Positions 1 to 53,582 of a stretch of 53,582 bases of DNA are shown one piece after another. Location: positions 1 through 53,582 of the forward strand of contig JAIYAU010000014.1 in assembly GCA_027488865.1 (NCBI GenBank), in the 5' to 3' direction. Below the pieces are notes generated by a model. That model was not told the DNA's origin and did not search any database. It saw only the letters and a list, made by a program, of their open reading frames with translations. Both the position numbers and the translations under genes were made by a program. The first letter of the stretch is position 1. Each line of letters starts with the position of its first letter. The DNA is from Cytophagaceae bacterium. GTDB taxonomy: Bacteria; Bacteroidota; Bacteroidia; Cytophagales; UBA9547.

Positions 1-644
1 GCATTGCGATGGCAATGGTGTACCTGTATCACAAACACGATAAATCAAATCATTTACTGTACCATTATAATCAGATACTGGGTTAAAAGTCAGCAAGCCA
101 GCATTATCAACTGTGAAAGTACCTTGACCAACAATGGTGAAACTATTCTGTACCCCAGGGGATACATTATCTAAATCAATGGTTGTCGCATCTATCAGAC
201 CATCTGAATCTGTATCATTTGTGGTAATATTAACAGAAACAGCATTATCCTCTGTACCAGATAATACATCTTTATTGGCGATTGGTGGGTCGTTAACTGC
301 CGAAATGGTAACTGTTACTATACTCGTATCGCATTGCGATGGCAATGGTGTACCTGTATCACAAACACGATAAATCAAATCATTTACTGTACCATTATAA
401 CCAGATACTGGGGTAAAGGTCAGTAAACCAGCATTATCAACTGTAAAAGTACCTTGACCAACAATAGTGAAAGTTTTTTGAATTCCTACTGTAACTACAT
501 CTAAATCAACAGTAGTCGCGTCTATCAAACCATCAATATCTGTATCATTTGTGGTAATATTAACAGAAACAGCATTATCCTCTGTACCAGATAATACATC
601 TTTATTGGCTATAGGAGGATCATTTACTGCATTCACAGTAATTT
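1..644 (-). repeat. Tandem 330-bp coding repeats (110-residue cadherin-like modules)
   Basis: The segment beginning at position 1 recurs at 331, and the segment at 211 recurs at 541, giving an exact period of 330 bp, or 110 codons. The two visible units are nearly identical at DNA level. Each encodes NDPPIANKD, then a TEDNAVSV strand, GTFTVDNAGLLTF and YNGTVNDLIYRVCD. More copies may lie beyond the left edge. Such high DNA identity suggests recent duplication or gene conversion. Confidence 0.95.
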
Positions 645-3600
645 TGACCATAGCAGTATCACAGGTTGGTGGGGCTTCATTAGAACAAGCTCTGTAAATT
701 AAAGTGGCCAACCCATTAAAATTTAAGGCAGGATTATAAGTCAGATTACCATTTGAAGTATTAAGCGTCCAAGTACCGTTTGAAGAAAAGGTGGTTTGGA
801 TTCCCGCAGTATTTGGATCTAAATCATAATTTGCAAAAGTGACGGTATTATCAAAAAATTTGTCATTGGCCTTTAAATTGGTAATAACTATTGGGGTATC
901 CTCATTGGTAGTGCCTGATTCTCCATTAACTACTTGACCAAAATCAGCAAAAGTAAAAATTTGTCCATTGGTGAAATTAAACTTAGTGGTCATATACAAT
1001 TGACCACCAATGTTTTCGGATTTCATTAAAATATAAAAATCGCCGCTATCAAAAGCTCCATCATTGGAAACAACCAAATAAGTGCTTCCTATACCTGCAT
1101 TGGCTATTGGAATAGCGACTTTCACAGAGTCCACTGTGCCTACTTCACTGACTTTCCAAATCCTCAACATACGATCACCTTGCACCCCACTTGGGCCATT
1201 AAATCCATTGTTATAAGCAATTCCTTGTCCATTGTCACCGAAAATAACAAAGGCCTTATCATTCATAATCGAGGTATTAGAAATATTATCGGTGGAAATA
1301 GTTTTTATTCCCATAGTTACCAAACCTGCTACATTAACACTCTTCGATTGCTTTTGGTATAGAGAAGATTTATCGTCTCGTCCAATACCCTGTATATTGT
1401 TATCAAACCCTCCAGATCCACCTATATCCCATAAAAGTGTGCCATCAGAAGCCAGATAATCTACATTTAAAGTGATACCATATTTAATAGCTAAATAGCT
1501 AAAAACCCTCTGACGTTCAGCTGCAGAAAGCACCTTGTTATAACCGATTAATTCTGACACACTTCCTAATGAATACCCAGAAGAGGCGCCTTGATTTCGA
1601 CCAAGTATTTGTGTACCTGAGATTGTTGTTGCTACAGGTGCTAATAAATTTGTAGAATTTATTTGACTTCCATTCCTATAAGTTACTGCAGGAAAAGTAG
1701 TGGCATTGGTAGAATCCCTACTTGCAGCTGCGATAATTGGTAAACCTGTTGGCGCCAGCGCATTTATTATTTGAGCATTAGAATATCCAAACTGTCCTCC
1801 TGGCGTAAAAGACGGATTACTTGATGTAGGATTAACTATTTGGGTAAAAATAGAAAGATCTGTAGTAGTTGCAGACACATTAAACAAGGTCATTTTGGAT
1901 GTCGAATTATAGACCACTCTATTTCCTTGCATAAAATAACCAGTACTACAAACTGCAGCAGGATTAAAGTTAATGGAATTGGCAACATAATCTGGTTGAT
2001 TTAAACCTGTTGCTTGGGTAAAAACTAGTCCATCTGGAAAATCCGAGTTCCATTGTGAAATCTTATTGGAGGTAACGTTAAGGTTTGGGGTGTCATTGGC
2101 CTTTAGCCAGAAAGTAAGATTACCTGTAACTCCACCTGGAGCATCTGTTACAGGATTCACTAATATCTTTACCAAGGCGGTATCGCAAAGTGCTGGTGTT
2201 GCACCTTCACAAACCTCGTAAACCAATTGAGCTGTTCCAGAAAACCCTGTTGCGGGATTAAAGGTCAAATTCCCTGAAGTTGTATTGAAGGTCCAAACTC
2301 CCGAGGCATTTGTAAAGGTGGTTTGAATACCTGCCAAAGTGGTATTAAGGTCATACATCGCATTGGTGAGATTTCCTTCTAAATTTCTGTCATTGGCTCT
2401 TAAGTTACTAACAACAATTGGTGTTTCTTGAAAAGTAGTTCCAGTTTCTCCATTAATTTGAATGTCAAAATCAGCAAAAGTAAAAAACTGTCCATTCGTA
2501 AAATCATAATTACATGACCATGAATTAATAGAATTAATAGTTTCGTTAATCATAGGCACATAAGTATCTGTTGCATCAAAAACAGCATCAGAAGATACTA
2601 TTAAATAGCCACGACTAACGGGCCCTGATGCTGCTGGTATAGATACTTTTAATGAAGGAACAGTGCCACCACTTTCTCTCATTGTCCATATTCTAGACAT
2701 TCTCTGTCCTGTGATTGAGTTAGGTGCGGTTATGTTTACGTCAAACAAGGTACCTCCTCCATTATCACCCCAAACATTAAAAATATTATTACTGGCAAAT
2801 GTATTTGAATTAGCTGCATTAGAAGAAGCTATGGTTCCCAGTCCGACTTTTAAAAGGGTATTAGACTGATTGAATGACTGCTTTTGATTTAAACCTGAAA
2901 TATCGTCTCTACCAATTCCTGCAATATTATTTTGGTAAGTTGAACTACCCACCCAAAGTACGGTTCCAAAGGAAGAAATATAATTACTTGGAATTACCGG
3001 GGAGCCCAAGGTAATACCATATTTTAATGCCAAATATGTTTCTATTCTGTTTTTTTCAATCAATGAATGATTTGCCCCAAAATATATTATTTCGGCAATG
3101 TTACCTACATAATTGAATCCACCCCCTGAATGTGCGCCAATAACCAATCTTCCTGTGTTTTCATAGGCCAAAACGTTGCCACCTATAGCGGCTGTTGCCT
3201 CTAAAACGCCGTTGGTATAAAGCGAGTCAAGGGAGGTAGAGGATTTACCCAAATTTAAAAATGCGCCAAAAGAATAATTATTGGTAGATAAGGCCGATAC
3301 AGATGACCGAGGGAATTGATAAACCAAATTTAGATTGCTGCCACTAGGCACAATTTCAAAAGAAGACCTATTTAAAGAGGAACTCTCCCATTTTGAAACT
3401 ACACCTGAGCCGCCAGAGGGAGTACTTGCAGCGTTAAATACCACATAAGCGGAATTAAAACTAGGAATCAAAAAGTTAAATCCACCTACTATATTTGTAA
3501 ATATATTATCGTTTCCGTCAAAATTAATGGCAGGGTTATAATTAAGGCCTGTCGGCAAGAGATCTGGATCACTGCCAATTGTTGTGGCGTTAATCCCGTT

Positions 3601-6600
3601 GGTGACAGAATTATTCCAAGCTGTTACTGTTGATCCTGATGTTGAGACATTGGCATCTGCTCTATACCACGCAGATAAACCCTTTTTAATTCCACCAGGA
3701 GCTAATGAAACTGGCAAAACCGTTATTCGCACTAGCGCAGTATCACATGTACTAGTATTTACACTATCGCAAACTCGATACTGCAATTGTGCCAATCCAG
3801 TAAAACCTGTAGTAGCAGTAAATAACAAATTACCCGTACTTTTATTATATAGCCATGTTCCAGCTGCATTGGTAAAGGTGCTTTGAATACCTACAGTAAC
3901 AGGATCCATGTCATACCAAGATTTTAAAAGGGTAGGATAAGTATCGTTGGTTGAAATATCGGGAATCATTTTAAAGCTAGACTCATTACAAGTATTTATT
4001 TCACCATTTATGGAAATTGGAAAATCTGCAACCGTAAAAAATTGAGTACCGACAAAATTATAGGAAGCAGTATAAGATGCTATACCATTCACCACTTCTG
4101 CTACTAGTGGGATATAGGTATCAGATGCATTAAAGGTTTCATCTGACGACACTACCAAGCACTTGCCTGAAATCGTGCCTATTGAAGTTGGGAACGCTAC
4201 TTTAACATTACCAACGGTGTTGGTCTCTAGGGTGCGCCATATTCTTAGCAAGCTTCTTCCTATGCCTCCGTTGCTATGCACAGCCGTACCATTGGCTCCG
4301 AAGGTGAGCGCAGCGTTATTATCACCCCATGTCAAAAATGACAAATTTGCGGTAAAGGAATTTACGTTAGAAGAGTTATTGCTTGCAATGGTAGTTAATC
4401 CAATTTTAACTGTTGAGTCTGATTGACTTGTAGATTGCTTTTGATTAAGTGCTGATGCATCATCTCTGCCAATACCAGCAATATTGTTTTGGTAAGTAGT
4501 AGATCCTGACCAAATTATTGAACCGTTTGACGCTTGATAATTAATTGGTACTGCATTTGATCCTAATGAAATGCCATATTTGATGGCCAAATAGGTTTGT
4601 ACCCTTTGCCGACCACTATTTCCTAATCTGGCACCAAAATAAATTATTTCTGCAATTCGTCCATTTAACCTAAACCCACTTCCTTGTCCTCCTACATTAA
4701 ATTGACCATTTAAATTATTACCAAATCCTGGATTAATAATTGTGGTTGTTCCGTCTAATAACCCAGAGGTAAAAAGACTATCTATAGTACTGGATGTATG
4801 AGAAGACCCAATAATAGCCCTTCCTTCGATATTAGTAGTACCAATGACCATACTGCCCATTAAGGAATTGGGATAATCCGTTCTTAACTTAAAGTTTGGT
4901 GCAGAATAAGTTACCTCAAAAGCAAACCTTGAAGTTATACCGCTATCCTCCCATTTGGTTACAATACCAGATTGTGTTCCAGATGTATTTGATAATACTA
5001 CAAAAACAGAATTATTTCCATTTCTTAAAAAATTATATCCAGGTTGGTTTATTTGCTCAAAATAATCTGTTCCATCGAATTCTATGGCCGGATTATAATT
5101 AAAACCACGTAGTTTCAACAAAGGAGTATTTACAACACTTGTTAAGTTTACGCCACCATTTACAGCATTATTCCACGCAGTAACATTGCCTCCCGAGGTA
5201 TTTACGTTAAAATCAGATTTATACCAAGCCTTAAGTCCGGATTTAATACCACCTGGAGCGTTAGAAACTGCAGAAACTGTAATTTTGGCTAAAGCGGTAT
5301 CACACACACTAGGGTTTAAACTGTCACATACTTGGTAGTTAAGTTGGGCAAGACCAGAAAAACCTGGTGAAGCAACAAAAACCAAATTTCCTGTAATGTT
5401 ACTATATTGCCAAGTACCTGCCGCGGTGGAAAAAGAAGTTTGAACACCTACGGTAAGTGGATCCATATCGTACCAAGTTCTTCTTAGCATATTTATATAT
5501 GAGTCATTACTTGCCAAATCTGGCAAAACGACAAAGCTTTCTTCATTACAGCTACCAGTTTCACCATTGATATTCATGCCAAAATCCGCAACCGCAAAAT
5601 ATTGTACGCCATTATTAAAATCATAATTAGCTGTGAGTGAAGGAACGCCATTTACTACTTCTGGTGTTAAGGCTATGTAAGTATCTGTACTATTAAATGT
5701 TTCGTCATTAGAAACTACCAAATATTTACCTGAAGTACCAATGGAGGCAGGAAAAGCCAATTTCAACGACCCAACTGTGGCAGTTTCTTGAAGTCTCCAA
5801 ACCTTGTTAGACCTAGCCCCTAAGGCCCCAGTGGTAAAAATAGCAGAGCCAGCAGCGCCAAAATTCATATTTTGCCCATTGTCGCCCCAAACCACAAAGC
5901 TGTTATCATTAATTAAGGCATTGGGATTTAAAAGACTACTTGCTGCTATGGTACCCCTACCTACTTTAAGGGTAGAATCTACTTGGCTATACCCTTGCCT
6001 TTGATTTTGCGCAGAGTTGTCGTCACGAGCCAGACCAGCAATGTTGTTTTGATAGGTGGTCGATCCTGTCCAAATAACGTTGTTGTTAGAGGAAATATAA
6101 TTTACAGGTCTCGAATTAGAACCTAAGGTAAAGCCGTATTTTAGTGCCAAATAGGTTTCTACCTTTAATCGATTTGCGGCATTAAGGAGCTCTCCATAAT
6201 AAATTACCTCTGCTACTTCTCCAATATAAGAGTAGGCACCGTTAGAATTGGCGCCAATAGAAAATAGCCCAGTCTCAGCACTATTTGCGGATAAGGTGGT
6301 GGCCAATCGCGATTCTGATAATCCTGAAACAAACAATGAATCAAAATTTCCATTGTTATTAAAGGTAAATAGAAAGGGCTTATTGTTAACTGACTGTAGG
6401 TTTAAGACTGATGTAGTGTTGTTAGGGAAATCGAATCGGATAAAATTATCTGCCAGTTTATTTGTTTCTACTGTAATTCTGTTGGTTGTAGGATTAAGGT
6501 TACTCTCCCATTTAGCAACTACTCCTGATCCTATTGGCGAATCTTGAGCCTTTGTTATTACAACAAAAACTGTATTGTTGTTATTGTTAATATAGTTGGT

Positions 6601-6882
6601 TCCTGCAACTGTATTTGTAAACAGCGCCTCATTTCCCTGAAATACTACTGTTGGGTTATAATTTAATCCAGAGGTCTTAACGGTAGGTGTTCCAATTTTA
6701 TTAGACAAATTTGGAAATCCACCTACACTATTGTTCCATGCATTAACATCTACCCCCGTTACACTAAGACCATTATTAGACTTGTACCACGATTTTAAAT
6801 TTGAGATATACCCCCCCGGTGCCTGCGAATAGGCAATCAAGTTTAAACACAAAAATAGGTATAACAATACTCTTTTGTCCAT
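1..6882 (-). CDS. Giant secreted repetitive adhesin (LamG-like/cadherin-like units), 3' end outside window
   Basis: The frame is open from an ATG at 6882 to the left edge, so at least 2294 residues are present and the C-terminus, where a T9SS sorting domain would sit, is missing. It begins with a signal peptide (MDKRVLLYLFLCLNLIAYSQ). Four units of about 520 residues follow, starting near residues 20, 540, 1060 and 1585. Each opens with a Pro-Gly-Gly and a W(Y/L)K motif of a concanavalin/LamG-like fold, carries the signature ETYLALKYG, then NNIAGIGRDD, a beta-rich segment ending in TVADFG-like residues, and a cadherin-like domain with YRVCD and CDTA. After about residue 2080 the protein changes to short 110-residue repeats. 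Known: such modular proteins in Bacteroidota are T9SS cell-surface adhesins. Inference: surface attachment or matrix binding. It lies 36 bp after the 526-aa frame on the same strand, probably one operon. A ligand cannot be named. Confidence 0.9.
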   Translation of the reverse strand, partial: MDKRVLLYLFLCLNLIAYSQAPGGYISNLKSWYKSNNGLSVTGVDVNAWNNSVGGFPNLSNKIGTPTVKTSGLNYNPTVVFQGNEALFTNTVAGTNYINNNNNTVFVVITKAQDSPIGSGVVAKWESNLNPTTNRITVETNKLADNFIRFDFPNNTTSVLNLQSVNNKPFLFTFNNNGNFDSLFVSGLSESRLATTLSANSAETGLFSIGANSNGAYSYIGEVAEVIYYGELLNAANRLKVETYLALKYGFTLGSNSRPVNYISSNNNVIWTGSTTYQNNIAGLARDDNSAQNQRQGYSQVDSTLKVGRGTIAASSLLNPNALINDNSFVVWGDNGQNMNFGAAGSAIFTTGALGARSNKVWRLQETATVGSLKLAFPASIGTSGKYLVVSNDETFNSTDTYIALTPEVVNGVPSLTANYDFNNGVQYFAVADFGMNINGETGSCNEESFVVLPDLASNDSYINMLRRTWYDMDPLTVGVQTSFSTAAGTWQYSNITGNLVFVASPGFSGLAQLNYQVCDSLNPSVCDTALAKITVSAVSNAPGGIKSGLKAWYKSDFNVNTSGGNVTAWNNAVNGGVNLTSVVNTPLLKLRGFNYNPAIEFDGTDYFEQINQPGYNFLRNGNNSVFVVLSNTSGTQSGIVTKWEDSGITSRFAFEVTYSAPNFKLRTDYPNSLMGSMVIGTTNIEGRAIIGSSHTSSTIDSLFTSGLLDGTTTIINPGFGNNLNGQFNVGGQGSGFRLNGRIAEIIYFGARLGNSGRQRVQTYLAIKYGISLGSNAVPINYQASNGSIIWSGSTTYQNNIAGIGRDDASALNQKQSTSQSDSTVKIGLTTIASNNSSNVNSFTANLSFLTWGDNNAALTFGANGTAVHSNGGIGRSLLRIWRTLETNTVGNVKVAFPTSIGTISGKCLVVSSDETFNASDTYIPLVAEVVNGIASYTASYNFVGTQFFTVADFPISINGEINTCNESSFKMIPDISTNDTYPTLLKSWYDMDPVTVGIQSTFTNAAGTWLYNKSTGNLLFTATTGFTGLAQLQYRVCDSVNTSTCDTALVRITVLPVSLAPGGIKKGLSAWYRADANVSTSGSTVTAWNNSVTNGINATTIGSDPDLLPTGLNYNPAINFDGNDNIFTNIVGGFNFLIPSFNSAYVVFNAASTPSGGSGVVSKWESSSLNRSSFEIVPSGSNLNLVYQFPRSSVSALSTNNYSFGAFLNLGKSSTSLDSLYTNGVLEATAAIGGNVLAYENTGRLVIGAHSGGGFNYVGNIAEIIYFGANHSLIEKNRIETYLALKYGITLGSPVIPSNYISSFGTVLWVGSSTYQNNIAGIGRDDISGLNQKQSFNQSNTLLKVGLGTIASSNAANSNTFASNNIFNVWGDNGGGTLFDVNITAPNSITGQRMSRIWTMRESGGTVPSLKVSIPAASGPVSRGYLIVSSDAVFDATDTYVPMINETINSINSWSCNYDFTNGQFFTFADFDIQINGETGTTFQETPIVVSNLRANDRNLEGNLTNAMYDLNTTLAGIQTTFTNASGVWTFNTTSGNLTFNPATGFSGTAQLVYEVCEGATPALCDTALVKILVNPVTDAPGGVTGNLTFWLKANDTPNLNVTSNKISQWNSDFPDGLVFTQATGLNQPDYVANSINFNPAAVCSTGYFMQGNRVVYNSTSKMTLFNVSATTTDLSIFTQIVNPTSSNPSFTPGGQFGYSNAQIINALAPTGLPIIAAASRDSTNATTFPAVTYRNGSQINSTNLLAPVATTISGTQILGRNQGASSGYSLGSVSELIGYNKVLSAAERQRVFSYLAIKYGITLNVDYLASDGTLLWDIGGSGGFDNNIQGIGRDDKSSLYQKQSKSVNVAGLVTMGIKTISTDNISNTSIMNDKAFVIFGDNGQGIAYNNGFNGPSGVQGDRMLRIWKVSEVGTVDSVKVAIPIANAGIGSTYLVVSNDGAFDSGDFYILMKSENIGGQLYMTTKFNFTNGQIFTFADFGQVVNGESGTTNEDTPIVITNLKANDKFFDNTVTFANYDLDPNTAGIQTTFSSNGTWTLNTSNGNLTYNPALNFNGLATLIYRACSNEAPPTCDTAMVKITVNAVNDPPIANKDVLSGTEDNAVSVNITTNDTDIDGLIDATTVDLDVVTVGIQKTFTIVGQGTFTVDNAGLLTFTPVSGYNGTVNDLIYRVCDTGTPLPSQCDTSIVTVTISAVNDPPIANKDVLSGTEDNAVSVNITTNDTDSDGLIDATTIDLDNVSPGVQNSFTIVGQGTFTVDNAGLLTFNPVSDYNGTVNDLIYRVCDTGTPLPSQC

Positions 6883-6918
6883 TCTTTATTATTAGGGTAA
6901 CTTATTTGGGTCTAATAC

Positions 6919-8469
6919 TTACCCATTTTTGAATTTTACTACCAATTCGTTATTAATGTAACTTAAATCCACATTGAGCAACTGAGAAATTAGACTGGCT
7001 TTTTGCCAAGCACTACTTGAAATTGCTTGATATGATGGTTTAAATCCATTTGAACTTATTCTAAGTGCTGTTTTTAGTTCATTATTATCCACAACCCCAT
7101 TAGCTGATTCCCAAGAATCAATTTCCAAACTTTCTCTTAGAGCTTCCCAAAAATTAGCATACAGTGACTTATCTGTGAACATGTTAGCTTTGAGCTCATT
7201 TATATTTTCAACCTTCAAGTGTTCTGGTAACAAACTGGCCAATGAATAATTTTCATTTTCAACGAACGAACTCAATTGAAGATTAGGCTGCGAAGTACCT
7301 ATCTGTTTTGCCCAAACAAATAAATCTATTACAATTGACCGCAAACTTAATATTCTATTTTCCTTTTCGTGCATTGTTTGTATCATACGCTCATTGGACT
7401 TTGATAAAAGTGACTTTTGCAATCTTATTTTTCGAGCAATTCCATAAAAGACAATTGCCAATATTAGGATGGTCACTATAATAATAATATAAATAAGTGC
7501 TTGACGTTTCGACTGCATTTCAATGGCCTTTCGCCTGTTGGTTTCAGCCTTTAATTTGGCTTCCATAATTTTATTAACAGAATCCTTTTGCATCAAGGAG
7601 TATCTAAATTTGTCCATCATGAAAAATATTTTCTTTTTGGATTCATTAAATTTAACAATATTCTCTTCTAGGTCTTTATGCAATTTTGCCTCATATTTTA
7701 ACAACTCATTTCGTTCAGCTATTGATAAGCCCTTTTCATTATTCAATCGTTTTGTTATTGCCTCTAATTGTCTGCGTAACTTTAAATCAACGTCGTCAAT
7801 TTGTTTTCTTTCAAACGCCAGCTCATCTTCAATTTTACCAAATTCTTCTGTGTAAGCTTGAAACGTAGTTTTTTCTACTGGTGTGGCAGTTGGGATAGTA
7901 TCTGCTTGTGTTGGCACAGGGGGTTCTATAACTGTGTTTGAGGTAACTAGTTTGGTAGGTTGTTTTAAAATAAGTATGTACTCTTTACCCTTAGGAGATA
8001 AAGACACAACGACATCGTTTAATACAAAATCTTTATTATTTGGTAATTTACCTGGAATAGAGACCTTCCCCATTTCGTTGGTAACATAGCTTTTACCTTT
8101 AAACTTTATTCCATATTTCTTTGCTGGACTTTTATCTTCAAACAAGATTTGCACCAAAACCTCCGGCACAACTAGTTTTCTTAAAGTAATATAAAAAGCT
8201 TTTTCAGTTTCTTGATATTCATAGTCATCTACCGCATATTCTTCTGAATAAATGTCAACATCACAAGGTATTTCTAGTTTTTTGGACGGCACAAATGAAA
8301 ATACACCCTTTTTATTAGTCACCTTCGCAGGATTTTTATCTATACTCAATTTTTGATTTGGTAATGGAAGATCTTTTTCTGATCTAACATAGACCTTAAT
8401 AGAATCAAGCGGACCAGCATATACCCCAAAGAATGCTGTAAAAGTTAATATAAAAAATACTAAACGCAT
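6919..8469 (-). CDS. Membrane-anchored coiled-coil protein with exported beta domain
   Basis: The frame is open from 8499, but the ATG at 8469 gives a clean signal peptide (MRLVFFILTFTAFFGVYAG) and is preferred; the protein is then 516 residues. The exported N-terminal half has beta-rich segments resembling carboxypeptidase-regulatory repeats (KVTNKKGVFSF and YVTNEMGKVSIPG). A long charged coiled coil follows (FGKIEDELAFERKQIDDVD onward). One strong transmembrane helix (YIIIIVTILILAIVFYGIA) comes next, then a second short coiled coil and a cytoplasmic tail of about 150 residues with no kinase or DNA-binding motif I recognise. The topology resembles a sensor or scaffold spanning the inner membrane. 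It is directly upstream of the giant adhesin and may assist its expression or export; that is inference. The 267 bp before it hold no gene. Confidence 0.75.
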   Translation of the reverse strand: MRLVFFILTFTAFFGVYAGPLDSIKVYVRSEKDLPLPNQKLSIDKNPAKVTNKKGVFSFVPSKKLEIPCDVDIYSEEYAVDDYEYQETEKAFYITLRKLVVPEVLVQILFEDKSPAKKYGIKFKGKSYVTNEMGKVSIPGKLPNNKDFVLNDVVVSLSPKGKEYILILKQPTKLVTSNTVIEPPVPTQADTIPTATPVEKTTFQAYTEEFGKIEDELAFERKQIDDVDLKLRRQLEAITKRLNNEKGLSIAERNELLKYEAKLHKDLEENIVKFNESKKKIFFMMDKFRYSLMQKDSVNKIMEAKLKAETNRRKAIEMQSKRQALIYIIIIVTILILAIVFYGIARKIRLQKSLLSKSNERMIQTMHEKENRILSLRSIVIDLFVWAKQIGTSQPNLQLSSFVENENYSLASLLPEHLKVENINELKANMFTDKSLYANFWEALRESLEIDSWESANGVVDNNELKTALRISSNGFKPSYQAISSSAWQKASLISQLLNVDLSYINNELVVKFKNG

Positions 8470-8766
8470 GAGATTAGATATTTGAATAATAAAAAGCAAT
8501 TTACTAAAATGTTTATATTCTATTATTTACGAATATATATATATTTGGTTTAAACCCAAATCACCTAACAGACTAAAACTTTGTTAAAAGGCAATCCAAT
8601 TAACGGTGTTAAATTCTAGAAAACCAATTACCTTGATTCTTCTTATTTAATTTGAACCAGCCAATTTAGCTACATACCGAAGTAATCCAATTTGGATTTA
8701 GGCAACATTACACATTTCCAATACAATTTGAAACTTGGAGAATTTATCTTTGAATCAGAAACATTA

Positions 8767-9696
8767 TCAATTAAAATTTACCCTATTGGTGTAAAAGTAC
8801 TTTAAAAAGATAATAACAAAAATCACTGCAACCAACACTACTGCCCAGGGCATCTTCTCTGCGGACTCCACATCAAAAGTAACGATATGACGATTGTTAA
8901 GGTGTATCATTAACAATGTAAAAGTGTTGTTTACAAAATGGGCAAAAACTGGCACCAAGAGGCTTCCAGACCAATAATATAAATAACCAAAAATAACTCC
9001 AAGGAGCATTCGAGGTACAAATCCATAAAACTGAAAGTGAACAAAACTAAAAATAAATCCAGTAATCCAAATAGCCCAATGTACATTTTTAGTGATTTGA
9101 ATTAATTTGGTTTGAAATACGCCTCTAAAAAAAAGTTCTTCCCCAAATGCAGTAAAACAACCTATAACTAATATTCCTAAGGACAATTCGAATGGATTTT
9201 GAAAATTGGTGATAAATTTCGTAGTTTGGGCAAGTTGCTGCTCGGTAACTTTCATCCAAATCTCCATTTCCTTTAAGGCATTAGGTAAAATTATAGCAGA
9301 ATTCCACTCAATAAAAACAGAGTTAACTGGCATAAAAGTGATTACAAACAACCCTGTAAAGGCTAATACAGCCATCAGATTTATAGGAACTTTCCCAAAT
9401 AAACTTGTTGTCGATTTCTTTTCTAATAGTCTATTCCACACTAACACTGGAACAATAAATCCTCCTATGGGTGTTGAAATAGCTTGATAAACTAAAATCA
9501 CACTTCTATCTATTTCACTGTATCGACCATGAGTAAGTAATAGTTGGGTTTGGGAAACATCTAGTCCAAAAAGAAAACTTACAACATATATACCCACAAA
9601 AGAAAATATGAATAAACCACTCACAAAAAAGAGAAATAATATAACTAATGATAAAAAAGGGTGCATTCTTTGTGCTTGATGCTCAATATTATCCAT
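8767..9696 (-). CDS. CPBP-family intramembrane metalloprotease (CAAX/Abi)
   Basis: A 309-residue integral membrane protein with about seven or eight hydrophobic helices. The family motifs are intact: GEELFFRG (E186, E187, R191), FxxxH with His220 in FSFVH, and HFVNN with His253 and Asn257 near the C-terminus. In characterised CPBP proteases these glutamates and histidines form the membrane-buried catalytic site. The substrate in bacteria is usually unknown; roles include processing of peptides and immunity to self-made bacteriocins. The gene is divergent from dusB, with 127 bp between the starts, and no bacteriocin gene is nearby, so a housekeeping role is as likely as immunity. The start is an ATG at 9696. 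Confidence 0.93.
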   Translation of the reverse strand: MDNIEHQAQRMHPFLSLVILFLFFVSGLFIFSFVGIYVVSFLFGLDVSQTQLLLTHGRYSEIDRSVILVYQAISTPIGGFIVPVLVWNRLLEKKSTTSLFGKVPINLMAVLAFTGLFVITFMPVNSVFIEWNSAIILPNALKEMEIWMKVTEQQLAQTTKFITNFQNPFELSLGILVIGCFTAFGEELFFRGVFQTKLIQITKNVHWAIWITGFIFSFVHFQFYGFVPRMLLGVIFGYLYYWSGSLLVPVFAHFVNNTFTLLMIHLNNRHIVTFDVESAEKMPWAVVLVAVIFVIIFLKYFYTNRVNFN

Positions 9697-9823
9697 AAAA
9701 ATTTTAACTTTGCAATCTTTTTATTACCCCACAATGTTCTTTCTTGAACGAATGTAAAGGTAATTAGTTTTAGTAAAAAACGTTTACATTAAAAATAACA
9801 AAAGGGCGATCAACCTGCAACAA

Positions 9824-10813
9824 ATGGTAAAAATAGGCAACATAGAGTTAGGTGACTTTCCACTATTATTAGCCCCCATGGAGGACATAAGCGATCCTCC
9901 TTTTAGGGCTGTGTGTAAACAAAATGGGGTGGATATGATGTACACTGAATTTATTTCAAGTGAAGGACTCATTCGAGACGCCCAAAAAAGCCTTCACAAA
10001 CTAGATATTTATGACTATGAACGACCAATTGGGATTCAAATATTTGGAGATAAGGTAGAAGTAATGCGTGAGGCAGCCAAAATTGCCGATGCCGCACAGC
10101 CTGAGTTGGTAGACATCAATTATGGATGCCCTGTTAAAAATGTGGCATGTAAAGGAGCAGGCGCGGGGTTATTGCAAGACCTGCCCAAAATGCAAAAAAT
10201 AACCGAAGAAATTGTAAAAAGCTGCACAAGACCCGTAACGGTAAAAACCAGACTAGGCTGGGATGATAGCACCAAAAACATTATAGAAGCTGCAAAAAGG
10301 CTACAAGACGTGGGAATAAGTGCGCTTACTATTCATGGCCGAACACGTGCACAGATGTATAAAGGTGAGGCCGATTGGTCATTGATAGCAGAGGTAAAAA
10401 ACTTACCCGATATTCATATACCTATTTTTGGCAATGGTGATATTGACTCTCCTGAAAAAGCAGTAGAATATAAAAACAAATATGGCGTAGACGGTGTAAT
10501 GATTGGCCGGGCCGCAATTGGCTATCCGTGGATTTTTAAAGAAATCAAACATTATATAGCAACAGGTCAAAAACTCTCCCCTCCTACCATACAACAACGC
10601 GTAGACACAGTAATGGCACATTTAAAATTTTCTGTGGAGTGGAAGGGCCAAAAAACAGGTATTTTTGAAATGAGAGCGCACTACACTAACTATTTTAGGG
10701 GAATTCCCGATTTTAAACCTTTTAGGTTAAAACTAGTAGAGGCTAATACCTACGAGGAAACAATGGATGTACTTGATGAAATAAAGGCAGGACTAATGCT
10801 TGCCACTTATTAG
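9824..10813 (+). CDS. dusB: tRNA-dihydrouridine synthase (DusB-type)
   Basis: A 329-residue FMN-dependent enzyme that reduces specific uridines in the tRNA D-loop to dihydrouridine. The TIM-barrel motifs appear in order: LLAPMEDISDPPFR (phosphate/FMN site, residues 15-28), DINYGCPVKNV with the catalytic Cys102, VKTRLGWD, TIHGRTRAQMYKG, IFGNGDI and GVMIGRAAIGYPWIF, where the last two bind the FMN phosphate. Length and motif spacing fit the DusB/NifR3 group. The Met start at 9824 precedes MVKIGNIELG, the usual N-terminus of Bacteroidota homologues. A TAACTTTG box at 9705-9712 matches the Bacteroidota -7 element and could drive it with a leader of about 100 nt. Transcription runs toward the hairpin at 11019-11054. 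Confidence 0.96.
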   Translation: MVKIGNIELGDFPLLLAPMEDISDPPFRAVCKQNGVDMMYTEFISSEGLIRDAQKSLHKLDIYDYERPIGIQIFGDKVEVMREAAKIADAAQPELVDINYGCPVKNVACKGAGAGLLQDLPKMQKITEEIVKSCTRPVTVKTRLGWDDSTKNIIEAAKRLQDVGISALTIHGRTRAQMYKGEADWSLIAEVKNLPDIHIPIFGNGDIDSPEKAVEYKNKYGVDGVMIGRAAIGYPWIFKEIKHYIATGQKLSPPTIQQRVDTVMAHLKFSVEWKGQKTGIFEMRAHYTNYFRGIPDFKPFRLKLVEANTYEETMDVLDEIKAGLMLATY

Positions 10814-11018
10814 TTAAAAAAGACCCTTAAGAGAAACGTTATATTTGACCTATGTTTCTTGGCACTTCTTAATAACCCTGCACCTTTGTTGGCACTTTAA
10901 ATTTTAGGCCAAAAACTACGTAAATTAAACCGAGTTTAATCAATGAAAATTATAAAATAACCAACGTTCAAAGGTTCAAACAATTTTAGCAAATTGCCTT
11001 GTTGTGAATAAAGAATTT

Positions 11019-11054
11019 TAATTGATTGATATTATTCATAATATCAATCAATTA
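11019..11054. terminator. Long AT-rich palindrome between convergent genes (bidirectional terminator)
   Basis: Arms 11019-11035 and 11038-11054 pair over 17 bp around a 2-nt centre, with an ATTGATTGATATTAT-type arm. It lies 16 bp past the stop of the minus-strand gene ending at 11071 and about 200 bp past dusB, so it fits a shared terminator. The nearly absent loop also allows a protein-binding dyad. Confidence 0.6.
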
Positions 11055-11070
11055 TATTGAAGCGTTTGGT

Positions 11071-11721
11071 TTAAAATTTAACCCCTAAGTAAATATTTGG
11101 TTCAAAAAGAAAATAGCTTCTCCATTTATTATCTAATGCTTTAAACTGTGATGGAGTATTGGTGTCAATCATCCAGTTTTGACAATGGATTTGTGGTTCA
11201 ATAAACATTCTATTCTTAAAAAAAGGTATATGATAGCCAATGTGATAAGAAGTATATAGTTTAAAACCATTTCCAATTTTTGAATTATCCTCATTTAAAT
11301 AAGTTTTTAATTGTGGCAAAACTTCTATTGTTGCAAATAGCCCCTTCCATATCATGCGCTGGTAAGAAATCCCTAATCCTGTTTCACGTAAATAACCAGG
11401 GTAGTACTCGCTTTTGTTCTCTACTTTATCCAAAAGTCCATCCCACCAAAGAATTCCCATCGGCTGAAACAGTCGCCAAGTGGCCAACTTTACACCAAAT
11501 ATATTTTTTGAATCTAGTTTATATTTGAAATGAAGCTCAACGTGCTGAGTGTTTGTTCGTGCACCTCCATTGCCAATGTTAGACAAAATTATTACCGGAA
11601 AACTCAGCCTAAACTTCTTAGTAGAATCTAAGTCTTTCCTCGATTGATAATTGCCTTGTGCAATAGACTGGTAAATAGCTACAAAAAATAGTAACAAAAA
11701 GAAACTTAATTTTAAATTCAT
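11071..11721 (-). CDS. Predicted outer-membrane beta-barrel protein
   Basis: The 216-residue product starts with a signal peptide (MNLKLSFFLLLFFVAIYQSIAQ). The mature part is rich in alternating aromatic and polar residues, has amphipathic strands (HVELHFKYKL, FGVKLATWRLF, GLGISYQRMIWKGLFATIEV, MFIEPQIH) and ends in LGVKF, a terminal Phe typical of barrels. That supports a small porin-like or lipid-modifying barrel. I do not recognise a catalytic motif. The Crp-type regulator starts upstream on the same strand, 103 bp away, so the pair may be co-transcribed or the barrel may be its target; this is inference. Confidence 0.7.
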   Translation of the reverse strand: MNLKLSFFLLLFFVAIYQSIAQGNYQSRKDLDSTKKFRLSFPVIILSNIGNGGARTNTQHVELHFKYKLDSKNIFGVKLATWRLFQPMGILWWDGLLDKVENKSEYYPGYLRETGLGISYQRMIWKGLFATIEVLPQLKTYLNEDNSKIGNGFKLYTSYHIGYHIPFFKNRMFIEPQIHCQNWMIDTNTPSQFKALDNKWRSYFLFEPNIYLGVKF

Positions 11722-11824
11722 AATCTTAGTGCTTTAAGTGATATTTTATACCACAAACATAAAAGGTTAAGAACCTAATTACCCTTGACTTAAGTTAAGA
11801 AAACACTTTCAGGATAGGCAGACT

Positions 11825-12409
11825 TCAGATTTTTTTAGTTTTGAGATGCAATCTTTTACGAATTCTGCTCAAGGATTCTGGCTTCATGCCTAAATAACTG
11901 GCAATGATGTTAAGTGGTACTCTTTGAAACAAATCAGGTCTAGTTTCTTGAAGTCTCAAATACCGTTGCTCATTGGTTGAATGCTTAAAATCAAATAATT
12001 CTTCTTGATAATTGGCTATTATTCGGTTGCCTACTATTCTTGATAAAGTTTCTAATTGTGGATGTTTGGCATACATTTCATTTTCCAAATCAGGTGTGCC
12101 AACTGTTACAATTATGTCTTCTAAGCATTCATAATACAACTTTGATGGTACATTTTTACCATATGTAGGCGGAGTAACTGTTTGTTCTTCAGTGTAAAGT
12201 GCTGTTGTTATTTCTTCTCCATCTTCAAAATAAAAGCTTCTGATACATCCATTAAAAATAAAGAAACATTCGTTGGAAATTTGTCCTTCTTTTAATAAAA
12301 TGGTTCCTTTTAAGAACTGTTTTATAAATGAACTTTCTATTAGTGCCACTTCAAGTTCTTTTGTTATATCTACATATTTAGACATAAACTTTATTAATTC
12401 ATTTTGCAT
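11825..12409 (-). CDS. Crp/Fnr-family transcriptional regulator
   Basis: The 194-residue protein has an N-terminal cyclic-nucleotide-binding-like beta roll (LKEGQISNECFFIFNGCIRSF and EEITTALYTEE, residues about 35-80). A dimerisation helix follows, then a C-terminal helix-turn-helix in the segment IIASYLGMKPESLSRIRKRL, which reads like the recognition helix of Bacteroidota Crp-like regulators. The canonical cAMP-contacting RxS pair in the phosphate cassette is not evident, and there is no N-terminal Fnr cysteine cluster, so the ligand is unknown. Neighbours are a small beta-barrel gene downstream and a long gene-free region upstream. Confidence 0.9.
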   Translation of the reverse strand: MQNELIKFMSKYVDITKELEVALIESSFIKQFLKGTILLKEGQISNECFFIFNGCIRSFYFEDGEEITTALYTEEQTVTPPTYGKNVPSKLYYECLEDIIVTVGTPDLENEMYAKHPQLETLSRIVGNRIIANYQEELFDFKHSTNEQRYLRLQETRPDLFQRVPLNIIASYLGMKPESLSRIRKRLHLKTKKI

Positions 12410-12972
12410 TATTCAAGTTTATAGGGTTAAAATATAATTAGTAACCGAGTTATTGATGATTGCCTTCATCCTATTGCGATATAATTATAACTCACGCATC
12501 AAACAACCTTCTAGCCCAACCTTCTCGCTTATCCCATATTATTAGCAAAAACGTTTAACTTAAATACAAAACATCGATTAAAGTGCATCCAAATTGCCAA
12601 ACAACCAAAGAAGACTGCAAAAGGCTGCTTCTAGGCAAAAATTTCACTCAACGACATCACTAACTTGTATCATTAGTTGTATAGAACCGTATTTAAACTG
12701 CAAAATAGTATAAACGGAATCCAATTCCAATGAGAAGAGTTCAGCAATACAACTAACCTTACAGCACCATTGAATTACTTATAACACTCGGAACAGCCAA
12801 GAGTAAACCAAAAAAATTCAGATAACAAATCCCATTTATCCTTTCCGATAGGCCTGTTATTCGGAACAAGTCGAATAATGCTAACTCATTAATTCAACCT
12901 TTTTTTTAAACGGTGGTTTTGCAAAAGTTCCCGCTTCTGACAGTCCATCATCTCGATCAACCATCTGGGCAT
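12410..12972. other. Gene-free region of 563 bp
   Basis: Neither strand holds a convincing frame. It must contain the promoter of the Crp-type gene on its left and the 3' end of the TonB-receptor transcript on its right. A weak hairpin at 12857-12863/12872-12878 (TTATTCG arms, 8-nt loop) is the only structure noted; it lacks a T-run. I see no repeat or recognisable gene remnant. Confidence 0.5.
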
Positions 12973-15303
12973 TTAAAACTCGATTTTCCAACTTAAGTTA
13001 GGGATAAATATTGCTTCTCGGTATTCATCTACTTTTTGTGTTTGGTAATTGTATTGAAAACCCATAAACTCTTTGTATTGTGTAGCGTTAATGACTTTAA
13101 GTGCAATTTCTTGAGCAGATTTATTTTTATTTATTTTATAGCTTATTGTAAAATGACTGGCAAGTGCTGGTGAAACTTGTTTGCTAAAAGCTTTTGTTTC
13201 ATCAAAAACCACCTCCTGATTTTGGATTGAAAGTGTAGAATTTATTGGAGAATAATGGTCGCCTCCTTGATAGCTTAACCTTGCGTTTAAACTTAAAACA
13301 TTTTGTTTGTTTTTTCCTATTTCCCATTCTTTCCCAATTAAAAAATTGAATGCATAGTTACGGTTGTATCGGGTATTTCTCCATATATTGTCGCCACCTT
13401 TGTATAGAGAATTAAATAAGGAAGCCGTGGTCATATAATAATATCCTTGTGATAAATATTTTTCAAAAGTAACGTCAATGCCATAGTTTTTCCCATTTCC
13501 ATTGTTCTGTAATTTGCCATTAAAAAACCAGTCGTTTTGCTGATTAATCATTGAAAAAGAACTATCAGCTATTACGGGGACCTTAAATAAATGCTGGTAA
13601 TAAGTTTCCACTTTCAGGTGGGTAAATTCTGATAAGCTAATATCATAGCCTAATACCAAATGATGTGATTTGGTAAAGTCAATATTTTTATTGACCCTTT
13701 CGCCATTGTTGTTTTTTACAAAATAATAATTTAGTCTTTCCAATCGACTATGCAAACCATAAGCAAAACTAAACGATTGATTTTGTGCAAATTGATACTT
13801 TATACCCACTCTAGGCTCAACGGTGTAATGCTTGTTTAATGTAAATAATTGAGTATTAATTCCCGCATTTATAGTTACTTTTTCATTTATACTAAAAGTA
13901 GAGTTGCTATAAGCCGATAACAAAGTACTACTTCCCTTTTCGGCAACAATTGTTTTTAAGGGAGAACCAAATGGAAAGGCATTTTTTAACAATATATCAT
14001 AATTCATATTGGTTATTACCAAGCCAGATTTATTAGTATGCTTTGCATTGATTTTTGAATTTATAAATGAAGACAAGACAATAGTATAATTTTTATTATC
14101 CACCTTGTTTTTTGGCCAACTTGAAAGATTATTGTTCATTCTTTCAGTTCTAAAGTCAATACCATTTATAGTTGTAGCAACATTTGATTTTATAAATTGC
14201 TTTTTGTTCAACAAAATTTTATGGCTAACACCCATTGCTCCCATATACTGTTTTACATCTTGATTTTCTTGGTCGGTATTATACTTCCATTCACTCGTAT
14301 TCTTTTTTGCTTCTGCTCCGGATTTATCAATTAAGCCAATACCCCAAACAGAATATGTACCAGCTTTTTTAGTTGGAAAATTAAGTTTGAATGATAAATC
14401 TTGGTATTTTGTACCACCTGCATTTTCTGGCAAAACAGGTTCGAGCAAAGCTAAGGTTGAATAGCGGTAATTGAAAAGGTAAGATGACTTTCCTCCCTTC
14501 TTAAATGGGCCTTCCGAAGCAACATCAAGACCCAAAAGCCCAAGTTGAAGGGTATGTTCTGATTTCTCATTATTGCCTTTACGCATAAAAATATCAAATA
14601 CACCAGAAAGTGCATTGCCATATTCAGCAGGCATTGCCCCTGAGAAAAAATCTGAATTTGCTAATAAGTGACTACTCAAAGCAGTCAATCCACCACCACC
14701 AAAAGCACTCAAATCTGCAAAGTGGTTAGGATTAGGTATTTCTACACCCTCCAATTTCCATTGTAGCGCTTGAGGGCTATTTCCCCGTACAACAATGGCG
14801 TTGTTACTTACATTACTGGATACTCCGGCAAAGGCAGATACCAATCTTGCTGGGTCATCAAAGCCTCCTGCATAACGCTTAGCCTCTTCTACACTCAACA
14901 TTTTTGCACTTAATGTGGCTGTAGAATTGAGCGGTTGTTCTTTGTTGACTTTTGGTGTAATAACTACTTCAGTTAAAGAAGTTACATTTTCCTTCAATGA
15001 AACGTTTAAAAAAACTTCCTTACCCGATGTTACCTGTATTTCGTTTAAAGTTAACGGTTCGTACCCCATCATAGATACTTGAATGTTGTACCTACCAACG
15101 ACAATACTTGGCAAAATAAAATTACCCATACTATCTGTTGTCGTACTTTTGTTGGTATTTTGAATTATAATATTTACAAAGGCAAGCGGCGAATTTGATG
15201 CATTGTCAATTACTGTTCCCCGAATAGACTGTGTAGGAAGTTGAGCAAATATTGAAAGTGAAACAAACAGCAAAACGACTGGAAGTAATAAATATTTGTA
15301 CAT
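12973..15303 (-). CDS. TonB-dependent outer-membrane receptor with carboxypeptidase-regulatory domain
   Basis: The frame is open from 15321 (782 residues), but the ATG at 15303 (MYKYLLLPVVLLFVSLSIFAQ, 776 residues) gives a proper signal peptide and lies just below the inferred promoter. Residues about 25-110 form a CarboxypepD_reg domain (IRGTVIDNASNSPLAFVNI, then DSMGNFILPSI). A plug domain follows with IVVRGNSPQALQWKLEGVEI and GALSGVFDIFMRKG, then a 22-strand-like barrel ending in NLSWKIEF, with a terminal Phe. The family imports or senses substrates at the outer membrane using TonB energy. No SusD partner is adjacent, so a glycan-uptake role is not supported; metal chelate, peptide or signalling roles remain open. 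It follows a PAS-LuxR regulator and has a perfect palindrome over its promoter. Confidence 0.93.
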   Translation of the reverse strand: MYKYLLLPVVLLFVSLSIFAQLPTQSIRGTVIDNASNSPLAFVNIIIQNTNKSTTTDSMGNFILPSIVVGRYNIQVSMMGYEPLTLNEIQVTSGKEVFLNVSLKENVTSLTEVVITPKVNKEQPLNSTATLSAKMLSVEEAKRYAGGFDDPARLVSAFAGVSSNVSNNAIVVRGNSPQALQWKLEGVEIPNPNHFADLSAFGGGGLTALSSHLLANSDFFSGAMPAEYGNALSGVFDIFMRKGNNEKSEHTLQLGLLGLDVASEGPFKKGGKSSYLFNYRYSTLALLEPVLPENAGGTKYQDLSFKLNFPTKKAGTYSVWGIGLIDKSGAEAKKNTSEWKYNTDQENQDVKQYMGAMGVSHKILLNKKQFIKSNVATTINGIDFRTERMNNNLSSWPKNKVDNKNYTIVLSSFINSKINAKHTNKSGLVITNMNYDILLKNAFPFGSPLKTIVAEKGSSTLLSAYSNSTFSINEKVTINAGINTQLFTLNKHYTVEPRVGIKYQFAQNQSFSFAYGLHSRLERLNYYFVKNNNGERVNKNIDFTKSHHLVLGYDISLSEFTHLKVETYYQHLFKVPVIADSSFSMINQQNDWFFNGKLQNNGNGKNYGIDVTFEKYLSQGYYYMTTASLFNSLYKGGDNIWRNTRYNRNYAFNFLIGKEWEIGKNKQNVLSLNARLSYQGGDHYSPINSTLSIQNQEVVFDETKAFSKQVSPALASHFTISYKINKNKSAQEIALKVINATQYKEFMGFQYNYQTQKVDEYREAIFIPNLSWKIEF

Positions 15304-15314
15304 TGCAAATTGGG

Positions 15315-15349
15315 TTGACATTGAAAGTACAAAGTTCTTTCAATGTCAA
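15315..15349 (-). promoter_or_regulatory. Perfect 13-bp inverted repeat over the TonB-receptor promoter (operator candidate)
   Basis: Arms 15315-15327 (TTGACATTGAAAG) and 15337-15349 are perfect reverse complements with a 9-bp spacer. On the minus strand a near-consensus promoter overlaps it: TTG, 20 nt, then GAACTTTG, whose TTTG is 15333-15330 inside the spacer. The inferred start of transcription is near 15323, about 20 nt before the ATG at 15303. The dyad would then span roughly -26 to +9, a position suited to direct control. The adjacent LuxR-type regulator is the obvious candidate binder. Confidence 0.6.
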
Positions 15350-15358
15350 GTTTTGTGC

Positions 15359-15378
15359 AATACTGATAAATCAGTATT
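15359..15378 (-). terminator. Hairpin just after the PAS-LuxR gene
   Basis: AATACTGA (15359-15366) and TCAGTATT (15371-15378) pair perfectly over 8 bp around a TAAA loop, 6 nt past the stop codon of the regulator. There is no T-run, so it is a weak terminator or processing site separating the regulator from the receptor gene. Confidence 0.45.
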
Positions 15379-15384
15379 AGGCAA

Positions 15385-16170
15385 CTACACTAATCCTAAT
15401 TTTGAAGCAAAAACAACTGCCTCCATAGAATTATTTGCCCCTAATTTACTTAACAATCTTTGTCTGTGTGTATTTACCGTATGTAAGCTAATGGCTAGTT
15501 TGTCCGATATTTCTTTACTTAAATATCCTTCTTTTACCATTTGTAAAATTTGTTTTTCTCTTTGAGTTAAAAATATACCTATAGTTTTATCTGGTTTACT
15601 GTCCTCTTTAAAAGTGACTATTTCACCTGTCTTAAAATTCAGTAATTGACTTTTAATTTTTCCTTCAATGTCTTGATTTGGTGAAATGTCGATGGTGCTT
15701 AACGTAAGCCATAAATTACCATACTTATCTAATTCTAAAACTTGATGCTGCTCAAGTAGTCTAATATATTTATTCTCCGCATTCAAAACTCTGTATTCAT
15801 TAACGAGTTTGTAATTGGATTTTTCATCAGACGAAAATTGGTAAAACAGCTTCAACAAGGTAATTCCATTTTTCATTAATTCAATAAAATCATCTGGGTG
15901 AATTTTATTGTCAAAAAAATGGTGTCCATTGTCAATTATATCTTGTAAACTATAACCTAGGATGGTACAAAAGTTAGGGGAATAAAAAATATGTTCTTTT
16001 TTAAATAAATCAAAAACACTTATTCCACTATTACCAATGGTTGACAGTGCTTGTAAAGTTGGAATACGTTTATTGAAATTGGTGTAATCTAATTCTTCAG
16101 CAACAAAGTATTGTTGGTTTAAAAGCTTAAGATAAATATTGCTAATATTTAATTTTTCTGTGTCGTTCAT
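15385..16170 (-). CDS. PAS-domain LuxR-family transcriptional regulator
   Basis: The frame is open from 16218, but the ATG at 16170 (MNDTEKLNISN) is the more natural start, giving 261 residues. A PAS fold occupies about residues 40-170 (GISVFDLFKKEHIFYSPNF, GYSLQDIIDNG, HPDDFIELM, YRVLNAENKYIRLLE). The C-terminal LuxR HTH is complete (LTQREKQILQMVKEGYLSKE, then TVNTHRQRLLSKLG). There is no kinase or receiver domain, so the PAS domain probably senses a small molecule or acts by protein contact. It lies immediately upstream of the TonB-receptor gene, separated by a hairpin and a palindromic operator candidate, which suggests it controls that receptor. This is inference from position. Confidence 0.92.
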   Translation of the reverse strand: MNDTEKLNISNIYLKLLNQQYFVAEELDYTNFNKRIPTLQALSTIGNSGISVFDLFKKEHIFYSPNFCTILGYSLQDIIDNGHHFFDNKIHPDDFIELMKNGITLLKLFYQFSSDEKSNYKLVNEYRVLNAENKYIRLLEQHQVLELDKYGNLWLTLSTIDISPNQDIEGKIKSQLLNFKTGEIVTFKEDSKPDKTIGIFLTQREKQILQMVKEGYLSKEISDKLAISLHTVNTHRQRLLSKLGANNSMEAVVFASKLGLV

Positions 16171-16218
16171 AGTTTTTAGGGTATGAAACAAGCAAGACTT
16201 TAGGGTATAATGCCACAT

Positions 16219-16531
16219 TTTAAGGCATATCTCAATTTAGGAGTCCTAACTGACCACCGAAACAAAGCTAAATAGAAAATCAAACTACCAATACAAAATG
16301 TTAAATAAAATTCGCTCACTTATTACAATTTAAAAACTTTTAAACCAAGATGCTTTTATTTTTTTATCGTAGGAGTTTATGTTAAGTATTTGCGATTGAA
16401 GGGATTTTTAGATGAGTGTCCGTAAAACAAAAAATTAAAACCCAAATTTAAAAAAAAAATCGATTTCACAACTTTCATTCCCTAACTTAACATTCCCATT
16501 ATTACTGCTGGTGCTTTTACAGACACTCCCC
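16219..16531. other. Gene-free region of 313 bp between dnaE and the PAS-LuxR gene
   Basis: It holds the 3' flank of dnaE, a CACTCC/GGAGTG hairpin spanning the dnaE stop, a pair of inverted GAGTGTC-GTAAAA repeats (listed separately), and the presumed promoter of the PAS-LuxR gene near its low-coordinate end. A run of ten A residues at about 16450-16459 gives T-rich sequence on the minus strand and could aid termination. Confidence 0.5.
16414..16528. repeat. Inverted GAGTGTCYGTAAAA repeats, 115-bp MITE-like element or IS remnant
   Basis: GAGTGTCCGTAAAA at 16414-16427 faces its near-perfect complement TTTTACAGACACTC at 16515-16528, with 13 of 14 positions matching. The enclosed 87 bp are very AT-rich and non-coding. 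From memory, GTGTCTGTAAA-type ends resemble termini of IS256-like elements, which suggests a deletion derivative. No matching target duplication was found in the flanks, so this remains tentative. Confidence 0.4.
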
Positions 16532-19522
16532 CTATGTTAAAGAAATAGGAGTGCTAGTTGGTACTTTTAATCGTGTACTTGTGGTGTCGTCTATATTGCG
16601 ATTGGGCAGTCGTTTTTGCCAAATAATCTCTAAGCTACAAAAGCCAAATTCGTCGGTTACTTTGCCATGTAGTAGATAGCAACCAGGGCCTGAGAAGGGA
16701 AATTTAATAACGGTAGGTGGAAATACGACAGTATCAATCCATTCTCCATTTAAGTCAAGAAAAGTACCGAAATACATACGCTTGCCGCTCTTGGTTTTGG
16801 TGGGCTTGACATGCACCATATAACCCACTAGAGTCACTTCCTGCTGTACATAAAAAGGCAATAGTGCAGCTCTTGCTGGTGCAAGAGGGAGTTCTGTAAC
16901 TAAGCTAAATGGAGATTGGGTAATAAGAAAACCAATGAGCTCTATCTCGTCATAGGCGTCTTCGAGATCATGTGCCCACAATAAAGGCAAGGTAAACTCC
17001 CTTGATTTTGTTTCAAAAAGAGTAGGCTGTGGTGTTGTTTTTTGGGTTTTGCTCAATAAAAAATGAGCTTGCCAAAGTAATTCCTTTTTAGACTTGCCAG
17101 TAAATCTAAACACGCCGGCTCTTATGAGTATCACCAGTTGCTCTAACGATATTGATACCCTATGAATAACGTCGTTCAAGCTTGTGAAGGCACCTGCACG
17201 GTTTCGCTCATTCAATAGGGCAAACAGGGTCGCTTCGGAGAGTGAATGAATCATTCCTAGGCCTAAGTAGATATTTTTATCTTGTATTACTGCTACCTGA
17301 TTACTAATGTTGATGCAAGGCAAGTGCACTGTAGCCCCATGAAGCCGTGCCTCATGCAGATACAACTCAGTCGAATAGAACCCTCCTCCATTGTTAATGG
17401 TGGCCACTAAAAATTCTAATGGAAACCAAGTTTTTAAATAAAGGCATTGATAGCTTTCTACTGCATAGCTAGCAGAGTGCCCCTTGGCAAATGCATATCC
17501 TGCAAAACTCTCTATCTGGTTCCAAACATCAAGCGCATCGGCCGATGTAATCCCTTTGTTGGCGCAGTTTTGAAAAAATTTGTCTTTTACTTCTTGAAAT
17601 TCTTGCCTCGATCGGTATTTGCCACTCATCCCTCGGCGTAGTACATCGGCCTCTGCCAAACTAAGCCCTGCAAAATAATGTGCCACCTTTATCACATCCT
17701 CTTGGTACACCATTACGCCATAAGTTTCGGGCATTAGTTCGTATAATGTAGGGAAGGTTTTTTGGGCATACGCGCGCCGCTCGGGGTTGCGATGGCGCAG
17801 GATATACTCTCGCATCATACCGCTTTGTGCCACCCCTGGGCGTATAACCGAGCTAGCGGCCACCAGGCCTAAATAATCGCACACTTCTAGCTTCTTTAGT
17901 AACATACGCATGGCTGGCGATTCTACATAAAAGCAACCAATGGCCATTCCTTTTTTTAAAAGATCATTAGAGGCTTTATCACTTTTAAATAGGCTTATGT
18001 TGTGAATATCTACTTCTATACCCCTGTTTTGTTTAATAATAGCCACGGCATCTTTTATTTTTGCAAGCCCCCTTTGGCCCAATATGTCAAATTTATAAAG
18101 CATAATATCTTCGGCAGTATGCATGTCAAAATGCGTAGTAGCAAAGCCTTTAGGTGGCATAAATGTGGCCGTATAGTGATAAATGGGCAATTGGGAAATA
18201 ATAATACCTGCCGCGTGTACTGTAATATGACTAGGAAATCCGTGGATGACCTCACTGTATTGCAAAATTAGGGTGCCGATTTGGTCGAGATGTTGTGGTT
18301 TTTTCTGCAGCTTGTCTATCTCGTGGTCGGGCAAGCCAAATACCTTGGCTATTTCACGAATAACCGATCGGTTTTGAAAAGTACTATATGCGCCTAGTAG
18401 GGTTACGTGCTTAAAAGTGCGAAAGATGTAAGCAGTTACATCTTCACGGTCTTTCCACGAAAAGTCGATGTCAAAATCAGGAGGACTTTTGCGAAATAGG
18501 TTAATAAATCGCTCAAAATACAAATCGAGCTCTATGGGATCTACGTCGGTGATTCGTAATATATATGCCACGATACTATTGGCACCACTGCCCCTACCTA
18601 CATAAAAATAATTTTGCGCGCGGGCATATTTTAAAATTTTCCAAGCAATAAGAAAGTACGTAACAAAGCCCTTTTCTTTGATAGTTTGCAGCTCCATTTC
18701 TATGCGATCGGTTACCATTTTATCGGCTTGTGGATATCGATACGAGAGGCCTTTTGCACATAGCATACGTATGAGCCTATAGTCTAGCGCTTGGTTGGCA
18801 GTGTAACTTTGCTGGTTGTTATGGCTGTTTTCTGCATTAAATTCAAAGCAAACGTAACAGGCTGCCAGCAATGCTTTGGTATTGTAGATGATGTGGGGGT
18901 ATGCTGCAAATATATTTTCCAGCATTGTTTCTGGTACAAATACTTCATCGGGGGATGCTTCTTCGGTCTTGGGCATGCGACTAAGCAAGGTGTTGTTATC
19001 AATGGCCCTCAAAATCCGATGTGCATTAAAATCTCTTTTATTTCTAAAGGTGACAGGCTGTAATATTACCATTAGATGGGTGTGGTGTTTCCAGTCTGTA
19101 AAAATCAATTTACTATATTCAGAAGGCCGTAAACCTACAAACTCGTTGGCAAGTAATTGATTAGGTTGTTTTTTACCATAAGGATATATTACAAATGCAT
19201 GTTCAAAAGTAGGAGCAGTATCAGGAATATCGATGCCTGTGTGTAGGTGATACGAAAGGAAGGCATTTAGTTCGTATAATCCCTCATTATTTTTGGCTAA
19301 ACCAATAAATTGCTGCTTTGCACCATTTCTAAAGTCGATACCTGGTATTATTTTTATAGGCTTATCGGCTGATTTTCTCAAGATATCAAGTATCGTAGAG
19401 GTGTTATTGATATCTGTGAGCGCAAAACTCGACACCCCTGCTTTTATAAAAATATCCAGCAGGTCATCAGGTGGTATGGTACCGTACTTAAGGCTGAAAT
19501 AAGAATGACAGTTGAGGTACAT
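16532..19522 (-). CDS. dnaE2: Compact DnaE-type DNA polymerase III alpha subunit (translesion/ImuC-like)
   Basis: 996 residues, against roughly 1160-1200 for replicative DnaE. The N-terminal PHP domain is degenerate: the HxH motif reads NCH and the usual TDH reads TDI, so the metal site looks dead. The polymerase core is intact, with YFYVGRGSGANSIVAY, the catalytic PDFDIDF (about residues 348-354), the third-aspartate motif YKFDILG, GVMVYQEDVI, RRGMSGKYRSR and FAGYAFAKGHSASYAVES. An OB fold follows (VTLVGYMVHVKPTKTKSGKR) and the protein ends soon after, lacking the tau-binding tail. It starts 3 bp after the dinB stop, so the two are translationally coupled. Known: DnaE2/ImuC polymerases act in damage-induced mutagenesis with a Y-family partner. 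I infer that role here; the replicative DnaE must be elsewhere. Confidence 0.9.
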   Translation of the reverse strand: MYLNCHSYFSLKYGTIPPDDLLDIFIKAGVSSFALTDINNTSTILDILRKSADKPIKIIPGIDFRNGAKQQFIGLAKNNEGLYELNAFLSYHLHTGIDIPDTAPTFEHAFVIYPYGKKQPNQLLANEFVGLRPSEYSKLIFTDWKHHTHLMVILQPVTFRNKRDFNAHRILRAIDNNTLLSRMPKTEEASPDEVFVPETMLENIFAAYPHIIYNTKALLAACYVCFEFNAENSHNNQQSYTANQALDYRLIRMLCAKGLSYRYPQADKMVTDRIEMELQTIKEKGFVTYFLIAWKILKYARAQNYFYVGRGSGANSIVAYILRITDVDPIELDLYFERFINLFRKSPPDFDIDFSWKDREDVTAYIFRTFKHVTLLGAYSTFQNRSVIREIAKVFGLPDHEIDKLQKKPQHLDQIGTLILQYSEVIHGFPSHITVHAAGIIISQLPIYHYTATFMPPKGFATTHFDMHTAEDIMLYKFDILGQRGLAKIKDAVAIIKQNRGIEVDIHNISLFKSDKASNDLLKKGMAIGCFYVESPAMRMLLKKLEVCDYLGLVAASSVIRPGVAQSGMMREYILRHRNPERRAYAQKTFPTLYELMPETYGVMVYQEDVIKVAHYFAGLSLAEADVLRRGMSGKYRSRQEFQEVKDKFFQNCANKGITSADALDVWNQIESFAGYAFAKGHSASYAVESYQCLYLKTWFPLEFLVATINNGGGFYSTELYLHEARLHGATVHLPCINISNQVAVIQDKNIYLGLGMIHSLSEATLFALLNERNRAGAFTSLNDVIHRVSISLEQLVILIRAGVFRFTGKSKKELLWQAHFLLSKTQKTTPQPTLFETKSREFTLPLLWAHDLEDAYDEIELIGFLITQSPFSLVTELPLAPARAALLPFYVQQEVTLVGYMVHVKPTKTKSGKRMYFGTFLDLNGEWIDTVVFPPTVIKFPFSGPGCYLLHGKVTDEFGFCSLEIIWQKRLPNRNIDDTTSTRLKVPTSTPISLT

Positions 19523-19525
19523 GTA

Positions 19526-20740
19526 CTAGAGTCTACGGTGTGCGGGGATAATTGGCGGGAGTCCATTAAACGGATTTTGAAATTGACCTATACCCCTAAC
19601 GTTTAGTGTGGTAGCTCTTTTTACGGCATCTTGGCCAAACTTATTACGAATCCTGTCCATTGCTTGATACAGGTTAACTTTTTCTTCGGTATCTTCAAAA
19701 AGCCGTATTTGATATCCTCCGCCCACAAGGTCGCTCATTTTTACCCCTACGAGGCGTACCAACACACGGCGGTTATAAAGTTGGTCAAAGAGCTCCATTA
19801 CGGTTTTTATCAAAGTGTGGTCGTTGGCAGTATAGGGCACTTTGGCCTGTCTACTGTGGGTGTCGAAGTCGGCATAACGCACGGTTACGGCCACAGAAGA
19901 GGTTAGCTTATCGCCCATCCTAAGGTAATAAGCTAGTTTTTCGGTCATGCTGGTGAGTATTTCCTTAAGATTTTTTACGTTGGTTGTGTCATTTTCAAAA
20001 GTGAGTGAAGAAGAGATTGATTTGCGTTCATGAAATGATATAACGGGGCTTTCATCGATGGCATTGGCTTTTTTCCAAATAACTTCACCGTTTTTGCCCA
20101 GTACTTTTCGCATGAGATCTAGTGGCATTTCTTGCAGGGTTTTTATTTGTTCTATCCCCATGCTTCTTAGCAACTTATAGGTTTGGTCACCCACCATTGG
20201 AATTTTCTTGATCGATAGTGGAGCCAAAAAGGCCTTTTCTTGTCCTATTTCTATTTGTTTAAACCCATTGGGCTTTGCCTCGCCAGTGGTAATTTTAGAT
20301 ACTGTTTTACTGGTGGACATCCCTAGTGATATAGGCAGGTGTGTTTCATGTATTATTTTTTGCCGCAGTTCAGCGGCCCAGCGCCTAGCGCTAAAGAAGC
20401 GGTCCATTCCTGTGGCATCTATATAGAACTCATCGATGGATGTTTTTTCATATAGCGGAGCTGCTTCTTTTATTATCTCCGTTACCATGTCTGAATATTT
20501 GCTGTAAATACTACTATTGCCTCTTACCACAATAGCATGTGGGCAGAGTTGTCTTGCCATACGCATTGGCATGGCGGAGTAAATACCGTACTGCCGGGCT
20601 TCATAGCTGCAAGCAGCCACTACTCCACGATCGCTTGTGCCACCTACCAGCACTGGTTTGCCATTGAGGCTAGTGTCAAGTAGCCTTTCGCATGATACAA
20701 AAAAGGTATCCAAATCCATGTGTATAATTGTCCTGTCCAT
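19526..20740 (-). CDS. dinB: Y-family DNA polymerase IV (DinB)
   Basis: The 404-residue protein carries all catalytic residues of an active Y-family enzyme: HMDLDTFF (Asp9) and TSIDEFYIDAT (Asp103, Glu104). It also has the steric and fingers segment AACSYEARQYGIYSAMPM, the thumb HhH motif KKIPMVGDQTYKLLRSMGI and a little-finger domain. QIRLF near residue 355 matches the beta-clamp-binding pentapeptide. It is therefore not a catalytically dead ImuB. It is the first gene of a two-gene unit with the short DnaE, a layout typical of an error-prone mutasome. No imuA or UmuD/LexA-like gene is adjacent, so the damage signal must come from elsewhere. Two exact 14-bp repeats upstream are the likely control site. 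Confidence 0.95.
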   Translation of the reverse strand: MDRTIIHMDLDTFFVSCERLLDTSLNGKPVLVGGTSDRGVVAACSYEARQYGIYSAMPMRMARQLCPHAIVVRGNSSIYSKYSDMVTEIIKEAAPLYEKTSIDEFYIDATGMDRFFSARRWAAELRQKIIHETHLPISLGMSTSKTVSKITTGEAKPNGFKQIEIGQEKAFLAPLSIKKIPMVGDQTYKLLRSMGIEQIKTLQEMPLDLMRKVLGKNGEVIWKKANAIDESPVISFHERKSISSSLTFENDTTNVKNLKEILTSMTEKLAYYLRMGDKLTSSVAVTVRYADFDTHSRQAKVPYTANDHTLIKTVMELFDQLYNRRVLVRLVGVKMSDLVGGGYQIRLFEDTEEKVNLYQAMDRIRNKFGQDAVKRATTLNVRGIGQFQNPFNGLPPIIPAHRRL

Positions 20741-21086
20741 GTTGTTTGATGCTTATTGACTGAATGATGTAGCCATATGATGAATTCGTATCACTAAATT
20801 AGTAAATATATTTTACATTTAATGTCAATATATTTTACATATTTATAAATATGTCATTATAATCACCAATACAGAGACTTATGGCAGGCTTATGATTGAA
20901 GGTTTATGAATTTAATGAGATACGCAAATACCCATTTTATGCAATAGGTTTATTAAATAAAAACCCAAGATTTGACCAATGCAACCAATTAAATTTTTGA
21001 GATAAACCTCTTAGAGATTTTTATCTAATTGATAAAAAAATTTCAAGTAGATCGTTTGTAGGTAACGACTCTCCTTTTAAGTACGA
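20741..21086. other. Gene-free region of 346 bp upstream of dinB and downstream of the kinase
   Basis: The left part holds the dinB promoter and its direct repeats. The right part holds a hairpin with AGATAAA (21000-21006) and TTTATCT (21020-21026) arms; on the minus strand this lies past the kinase stop and is followed by AT-rich sequence, a weak terminator candidate. No frame of interest was seen. Confidence 0.5.
20805..20840 (-). promoter_or_regulatory. Direct repeats with 22-bp period upstream of dinB-dnaE (operator candidate)
   Basis: AATATATTTTACAT occurs exactly at 20805-20818 and 20827-20840. On the minus strand this is ATGTAAAATATATT twice, spaced 22 bp or about two helical turns, so bound proteins would sit on one face. 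A TTGACA box lies between the copies (20828-20823). The repeats are 65-100 bp upstream of the dinB start and are the best candidate for a damage-response operator. Confidence 0.5.
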
Positions 21087-23297
21087 TTAATGTACTATAT
21101 ATGGAATAGAAACAGACACCTCAGTGCCAGAAGCAATTTGATTATGATCATACAAATCTATTATCGTAACGTCATAAACCCTATTTGGAGTTTTGTTGAG
21201 CAAATCTAACCTATGCTTGGTGAGCTCTGTAGCGATGGATTGATGCTTAGGATTATTGGTTTTTCTTATTTTACCCGCAGCCTCTCTACCAATACCATTA
21301 TCTAAGATGGTACATTTAATAAAGTCATCCGTTTTTTGATAATGAATAGTAATTTTACCTTGGTGGTTCAACATGACCACCCCATGGATAATGGCATTTT
21401 CTACGTAGGGCTGAATAATCATTGGAGGAATACTAATTTCTTCTGTATCAATGGTTTCATCAATAGTGATGTCGAATACAAATTGACCAGAAAATCTTAA
21501 TTGCTCTAGTTCTAGATAAAGTTTCAATAACTTCAATTCGTCTTTGAGAAATATATATTGGTGTCTTGAACTTTCAAGAATACTCCTTATTAACAAAGAA
21601 AATTTTGATAAATACCGAGCAGCCGATGCGTTGTCTTGTGATGTAATGTAGTATTGAATAGAATTAAGTGCATTAAAGATAAAATGAGGGTTCATTTGTG
21701 ACCGCAATAATCGTTGTTCTATTTCTATATTTTGAAAATGAAGAAATTGTTTTTGAGCCTTTTGCTTTAAGTAATAACGATTAAAAAGTAAATAGACTAC
21801 AATGGCCAATATCACAAATGCCATAAGCATTACAATCTGCAACCATCTTTGATTTTTTATTTGTAGTTCATTATGAAACAGTTGCAATTGGCTAATTCTG
21901 TTTTTTTGTTTTAATTCATCTAGTTTTCTTTGTTTATCTTTATTTTCTAGTTGTTTTTTTTGTATTTGAAAGGCCAACTGTTTTTCCCTAGCTTGGGCAG
22001 TTATGGTTTGTTCCAGTAAAACGAGTCGGTCAATTTCTTTTTCCTGTAATAATTCTTTTTGGCGAGATTGATAATTGGCAAGTTCAAGTTCCCTTTTTAA
22101 TAAATACAGCTCCATTTCCTTGTTTTCTCGCTCAAGTTTTTCCTTATTGAGATCAGTAACTTTCAACTCATTTTCAGACAGAAGGGTATTTATTCGCATT
22201 TCCAGCTTTTCAGCTTCTTGCAATTTTTTATCCATTTGCGCCTGTTCCTTTATTTTTTGAAGGTGGATTTTGTCTTTTATTTGAACGTGGTCTTTAAATG
22301 CCATCAAAGCGCTTTCTAGGTCTTTTTGGTATTCATGGCACTGCCACATGAGCTCATATGCGGCTTGCAAAATATCCAAATACTGATATTTTTTTGATAT
22401 ATCAATGGCTTTTTGCGCATAAGATATACATGATTCGTACGCTCTTGTTGCCAAATAATTGGCAGCAATATAAGTATAGATTCTTGCAGTTTCTTCTTCA
22501 TTGTTATTAGCAATTTGGATGGATAATGCCTCCTGAAAACACTTGAGCGCTTGCTTGAAATCTCCTTTGGATTGGTAAATAATACCTAGATTAAGCAAGA
22601 TTACAGACTTACCCTCTGTGACACGACTGTTTTTGGGATAATATTTTAATGCCTTTACAAAATGTATTTTTGCAGCATCTAGATTATCTAGTTTTTTATA
22701 AATTGTGCCCATGTAGTTATATGTGCGGGTGGCACCTATGGAATCACTCTTGTTTTGAAACAAAGAAAGCAGTTGATTGCCCGCACCCAAGGCATTGAAA
22801 AACTTATCCTCCAAATTATATAGCTCCAAGAGCTCGTTTAAGATATTTAGTTCTTGGTCTTTACTTAACTGTGTTGGAAAAATGCTTAATATGGCTTCAT
22901 AATTAATAATTGCGTGATCATTTTGGTGCAATTTTTTATAGGCTATTGCAAGTGATTGCAACAAATTTAATTGCAATGGTGCACCTTGGTAATCTAAAGG
23001 AAGGGTATCTTTGGCCATTTGATAATACTCCACTGCCTTTTCGGCTATGCCCCATTGCATGTATACCTCACCAATTTTACACAAAGTATTCACCCATTCA
23101 TGATAAGCCTTTGTTTCCTCGTGTGTTCTTTTAAGATAAAATAATCCATTTATAATAAGCGCATAATCAGAGGCAGTCTGTAGTACATTTATATTTTGCG
23201 TAGGCCTTAGCGCACTATTTTTATTAAAGTCGTTCTTTTGGCTGTATAAAAAGATGGGACTTGTAACAATAATAAAAATTAATTTAAATTTATGCAT
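21087..23297 (-). CDS. TPR-containing LytS-type sensor histidine kinase
   Basis: The ATG at 23297 (MHKFKLIFIIVTSPIFLYS) overlaps the regulator stop by 8 bases and gives a clean signal peptide; the frame itself is open from 23312. The 736-residue product has exported TPR repeats (about residues 55-340, for example GIIYQSKGDFKQALKCFQEA), then a long coiled coil. One transmembrane helix follows (WLQIVMLMAFVILAIVVYLLF), and a His_kinase/HATPase module has the phospho-acceptor His538 in QMNPHFIFNALNSIQ and ATP-binding motifs PYVENAIIHG and DNGIGREAAG. It signals to the LytTR regulator encoded just upstream. The input is periplasmic and read through TPRs, so a protein or peptide ligand is plausible. 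Divergent from a TonB receptor, a possible target or partner. Confidence 0.94.
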   Translation of the reverse strand: MHKFKLIFIIVTSPIFLYSQKNDFNKNSALRPTQNINVLQTASDYALIINGLFYLKRTHEETKAYHEWVNTLCKIGEVYMQWGIAEKAVEYYQMAKDTLPLDYQGAPLQLNLLQSLAIAYKKLHQNDHAIINYEAILSIFPTQLSKDQELNILNELLELYNLEDKFFNALGAGNQLLSLFQNKSDSIGATRTYNYMGTIYKKLDNLDAAKIHFVKALKYYPKNSRVTEGKSVILLNLGIIYQSKGDFKQALKCFQEALSIQIANNNEEETARIYTYIAANYLATRAYESCISYAQKAIDISKKYQYLDILQAAYELMWQCHEYQKDLESALMAFKDHVQIKDKIHLQKIKEQAQMDKKLQEAEKLEMRINTLLSENELKVTDLNKEKLERENKEMELYLLKRELELANYQSRQKELLQEKEIDRLVLLEQTITAQAREKQLAFQIQKKQLENKDKQRKLDELKQKNRISQLQLFHNELQIKNQRWLQIVMLMAFVILAIVVYLLFNRYYLKQKAQKQFLHFQNIEIEQRLLRSQMNPHFIFNALNSIQYYITSQDNASAARYLSKFSLLIRSILESSRHQYIFLKDELKLLKLYLELEQLRFSGQFVFDITIDETIDTEEISIPPMIIQPYVENAIIHGVVMLNHQGKITIHYQKTDDFIKCTILDNGIGREAAGKIRKTNNPKHQSIATELTKHRLDLLNKTPNRVYDVTIIDLYDHNQIASGTEVSVSIPYIVH

Positions 23298-24021
23298 GAG
23301 ACATCCAATCAATAAAAAGGTCTTTACGCCTTCTTGCCAGCTCTAGTATGGTGCCATCATACATCTCTACGGTGCTGTTACTTTTGTTTATTTTTTTTAT
23401 AAATTTCTGTTGGATAAGGTGTGATTTATGTATTCTAAAAAAATTATTTTCTGGTAATATTTCTTCGTATTCTTTGAGTGGCTTAGAAACTAGGACTTTT
23501 TTATCTGTAAAATGAAATGAAGTATAATTGCTATTGGCCTCACAACGCACCAGTTCCTCTACCCTAAAATAGGATAGCCCTTCAAAAGTATGTAGCCCAA
23601 TTATTTGTAGTTCATCTTTGTTTTCTAACAATATTTCCTTTTGTTTAGTCAAGTAAGAATGGCTAGATTTTACCATCTTTTTCTCAAGTTCTATTAGAGA
23701 TTCAGGATCTATTGGCTTGAGCAAATAGTCTACTGCACTAAACTTAAATGCTTTAATGGCATATTCATCATAAGCAGTGGTAAATACCAAGCTAAAATCT
23801 TGATTAGAAATTAGTTGAAGCAGGTCAAATCCCGTACCATCCTTCATTCTTATATCTAGAAATACTACATCTGGCTTGCAAGTTTGTAACAGCCTTTCTC
23901 CTGAATATACACCATCAGCCTCTCCGATTATTTCAAACGATTGGCAAAACATTTTTAGTGAAGATTTTAACGCATTTCTGCCAAATTCCTCATCATCGAT
24001 GATAATTGCGGAAAATATCAT
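23290..24021 (-). CDS. LytTR-family response regulator
   Basis: The 243-residue protein has a receiver domain (IIIDDEEFGRNAL, phospho-acceptor Asp56 in VVFLDIRM, FTTAYDEYAIKAF, DYLLKPID) and a C-terminal LytTR DNA-binding domain (EELVRCEANSNYTSFHF, VSKPLKEYEEILP, FFRIHKSHLI). Its stop overlaps the start of the TPR kinase by 8 bases, so the two are translationally coupled with the regulator first. It faces the TonB-receptor gene across 173 bp. LytTR proteins bind short direct repeats; three ACGA-containing boxes lie in that interval, which is suggestive only. Confidence 0.96.
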   Translation of the reverse strand: MIFSAIIIDDEEFGRNALKSSLKMFCQSFEIIGEADGVYSGERLLQTCKPDVVFLDIRMKDGTGFDLLQLISNQDFSLVFTTAYDEYAIKAFKFSAVDYLLKPIDPESLIELEKKMVKSSHSYLTKQKEILLENKDELQIIGLHTFEGLSYFRVEELVRCEANSNYTSFHFTDKKVLVSKPLKEYEEILPENNFFRIHKSHLIQQKFIKKINKSNSTVEMYDGTILELARRRKDLFIDWMSHA

Positions 24022-24194
24022 ATATTATTGGTTTGTTAAGAGTAAATATTAAAGTAGAAATACTAATTTATTCCCTTAGTTTCAAAAATATTAAGTATTA
24101 ACGACTTCTTTTACGAATTGCTATAAAACTCGTTATATATTATCATTATCCGATTAGTTTTGTAGATATAAAATTTAAGTTTATAGAATTTTCC
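24022..24194. promoter_or_regulatory. Divergent control region between LytTR regulator and TonB receptor
   Basis: TAGTTTTG at 24155-24162 matches the Bacteroidota -7 element on the plus strand, about 33 nt before the receptor start. Upstream are TTAACGACTT (24098-24107), TTACGAATT (24111-24119) and, inverted, ATAACGAGTT (24136-24127). These three similar boxes could be LytTR half-sites; no experiment is implied by the sequence. Confidence 0.35.
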
Positions 24195-26294
24195 ATGCGA
24201 ATACTTTTAAATATTCTTCTTTTAGTAGGTTTGAATATATCGATGGCTCAAGATTCTATCCCTACATTATTAAAGATTAGCAATTATGATACCCTTAAAT
24301 CATTTGAACTGCTGGCTGTTCCCTTGCAAGATATTGTAAATCCTAAAGTATCGGTTGCCTCAAAAACTGAAGAAACTATAGCGGAAGCTCCTGCCAATGT
24401 TACGGTGTATGAAAACACTGATATTCAACGCATGGGGTATTATACATTAGAGAACCTGGCCGATATTACTTCTGGATATAGCAGCAATTACCGCCTTGGC
24501 GAAGCCGGACTTGAAACACGCGGCCAAACGGCTCAAGGTTTTAACAACAATAAACATCTTTTACTTATTGACGGCATTCCTATTAATTTTAGTAGAAGCT
24601 ATAAGGCTCAAATCATGGAAGAATTGCCCCTGCTGTTTGCCCAAAGGGTTGAATTTCTCAAAGGTCCTGCCTCTGCATTGTATGGTGTATCGGCTTTTAG
24701 TGGTGTAATCAATATTTTGCCTAAACAAATTGAAAAAAGTCCAGTTAGTTTTGAAAGTAAGCTATCGTTTGGCTCGTTAGATGCTACCAAGAGATGGATG
24801 AGTACATTGACTATTAAAAATGCCAAAGTAGAAGGAATTATTGCAAATGGCTATTTTGAAAAACTTGCCTCTGCATCGTATCTTGGTGCATCGCAAAACA
24901 ATGATTTTAAGTATTGGGATAACAATAAATCCTATTTTTCATATACCTCTTTCACCATTAGAAAGGGGATTTTAAAAGGATTGAAGCATGGATTAATCTT
25001 TTTGAACCGCACTGGTGGCTGGGGAGAGATGTTTTGGGGTAATTTTTCATCTCAAATTAATAAAATTGAATGGAGTAATCTTACTTCGTACCTTCAATTC
25101 AAAAGAGAATTAAATAGTAAGCTAATGATAAATAACTATTTAAAATTAAACCAATCGACAGAGGATGCCATTTACCAATCAAATACTAATCAAAACAGCC
25201 TTACTGCACTGTCGGATTATAAGAGTAAGGTGATTAATGCAGAAGTGCTTAGTGAAGTTCATTGGAAGTATGGTGAACAAAGCTCATTAATAGTAGGATT
25301 AAATTATGACTGGCGCAAAGAACTAGGCAATCCCCAGTCTTATGCTTACAATGTGCAGTATGTTAATGGTTTAAATCCTAGGTTTGTTTATCCTATTTCT
25401 ACAGATTTTACATTACCATCTGTTGGTTTTAATACGTTTTCATCTTTTATTCAGCATAAAACGTCACTGCCTCTTTTGAAGGGATTGAGTATTACCTCAG
25501 GCTTGAGGCTTGATGTGGGTTACAACAAGCTGTACACCTATTCCAAATTATCACCCCGGATAGCTCTAGTACAAAAGGTAAGCAACAGGTCTTATTTAAA
25601 ACTTCTTTTTGGCAGTGCCTTACGGGCACCTGGTATCAAAGAAATTGGGCTCAATGCTCAATATATTAATGAAGTACAAAATAGAGGTTTTAATACGAAC
25701 GTAGATTACAATTTACAGGCTGAATCAATCCAAACCTTAGAATGTAATTATATTTACAATGCTAATAAAGTACATCTGGGGATAGCTACTTACTATAACC
25801 AAACCCGTAATGAAATAATTGCTACAGAACTCTCCTTTGTAAGTGATAGTGACACCCTCAAAGGTAATTGGATTGATAATCGAAAAGGAATTATTAAGGC
25901 TTATGGTATAGAAGTTGAATCTAAATTATTGATTAACAACTCACTCAAGATATTTTGCAATACCTCCTTGGCCAAAGCTAATGACCAAACTAACAACCCC
26001 CTAACTGGGATTCCGTTTACTAAACTGTTTGTAGGAGTGGCCTATCAAATGGGTGGCAGGTGGCCTGGTTCGATTTATGTAGTGAATAAATTACTCTCTA
26101 ACTATGTGAACTATGTAGAACCTAAGATACCAGCTAGTAATATTATAGACATAAATTTAGTTGCACCTATTATAGATAATGTGTTGCTAGAGTTACAATT
26201 AAAGAATATTTTGGATGTTAAATCACCTATTCCCACTTCAGGAGTGCCCAGAGCAGGTAGAAGCATCTTGGTTACTTTTTCTTGTAAGATTTGA
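24195..26294 (+). CDS. TonB-dependent outer-membrane receptor
   Basis: The 699-residue product starts with a signal peptide (MRILLNILLLVGLNISMAQ). There is no carboxypeptidase-regulatory domain. The plug occupies about residues 55-170, with VSVASKTEETIAEAPANVTV, ENLADITSGYSSNYR, LLLIDGIPINFSR and EFLKGPASALYGVSAFSGVI. The remainder is a beta barrel with frequent aromatic strand ends. The plug wording is that of siderophore/cobalamin-type receptors of Bacteroidota, but the ligand cannot be deduced. Short spacing and divergence from the LytTR regulator suggest local control. A strong terminator follows 10 bp after the stop. Confidence 0.93.
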   Translation: MRILLNILLLVGLNISMAQDSIPTLLKISNYDTLKSFELLAVPLQDIVNPKVSVASKTEETIAEAPANVTVYENTDIQRMGYYTLENLADITSGYSSNYRLGEAGLETRGQTAQGFNNNKHLLLIDGIPINFSRSYKAQIMEELPLLFAQRVEFLKGPASALYGVSAFSGVINILPKQIEKSPVSFESKLSFGSLDATKRWMSTLTIKNAKVEGIIANGYFEKLASASYLGASQNNDFKYWDNNKSYFSYTSFTIRKGILKGLKHGLIFLNRTGGWGEMFWGNFSSQINKIEWSNLTSYLQFKRELNSKLMINNYLKLNQSTEDAIYQSNTNQNSLTALSDYKSKVINAEVLSEVHWKYGEQSSLIVGLNYDWRKELGNPQSYAYNVQYVNGLNPRFVYPISTDFTLPSVGFNTFSSFIQHKTSLPLLKGLSITSGLRLDVGYNKLYTYSKLSPRIALVQKVSNRSYLKLLFGSALRAPGIKEIGLNAQYINEVQNRGFNTNVDYNLQAESIQTLECNYIYNANKVHLGIATYYNQTRNEIIATELSFVSDSDTLKGNWIDNRKGIIKAYGIEVESKLLINNSLKIFCNTSLAKANDQTNNPLTGIPFTKLFVGVAYQMGGRWPGSIYVVNKLLSNYVNYVEPKIPASNIIDINLVAPIIDNVLLELQLKNILDVKSPIPTSGVPRAGRSILVTFSCKI

Positions 26295-26303
26295 TTTAAT
26301 TTA

Positions 26304-26324
26304 ACCTCTAATTTTAATAGAGGT
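26304..26324 (+). terminator. Intrinsic terminator of the TonB-receptor gene
   Basis: ACCTCTA (26304-26310) and TAGAGGT (26318-26324) form a 7-bp stem with a 7-nt loop. A T-rich tract (ATCTTCTTTTCCTTT) follows at once. The stem begins 10 bp after the stop codon. Confidence 0.75.
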
Positions 26325-26377
26325 ATCTTCTTTTCCTTTATCACTCTAAATGTACCATTTATAAGTAATCGTCTAGT

Positions 26378-26427
26378 TTATTATATACTTTTAGAGATTC
26401 AGAAACACCTCTAAAAGTATATAATAA
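26378..26427 (-). terminator. Perfect 19-bp inverted repeat downstream of the T9SS gene
   Basis: TTATTATATACTTTTAGAG at 26378-26396 is exactly complementary to 26409-26427, with a 12-nt loop. It begins 52 bp beyond the stop of the minus-strand gene ending at 26480 and is suited to ending that transcript, although a strong T-run is missing. With the hairpin at 26304 it insulates two convergent genes. Confidence 0.55.
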
Positions 26428-26479
26428 GTTTATGTATCTTTATTGCTTTATGAATATGTTAGGAATAAAATGTAATTAT

Positions 26480-27517
26480 CTATCTTTTTAGAAATTTCAC
26501 ACTCTTCCCTTCTGATGTCTTAAGAATATACACTCCTGAGCCCAAACTTTCAATATTTACTTGGTTGTTTTGAAATTGTCCTTCAGAAACTGTTAAACCT
26601 AAGGTAGAAATAATATTAAAATTATTTAGTTTTTGCGTCCCATTATAGGTTATTGATGACTCCGATATTAAAAAATCTGAGCCATACTGCGTATCCTCGG
26701 CGGAAAGAGGTGTAGTAGAGAATTCTACATTTTCCAAAGTACCAGTAATAAACAAAAAATCAAAAGTAGCTATGGATTTTACTATTTCGTTGTTGTTGTT
26801 TTTTGTAATTATTCTTGTTGTTGATGGAAGTGGTATTGGCAGTATTAATTCATCGGGTTGGAATGAGCTTACGGTATCTTGAGACGCTCCATAAGTATAT
26901 TTATTTGCCTCTGTAAGTTCTTTCAACTTACTAACCTTATCCACGTCATAAAGTGTGTCACTTGTATACTTTTGGTTCTCTATTATAAATTCTCTAACAG
27001 TCCAATCTTCTATGGTATCGTTTTCGTAGGTTATATTCTCATAAGTATTTAAAATAGAACCGTCGTATTTAAGAAATATACGCTCTGACAAAATCTTTTT
27101 ATTGTCATCATAATCGTAGAGCACAATAGAATCAACTTTGTTATCCGAAATCAGGTAATTAATTTCAAAATAATTTGATCCAAAAAGTTTGCCTTGAGTC
27201 GTTACTTTATTACCAGTTCCGAAGCTACTTGTGGTACTTGTAAAAGTGTAATCAAAAGTCCCAATGGTGTCAATTACTTGTTTTATTTTTCCACTTGTAT
27301 AAATACCATTACTGTTTTTATTTAAATCATAAAGATAGCCTTCTAAATTCAACCCTAAAAGTTCTGTTTTGCCGCTAACATAGGCAAAATTGGAAGGAGT
27401 TGGACGATTTATAAGTTGATAGATAAATAATTGTTCAGGTGAAGTCATCCCATAATCTTGAGCGTGAATTGATGTTGATAATAATACGACAGAAATTAAA
27501 AGTATTAGTTTTTTCAT
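26480..27517 (-). CDS. T9SS type A sorting-domain secreted protein
   Basis: The frame is open from 27544, but the ATG at 27517 (MKKLILLISVVLLSTSIHAQ) gives the signal peptide, and the inferred -7 box overlaps 27544, so the shorter 345-residue form is preferred. The middle is a beta-rich secreted domain without recognised motifs; it contains FDYTFTSTTSSFGTG and repeated short strands. The C-terminus (LSTLGLTVSEGQFQNN, then GSGVYILKTSEGKSVKFLKR) is a typical type A sorting domain, which directs translocation through T9SS and anchoring at the cell surface. Function of the cargo is unknown. It is divergent from the SGNH-MBOAT operon. Confidence 0.85.
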   Translation of the reverse strand: MKKLILLISVVLLSTSIHAQDYGMTSPEQLFIYQLINRPTPSNFAYVSGKTELLGLNLEGYLYDLNKNSNGIYTSGKIKQVIDTIGTFDYTFTSTTSSFGTGNKVTTQGKLFGSNYFEINYLISDNKVDSIVLYDYDDNKKILSERIFLKYDGSILNTYENITYENDTIEDWTVREFIIENQKYTSDTLYDVDKVSKLKELTEANKYTYGASQDTVSSFQPDELILPIPLPSTTRIITKNNNNEIVKSIATFDFLFITGTLENVEFSTTPLSAEDTQYGSDFLISESSITYNGTQKLNNFNIISTLGLTVSEGQFQNNQVNIESLGSGVYILKTSEGKSVKFLKR

Positions 27518-27541
27518 ATGATTTTTATTAATGTTAATAAT

Positions 27542-27573
27542 CAAAGCTATTCTTTTTTAAGAGAACAACCAAA
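27542..27573 (-). promoter_or_regulatory. Bacteroidota-type promoter of the T9SS gene
   Basis: On the minus strand TTTG (27573-27570) and TAGCTTTG (27549-27542) are separated by 20 nt, matching the TTTG-N19/20-TAnnTTTG consensus. Transcription would start near 27535, 18 nt before the ATG at 27517, which decides the start codon. Confidence 0.65.
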
Positions 27574-27618
27574 TTACACCCTTGAAATGCAGTTTCAGTT
27601 CTTTCTTTAACTTTTCTG

Positions 27619-27674
27619 AAGGCCTATTTAGCGTATATAGATAGGCCTTGGCATTAATAAATTATGTATATTTG
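27619..27674 (+). promoter_or_regulatory. Promoter of the SGNH-MBOAT operon with upstream palindrome
   Basis: TATATTTG at 27667-27674 matches the -7 consensus exactly and ends 21 nt before the ATG at 27696. Just upstream AAGGCCTAT (27619-27627) and ATAGGCCTT (27641-27649) form a perfect 9-bp inverted repeat with a 13-bp spacer, placed over the expected -33 region. It sits between divergent genes, so it is more likely an operator than a terminator. Confidence 0.55.
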
Positions 27675-27695
27675 CGCCGCTATTTTATAAATCAG

Positions 27696-29090
27696 ATGGT
27701 TAGGCCGTATCACGTTCTTTATTTGTTGGTTTTAATATCAGTTTTGATGGGTCTTCTTGGTTGGGCCACTCCTGCTGGTCTTCAAATGGGTACTTTTTCT
27801 ATTAACACCATTGACCTTTCTACCTTATTTGCTTCTAAATCTAAATCCAATGTTTTGCAGATTGTTGATAATGTACATGTCAAGTCGCCAACTGATAGTA
27901 ATAAGGTAGATATACTCGATTCAACTTTAATTGCTTCGGATACACCTCTTGACAGTATCTTAACGATACAGTTCCCTGAAAATGAGGATAGTTTAATGAC
28001 GCCATTTTATAATGCTCTTGGAGCCATTGATACCGTTGGTTACCCAATTCATATTTTACATTTTGGTGATTCGCAAATTGAAGGAGATCGGATTACTGAA
28101 GCAATGCGAAGTGCCTTTCAACAAAAATTTGGCGGTTGTGGCACTGGCTTGTTACCTATTGTAGATCCTATCCACACTAGGTTTTCTCATAAAATAAGTT
28201 CAACACAATCGTGGAAAAAAATAACACCAGCTGATAAAAAATCTAAGAAGTTGCCTCTTGGTATCTACTGTTCTTATTTTCAAAGAGAAAATTTACAAGA
28301 AGGTACTCAAATTACCATTAAAAAGACCTCTAATGCCTCTTCCAATGTAGCTCAGGCCCAAACATTTACCATAGTAAAATATCCTACGGAAGACTCGGTG
28401 CAAGAGGGAATAGAGGTATTACAAAAAGAATTAGTATTGAATAAAATAGTAGAGGGACCAGTAGTTGATATTTATGACCTTCAGAAACCTATTAGTACCG
28501 ATATTGTGGTAAAAATAAAGGATAATACACATGAAGTACTGCAAGCTTTTTCATTTGACTGCAAACAAGGTATTTCTGTCGATAACATCTCACTGAGAGG
28601 TAGTTCTATTACTGAATTTACCAAAATGCATAGCTCCTTTTTTAAAAATACCTGCAAAAATCTACATGTCAAATTGGTTATCTTACAATTTGGCGTAAAT
28701 GTGGTGCCTTATGAGGTAGATGATTATTCACATTATGAAAATTTGTGTTTACAACAATTGCTCAGTCTAAAAAAGTTACTGGGCAATGATGTAGCCATAT
28801 TGATGATAGGCGTGTCGGATATGAGCAAATCTCAAAATGGGGAGTTTATAACTTATCCTAAGCTGAAATTAATAAGGGATGCACAAAAAAAAGCAGCTTT
28901 AAGAGCGCATTGTGCTTTTTGGGATTTATATAATAATATGGGAGGAAAAAATTCTATGGTCGCTTGGGTAAATGCCGAAAGACCCTTAGCAGGACCCGAT
29001 CACACTCATTTTACTCCTACTGGTGCTAAGTTGGTGGGCAATATGATTTATAAAGCAATCATTCAAAACTATGAAAATTATAAAAAATAG
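27696..29090 (+). CDS. SGNH-fold hydrolase/acetyltransferase-like exported protein
   Basis: The ATG at 27696 (MVRPYHVLYLLVLISVLMGLL) is preferred to the TTG at 27648, which lies upstream of the promoter box. The 464-residue product has an N-terminal membrane anchor and a linker of about 90 residues. An SGNH domain follows: block I HFGDSQIEGDRI with nucleophile Ser126, block III-like QFGVNVVPYE, and block V GPDHTHFTPTGA with Asp435 and His438. Known: exported SGNH proteins paired with MBOAT transferases O-acetylate cell-wall or exopolysaccharides (PatB, DltD, AlgJ/X logic). It overlaps the next gene by 20 bases. I infer a polysaccharide or peptidoglycan O-acetylation role; the acceptor is unknown. 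Confidence 0.85.
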   Translation: MVRPYHVLYLLVLISVLMGLLGWATPAGLQMGTFSINTIDLSTLFASKSKSNVLQIVDNVHVKSPTDSNKVDILDSTLIASDTPLDSILTIQFPENEDSLMTPFYNALGAIDTVGYPIHILHFGDSQIEGDRITEAMRSAFQQKFGGCGTGLLPIVDPIHTRFSHKISSTQSWKKITPADKKSKKLPLGIYCSYFQRENLQEGTQITIKKTSNASSNVAQAQTFTIVKYPTEDSVQEGIEVLQKELVLNKIVEGPVVDIYDLQKPISTDIVVKIKDNTHEVLQAFSFDCKQGISVDNISLRGSSITEFTKMHSSFFKNTCKNLHVKLVILQFGVNVVPYEVDDYSHYENLCLQQLLSLKKLLGNDVAILMIGVSDMSKSQNGEFITYPKLKLIRDAQKKAALRAHCAFWDLYNNMGGKNSMVAWVNAERPLAGPDHTHFTPTGAKLVGNMIYKAIIQNYENYKK

Positions 29091-30393
29091 CTTTTTCGTA
29101 TTTCTAATTTGTATACCATTATTAGGGTTTGAAAGAGCAGGATTATTCGATTATTTTCTATTAAAAGAAACAAGTAAATCGGCCGTTAAATACAACTATC
29201 GACCATTAGATTGTATTTATCCATTTGTCAAATATTCCAAGAATCTAGTTTTAGCCGATTCTTCTTATTTATATCCATTTTATAAAAAGCTTGACTTGCT
29301 CACACAAGAAGAACTGCAAGAAGTAAATATATTACACATAGGTGATTCGCATATACAAGCTGATATGTTTAGCGGAAAGGTTAGACAGGGTTTTGCTCAA
29401 GATCATATTTTTGGGAAGTCCGTTCAAAGAATATTTTTTCCTTATGCTTTGGCCAAAACGAATAATCCCGTAAGTTATATTTCAAAAAAATCGGGTAACT
29501 GGCAGTCTTGTGCCATGGTAATGCTTGCCAGTCCTTGCGATTTTGGTTTGCCTGGCTATAGAGCTATCACCTACGACACCAATGCTACTTTTAGTTGCCA
29601 ATTAGCTCATTTTGATACTCTTTCGCATTTTAACAAAGTTAAGATTTTCCATCGAATGGACGAGGTGTCTTATAATTACGAAATTTTAGGTCAAAATATT
29701 TTGGATTCTTTGCCTGCTGAAGCTCCTATTAAAACATTTGTCAACATAAAAGAAGGTTATTCTGAGTTTCTTTTCTCAAAAAAAATGACAAAAATCGATT
29801 TTAAAATTAAAAAGGACAATAACCTTCAAACAAACTTTGAACTGTATAACGTACTTATCGAAAACCAAGGGAGAGGTATCAGCTATTCCTCTGTTGGTGT
29901 AAATGGGGCTGATGCTTACTCATACACCCGCTCGAGCAGGTGGTTTCAAGAATCAAAACAAATCAATCCTGACTTAATTGTGATTTCTTTAGGCACAAAC
30001 GATGCCTATGCTAGAAAATTTAACCAAGAGGCAGTTATTTTTAACTTTAAAAAACTAATCGAACTTGTGCAAGAAACGCACCCAAAAAGTCAAATTATTC
30101 TTACCACACCTGGCGACAATTTAAGATATAGGAAAGAAATCAACTATAATAACCCAAAAATAAATAATATCATTAAGTTGTTGGCCAAAGAATATAATTG
30201 CGCCATTTGGGATTTTTACAACGTGATGGGTGGTTTAAAATCAGTAAATAAATGGTATTATCATGGAATGGTAAATCGTGATAAACTTCATTTTACGCGC
30301 AAAGGATACGAATACCAAGGTGTATTGTTTTATAATGCACTTATGCTTGGCTATTCTCAATATCAAAACATGAATTATCAAAAATATGATTGA
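29071..30393 (+). CDS. Second SGNH-fold hydrolase/acetyltransferase-like exported protein
   Basis: 440 residues. The N-terminal hydrophobic stretch (FFVFLICIPLLGF) is a signal or anchor. The SGNH blocks are complete: HIGDSHIQADMF with nucleophile Ser93, the oxyanion GTND in VISLGTNDAYARKF, and DKLHFTRKGYEY with Asp404 and His407. It is a paralogue of the preceding protein, sharing the WDFYNVMGG/WDLYNNMGG segment between blocks. The ATG at 29071 lies inside the previous gene (20-base overlap), and the stop overlaps the MBOAT start by 8 bases, so all three are translated together. Two SGNH enzymes with one membrane transferase may act on two sites, or as transferase and esterase; the sequence does not decide. 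Confidence 0.87.
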   Translation: MKIIKNSFFVFLICIPLLGFERAGLFDYFLLKETSKSAVKYNYRPLDCIYPFVKYSKNLVLADSSYLYPFYKKLDLLTQEELQEVNILHIGDSHIQADMFSGKVRQGFAQDHIFGKSVQRIFFPYALAKTNNPVSYISKKSGNWQSCAMVMLASPCDFGLPGYRAITYDTNATFSCQLAHFDTLSHFNKVKIFHRMDEVSYNYEILGQNILDSLPAEAPIKTFVNIKEGYSEFLFSKKMTKIDFKIKKDNNLQTNFELYNVLIENQGRGISYSSVGVNGADAYSYTRSSRWFQESKQINPDLIVISLGTNDAYARKFNQEAVIFNFKKLIELVQETHPKSQIILTTPGDNLRYRKEINYNNPKINNIIKLLAKEYNCAIWDFYNVMGGLKSVNKWYYHGMVNRDKLHFTRKGYEYQGVLFYNALMLGYSQYQNMNYQKYD

Positions 30394-31900
30394 ATTTATT
30401 CAAGACTTTTTTACCTATCAGGTTCGTTCTCCCCTTATTTTTACAAACGCCACATTTTGGATATTTTTTATGGCGGTTTTGGCAATCTATTCTTTTGTAT
30501 ATGACAAGATTAGACTAAGAAACATTTTTTTAATGATTGCAAGTCTATTCTTTTATTACAAATCGAGTGGATTTTATTTTGTACTTATAGTTATAGCCAT
30601 TTTACACGATTTTTACTTTGCTCATTGGCTTTTTAATGCTACATCAAAGTTAAAAAAACAGGTAATTATGGCTTGGATTGTGGTTTTTAACCTAAGTCTT
30701 TTATTTTATTTCAAATACGCTTATTTTATTAATGATCTTATAAATAGCACTTTTGGAACGGATTATAAGGCTGTTAACCTGCTGTCTGTATTGGCTAATG
30801 GTATTGGAAATGCTGACTTAGATATTTACCAGATTCTATTGCCTGTAGGAATTTCGTTTTATACCTTTCAATCCTTAAGTTATGCCATTGATATTTATCG
30901 GGGAACATTAAAACCAGTACCAAATTTATTTGACTATGCGTTTTTTGTGAGTTTTTTCCCTCAATTGGTTGCAGGGCCAATTGTGAGGGCTAGTGAATTT
31001 ATTCCTCAAATTTTTAATAAATTCAATTTAACGCAAGTTGAATTTAGCCATGCGGTTTTTTTGATAGTTTCTGGCTTGGTAAAAAAACTTGTTATTTCTG
31101 ATTACATATCTATCAATTTTGTGGATCGGGTTTTTGGATCACCTCAAAGCTTTACAGGGTTCGAAAACCTTATGGCGATATATGGTTATAGTATACAAAT
31201 TTATTGTGATTTTTCTGGATATACAGATATTGCCATAGGTTTAGCGTTACTTTTAGGGTTTAGGCTTACCATTAATTTTAACAGACCTTACCAAGCTGTT
31301 GATATTACTGATTTTTGGCGCCGCTGGCATATTTCACTATCAACTTGGCTTAAAGATTATTTGTATATTTCATTAGGAGGCAATAGAAAAGGACTTTTTA
31401 GAACATATTTCAATTTATTTGCCACCATGGTTATTGGTGGTCTTTGGCATGGAGCTCATTTAAAATTTATTATTTGGGGCTCCTTGCACGGCCTGATGTT
31501 GGTTGTTCATAAGATTTGGATGAGTTTTAATATTTCTCTTCCTAAAACAATCTGGACAAAATTTGTTTTTGGATGTATTACCTTTCATTGTGTAGCCTTT
31601 TGTTGGATTTTTTTTAGGGCTGATTCACTGGAAAACGCTAGTATCATTGTTAACCAAATCTTGGGTAATTTTGGATTTGAATTTATTCCGGCTATAATTA
31701 TGGGGTATGCTAAAGTGTTCGCTGTGCTTTTAGGTGGCTACGCATTACATTTTATACCAAAAAATTGGATTAATTGGAGTGAAATTAGGTTTGCTAATTC
31801 ACATCTTTTTCTAAAGGCAATCATTATCGTCATAGCAATTACCTTTATTTACCAATTTAAAACCGCCCAATTGCAGCCATTTATATATTTTCAATTTTAA
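30386..31900 (+). CDS. MBOAT-family membrane O-acyltransferase (AlgI/DltB-like)
   Basis: The 504-residue polytopic protein has about eleven hydrophobic helices. Family landmarks are LPVGISFYTFQSLSYAIDIY, FFPQLVAGPIVRASEF, YCDFSGYTDIAIGLALLLGF, FNRPYQAVDITDFWRRWHIS, LKDYLYISLGGNRKG and the catalytic-histidine motif GGLWHGAHLKFIIWG (His355). It moves acyl, usually acetyl, groups across the cytoplasmic membrane and passes them to SGNH partners. It is the third gene of the coupled SGNH-SGNH-MBOAT unit. Length and order match the AlgI-type branch; the substrate in this organism is unknown. No clear terminator follows. Confidence 0.95.
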   Translation: MIEFIQDFFTYQVRSPLIFTNATFWIFFMAVLAIYSFVYDKIRLRNIFLMIASLFFYYKSSGFYFVLIVIAILHDFYFAHWLFNATSKLKKQVIMAWIVVFNLSLLFYFKYAYFINDLINSTFGTDYKAVNLLSVLANGIGNADLDIYQILLPVGISFYTFQSLSYAIDIYRGTLKPVPNLFDYAFFVSFFPQLVAGPIVRASEFIPQIFNKFNLTQVEFSHAVFLIVSGLVKKLVISDYISINFVDRVFGSPQSFTGFENLMAIYGYSIQIYCDFSGYTDIAIGLALLLGFRLTINFNRPYQAVDITDFWRRWHISLSTWLKDYLYISLGGNRKGLFRTYFNLFATMVIGGLWHGAHLKFIIWGSLHGLMLVVHKIWMSFNISLPKTIWTKFVFGCITFHCVAFCWIFFRADSLENASIIVNQILGNFGFEFIPAIIMGYAKVFAVLLGGYALHFIPKNWINWSEIRFANSHLFLKAIIIVIAITFIYQFKTAQLQPFIYFQF

Positions 31901-31964
31901 TTTGTAAAGTTTTCTCCTAAATTTTATTTTTTAGTATATTGTTCACCATAAGAGCAATTTATAT

Positions 31965-32657
31965 ATGAAATCAAAAAGACTTCATTATCTTCAGCATGTA
32001 GCTTATGAAGGTTTAGGTTATATTGGCGATTGGGCTGTCCTTAATGGATTTGAATTAACTTCTACAGAATTTTATCAAGAACACACTTTACCGAGCACCA
32101 CAGATTTTGATTGGTTGGTGGTGATGGGTGGTCCCATGGGTGTGTATGACGAAGAGAAATATCCTTGGCTTATTACTGAAAAACAGTTGATAAATAAGGC
32201 TATTGATGAAAACAAAGTGGTTATTGGTATTTGTCTTGGTTCTCAATTGATTGCTGAGTCACTAGGTGCCAAAGTGTTTCCTAATGAATACAAAGAAATT
32301 GGATGGATGCCCATTTCAATAAAGCCTACCGCTTTATTTAATTTTCAAACCAACCTTACAGTATTTCATTGGCATGGAGATACTTATAACTTACCACTTA
32401 ACTGTGAATTACTCGCCTCAACGAGTGTTTGTCCACATCAAGCTTTTATTTACAACAAAAAAGTAGTAGGCATACAATTTCATATTGAAGTTAGCCCTGC
32501 ATCCGTAAAAGAAATGGTTTTGTATGGCAAAGACGAACTGGTAGAAGCTCCTTATATTCAAGATACTACATCCATCTTAAGCAATATGGACTTTTTTGAA
32601 ACAAACAAAGAAGTATTATTTCATTTGCTAGATACTTTACATGGTGAAAAACTGTAA
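31965..32657 (+). CDS. Class I glutamine amidotransferase-like protein
   Basis: The 230-residue protein has the full triad of class I GATase domains: nucleophile Cys90 in IGICLGSQLIA, and His173 and Glu175 in IQFHIEVSP. The oxyanion segment is VVMGGPMGVYDE. It resembles the stand-alone GMP-synthase-like GATases of Bacteroidota and gamma-glutamyl hydrolase-like enzymes. No synthase domain is fused or adjacent, so it may hydrolyse a gamma-glutamyl bond or serve an unlinked partner. It starts 64 bp after the MBOAT stop on the same strand and ends 20 bp before a bidirectional terminator. Confidence 0.9.
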   Translation: MKSKRLHYLQHVAYEGLGYIGDWAVLNGFELTSTEFYQEHTLPSTTDFDWLVVMGGPMGVYDEEKYPWLITEKQLINKAIDENKVVIGICLGSQLIAESLGAKVFPNEYKEIGWMPISIKPTALFNFQTNLTVFHWHGDTYNLPLNCELLASTSVCPHQAFIYNKKVVGIQFHIEVSPASVKEMVLYGKDELVEAPYIQDTTSILSNMDFFETNKEVLFHLLDTLHGEKL

Positions 32658-32677
32658 GTATAACTAGCTTAAAATAA

Positions 32678-32700
32678 AAAAGCCCCAAATTGAGGCTTTT
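32678..32700. terminator. Bidirectional terminator between GATase and tRNA-like gene
   Basis: Arms around AAAAGCCCC (32678-32686) and the complementary GAGGCTTTT (32692-32700) pair with one mismatch and a short AT loop. On the minus strand the stem is followed by TTTTTTATTTT, a strong intrinsic terminator 2 nt beyond the tRNA-like 3' end. On the plus strand it can also end the GATase message. Confidence 0.8.
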
Positions 32701-32702
32701 AG

Positions 32703-32816
32703 CTGTAGGGAGGGGAGTCGAACCACCTACGAGGAGGTTAATCTGTCGAAACAGACCATCCCTTTATCCTCACCCGAGAGACCGTCGGGCACGTCTGCCA
32801 ATTTCGTCACCTTACA
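32703..32816 (-). tRNA. Aberrant class II tRNA-like gene, isotype undetermined
   Basis: Reading from 32816, a cloverleaf of about 114 nt can be drawn. The acceptor TGTAAGG/CCCTACA has one A-C mismatch. A leucine-like D-arm follows (ACG stem, loop AAATTGGCAGA, CGT stem). A perfect anticodon stem CCCGA/TCGGG encloses the 7-nt loop CGGTCTC. The T-loop TTCGACT has a stem with one T-C mismatch, and the apparent discriminator is G73. Three things are abnormal: position 33 is G instead of the near-invariant U, the nominal anticodon GTC disagrees with the leucine-like body, and the variable arm is about 45 nt with a GAGGA/TCCTC stem and an inner TCTGT-TTCG-ACAGA hairpin. A consensus promoter and a terminator flank it, so it is probably transcribed. 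It could be a specialised tRNA, a non-translational tRNA-like RNA, or a decaying gene. Confidence 0.6.
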
Positions 32817-32863
32817 TTGTGATATCTAAGATTTAAACCTTCCGTTTTTCTCTTTTGATGATA

Positions 32864-32894
32864 CAAAATTAATAGACTGATTTATTAATTCAAA
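32864..32894 (-). promoter_or_regulatory. Consensus promoter of the tRNA-like gene
   Basis: On the minus strand TTTG (32894-32891), 19 nt, then TAATTTTG (32871-32864) matches TTTG-N19-TAnnTTTG exactly. The inferred start near 32857 gives a 5' leader of about 40 nt before the tRNA-like body. Confidence 0.7.
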
Positions 32895-32930
32895 ATATTG
32901 TAAAGAAATAAAATAATATTTACAATATTT
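32893..32930. promoter_or_regulatory. 12-bp perfect inverted repeat upstream of the Lrp-type gene
   Basis: AAATATTGTAAA (32893-32904) and TTTACAATATTT (32919-32930) are perfect complements with a 14-bp spacer. The left arm touches the -33 box of the divergent tRNA-like gene, and the right arm lies 39 bp before the regulator's ATG, near a TACGTTTG -7 match (32943-32950). Autoregulation by the Lrp protein, possibly also affecting the tRNA-like gene, is a reasonable inference. Confidence 0.5.
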
Positions 32931-32968
32931 GTATAATTACTATACGTTTGTTAAAATTATTACATTTT

Positions 32969-33448
32969 ATGATACCAAAACAGGCTCAAAATTTAGAAAT
33001 TGATAATATAGATCTTAAGATTTTATCATTATTAATGCAGGATGCCACCATGCCATATACTGAAATAGGCAAACAAGTTTTTGTTTCTGGGGGGACGGTA
33101 CACGTACGTATGAAAAAAATGGAAGAATTAGGCGTAGTAAAAGGTTCACAGCTTATTATTGACTATAGCAAACTTGGTTACGATATCATCGCCTTCTTAG
33201 GAATTTATCTTCAAAAAAGTGATCTGTACGATGCTGTTGTTGTACAACTAAATGACATACCAGAGATTTTAAGTTTAAATTACACTACTGGAAATTATAG
33301 CATCTTTGCCAAGATTATTTGTAGGGACACAAAACACCTCATGGAAATATTACATAACAAAATACAAAAAGTGCAAGGTATTGAACGAACAGAAACTTTT
33401 ATCTCCTTAGAAGAACGTCTTAATAGACAATATGAATTGGTTAAATGA
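32969..33448 (+). CDS. Lrp/AsnC-family transcriptional regulator
   Basis: The ATG at 32969 (MIPKQAQNLEIDNIDLKIL) is preferred to the TTG at 32948, which lies inside the promoter box; the product has 159 residues. The N-terminal HTH is standard (DLKILSLLMQDATMPYTEIG, then GGTVHVRMKKMEELGVVKG). The C-terminal RAM domain follows (GYDIIAFLGIYLQ to TFISLEERL), which in this family binds amino acids and forms octamers. It stands alone; likely targets are its own promoter and perhaps the divergent tRNA-like gene. Start choice, length and motif order are all typical. Confidence 0.94.
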   Translation: MIPKQAQNLEIDNIDLKILSLLMQDATMPYTEIGKQVFVSGGTVHVRMKKMEELGVVKGSQLIIDYSKLGYDIIAFLGIYLQKSDLYDAVVVQLNDIPEILSLNYTTGNYSIFAKIICRDTKHLMEILHNKIQKVQGIERTETFISLEERLNRQYELVK

Positions 33449-33521
33449 TGTCAACTACTCTAGATGCGGACATCATTTGTTTGTTAAACCAAAACCTTAC
33501 ACAAAATATTAACGTTATAAA

Positions 33522-33553
33522 AAAAGCGGCTAGTTTTTAACTAAGCCGCTTTT
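33522..33553 (-). terminator. Intrinsic terminator after tRNA-Phe
   Basis: AAAGCGGC and GCCGCTTT arms, extended by TAGTT/AACTA pairs around one bulged base, form a long stem. On the minus strand it is followed by TTTTTTTATAA. It starts about 7 nt from the tRNA 3' end and faces the Lrp gene, so it can also end that transcript. Confidence 0.85.
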
Positions 33554-33559
33554 ATCAGG

Positions 33560-33632
33560 TGGTGTAGGAGGGAATCGAACCCCCGACACAAGGATTTTCA
33601 GTCCTTTGCTCTACCAACTGAGCTACTGCACC
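33560..33632 (-). tRNA. tRNA-Phe (anticodon GAA)
   Basis: Reading from 33632, a 73-nt cloverleaf has acceptor GGTGCAG/CTACACC with one C-A mismatch at 5-68, D-loop AGTTGGTAGA, anticodon stem AAGGA/TCCTT with loop CTGAAAA, a normal short variable region and a TTCGATT T-loop. The anticodon GAA specifies phenylalanine, and A73 is present. CCA is not encoded. TATATTTG at 33654-33647 on the minus strand is a good -7 element close to the 5' end. Confidence 0.95.
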
Positions 33633-33802
33633 TGCGAATTGGGATGCAAATATAGTAATTATTTTATTTGAAGTACATTTTATTCAATAAAAATGTTGAT
33701 TTTTGATAAAATAATATTGAATGAATAAACAATAGATTGATATTAAAATAGTTATAATTTTAAATTAAAAATTAAAAAGAGCTTTATTTTAACTGTAACC
33801 AC

Positions 33803-35119
33803 ATGATTGCACAATTGATATTTATTATTTGCTTAGCGCTAACAATATTTTTTGCTACCAAAAGCGTAAAAAGAATCGTTAGAAATATAGGATTGGGCAA
33901 AAAACTCGATTTAAGTGGCAATACTTCTGAAAGAATTAAGAAAGTCGTATTGATAGCATTGGGTCAAAAAAAGATGTTTGCTAGACCTATCCCGGCACTT
34001 TTACATCTTTTTATATATGCGGGATTTTTAATAGTCAATATAGAAATGGTTGAAATTGTGCTGGATGGTATTTTGGGTACACATCGCCTTTTTGCGCCAT
34101 CACTTGGAGGATTTTATACCTTCATCGTCAATGTATTTGAATTTTTTGCTGTTGCAGTCATTGTCGTTTGTATCCTTTTTTTAATCAGGAGAAATGTTTT
34201 AAATATAGGAAGATTTCACAAACCTGAATTAAAAAAATGGCCCTTACTTGACGCAAATATTATTCTTATTGCTGAAATAGCATTGATGTTTGCCTTTTTA
34301 AACATGAACGCTATTGATCAAATACTGCAAGCAAAAGGTAACCCTCATTTTCATACAACAGGTAGTTTAATTTTTAGTAACGTTTTTATTCCTTTGTACT
34401 CATTTGCATCAGAAAATGGCTTGTTGATAGCAGAAAGGTTTTATTGGTGGTTTCATATTTTAGGAGTATTTTTATTTGCAAATTATTTGCCATACTCCAA
34501 ACATCTTCATGTTATCTTGGCCTTTCCTAATACCTATTATTCTAAGTTGAACGTGGTGGGTGAAATCAACAATATGCCAGAAGTAACCAAAGAGGTAAAA
34601 TTGATGCTTAATTTACCTGTGGAAAACAGCCTTCCAAGTACAGAACCTTTACGATTTGGCGCTAAAGATGCTACGGACCTTACCTGGAAAAACCTACTAG
34701 ATGCCTATAGCTGTACAGAATGTGGGAGATGTACATCTGTTTGCCCTGCAAACCTTACAGGTAAAGTGCTGTCGCCTCGCAAGATCATGATGGACACCCG
34801 TGATAGAGTAGAGGAAATTGGAAATAACATTGATAAAAACGGCGCTTTTGTGGAAGATGGAAAAGCTTTGTACAGTGACGAATACATCAGTAAAGAAGAA
34901 TTATTGGCTTGTACCACTTGTAACGCTTGTGTAGAGGAGTGTCCCATCAATATCAATCCTTTAGACATTATAGTTCAGCTGAGAAGGTATATGGTTATGG
35001 AAGAATCTAAGGCTCCAGGACAATGGAATAACATGTTTTCGAATTTGGAAAATAACTTTGCCCCTTGGAAATTTGCGCCATCTGACAGATTTAATTGGGC
35101 TGATAAACTAAACGACTAA
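33803..35119 (+). CDS. Membrane 4Fe-4S dicluster protein (heterodisulfide reductase-like)
   Basis: 438 residues. The N-terminal 240 residues contain about five or six transmembrane helices with histidines (for example LHLFIYAGFLIVNIEMVEI and WWFHILGVFLFANYLPYSKH), resembling a b-type cytochrome membrane arm. The C-terminal part holds two ferredoxin-type clusters: Cys304, 307, 310 and 314 in CTECGRCTSVCP, and Cys370, 373, 376 and 380 in CTTCNACVEECP. It is followed at 36 bp by a CCG-domain partner, forming a HdrDE/GlpC-like electron-transfer pair found widely in Bacteroidota. Likely role: passing electrons between the membrane quinone pool and a soluble donor; the donor is unknown. Confidence 0.9.
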   Translation: MIAQLIFIICLALTIFFATKSVKRIVRNIGLGKKLDLSGNTSERIKKVVLIALGQKKMFARPIPALLHLFIYAGFLIVNIEMVEIVLDGILGTHRLFAPSLGGFYTFIVNVFEFFAVAVIVVCILFLIRRNVLNIGRFHKPELKKWPLLDANIILIAEIALMFAFLNMNAIDQILQAKGNPHFHTTGSLIFSNVFIPLYSFASENGLLIAERFYWWFHILGVFLFANYLPYSKHLHVILAFPNTYYSKLNVVGEINNMPEVTKEVKLMLNLPVENSLPSTEPLRFGAKDATDLTWKNLLDAYSCTECGRCTSVCPANLTGKVLSPRKIMMDTRDRVEEIGNNIDKNGAFVEDGKALYSDEYISKEELLACTTCNACVEECPININPLDIIVQLRRYMVMEESKAPGQWNNMFSNLENNFAPWKFAPSDRFNWADKLND

Positions 35120-35155
35120 ACTTATTATTAATATTTAATTCTAAAATTTAAGAAT

Positions 35156-35932
35156 ATGGCCAAACCTCCGTTGATGTCTGAACTAGCTGCAAGTGGAAAT
35201 ACACCAGAAATACTCTTTTGGGTAGGTTGTGCTGGTTCATTTGATGATCGTTATAAAAGTGTAACGCTTTCGGTAATAAATATTCTTGAAAAAGTAGGGA
35301 TAAAATATGCTGTTTTAGGGCAAGAAGAGAGCTGTACTGGTGATCCAGCTAGACGAGCTGGAAACGATTTTGCATTTCAAATGTTAGCAATTAACAATAT
35401 CCAAATTTTGGATGCTTACCAGGTAAAAAAGATTGTAACAGCTTGTCCTCATTGTTTTAATACACTTAAAAACGAATATCCTGCCCTTGGAGGTCACTAT
35501 GAAGTAATCCATCATTCTCAATTTATCCAACAGTTGCTACAAGAAGGTAAGTTAAAAGTGGAAGGAGGAGAATTTAAAGGGAAAAAGATAGTATATCATG
35601 ATTCTTGTTATTTAGGCAGGGCAAATGACATTTACGAAGCTCCACGCAGTATTATTGAAGCATTAGATGCGGATTTGGTTGAAATGAAAAGATCTAAAGC
35701 CAAAGGACTGTGCTGTGGTGCTGGTGGAGGACAAATGTTTAAAGAACCAGAAAAAGGTGCCAAAGACATTAACATTGAACGTACTGAAGAAGCTATAGAT
35801 ACGGGTGCTGAAGTGATTGCAGTTGGTTGCCCTTTTTGCATGACCATGATGAGTGACGGGGTTAAAAACAAAGAAAAAGAAGGGAAAATAAGGGTTTATG
35901 ATTTAGCTGAGTTAGTGGTAAAAAATGGATAA
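35156..35932 (+). CDS. Heterodisulfide-reductase-type Fe-S (CCG-domain) protein
   Basis: 258 residues. CCG-domain features appear twice: WVGCAGSFDDR (Cys25) with ACPHCFNTL, and YHDSCYLGR with the canonical CCGAGGG. The segment EESCTGDPARRAGNDF is typical of HdrB/GlpC/LutA-like proteins, where such cysteines bind a non-cubane or 4Fe-4S cluster. The end also contains VGCPFCMTMMSDG, another cysteine pair. It lies directly after the membrane Fe-S protein and probably forms one complex with it at the inner face of the membrane. I see no catalytic flavin domain, so a dehydrogenase partner would be encoded elsewhere. Confidence 0.92.
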   Translation: MAKPPLMSELAASGNTPEILFWVGCAGSFDDRYKSVTLSVINILEKVGIKYAVLGQEESCTGDPARRAGNDFAFQMLAINNIQILDAYQVKKIVTACPHCFNTLKNEYPALGGHYEVIHHSQFIQQLLQEGKLKVEGGEFKGKKIVYHDSCYLGRANDIYEAPRSIIEALDADLVEMKRSKAKGLCCGAGGGQMFKEPEKGAKDINIERTEEAIDTGAEVIAVGCPFCMTMMSDGVKNKEKEGKIRVYDLAELVVKNG

Positions 35933-36046
35933 TTAATAAATAACACAATTAATTTACTTAAACACCTTTTCAACTACGCAATAAAATTTACCTTCTAACT
36001 TTGATATTTTAAAGCTTATCTTCATCTTTAGGCATAAACCTTACGG

Positions 36047-38974
36047 ATGAAGATTTTTTCATGCACATTATTATTTGCACTTTACTTTTTGTTGGCCAAT
36101 CATGTGCTAGCGCAAACAGATACAGCATACAACTCAAAACTAACAGCAGTTTATACTGCTCCTGCCAAGAAAAAGGCATTGGAAGTGGCCAAAGAGCTGT
36201 TTGCTTTGGTTGAAAAGAAACAAGAGTTGCAAACCTACGCCAACTACTATATTTTAAAAACAATTTTTGAGAACCAAGCCCCTGATGCAACACTCGCGAA
36301 TACTTGTAAAGAAAAAGCGGAGAAGGCACTGAATGCACTCATTGGCACAACCCCCGCAGATACCAAACTAGCAGGTACAGATGCTAACAGTGTTTGGCTA
36401 AACGAATATTATACAAACTTGTTTACCACTACAGACCCTACACATGCCGAAAAGGCGCTCAAGTTTCTCAACAAAAACCCATCCATACATAACTTCAACA
36501 ACTACAACTTTGTCGCGTATGCCTTTGAGCGAAATGGTGATTTTGACAAAGCAAGAGAAAACTATGAGCGTGCCTTAAAACTCATTAAAGACGACAAGCA
36601 AGAATTTGTTTCTTATTCTTTCTATACAAATTTCCTTTCCCGATCAGGCGAATACCTGAAAGCAGAAACTTATCTGGATAAAATGCAGAAGCTTTCGGAG
36701 CAATCCATCGATGTATTACAAAAATCTTATCTCTCAGAAGCATTGACTTGTAAAGCCATTTACTATTTGGCCATAGGTGATTACTTTGCTTACCTCCAAG
36801 CGGCAAATCTGCAACACGCCTTTTTTTCAAAAAACATTGCCAATTACAACGGATGCGATCCTTATTCTCAAGGTAAGTTTACTTTTACGGCCTATGCCAA
36901 AGAAATGCTAAAAATATACCCAGAAGCCAGTCTATATTGGCAAAAGCGTGATTCTAGCCACTTCGCTTGGATTGAATGCAATAACAAACAATATCCTAAC
37001 AACAAGCAATACCCCTTGTCGATGTTGCCGGTGTACCAGCTTAAAACAGGTTTCCACAACAAATTGCAAAAACCAGTCGCCCACTATATTAAAGAAGCGG
37101 AAGAGCATTTTAATAGCTACAAAGCGTATGCTGATGTCAATATAAATTTTCTGAAGGCAAATCAATTGGGGTTCTTGGGAGGCAATGCATACCATCAAGA
37201 ATTCACCAACCTATTGGCACATATCCAAAACACAAGGGACTTCAGACAGTCCACCCAGCCATTTACTTCCTATGCCTACTTCAACATGCGCGACCGTGAT
37301 TTGAACAAATCCAAGGATACGTATGACCAATTATTCAAGCTAAACGCCGATTGGATCAACGACATCATCTTCTCGTTTGGAGAAAAAGCCTTTGTGGCGT
37401 ATTATAACACAAAACTGAGTGAAGGTTATGAAAACTACCACAGTTTGGTAAAAATTGCCAAAGAACAAAAGTCGCCCCTCTATCCTTCGGTATCACAACA
37501 GGCTTTTAATAATTTGTTGTTTACCAAATCACTTTCTCTTAAAGGAACACAACGCAGAAAAAAGGCTTTCTTAAAAGCAAATGATCCTGCCACCATCAAA
37601 CTGTATGAAGAATGGCTGGCAAGCAAACAACAACTCATCCGTCTCTTCAAAAAATCAGAAGACGACCAGCTTCAATCGATAAAAGAGGCCGATCAAATAC
37701 AATTGAAGGCTTTGCAGGAAAAAGTAAACCATCTAGAGAACGAGTTGACCGCCAAAGGGAAAGATTTTAAAAAATACCTTAAAATAGACCCGCAAAACTG
37801 GAAAAGTGTGCGGGACAAACTAAAAGAGGGAGAGGCCGCGATTGAAATGATCCGTTTTCAGTGGAGAGATCAGGTATATTACAGTGATACAAACTTTTAT
37901 GCAGCTTATATTATTACCAAAAGTAGTCAGTTTCCTGAAGTGATATATTTCCCTGATGCAGCCAAAGATCTGGATGGAAAATATTATAAATATTACCAGA
38001 ATAACATCAAGCTGAAGCAACTTGATAAGCAGTCGTATAAACACTATTGGCAACCCATTAAAGAAGCACTTAAAGGAATAAAAAAGGTTTATTTTTCACC
38101 AGATGGCATTTTTCACTTGATTAATTTATCGACGATTAATAATCCTGAAAGTGGGCAGTACTTGTTGGATGAAATAGATATTCACTATACGACAAGCACC
38201 ATCGAAGCCACAAACCATTCCCGTGAAAAGGATATTAAAAGTGCCTTTTTAATAGGAAGACCTGCCTACAAGGTAGGTGCCCCAAACAACCAAGCAATCG
38301 CCATGGGAAACGAAACGGACAGGTCATTTGTACGAACTTTTAGAAACAATACCGTCGCCGACCTGCCGGGAACGGAGGAAGAAGTAAAAAAGATTAAACT
38401 TGCGATGGAGAAACAGGGCATCCAAGTAAGCCTCAATATCAAAGAGGAGGCCACCGAAGACAAGCTGTACCAACTACACAGCCCTGATATCGTGCATATT
38501 GCCACCCATGGTTATTGGTCAGAAATCAATTATGCCGCTACCGATGGCTACCGTACTTTTAATGCCATGGTCAACTCGGGACTATTGTTGTCTGGTGTGG
38601 TCAATTACTATAATTCAGACGAATACCCCGACACGTATGATGGCATCATGACGGCGTATGAAGCACAAAACCTAGACCTCGAAAACACCTCCTTGGTTAT
38701 TTTGTCAGCTTGCGAAACGAGCCTGGGCCATTTTGATGCAGGCGAAGGGGTTTATGGATTGCAACGCGCTTTTCGTGCCGCTGGGGCAGAAAGTATCATG
38801 ACCAGCCTTTGGAAAGTGGACGACGATGCCACCAAAGAGTTTATGATTCTTTTTTATGAAAATTACCTGAAGTCCAAAGACAAGTTTTCAGCTTTCAGGA
38901 CTGCGCAGCAACAATTAAAAGAAAAATACCCTCAACCCTATTTCTGGGGTGCTTTTGTGCTTACGGGGATTTAG
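36047..38974 (+). CDS. Secreted TPR-CHAT caspase-like protease
   Basis: The 975-residue product starts with a signal peptide (MKIFSCTLLFALYFLLANHVLAQ). TPR-like helical repeats cover about residues 40-500 (DFDKARENYERALKLIKDD is a clear one), and a coiled coil lies near 560-610. The C-terminal CHAT domain has GTEEEVKKIK, the catalytic His821 in DIVHIATHGYW and Cys889 in LVILSACETSLG, then GEGVYGLQRAFRAAGAESIM and YFWGAFVLTG. Both members of the His-Cys dyad are present, so it should be an active clan CD protease. Unlike CRISPR-linked TPR-CHAT it is exported, and no Cas or gasdermin gene is nearby. By eye its GC content and codon use are higher than those of its neighbours, which may mean transfer. 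The substrate is unknown. Confidence 0.92.
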   Translation: MKIFSCTLLFALYFLLANHVLAQTDTAYNSKLTAVYTAPAKKKALEVAKELFALVEKKQELQTYANYYILKTIFENQAPDATLANTCKEKAEKALNALIGTTPADTKLAGTDANSVWLNEYYTNLFTTTDPTHAEKALKFLNKNPSIHNFNNYNFVAYAFERNGDFDKARENYERALKLIKDDKQEFVSYSFYTNFLSRSGEYLKAETYLDKMQKLSEQSIDVLQKSYLSEALTCKAIYYLAIGDYFAYLQAANLQHAFFSKNIANYNGCDPYSQGKFTFTAYAKEMLKIYPEASLYWQKRDSSHFAWIECNNKQYPNNKQYPLSMLPVYQLKTGFHNKLQKPVAHYIKEAEEHFNSYKAYADVNINFLKANQLGFLGGNAYHQEFTNLLAHIQNTRDFRQSTQPFTSYAYFNMRDRDLNKSKDTYDQLFKLNADWINDIIFSFGEKAFVAYYNTKLSEGYENYHSLVKIAKEQKSPLYPSVSQQAFNNLLFTKSLSLKGTQRRKKAFLKANDPATIKLYEEWLASKQQLIRLFKKSEDDQLQSIKEADQIQLKALQEKVNHLENELTAKGKDFKKYLKIDPQNWKSVRDKLKEGEAAIEMIRFQWRDQVYYSDTNFYAAYIITKSSQFPEVIYFPDAAKDLDGKYYKYYQNNIKLKQLDKQSYKHYWQPIKEALKGIKKVYFSPDGIFHLINLSTINNPESGQYLLDEIDIHYTTSTIEATNHSREKDIKSAFLIGRPAYKVGAPNNQAIAMGNETDRSFVRTFRNNTVADLPGTEEEVKKIKLAMEKQGIQVSLNIKEEATEDKLYQLHSPDIVHIATHGYWSEINYAATDGYRTFNAMVNSGLLLSGVVNYYNSDEYPDTYDGIMTAYEAQNLDLENTSLVILSACETSLGHFDAGEGVYGLQRAFRAAGAESIMTSLWKVDDDATKEFMILFYENYLKSKDKFSAFRTAQQQLKEKYPQPYFWGAFVLTGI

Positions 38975-39147
38975 GGGGAAGAGGTAGGAATAGCTGTGTA
39001 AACAGATTATTCGACACTACAAATATAGAACCCAGATGAAGCGGATTTTAATCATTCCTTATCCCAATGCACCAATTATTGTAGTTCAATAGGTTAATCT
39101 AAGGATGTAGGTTATGAGTATTTACACTTTGCTATACAAAAGAATAG

Positions 39148-39369
39148 TTAACTTTTCTTCGTCCATTGGCTCACTTCCTTTTCCAAATCTTGCTGCGATG
39201 TAAGAGCGCCGCTTGAAATATCTTTTTCACTTAATTCGATGAGTTCATCTTGGGTTAGTTGCAGGTCATTTTCAAAGACACTTACAGCTGAGACAAAGTT
39301 AAATTCCTTTACTAAATTAAGAAACCAATCCTGCTTTTCTGGGGTGATGTGTAATATTAACGTACTCAT
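39148..39369 (-). CDS. Small antitoxin-like protein without visible toxin
   Basis: The frame is open from 39390, but MSTLILHITPEKQDWFLNLV from 39369 (73 residues) looks like the native start. The pattern, a short beta strand, an amphipathic helix, then ELSEKDISSGALTSQQDLEK and a final W, resembles antitoxins of RelE/ParE modules in Bacteroidota. A toxin would normally follow downstream on the same strand, but 38975-39147 has no frame for one. It may be an orphan, or a solitary regulator. It lies convergent to the CHAT protease gene, 173 bp away. Confidence 0.6.
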   Translation of the reverse strand: MSTLILHITPEKQDWFLNLVKEFNFVSAVSVFENDLQLTQDELIELSEKDISSGALTSQQDLEKEVSQWTKKS

Positions 39370-39499
39370 AATGATTCCCTTTAAAAGCAAATTAACGAAA
39401 GATAAGTTAATTAAGTTTTTTGAGCAAGTGTAAATTTTGTGAGCTTAGCATTACCAGCATTCGGCAGAAGTAAAAGCTCGGTTCTATGTAAAAAAAATG

Positions 39500-39522
39500 A
39501 ACCGCTCGGATTTTGAGCGGTT
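39500..39522 (-). terminator. Intrinsic terminator with long T-run
   Basis: AACCGCTC (39500-39507) and GAGCGGTT (39515-39522) form a perfect 8-bp stem with a 7-nt loop. On the minus strand CATTTTTTTT follows. It implies a minus-strand transcript ending here, from the small frame at 39596-39802 or an unannotated small RNA. Confidence 0.75.
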
Positions 39523-39595
39523 TATTGATTGGTTTGGGGCACCACTCATTGACGTTCCATGTTGTAAGTGATTTTTTATTCCTACCCTTGCTATT

Positions 39596-39802
39596 TTAAA
39601 TGGCCTCCCCAAGTAAGAATAATTTAGCCGTGAAAATAAATGTAATTGCAAATATATGAGTAACAACCCCACTTATTTTTGTTGAAACTATTTTCCCGGT
39701 GTTTATCATTGTAATCTTTGTCTTCATAATCTTAAGTTTTATAAATTTTGTTATTAAACTAGTTAATCCAGCAAAAGCAATAATTAATCCATCTTCCAAC
39801 AT
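39596..39802 (-). CDS. Possible small membrane protein
   Basis: The 68-residue frame from the ATG at 39802 has two hydrophobic stretches (GLIIAFAGLTSLI and THIFAITFIFTAKLFLL). An internal ATG at 39727 would give only 43 residues with one helix. No family is recognised. Support for expression is a strong terminator 74 bp downstream and lack of any other gene in the interval 39391-39974; the remainder of that interval shows nothing I can name. It could also be chance coding in AT-rich sequence. Confidence 0.3.
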   Translation of the reverse strand: MLEDGLIIAFAGLTSLITKFIKLKIMKTKITMINTGKIVSTKISGVVTHIFAITFIFTAKLFLLGEAI

Positions 39803-39974
39803 GTTTAATAACGCCTGTAGATGAATGTCTTTTGATATTTAAATCATTAGCTGGGATACATAATTTTTGTGGATAAAGTTCCAAATTCTCTTCAAATCAC
39901 AGACTTTGAATTTCAAGGACTGTTCAACATTTATAATGTCGAACATAAAGCCAAACCTTCTGTTCTGTTATTTT

Positions 39975-41150
39975 TTATATATTCTCTATTAGTAGTTTAT
40001 TCAATTCTTCAGGGGTTGTTTCTTCCAACTCAAAATTGAATTGCATATTTCTTTCGATGGTAATCTTTTTGATTTTAAAATATGGCTTATCATCCTTATA
40101 AGCAGTAGCTAAAAGGAATGCTTTTGAACCCACCGGTAAAATTAATTTCTCCGCATCTTCATCAGTGAATCCGTAAGATTTGTCTTTTTTCTGATAGCCT
40201 GAAATGTACATATTTTGTTCAGGAAGCAATAGAGAAGTAAATACAAAGCCAAATTCATTTTGATTGTCTATTTGTGCTAACATTTTGACTTCCTCAGACT
40301 TTGGGTCATTAAATAGCTTATCAATATTTGCCCAACCCATTTTTTTAACCCTAAAAATATAACTAGTGTTATAATCTTGGACAAATCCATTTTGTCCTTT
40401 ACTAGAAATTACATCAGGTATAAACAACCCATTTTTACTTTCCCTTAATGAAACAAAATCCTTAATAATTTTTTCTACTTCAACTTGTACTGTGCCAACT
40501 TTGGTTTTATCTCCTACTTTTCTATTTGGTTCCCATAACCAATCAAGAAAAGCTTCATCATTTGTGTTGAATTCACTATAATATGAATAAAATATTGTAA
40601 TGTACTGTTGTTCAAGAGTTCTTAGTTTAGAGTTAAGAATTGGTTCAGGTGATTCCCAATTCATAATTTGGGAGGTATCTCTGTTGCCTGTAAAAATCAT
40701 CATTTCCTCATCTACCGAACGGGTAGGAACCAAAAAGCCAATTTCAGAGCCTTTTTTTAAATTTAAATTTTCTCCCTTTGCTTGCGCATTGAGATAAATC
40801 ATTCCTCCACTTGAAAGGAGTTGGTTGTTTCTTTTTGTAAGTAAGTTACCGCGTACAAAGTCTAAAGGCTTATAAGCTTCTTTAACTTCCAATTTAATAG
40901 ATCCCGAAAAATTGGTACTGTCAGCATTCATAAATGAATTGGCATATATTTTGATTATTGTACCATTCTTTGTTTTTAAGGTATTATCTTTTATAGAATT
41001 AATTTCAAAAAATTCACTCTTTATTTGAGAGTCGTTATAGATAATTGAAAAAATTTTCTCTTTCTCTTTATTAAAATCTCTCTTCTTTTCATATTGACAT
41101 GAAGTCAAAAAAATTGAAATTGCAACAGTAAAGAAATATATCTGTTTCAT
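39975..41150 (-). CDS. Lipoprotein with beta-sandwich-type domain
   Basis: 391 residues. The N-terminus has a lipobox (ISIFLTSC, Cys18), so the protein is lipidated and exported. The next domain (TKNGTIIKIYANSFMNADS, then SGSIKLEVKEAYKPLDFVRG and LLSSGGMIYLNAQAKGENL) is a conserved segment of many uncharacterised Bacteroidota surface proteins. The C-terminal part (residues about 220-391) is mixed alpha/beta without motifs I recognise. It follows the YceI gene by 142 bp, in which a dispersed repeat lies. Role unknown; attachment of other surface proteins is one possibility. Confidence 0.75.
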   Translation of the reverse strand: MKQIYFFTVAISIFLTSCQYEKKRDFNKEKEKIFSIIYNDSQIKSEFFEINSIKDNTLKTKNGTIIKIYANSFMNADSTNFSGSIKLEVKEAYKPLDFVRGNLLTKRNNQLLSSGGMIYLNAQAKGENLNLKKGSEIGFLVPTRSVDEEMMIFTGNRDTSQIMNWESPEPILNSKLRTLEQQYITIFYSYYSEFNTNDEAFLDWLWEPNRKVGDKTKVGTVQVEVEKIIKDFVSLRESKNGLFIPDVISSKGQNGFVQDYNTSYIFRVKKMGWANIDKLFNDPKSEEVKMLAQIDNQNEFGFVFTSLLLPEQNMYISGYQKKDKSYGFTDEDAEKLILPVGSKAFLLATAYKDDKPYFKIKKITIERNMQFNFELEETTPEELNKLLIENI

Positions 41151-41220
41151 CTACATGATTTTATAATAGAGCGTCGCGCTTGTACCTTCATGACCTAACC
41201 CTCTCGATTGATTCCCAATA

Positions 41221-41272
41221 TTACCCAACCCTTTCCACAAATCCAACAGCTTCGTACCTTAAATTTCTCTCC
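41221..41272. repeat. Intergenic repeat, copy 1
   Basis: About 52 bp ending GCTTCGTACCTTAAATTTCT match a second copy at 42731-42782 at roughly 43 of 52 positions, in the same orientation. The two copies flank the YceI/beta-barrel gene pair. Just to the left a shorter, weaker copy (GCGCTTGTACCTT) may exist near 41171. Confidence 0.6.
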
Positions 41273-41292
41273 ACACCTTACATAATTGATTC

Positions 41293-41835
41293 TTATTTAA
41301 TCACGTTTAATTTGACGACAATTTCAACATTGTCTGACAAAATAAAACTAGACCCACCTATCCCAAAATCCTTTCGATTTATAACAAATTTACCTTCGAA
41401 TGTGGCTTTACCATCTTTTTCAACAAAAGTAAAAGGTATGGTTAGTTCCTTCGTTTTATTTTTAATGGTGATTTTAAATACTCCTTTGTAGTGTTGAGCG
41501 TTTTCTAAAGTAATCCCTGTTGATTCTATGGTAATTTTAGGATATTTTACCACATCAAAATAATCGGACTTTTTAAGATGATTATCTCGCATGCTGTTAT
41601 CTGAATTGACGGTTTTACTTTCTACAGAAGCTAGAATATAACTTTCAGCGGCGGCATTTGGATCAAATTTAATGGTTGTTTGTAATCCCGTAAATACGCC
41701 ATCAACGTTTAAGCCTGCATTTCTTATTTTAAACTTAACTTGATAAGTCAATAATTTCCATTCCATATCAACGTTTTTTACTTGTGAAAAGGAAAAGTAA
41801 CTTATTCCTATCAAAATTATAAGTAGTTTATGCAT
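41293..41835 (-). CDS. YceI-family periplasmic lipid-binding-like protein
   Basis: 180 residues with a signal peptide (MHKLLIILIGISYFSFSQ). The YceI beta-barrel pattern is clear: MEWKLLTYQVKFKIRNAGLN, GVFTGLQTTIKFDP, SVESKTVNSDNSMRDNHLKK, SDYFDVVKYPKITIES, and KFVINRKDFGIGGSSFILSD. Known YceI proteins bind isoprenoids or other lipids in an extended barrel, though many roles are unproven. It follows the beta-barrel gene with a 1-base gap and is surely co-transcribed. The Met at 41835 is the only sensible start. Confidence 0.93.
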   Translation of the reverse strand: MHKLLIILIGISYFSFSQVKNVDMEWKLLTYQVKFKIRNAGLNVDGVFTGLQTTIKFDPNAAAESYILASVESKTVNSDNSMRDNHLKKSDYFDVVKYPKITIESTGITLENAQHYKGVFKITIKNKTKELTIPFTFVEKDGKATFEGKFVINRKDFGIGGSSFILSDNVEIVVKLNVIK

Positions 41836-41836
41836 G

Positions 41837-42577
41837 TTAATGTTTAAATGGTTTAAAACTTACCCCTATCATGGCCTGCAAAGATTTATTTCTAAAGCGA
41901 TCATTATCAAGTCTTAACTTTTTGTCGGTGGTGTATTCAGTAAACAAAAATGACACTCCTGCCCTGATGGCCCACTTGGGATGAACCCAATACCTCAAAT
42001 ATAGTTCAGAATTGAGTGTTCCAATATCATTATCACTTATTAACAATAGATTAAATGGCGTTGCCTTGGCTGATTGTGACGTGTTGTTTTCAAATGAAAG
42101 CTTAGAAATATAATTGCCAGACACCTTAGACCCAAATGTAAATCCTATTGCGTCGATGTTAAACCCAATATCAAATTTAGTTTTGATCGTATACTGTAAG
42201 TGTATATTTAAATTAAGCGCATTAAGCTGGGTGTTAGAAAATCTTATGGTGTCATAGTTTTCGGCAAAGATCGGAGAAAATAACACTTGCGGACCAGTTT
42301 GATTGGAAGTTAGTCTAGCTGGTGCGGTCACAAAATCAAGATCTTTACCAATTTGAGAAGTAAGGCGAACTCCATAACCAATCTTAAACTTTTGGTTTTT
42401 AGTAACATTGTGAAGTTTAGTCCAAGACAAAGTACCTGTTGATTGATTTCCCACTGTTGCAATTGATAAGTCTATGGTTTGATTTCGTTTATAACTTTTT
42501 ACAGCCAAACTGTCGGCTTTTACTAAGCCATAACTTACAAAAACCAATACAATAAAAACTGTTATAGCTTTTCTCAT
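41837..42577 (-). CDS. Predicted outer-membrane beta-barrel protein
   Basis: 246 residues with a signal peptide (MRKAITVFIVLVFVSYGLVKA). The mature part has repeated amphipathic strands with aromatic girdles (FKIGYGVRLTSQIG, ALNLNIHLQYTIK, FDIGFNIDAIGFTFGSK, LYLRYWVHPKWAIRAGVSFLF) and ends MIGVSFKPFKH. This fits a small outer-membrane barrel. No enzymatic motif is seen. Coupling to a YceI protein suggests a shared envelope function, for instance lipid handling, but this is conjecture. Confidence 0.75.
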   Translation of the reverse strand: MRKAITVFIVLVFVSYGLVKADSLAVKSYKRNQTIDLSIATVGNQSTGTLSWTKLHNVTKNQKFKIGYGVRLTSQIGKDLDFVTAPARLTSNQTGPQVLFSPIFAENYDTIRFSNTQLNALNLNIHLQYTIKTKFDIGFNIDAIGFTFGSKVSGNYISKLSFENNTSQSAKATPFNLLLISDNDIGTLNSELYLRYWVHPKWAIRAGVSFLFTEYTTDKKLRLDNDRFRNKSLQAMIGVSFKPFKH

Positions 42578-42730
42578 TTTAAAATTATTTTCACAAAAGA
42601 AGGTATTATTTCATGGTTACTTTGTCTCTTACCCGACCCAACAAAAAACATAATTCATGGATCAAACTTATTTGAAGCCTTATGTTGTTAAGTGAATTAT
42701 TTTTTGCAACATCACTTTGATTTTTCTTCA

Positions 42731-42782
42731 TTACCCAACCCCACCGACAAAACCAATCGCTTCGTACCTTAAATTTCTCCCC
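42731..42782. repeat. Intergenic repeat, copy 2
   Basis: Partner of the copy at 41221-41272, about 1510 bp away and in the same orientation. The 3' half, GCTTCGTACCTTAAATTTCT, is identical in both copies, while the 5' half varies. A 62-codon minus-strand frame runs through it, but the frame is not preserved in the first copy. Confidence 0.6.
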
Positions 42783-42863
42783 GATCCATTTCAAGAGTAA
42801 ATACTTTGCTTAATTGATGTTTAAAGAATCAAAAATATCCACACCAACAAAACTATTTCAAAA

Positions 42864-42956
42864 TACGGGCAAAAAATTACGGGCAATTTTTTTTGCCCGA
42901 AAAAAATTGCCCGTAAATTAGGGGCAAAATAAAACAGTTAAAAAATATTGCCCGTA
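42864..42956. repeat. Nested inverted repeats of a TACGGGCAA core
   Basis: The GGGCAA core occurs six times in about 95 bp, starting near 42864(+), 42878(+), 42900(-), 42916(-), 42920(+) and 42956(-). The inner pair forms a perfect 17-bp stem (42877-42893 with 42900-42916) around the 6-nt loop TGCCCG, itself part of a copy. The outer pair (42864-42872 with 42948-42956) pairs over 9 bp. Long A/T runs flank each core. It could be a protein-binding array, a very strong terminator, or a mobile REP-like element. Confidence 0.7.
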
Positions 42957-43431
42957 AAATTCCCACAAGACTAAAGCACAACTAGCTGTTTGTTGTTAAA
43001 AACTCTAAAATGTATACCAACGGATTATTACCAGCTTTCACCATAGCTTACAGAGGGAAAGAACTTAAATAAGCACCAAAAGATTTTCAAAGAAACAGGC
43101 AAAATAGTCTGGGAGATACCAAATACTAATAATTACAATTTTATCAGCGTATTATTTTGTAGTGAAGACAACAATCTTGTGGTAAAGGTGCTGATTATTA
43201 TATAACTACAGCGCATTGGTGAGATAAAGCCAAAAGTTTCAAACATTTTCATCGTTATGTAACGGATTATGTTGTTTTAATTATAATCTTGAGATTTTGG
43301 TTACTTTTAGTATTAGGATAAGGTATTAATAGTTCAAAAAAAGGTTGTTAATAGATGATGTTGGCTATTTCTAAAATATCAACAAAAAGTACTTTCTTTA
43401 TGGTATAAAACTATTAAATATTTTTTTAAAT

Positions 43432-44328
43432 ATGACAAAATCAATTTCGGAGAATGGACGAATTAAAAAATTAATATATGTCACTGAGATAAAGAACGCC
43501 CTGTTTATTTTTGGAGGTGTAATTAGTGCTACCATTGGCCTTAAAGGCTTCTTGTTACCCAATGGATTTTTAGACGGTGGCGTTACTGGAATCAGTTTAT
43601 TACTAAGTAAAATGACCCAACTAGATTTGGCCATTTTTATTATAATTATTAATATTCCTTTCGTTTATTTGGGCATTCGCCAGATATCCTATCAATTTGC
43701 AGTTAAAACAATGATTGCTGTGGTACTTTTGGCATTGTCGGTTCATATGGTAGAAATGCCTCAAATCACGCAGGATAAACTACTCATAGCGTCATTTGGA
43801 GGATTTTTTCTTGGGGCGGGCATAGGGTTAGCTATAAGGGGAGGTTGTGTCATAGACGGCACCGAGGTATTGGCGGTGTATATAAGTAGAAAATCATTTT
43901 TGTCCGTTGGAGATGTTATTTCTTTATTTAACATTCTTTTTTTTACCATCGCTAGTTTTCTTACGAGTTTGGAAGTAGCTATGTACAGTATTTTAACCTA
44001 TCTGGCAGCCTCCAAAACGGTTGATTTTATTATTACGGGCATAGAGGAATATTTTGGAGTCACGATTGTGTCAGAATATGCGGATGAAATCAAGTCTGCT
44101 ATTATAAAAAATTTAGGAATGGCAGTGACGGTCTATAAAGGAGAAGGTGGTTTTGGAAGTCATGGATTTATTGATAATGATCGAAAGATAATTTTTGCAG
44201 TCGTTACGAGGCTCGAAGTTCAAAAATTAAAAGTTGAAATAGAAAAAATTGATCCTAATGCATTTGTAATCCAGCATCCAGTGAGCGATACCAAAGGCGG
44301 AATGATTAAGAAAAGGCCCTTGCATTAG
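43432..44328 (+). CDS. YitT-family membrane protein
   Basis: 298 residues with five or six transmembrane helices in a YitT/DUF161 core (LFIFGGVISATIGLKGFLLP, GFLDGGVTGISLLLSKMT, GGFFLGAGIGLAIRGGCVID). A C-terminal soluble DUF2179 domain follows (AIIKNLGMAVTVYKGEGGF, then FAVVTRLEVQKLKVEIEKID). The family is widespread and probably a transporter or membrane regulator, but no substrate is established. The ATG at 43432 follows an AT-rich leader. It stands alone between an unusual repeat region and a T9SS gene. Confidence 0.93.
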   Translation: MTKSISENGRIKKLIYVTEIKNALFIFGGVISATIGLKGFLLPNGFLDGGVTGISLLLSKMTQLDLAIFIIIINIPFVYLGIRQISYQFAVKTMIAVVLLALSVHMVEMPQITQDKLLIASFGGFFLGAGIGLAIRGGCVIDGTEVLAVYISRKSFLSVGDVISLFNILFFTIASFLTSLEVAMYSILTYLAASKTVDFIITGIEEYFGVTIVSEYADEIKSAIIKNLGMAVTVYKGEGGFGSHGFIDNDRKIIFAVVTRLEVQKLKVEIEKIDPNAFVIQHPVSDTKGGMIKKRPLH

Positions 44329-44362
44329 TAAGGTAATTTTTAATATAATTAAAATCCCTAGC

Positions 44363-44447
44363 TAAAGTAAGGTTACTTTATCCGTTTATCAAGCATTAAA
44401 TGTAATTAATACGTGAAATTTTAAAAACATTTTTATAATTTCACGTA
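44363..44447. promoter_or_regulatory. Two inverted repeats upstream of the T9SS gene
   Basis: TAAAGTAA-GG-TTACTTTA is a short dyad at 44363-44380. TACGTGAAATT (44410-44420) and AATTTCACGTA (44437-44447) are perfect complements with a 16-bp spacer, ending 29 bp before the start codon. The second may be an operator or an mRNA leader hairpin. No consensus -7 box is obvious. Confidence 0.45.
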
Positions 44448-44476
44448 GTACTACTTCAAACATAATTTATAATTAT

Positions 44477-46966
44477 ATGATTTCTTCATGTTTAAAGGCT
44501 TTTGGCCTTTTCATAATAATATTTTGCCAATCCTTATTTGTTTATAGCCAGTGTCCAGTAGCTGCTGGTACAGAGTTTATTACGAATGGTAATTTTACTT
44601 CAGGAAATACAGGATTTACAAATGCGTTTACCTACTTTGCTGGACCAGGCCAGTTGCCAGGTGATAATTACGGAATTACCACCAATCCTAATCCGTATAA
44701 TTCAGGGTATTTTAGGAATATGGGTGACCATACCTCAGGTACTGGGAATATGTTAATTTTTGATTTTAACAATTCCTCAGTTAATGATCCCGTATATTCT
44801 ACCAGTGTGAGCGTGGTTAATGGTCAGACCTATTTCTTTTCAGCATGGTTTGCAAACATCGCAATTAATAATACGACCGCATGTACAGAATGTCCTGGTG
44901 GTCTTAAGATTACCAATTCGCCTATATTACGATTCAGATTAAATGGTGTCAATTTTGCCACAGTTAGGGTAGATAGTATTACCAATAACTGGAATCAGTA
45001 TTTTACGCCATACGTAGCTACTACTACTGGTCCTATCACTATAGAAATAATTAATATTCGAGGAGGATCAGGTAGTAATGATTTGGCCTTGGATGACATT
45101 TCTTTTACTAATAGCTGTTCACAAATCTCCAATATAGATAGTTATGGCCGTCGTACTGGATTAATTGATACCGTAAAAGCCTGTAATGTAGGGTTTCCAT
45201 ATACCCTTGATACCAAACTTACTTCATCCAATTATACCTTTCGATGGTTGGATAATGCTGGCACAACAATTCCTAGTCAAACAAACCCAACCTATGGCAT
45301 ACCTTCAACACCTGGCCGTTATGTTGTTTGTTATGATTCAATAGCTGACGGCTTAACAGGTTGTTGGAAAAAGGATACTGTTGTTGTAGTAAATACACCT
45401 TTGTCTATTAACCTTGGGCCAGACCTAACGATTTGTTCGCCTTTTTCATCTGTTTTAGATGCAGGTTTACAAAATCCGCCCGTTACCATACAATGGAGTA
45501 GAAATGGCACTCCTATAGCTGGTGCTACAGCTGGTACCTATACCGCTACATCCACTGGTACTTATAGGGTAGATGCTACTAGGTCTGGTTGTGGTTCTGC
45601 CTTTGATCAAGTGGTGATTGCCAATCCAGTATCATCTTTTTCAGGCACGGGCACTTATTGTAACACCAATAATACTGCAAATTTCTCAGTAACAGGTGCT
45701 ACACAAGTAAAGTGGTACACAACCGCCACTGGAGGAACTGCCTTAAACCCAAGTAATTCTGATCCAACTATATCAACTACACATACCGCTACAAACACCA
45801 CCTCCCCTGGCTGCGCCTCTGGTTTATATGCTGAGGATATTGGGAGCTATCCAGGAACTTTGTTCGCTAGCCAGCCATGTAGTGGTGCTACAACTAATAA
45901 CAACAACAATAGAGTCGGTCTTTTAATTAACGTTTCTCAAACGGCCACCTTAAGTTCTGTAGATTTTATGCATAACACTGCTTGGGGTCCAACTGGAACT
46001 TTTACGTTTGAATTATTGAATAATAATACAACAGCAGGCCCAAATGGTAGAGACGGATTTGGAGGAGTCATATATACCCAAACTTCACCAAGCTATACTG
46101 TTGGCGGGGTTAGTGTTGCAAGAACCTTAACATTAACCACCCCACAAATATTATCTCCTGGCAAATATTGGTTGAGTATTACGGGTAATAATACTCCTGT
46201 TGGGCTATTCAATTGTAATCCTGCTGCTAATGCAAGTGATCTTTGGACTTCACCAGTTAATGATAATGTGGGAGGAATTTTTCAAGCTCAAAAGTCAATT
46301 TTTAATAATGGTTTGGGAGGTGGAGGTGGTTTATTTAATATTAGATTCCAAGTAGGCTCAAACAATGCTTGCAGCCGTTTATTTGTTTGCGCTTCACAAA
46401 ACTGTCCTGCACCAGTGGAATTTTATTCTTTTGATGCTACTGTAAATGGAAATTTGGTAAACCTAATATGGAAAACAGTGTCGGAAAAGGATAATAAAGG
46501 TTTTGAGGTGGAAAAAAGTACCGATGGTATTAACTATTTCACAATTGCTTCAATCGCTGGCAATGGCTCAAATTCCGCAACCTCACTATACCAATATACG
46601 GATAAAAATGCCGCTGCTGGACTTAACTATTACAGACTAAAACAAATTGATTTTGATGGTACTATTTCTTATTCAAAGACGGTTTCTGCCTTAGTTGAAA
46701 ACACTTCCTTACAAATTGAAAGTGTTTATCCTGTGCCATTAAAAGGCAATGAATCATTAAAAATAAATATCAATGCACCTTTTGACGAAACCATCACTGT
46801 AAATTTGACGGATATGTTTGGCAAAGTATTGTTTGCCACCAATAAGGTTATTTCTATCGGAAAAAATACGGTTATCCTTGAATTGGATCATTTGGCAAAT
46901 GGAATTTATTTGGTGTCTATCCAACATGCACAAGGTAAAGATATTCGCACCATAGTTGTAGAATAG
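44477..46966 (+). CDS. T9SS-secreted multidomain surface protein
   Basis: 829 residues with a signal peptide (FGLFIIIFCQSLFVYSQ). Residues about 25-215 form a carbohydrate-binding-like beta-sandwich (CPVAAGTEFITNGNFTSGN, then LALDDISFTNSC). Ig-like or PKD-like segments follow (NLGPDLTICSPFSSVLDAG, and AGTYTATSTGTYRVDATRSG). After about residue 640 comes the common Bacteroidota module VNLIWKTVSEKDNKGFEVEK, then YYRLKQIDFDGT, and a C-terminal type A sorting domain (NGIYLVSIQHAQGKDIRTIV). It should be exported by T9SS and surface bound. No catalytic residues are recognised. A terminator follows within 10 bp. Confidence 0.9.
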   Translation: MISSCLKAFGLFIIIFCQSLFVYSQCPVAAGTEFITNGNFTSGNTGFTNAFTYFAGPGQLPGDNYGITTNPNPYNSGYFRNMGDHTSGTGNMLIFDFNNSSVNDPVYSTSVSVVNGQTYFFSAWFANIAINNTTACTECPGGLKITNSPILRFRLNGVNFATVRVDSITNNWNQYFTPYVATTTGPITIEIINIRGGSGSNDLALDDISFTNSCSQISNIDSYGRRTGLIDTVKACNVGFPYTLDTKLTSSNYTFRWLDNAGTTIPSQTNPTYGIPSTPGRYVVCYDSIADGLTGCWKKDTVVVVNTPLSINLGPDLTICSPFSSVLDAGLQNPPVTIQWSRNGTPIAGATAGTYTATSTGTYRVDATRSGCGSAFDQVVIANPVSSFSGTGTYCNTNNTANFSVTGATQVKWYTTATGGTALNPSNSDPTISTTHTATNTTSPGCASGLYAEDIGSYPGTLFASQPCSGATTNNNNNRVGLLINVSQTATLSSVDFMHNTAWGPTGTFTFELLNNNTTAGPNGRDGFGGVIYTQTSPSYTVGGVSVARTLTLTTPQILSPGKYWLSITGNNTPVGLFNCNPAANASDLWTSPVNDNVGGIFQAQKSIFNNGLGGGGGLFNIRFQVGSNNACSRLFVCASQNCPAPVEFYSFDATVNGNLVNLIWKTVSEKDNKGFEVEKSTDGINYFTIASIAGNGSNSATSLYQYTDKNAAAGLNYYRLKQIDFDGTISYSKTVSALVENTSLQIESVYPVPLKGNESLKININAPFDETITVNLTDMFGKVLFATNKVISIGKNTVILELDHLANGIYLVSIQHAQGKDIRTIVVE

Positions 46967-46972
46967 AAATAC

Positions 46973-47011
46973 AAAATGCCTAATGGAAATCAATTTTCTG
47001 TTAGGCGTTTT
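46973..47011 (+). terminator. Intrinsic terminator after the T9SS gene
   Basis: AAAATGCCTAA (46973-46983) and TTAGGCGTTTT (47001-47011) pair apart from one T-G, with an inner GAAA/TTTC extension. It lies 7 nt past the stop codon and is followed by GTTTTAT. Confidence 0.8.
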
Positions 47012-47079
47012 GTTTTATAAGCTTTATGGCTTTAATCTTTTTTGTCTTTTAGTATCTTTGTAACTCAAATCTGAAGCTT

Positions 47080-47874
47080 ATGAAACAGTACCATGACCTC
47101 ATGCGTCATATTTTGGATAACGGAGTTAAAAAAGAAGATCGCACAGGTACGGGTACTATCAGTGTTTTTGGGTATCAAATGAGGTTCGATTTATCAGAGG
47201 GCTTTCCATTGGTTACCACCAAAAAGCTTCATTTAAAATCTATTATTCATGAGTTGCTTTGGTTTTTGCAGGGCGATACCAATATCAAGTATTTACACGA
47301 AAATGGTGTAAAAATTTGGGACGAATGGGCTGATGTAAATGGAGATTTAGGGCCAGTTTATGGCTACCAATGGCGTTCTTGGCCTACATCTGATGGCAAA
47401 ACGGTGGATCAGATTACCAATTTAATCAATATGATTAAAAAAAATCCTGATTCACGCAGGCTTATTGTAAGTGCTTGGAATGTAGAATTTATTGATCAAA
47501 TGGCACTTCCTCCCTGCCACACATTTTTTCAATTTTATGTAGCCAATGGCAAGCTATCTTGTCAATTGTATCAAAGAAGTGCCGATGTTTTTTTAGGCGT
47601 CCCATTTAATATCGCTTCTTATGCACTTTTAACTTTAATGGTCGCTCAAGTTTGTGATTTACAGCCAGGAGATTTTGTACATACCTTTGGAGATGCTCAT
47701 TTGTATAGCAACCATATTGAACAAGCTAAATTGCAACTAACTAGGGAATTTAGGACTTTACCAATCATGAAAATTAATGAAAACGTAAAGGATATTTTTG
47801 AATTTAAATTTGAAGATTTTGAATTGCTTAACTATGATCCTCATCCACATATCAAGGCAGAGGTGGCAATATAA
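47080..47874 (+). CDS. thyA: Thymidylate synthase
   Basis: 264 residues, the same length as the E. coli enzyme. It converts dUMP to dTMP using methylene-tetrahydrofolate. Conserved segments are all present: [31 protein letters not shown], the catalytic Cys146 in [31 protein letters not shown], and [24 protein letters not shown] at 47053-47060 matches the -7 element and would give a leader of about 13 nt before the ATG. The stop lies 3 bp from the convergent stop of the DUF481-like gene. No dihydrofolate reductase gene is adjacent within the window. Confidence 0.98.
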
Positions 47875-47877
47875 ATT

Positions 47878-48678
47878 TTAGTCAATTTTAATAACCAAGC
47901 TAGCATTAAGGTTGTATAATATTTCATTTCCTTTGACAATAGCTTTATTGTCATAAGCAAAAGCGTAGTCCAAAGCAAAAGCAAGTAATTTATTAATTCT
48001 AAATTGGAGTATAAAATCTGTGATAATTCTAGGTCTATCAAGAAACAACGGCCTTGCCTGGTAAAATGCGCTTGCAAATAATGTCAAGGTATTGCTTAGT
48101 TTATGGCGATAACTGAAGTGACTGGTTAGTTTTAAAAAATTATTTTTTACCCGTAATGAATCGGCCATGTCAATATAGTTGATGATATTTCCAGTCCAGT
48201 ACTCATGTTCCCACATTAAACCAGTACCCATGTTCAGCTGCCAAACGTCTTTTTTTACAAAATGAATTCGTCCATTAAAACCGATTAAACGCCTATCAAT
48301 GAGACCTCTTCCCAAATCGTACTGATATTGTGTAAATGGCTCATAAGAAAGTCGATTTTTTCTAAAAAAATTAAATCTAAGGTGTAAGTAACCCTCACTG
48401 ATGAGATCTGTGTTATTGATCTGGGTGAGTTTATATCGATTAAAGGACATGTAGGCGTGTTTTGCACTAAGGTAACAAGCATTTAAGTCACCATTAAATG
48501 TATTTACAGTCACATTTTGATTTTTCATGCTCATACCAAGATTCATATTTCCCAGCCAATAGTGCGAGGTATCTTTGTCAAGCCTAAATTTTTCTACATT
48601 CAATATCTGCCCCAAGGCAATTTGTGAAACCAACCAGAAACTACAACAAAAGGATTTTATTAAAATTGTACTTTTCAA
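47878..48678 (-). CDS. DUF481-like outer-membrane protein
   Basis: 266 residues. The N-terminus is a signal peptide (IKSFCCSFWLVSQIALGQ) only if translation starts at the TTG at 48678; no ATG lies upstream before a stop, and the first internal ATG would remove the signal. The mature part is a barrel resembling DUF481 proteins (YWLGNMNLGMSMKNQNVTVN, YLHLRFNFFRKNRLSYEPF, QYDLGRGLIDRRLIGFNGRI, LNMGTGLMWEHEYWTG). The family is found in the outer membrane; function is not established. Its start overlaps the promoter of the divergent deacylase gene. Confidence 0.8.
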   Translation of the reverse strand: MKSTILIKSFCCSFWLVSQIALGQILNVEKFRLDKDTSHYWLGNMNLGMSMKNQNVTVNTFNGDLNACYLSAKHAYMSFNRYKLTQINNTDLISEGYLHLRFNFFRKNRLSYEPFTQYQYDLGRGLIDRRLIGFNGRIHFVKKDVWQLNMGTGLMWEHEYWTGNIINYIDMADSLRVKNNFLKLTSHFSYRHKLSNTLTLFASAFYQARPLFLDRPRIITDFILQFRINKLLAFALDYAFAYDNKAIVKGNEILYNLNASLVIKID

Positions 48679-48695
48679 AATCTTTAGTATATTTG
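48666..48695 (+). promoter_or_regulatory. Consensus promoter of the leader ORF and deacylase gene
   Basis: TTG (48666-48668), 19 nt, then TATATTTG (48688-48695) matches the Bacteroidota consensus exactly. The inferred start near 48702 lies about 12 nt upstream of the leader ATG at 48714. The -33 box overlaps the first codons of the divergent DUF481-like gene. Confidence 0.7.
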
Positions 48696-48713
48696 CTTCG
48701 CAATTTCAAAAGA

Positions 48714-48776
48714 ATGCTTACTACTACAAAACATAAACTTAATTTTTTATTACTCCCGCCTCCCGCAGGGGTATAA
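48714..48776 (+). CDS. Putative 20-residue leader peptide ending in a polyproline stall motif
   Basis: A 21-codon frame (ATG at 48714, TAA at 48774) begins about 12 nt after the inferred transcription start and encodes a peptide starting MLTTTKHKLN and ending LLLPPPAGV. Three consecutive prolines are a known strong ribosome-stalling sequence that needs EF-P. The frame ends 78 nt before the deacylase ATG, and a small hairpin (TTTGGT/ACCAAA, 48786-48802) lies between. There are no arginine codons, so it does not look like a simple arginine-count attenuator. Position relative to the promoter makes chance less likely, but translation is unproven. Confidence 0.5.
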   Translation: MLTTTKHKLNFLLLPPPAGV

Positions 48777-48854
48777 TTTTATTGTTTTGGTCACGTACCA
48801 AATGTAGTATTTTGCCCTATTTTCTTTTTCATTAACACAAAGCATTAAAATATC

Positions 48855-49925
48855 ATGTTCAAATTACAAAAATTGCAATCAGATGCAATCGAATTGCTTA
48901 AAGGACTTATTAAAATCGAGTCGTTTAGCAAACAAGAAAATAATACAGCTGATTTGCTCAATCAATTTTTAGTAGATCGAGGAGTATCTACCGAGAGATT
49001 AAAGAATAATGTTTGGGCCTTTAATAAGCATTTTGATGCTGCCAAACCTACCATCTTATTAAATTCTCATCACGACACGGTAAAACCTAATCCAGGCTAT
49101 ACCAATGACCCATATGATCCATTTGTAAAAGATGGCAAATTATATGGATTGGGAAGCAATGATGCTGGAGGCTGTTTGGTATCTTTGATCAGTACTTTTC
49201 TTCATTTTTACGAAAGAGAAGATTTGAAATTTAATATTTGTATCGCGGCCACAGCCGAGGAGGAAATTTCAGGTTTTGACGGACTTGAGTTAGTTTATCC
49301 TTTGTTAGGAGAAATAGATTTTGCCATCGTAGGTGAGCCAACTTTGATGGATATTGCTGTAGCCGAAAAGGGTTTGATGGTGCTGGACTGTGTGGCTATT
49401 GGCAAAGCAGGTCATGCTGCACGAGAGGAAGGTGACAATGCCATCTACAAAGCCCTTAAAGATATTGAATGGATTCGTAATTATAAATTTGAGAAAGAAT
49501 CGCCTCATCTTGGCCCAATGAAGATGTCTGTTACCATCATTAATGCTGGTTATCAGCACAATGTGGTGCCAGAAAAATGTAATTTTACCATCGATGTACG
49601 CATTACCGAAATGTATAAAAACGAGGAGGTGCTTAAAATTATAGATGACAACATCGAATCAGAGGTTAATCCACGTTCGGTAAGGTTACGCCCTTCATTT
49701 ATAGATCCTGATCATGACTTAGTAAAGGCTGCTATTAAATATGGAGCTAAAACCTACGGCTCACCAACTACCTCAGACCAAGCACTCATACCAGTGCCCT
49801 CTGTAAAAATGGGGCCAGGTAACTCTGCTAGATCACATACCGCCAATGAATTTATCTATCTGATAGAAATAGAGGAAGGAATTGAAAAGTATATTAAGAT
49901 TTTGGAAGAGTTGGTGAAGAAGTAA
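48855..49925 (+). CDS. M20-family deacylase, acetylornithine deacetylase-like (ArgE/DapE family)
   Basis: 356 residues. Metal and catalytic motifs of the M20 family are present: SHHDTVKPNPG (His72/73, Asp74), LYGLGSNDAGGCL (bridging Asp), ATAEEEISGFDG (general-base Glu and metal Glu), GEPTLMD, GKAGHAAREEGDNAI in the dimerisation lid, and a final His in SARSHTANEFI. Bacteroidota make arginine through N-acylated citrulline, and their deacylases look like this; that assignment is by family, and other acyl-amino-acid substrates are possible. No arg genes are adjacent, so control through the leader region may replace operon control. A long terminator follows. Confidence 0.85.
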   Translation: MFKLQKLQSDAIELLKGLIKIESFSKQENNTADLLNQFLVDRGVSTERLKNNVWAFNKHFDAAKPTILLNSHHDTVKPNPGYTNDPYDPFVKDGKLYGLGSNDAGGCLVSLISTFLHFYEREDLKFNICIAATAEEEISGFDGLELVYPLLGEIDFAIVGEPTLMDIAVAEKGLMVLDCVAIGKAGHAAREEGDNAIYKALKDIEWIRNYKFEKESPHLGPMKMSVTIINAGYQHNVVPEKCNFTIDVRITEMYKNEEVLKIIDDNIESEVNPRSVRLRPSFIDPDHDLVKAAIKYGAKTYGSPTTSDQALIPVPSVKMGPGNSARSHTANEFIYLIEIEEGIEKYIKILEELVKK

Positions 49926-49948
49926 TACCCAAAAGTTAACTTTAAACT

Positions 49949-49995
49949 AAAAGGACTTAGAAATTGCCAATACGGTAATTATTCTAAGTCCTTTT
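49949..49995 (+). terminator. Long two-stem intrinsic terminator
   Basis: AAAAGGACTTAG (49949-49960) and CTAAGTCCTTTT (49984-49995) pair perfectly, and an inner AATTGCC/GGTAATT stem (49962-49968 with 49974-49980) stacks inside. It begins 24 bp after the deacylase stop. Confidence 0.85.
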
Positions 49996-50043
49996 TAATT
50001 AAAACAGTTGCAATGTCGAAAGTCCAGTAATAGCTACCGTTTT

Positions 50044-50069
50044 AAAAAAAAGAACAATCTCTTTTTTTT
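50044..50069 (-). terminator. A/T hairpin after the methyltransferase gene
   Basis: Eight A plus GA pair with TC plus eight T around a 6-nt loop (stem 50044-50053 with 50060-50069). It starts 22 bp past the minus-strand methyltransferase stop; with the previous hairpin it separates two convergent genes. Confidence 0.6.
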
Positions 50070-50090
50070 AAATCTCAATTATCTGTTTTT

Positions 50091-50873
50091 TTATTTGGCC
50101 ACAATCAAAAATAAATCTAAAGCATCATCTGCTTCATTGGTAACTAAATAATCAGTATAAACGATATCAGAAACCAAAGAAGAATTTGTATTTTGTAGTT
50201 TATTCCGATTAATTCTATTTAATATTTCGTAAGGAATTCTCAAAAGGGAAGCCGGTAGTTTATACTGAAGATTTAAAAAATCCCATTTCATTATATTATC
50301 TACAGATTTTTTATTTTGATTGTAATAATCCCAAACTTTTTTATTTCCAGTAACTCCCTTCATTTCCACCAACGGGAAAACCGTACATGCTAAATCAGTT
50401 AGCTGTTGTGCAGTATATTCTCTTTCATGCCAAGGATTTCGACTAAGGGTCTTTTTTATATTAGGAGTCGTAATTAAGGCCTTACCCCCAGGTTTTAAAA
50501 CTCGATAAATTTCTTGAAGGTACTTTTTATCATCTTTTATGTGTTCTATCACTTGAAAGGATACAATTGTATCAAATGAGTTATCTTTCAGGTCATTAAA
50601 TGGTGGAATATTGGTTGCAATAAACTTGTAATTATGATGCGCTTTATATTTCGCGGATAATGATTCTATTACTGTTTCAATTTTGTCTAAAGCAGTGTAT
50701 GAACCTGCCAAAGGCGCTAGTAAATCTACTCCCCTACCCTCACCACATCCAATTTCCAACAAATCACCACGAATATACCCTTTGGCTTCATGATATGGAA
50801 ACAACAAACGCTGATGAACTGGATTATCGGAAACGATGGTATCAGAAGCAATTTCTGTAGTAAATACTGACAT
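50091..50873 (-). CDS. Class I SAM-dependent methyltransferase
   Basis: 260 residues. The SAM-binding motif I is LLEIGCGEGRGVDLLAPLAG, followed by motif II YTALDKI, NSFDTIVSFQVIEHI (motif IV/post-II) and YRVLKPGGKALITTPN (motif VI). This is the UbiE/Methyltransf_11-like fold. The C-terminal part (KLPASLLRIPYEILNRINRN) is specific to a Bacteroidota subgroup; a quinone, lipid or small-molecule substrate cannot be separated. It stands alone between a terminator and a gene-free region. Confidence 0.92.
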   Translation of the reverse strand: MSVFTTEIASDTIVSDNPVHQRLLFPYHEAKGYIRGDLLEIGCGEGRGVDLLAPLAGSYTALDKIETVIESLSAKYKAHHNYKFIATNIPPFNDLKDNSFDTIVSFQVIEHIKDDKKYLQEIYRVLKPGGKALITTPNIKKTLSRNPWHEREYTAQQLTDLACTVFPLVEMKGVTGNKKVWDYYNQNKKSVDNIMKWDFLNLQYKLPASLLRIPYEILNRINRNKLQNTNSSLVSDIVYTDYLVTNEADDALDLFLIVAK

Positions 50874-51300
50874 GATATTCGGAATTGAATCGTAAAAATA
50901 ACAGAAGTTTGAGAATTATAAAAAACTTATTCTAAAGAGATTATTTACTAAATGAATTATATCAGTTTTAAGCCAATTAGTAGTTAAAAAGACATTTTAG
51001 AAGATGTAATCGAGGCTGAGTAATAACTACTAGAATTGTACGTTGATAAAAAAATTAAACACATCTCTCGGGCAAAACCAATAAACCCTAAACCACTTAA
51101 TCAAAAACCCGAGAGATGGTGCATAATCAAACCAATACAACCTAACCTAATACCATGAAAAAACAACATTGCTGTTGATTTCATTACAAAAGTAATAAAA
51201 TAATTTCACTAAACATAGCAGTTCTAACAACTGGTAGATTTAAGTGAGTAATTGGTGAAATATCCATACAAACTAGGAATAAATTAGACAAACACCTTAA
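50874..51300. other. Gene-free region of 427 bp with an inverted repeat and a tiny frame
   Basis: CATCTCTCGGG (51062-51072) and CCCGAGAGATG (51108-51118) are perfect 11-bp complements with a 35-nt loop. On the minus strand the pair lies about 180-240 bp beyond the giant T9SS gene and is followed by TGTTTAATTTTTTT, a possible distal terminator. On the plus strand it precedes a leader-like sequence (CCTAACCTAATACCATG) and a 7-codon frame MKKQHCC (51155-51178) with no gene after it. Confidence 0.5.
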
Positions 51301-53582
51301 TTACTTGTTCAAATGAATTCTTTCAAAATATATTTTGCTGCCAGTATTTGCCTTTAAAATATAAATTCCGGCAGCAAATTTACCAAAATCTAAATGCCAT
51401 TCTACCCCATCAAAGTATTTATCAATTATCAGACCTTTGCCGTTAATATCATAAATATCAATTAAAATAGTTTCTCCTTTTTCTTTGTACACATTTACTA
51501 TACCAGAAGTTGGATTAGGATAAATTTTGATAGTTTCATCAAGCGATACGGCTATTGCGGTGCTATCGGTGAATATATAACCACTTCTCTCAATATCAGT
51601 ATCTCTACCAGTTACCTCAAATGGCTCTGAAAACACTTTACATCCATCGCTAGTTTCAGCCATTGCATAATATCTACCATTATAACGTATATCTAAAGAA
51701 GAAGCAGTTTCTCCTACCAATAATTTTCCAAAATCACTTCCTTTGGTATAAACAAACCACTGGTGATTCTTCAATTGTGGAACGGCTAGTTTATTGATTG
51801 GGTTACCCGAACTAGTTATAGACAAGGAAACGGTGTTTGATGTCACTACAAAATCGTTACTAGCAATACAGTCACCGGTATTTTTAATCACAACTACGTA
51901 ATATTTACCTGGCCTCACTGCGTTATAGGTGCTGCCATTTTCACCTACAAGCTCGTATTGATCTAAGTACCATTGATACGAACTATAACCAGCCTGTGAA
52001 CTTAACAACACACTTTGATTTGCGCATAAATTAGAACTTGTAGTGGTAACAGTGACATTATTATTCTTAAATACCCCAACATTTATCTGAAGAGAATTTG
52101 ATACTGCCTGTGATGTAACGCTACAAGTATCTGAAGATATAAGTTGTAAACTCACCAAATCCTTGTCAAGCCAAGTGGAAGATTGATAATTAGCGCTTCC
52201 TAGACCTTGAGAAACTCCATTTATAAACCATTCATAAGTAGGCGATGCCCCTGCGCCATTAATACTATCAATAGATAATGTAATTGCCTGACCAGTACAA
52301 ATCGTATCTACAGACGCTTGAATAAAAACATATGGTTTTCTTTCACTTAACCTTATCAATAAGGTATCAGAAGTTTTACCGCAAAGTTGAGTAAAGTTAG
52401 TTTTTACGAAAATCCTTAAACTATCTTTTAAATAATCAGCAGAAGTAGGTAAATAATTGGTATTGTTGCTGGTCAAACTTGTGAAACCAGCTGTACCATT
52501 AGAAGAATTCCAAACAACTGGATAAATAGATTTAACTGCCAAGGAAATGACCCCGCCATTTTTACACTTTTCTACGGATGACCCCAATTCCAAATTCTCC
52601 AAGGCATTCACATTTGTAATTATTTGATTTGAAATACCCGTTGAATCCAATTTACATACATCTTTATCTTTAACCGTGAGTTGCAAGGACACAAAATCTG
52701 AAGCAGATGGTACATACCTTAACTGTTTAGTTTTGGCTCCAATAATTGGAACATTTAAAGAGCTATACCATTGGTAATCAACTAATTTTGCAGTATCTGC
52801 TGCTGCAGTAAGGCTAAATGTAACTGTATCGCCTTGGCAAATACTAGGTTTGTCTGAGATAATTGACAAGGTTGGGTTAGTGACCACATCCCAGAATCTT
52901 ATCACAAGGGTGTCGGCTGTTTTGCCGCACAATGGACTAAAATTGGTTTTGGCATAAACAATAACACTGTCATTTTGCAAATCTTGAGGACTTGGTTGGT
53001 AGCTTACGGACGTCGCAGATGTTGGTAATCCAAAAGTTCCCGTGCCTCTACTCGACCAATTAACAGGATATGAGGCCGAGGCCAAATTCAACGGCACAGA
53101 TGTTATACCCTTACAAATAATAGTATCCGAACCCAAATCTAAATTTTCAGGTAAATTAACAATAGTACCTATTGGATTGGATGTTCCTGTGGAGTCAAAT
53201 AAACACTTGTCTTTGTCTTTTACAATTAACGACAAGGATACCAAATCTCCATTGACCAAATCATTCAGTTTAACGCTCCTACTTATAGCTCCAGTAATGT
53301 TATTGCCATTTTTAAGCCATTGATAAGCTACTTTGGTGGCAGTGTCTGCTGCTGCAGTAAGGCTAAATGTAACTGTATCACCTTGGCAAATACTAGCTTT
53401 GTCTGAGATAATTGACAAGGTTGGGTTGGTGACAATATCCCAGAATCGTATCACAAGTGTATCGGCTGTTTTACCGCACAATGGACTAAAATTGGTTTTA
53501 GTATAAACAATAACACTGTCATTTTGCAAATCTTGAGGACTTGGTTGGTAGCTTACGGACGTCGCAGATGTTGGTAATCCAA
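51301..53582 (-). CDS. Giant T9SS-secreted repetitive protein, 5' end outside window
   Basis: The frame stays open to the right edge, so at least 760 residues are visible and the N-terminus is missing. It consists of Ig-like/PKD-like beta repeats, each with a SICQGDTVTFSLTAAADTA opening, YQW and SLQLTVKDKD strands, and a linker with LGSDTIICKG and NWSSRGTGTFG. Cysteines recur at fixed places and may form disulfides. The C-terminus (DETIKIYPNPTSGIVNVYKE, then FAAGIYILKANTGSKIYFER) is a clear type A sorting domain for T9SS export and surface anchoring. It is likely an adhesin or surface-matrix protein. The 3' flank carries the long inverted repeat at 51062-51118. Confidence 0.93.
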   Translation of the reverse strand, partial: GLPTSATSVSYQPSPQDLQNDSVIVYTKTNFSPLCGKTADTLVIRFWDIVTNPTLSIISDKASICQGDTVTFSLTAAADTATKVAYQWLKNGNNITGAISRSVKLNDLVNGDLVSLSLIVKDKDKCLFDSTGTSNPIGTIVNLPENLDLGSDTIICKGITSVPLNLASASYPVNWSSRGTGTFGLPTSATSVSYQPSPQDLQNDSVIVYAKTNFSPLCGKTADTLVIRFWDVVTNPTLSIISDKPSICQGDTVTFSLTAAADTAKLVDYQWYSSLNVPIIGAKTKQLRYVPSASDFVSLQLTVKDKDVCKLDSTGISNQIITNVNALENLELGSSVEKCKNGGVISLAVKSIYPVVWNSSNGTAGFTSLTSNNTNYLPTSADYLKDSLRIFVKTNFTQLCGKTSDTLLIRLSERKPYVFIQASVDTICTGQAITLSIDSINGAGASPTYEWFINGVSQGLGSANYQSSTWLDKDLVSLQLISSDTCSVTSQAVSNSLQINVGVFKNNNVTVTTTSSNLCANQSVLLSSQAGYSSYQWYLDQYELVGENGSTYNAVRPGKYYVVVIKNTGDCIASNDFVVTSNTVSLSITSSGNPINKLAVPQLKNHQWFVYTKGSDFGKLLVGETASSLDIRYNGRYYAMAETSDGCKVFSEPFEVTGRDTDIERSGYIFTDSTAIAVSLDETIKIYPNPTSGIVNVYKEKGETILIDIYDINGKGLIIDKYFDGVEWHLDFGKFAAGIYILKANTGSKIYFERIHLNK
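52792..53582 (-). repeat. Near-identical 549-bp coding repeats
   Basis: The segment 52792-53033 matches 53341-53582 with only a few differences in 242 bp, giving a period of 549 bp (183 codons). Each unit encodes two beta modules. The second copy is cut by the window edge; further copies may follow. Confidence 0.93.

Follow-up and report, generated by a model that had tools for sequence, protein, structure and literature searches.

The window, i.e., the whole 53,582-nt stretch of DNA analysed here, carries one member of a previously unrecognised family of tRNA-like RNAs that is conserved in many Bacteroidota and in some phages. The element is very likely a functional RNA, and the positions of its parts and flanking elements are given in Table 1. 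The initial annotation had described an aberrant tRNA-like gene with a leucine-like D-arm, a perfect anticodon stem, a TTCGA T-loop, G at position 33, a nominal GTC anticodon, G as the discriminator, and a variable arm of about 45 nt with a TTCG hairpin. The element is confirmed on the minus strand, and all of these features held. The acceptor is TGTAAGG/CCCTACA with a single A-C mismatch, the anticodon stem CCCGA/TCGGG is a perfect 5-bp helix, and the variable region is 44 nt long including the UUCG-capped hairpin, with a variable arm of 41 nt. In the window copy and in three relatives from the family, the T-stem is better represented with one or two U's bulged out.

Table 1. Parts of the tRNA-like RNA in the window and elements flanking it.
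Feature	Coordinates	Strand	Basis
tRNA-like RNA (5' end at 32816, G73 at 32703)	32703..32816	minus	Member of the covariance-model family; compensatory changes
Acceptor 5' strand (32816-32810; U1, G2 first), then U8, G9 and D-stem 5' strand	32804..32816	minus	Sequence
Leu-like D-arm	32791..32807	minus	Sequence; D helix covaries
Anticodon-like arm, loop CGGTCTC at 32784-32778 (G33, nominal GTC)	32773..32789	minus	Covarying helix and loop statistics
Structured variable arm: V1 (4 bp), 4-nt bulge, V2 (3 bp), internal loop, V3 UUCG hairpin	32731..32771	minus	V1 and V2 covary; V3 by eye
T-arm with bulged U, loop TTCGACT	32711..32728	minus	Covarying helix
Acceptor 3' strand, G73, encoded C74 (at 32702)	32702..32710	minus	G73 and C74 in 99/99 copies
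Promoter TTTG-N19-TAATTTTG	32864..32894	minus	Sequence; consensus enriched upstream of host copies
Terminator-like hairpin with T run	32678..32700	minus	Terminator scan
AsnC/Lrp-family regulator gene, divergent from the RNA	32978..33448	plus	NCBIfam, PDB match, conserved synteny

A covariance-model and homology search across Bacteroidota had been proposed in the initial annotation, with compensatory changes in relatives named beforehand as the test, and absence from relatives or scattered decayed copies as the refuting outcome. The family was found in many Bacteroidota, the compensatory changes are present, and the refuting outcome did not occur. By blastn, the window copy matches 7 of 10 family genomes including its own, with whole-length relatives in four of them (68-71% identity in G004, G005 and G006; 79-81% over two separate pieces in G007). 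In two further family genomes the match spans just 20 nt, and one of these matches belongs to an ordinary tRNA-Leu (L008). The window genome is the sole genome of its genus in the sample. A covariance model (R1) built from five MAFFT-aligned sequences separated members in 20 genomes (69-98 bits, 115-171 nt) from other matches (at most 63 bits, 82-90 nt), and the two best checked non-member matches are tRNA-Leu by ARAGORN (L062, L067). With a second model built from 55 copies (R2), at E <= 1e-15, the RNA occurs in 93/118 genomes of the window's order (>=90% complete) and in 68/395 genomes of its class, 53 of which lie outside the order. At 1e-13 the class scan gives 75 genomes, the 7 extra ones scoring 59-62 bits like ordinary tRNA-Leu. 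The phylum scan found the RNA in 23/247 genomes, all 23 in the same class as the window. These R2 scans scored 9-31 candidates per genome and absences are thus soft; in G023, counted as absent in the order scan, a contig end truncates the copy. The only match in G021, a genome of the order that was counted as positive, is 78 nt long and scores 70.5 bits (G021:C23:55336-55413); it has perhaps lost most of its variable arm.

A pattern scan returned at least 119 stretches, with hosts including Hymenobacter, Dyadobacter, Spirosoma, Algoriphagus, Cyclobacterium, Pontibacter, Fulvivirga, and Saprospiraceae, all of which are Bacteroidota. ARAGORN made no tRNA or tmRNA prediction overlapping any member over 191 loci. 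The Rfam tRNA model RF00005 gave no match on members in the window and 15 further loci, and no family of Rfam 15 reached its gathering score on the same elements. The window copy had no blastn match in phages or plasmids, and a Dyadobacter copy had none in plasmids. The initial annotation knew of no described tRNA of this shape, and no description of this RNA was found in the open-access literature searched.

The conserved structure is carried by compensatory changes. In five sequences aligned by MAFFT only, 96.3% of cells are paired and 9 of 27 pairs are changed on both sides, a level that 0/500 shuffles reach, and sliding the pairing partners destroys the structure. When 102 distinct copies, drawn from several families of the class, are aligned by fitting to the covariance model, 98.5% of cells are paired and 20/27 pairs are changed on both sides (0/500 shuffles). 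Compensatory changes are seen in each of the six modelled helices, including the two of the giant variable arm. The 102 copies keep the cloverleaf, with a 7-bp acceptor, a D-stem, a 5-bp anticodon stem, and a 5-bp T-stem. The single-sequence fold of the window copy is not stabler than that of shuffles (z 0.84; 155/200 shuffles fold at least as well), and the case therefore rests on conservation in relatives.

The variable arm has a constant core made up of a 4-bp V1, a bulge that is mostly 4 nt long, a 3-bp V2, and an internal loop with the consensus GATAAA / CTAA. V3 can be a short hairpin or anything up to a large domain, and the arm reaches up to about 100 nt in other members, far above the class II range. 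The V3 motif GG(G/A)T(T/A/G)GACCAC is found in 97 of 195 unique copies (52 host, 45 viral), a set that includes pattern-selected loci. Tandem copies occur in 18/76 loci. In two tandem copies of locus L039 (1674-1807 and 1854-1987) the anticodon arm is replaced by a TCCCGATARCTATCGGGA-like palindrome, which is also inserted in the variable arm of L122:5244-5407 and L108:5002-5152; it is possibly a mobile palindromic repeat.

Three further readings of the element were dropped. Mimicry of an anti-Shine-Dalgarno sequence by the anticodon-like arm was rejected because the stem covaries away from it (e.g., CCCGA/TCGGG, CCCAC/GTGGG), and pairing of the loop UCUC with the V1 strand was rejected because V1 changes while the loop stays. 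An intron-bearing tRNA-Leu was also considered; the genome already has tRNA-Leu with TAA, TAG, CAA, and GAG.

Fixed and free nucleotides were counted in 99 unique copies obtained by alignment or model and never by pattern, as the pattern itself fixes positions 32 and 35-38. These remain from 105 rows after removal of 3 identical rows, 1 with N, and 2 with the rearranged anticodon arm of L039. U35, C36, G73, C74, U1-A72, and G2-C71 are fixed in 99/99 copies and C38 in 98/99, and the anticodon-like triplet is always NUC. Position 34 is G in 84, U in 6, C in 6, and A in 3 copies, and in some loci all of the counted copies are non-G. Position 33 is U in 74, G in 19, C in 5, and A in 1; G33, named in the initial annotation, is thus a minority state of the family, which corrects the picture given there. 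Position 37 is U in 86, C in 9, G in 3, and A in 1, and position 32 is C in 68 and U in 31. Decoding tRNAs have U33, a purine at position 37, and a fixed anticodon, and the family misses these criteria across the 99 copies. Positions relevant to decoding drift, while the aspartate determinants stay, with the exception of G34 in 15 copies.

The strong aspartate determinants are G73, G34, U35, C36, and C38, with G2-C71 in addition (PMC9976931). The G1-C72 pair of bacterial tRNA-Asp is also said to matter for AspRS (PMC9976931), and this criterion is unmet by the family. U1-A72 confers amidation of Asp-tRNA, whereas G1-C72 with U20a prevents it (PMC9976931), and U1-A72 as a determinant for GatCAB is described in a second study (PMC4206432); the pair is present in all 99 copies. 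Bacteroidetes are among the bacteria that have GatCAB, AsnRS, and GlnRS but no asparagine synthetase, with the warning that U1-A72 and GatCAB alone are no proof of tRNA-dependent asparagine synthesis (PMC4206432). Among the 35 tRNAs that ARAGORN predicts in the window genome, only those for Asn and Gln and an odd second tRNA-Tyr, 3 in all, have U1-A72. The pair is G1-C72 in tRNA-Asp, and C74 is encoded in 34 of the 35. Ordinary tRNA-Asp and tRNA-Glu are both present. The same genome has a small cluster of odd low-scoring tRNAs beside the normal set (Leu TAG, Ser GCT, and Tyr GTA with U1-A72; G000:C36:2288-2709, L319), possibly a tRNA cluster of a mobile element.

The element was also claimed to be flanked by a consensus promoter and a terminator, and the promoter sequence and a terminator-like site are present. 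The full promoter consensus, which is of the Bacteroidota type, lies upstream of 23/54 and 24/93 host copies, against 0.20 and 0.31 in shuffles, and upstream of 1/46 viral copies, against 0.07. These are plain letter shuffles, not dinucleotide shuffles. A sigma-70 scan used another consensus and is no test of this promoter. The terminator scan found one site against a shuffle mean of 0.5, which is weak evidence taken alone.

The gene divergent from the RNA encodes a regulator of the amino-acid-sensing AsnC/Lrp family. Among NCBIfam models AsnC fits it best, scoring 154 bits against a cut-off of 227 that it does not reach, and its best PDB match is 2cg4 (AsnC). A homologue is divergent and close in 37/44 other loci of set A5, 44/80 named host loci, 16/39 further loci of the named scan, and 26/37 loci of the class scan. 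Every Lrp-positive locus in the set of 80 named loci and in the class-scan set has the divergent arrangement, and in the largest neighbour cluster the regulator is upstream of and opposite to the RNA in 78/78 loci. An adjacent regulator is missing in 36/80 named, 11/37 class-scan, and 72/72 viral loci. In 26 hand-picked genomes, with relatedness and genome size ignored, a close ortholog (51-72% identity; others at most 33%) is present in 12/13 genomes with the RNA versus 3/13 in which no RNA was detected. The former include several in which the two do not adjoin. Two genomes of one genus vary jointly, G037 having both the RNA and the ortholog and G065 neither. The exceptions are G073, G011, and G025, with the ortholog and no RNA found, and G014, with no ortholog and an RNA whose variable-arm core is degraded (L057). 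The second commonest neighbour, which lies past the regulator in 32 loci (e.g., L015:117-1484), is a gene that we take to be SufB-like. The gene convergent with the RNA in the window (31965-32657) resembles class I glutamine amidotransferases, with all models below cut-off, and is not among the frequent neighbours of the family.

Copies of the RNA are also carried by phages. The viral contigs are read as phage contigs because terminase, portal protein, ThyX, and PhoH are among the neighbour proteins. Of 72 contigs selected by pattern, 69 have an uncut copy (>=96 bits); in one other the copy is cut and scores 95.7 bits, and the remaining two carry a fragment at a contig end. Among 67 scored viral loci, another tRNA or tmRNA is present in the stretch in 30, with three or more in 21. 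In 15/67 the RNA lies 3-7 nt from an ordinary tRNA on the same strand, and its ends therefore look processed as tRNA ends. None of the 124 host loci has a tRNA or tmRNA within 300 nt of the RNA. One phage copy had no blastn match in phages, and another has a whole-length match of 71% identity in an unannotated 636-kb record of an uncultured phage (LR756504.1:133311-133455). The phage tRNA arrays also contain further tRNA-like elements (L281:5063-5185 and 5268-5412; L232:6141-6262 and 7681-7830; L236:4907-5051; L280:3000-3090), with the acceptor AGTCAGG/CCTGACT, a Leu-like D-arm, and a T-arm but no clear anticodon arm. Their 5'-end pattern is found in at least 120 viral stretches, which may include ordinary tRNA-Leu.

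The family comes close to several known RNAs. It shares the D-arm type, T-arm, 7-bp acceptor, 5-bp anticodon stem, and encoded C74 with the class II tRNA-Leu of the same genome. In contrast, it has G73 instead of A73, U1-A72, G2-C71, a NUC loop with a pyrimidine at position 37, and the enlarged variable arm with a conserved core of its own. G73, U35-C36, C38, and mostly G34 are shared with tRNA-Asp, and U1-A72 with tRNA-Asn, whereas the class II body, giant variable arm, U37, and lack of G1-C72 set the family apart from both. The selC*, allo-tRNA, and tRNA-Sec-like types have lengthened acceptor and anticodon stems, a criterion that the family does not meet with its 7-bp acceptor and 5-bp T- and anticodon stems; here it is the variable arm that is enlarged. 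tRNAs with non-canonical arms do exist, and some are unusable in E. coli translation (PMC7609411). The tmRNA identity is likewise not met, as ARAGORN called no tmRNA over the 191 loci. tRNA-Other of Bacillus cereus, a pseudo-tRNA reported to be non-functional in translation (PMC3399842), is similar as a tRNA-like RNA, a likeness that involves no sequence comparison. It is described at a B. cereus genomic island and within larger transcripts, whereas the present family occurs in many Bacteroidota with a regulator as neighbour.

The initial annotation had inferred a specialised or non-translational tRNA-like RNA. This is supported, though its functional half (transcription, charging, and use outside translation) stands by inference only. 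The best explanation overall, which we hold tentatively and would not yet bet on, is a non-decoding acceptor of aspartate that is possibly amidated to asparagine under AsnC-type control. In this model, an RNA derived from tRNA-Leu would be transcribed from its own promoter opposite the regulator and would mature like a tRNA, with C74 encoded and CCA completed. That the acceptor end is fixed points to a 3' end that matures and can be charged, an inference from sequence alone. AspRS would read U35, C36, C38, and usually G34, together with G73 and G2-C71, and charge the RNA with aspartate, while GluRS may act instead where the triplet reads UUC or CUC. Aspartate acceptance, or perhaps glutamate acceptance in a minority of lineages, is as likely to be wrong as right; against it, the strong determinant G34 is replaced in 15/99 copies and G1-C72 is absent. 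GatCAB could then convert Asp-RNA to Asn-RNA because U1-A72 replaces the G1-C72 of true tRNA-Asp. Amidation is the more doubtful step. gatB was matched in 22/22 genomes with the RNA (over cut-off in 21; in the other, partial at the end of a contig), but it is also over cut-off in 11/17 genomes without it, with kinship and genome size ignored. Among 14 control genomes it was not matched in E. coli and Bacteroides ihuae.

That the RNA does not decode is likely, and its exclusion from the ribosome is inferred: normal decoding would be barred by the lack of constraint at positions 33, 34, and 37 and by the bulk of the variable arm. The variable arm is predicted to dock a dedicated partner, and the regulator would tune the RNA level to amino-acid supply; a divergent AsnC-type regulator fits aspartate/asparagine supply. 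No charging, transcript, or protein data stand behind any of these steps. A bolder reading, no more than possible, is a non-ribosomal RNA scaffold for making asparagine, and in some lineages perhaps glutamine, in Bacteroidota. Here, AspRS would load the RNA, GatCAB would amidate its cargo, the variable arm would hand the product to a partner, the AsnC-type regulator would set the dose, and phages would carry copies.

Among the rival explanations, an uncharged regulatory or decoy RNA remains possible. An AsnC-type regulator would drive a tRNA mimic, which would act either as an sRNA or by titration of tRNA-binding proteins, modification enzymes, or anticodon nucleases. Divergent regulator-sRNA pairs are known, including gcvA/gcvB and oxyR/oxyS. 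The divergent regulator and the phage copies favour this rival, the tandem copies would give dose, and tRNA-Other of B. cereus is a non-translating precedent (PMC3399842). On the other hand, the fixed U1-A72, G2-C71, and G73-C74 and the way in which phage arrays pack the RNA like a tRNA point to a 3' end that matures and is aminoacylated. It is unlikely that the RNA is a seryl acceptor, charged by SerRS on the basis of G73 and the length of the variable arm, for use outside translation. SerRS does use G73 and a long arm (PMC7609411), and the tRNA-Ser genes of the window genome have G73; however, the D-arm is of the Leu type and not the Ser type, and the fixed U35, C36, and C38 would be left unexplained.

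A tRNA specialised in translating GAN codons, perhaps for a controlled substitution of Asn for Asp, has in its favour the invariant NUC triplet, U33 in 74/99 copies, and phage copies among tRNAs. It is improbable nonetheless, as a purine at position 37 is found in only 4/99, position 34 drifts across the Asp/Glu boundary, the variable arm reaches lengths far above those of class II, and tRNA-Asp and tRNA-Glu of the ordinary kind are already encoded in the window genome. A decaying pseudo-tRNA is all but excluded. The acceptor mismatch, G33, and ordinary fold energy of the window copy would fit decay, as would the degraded core of L057 in a genome without the regulator ortholog, but the family-wide compensatory changes, promoter enrichment, and synteny contradict it for the family.

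A structured RNA that spans several families of one bacterial class and phages with tRNA arrays thus escapes both ARAGORN and the Rfam tRNA model. It looks like a tRNA that has kept its amino-acid identity and given up decoding, tied to an AsnC-type regulator. If the favoured reading, the non-decoding aspartate acceptor, is true, it would account for part of the work of GatCAB in Bacteroidota and would provide a testable system with deep evolutionary data for the roles of tRNA outside translation.
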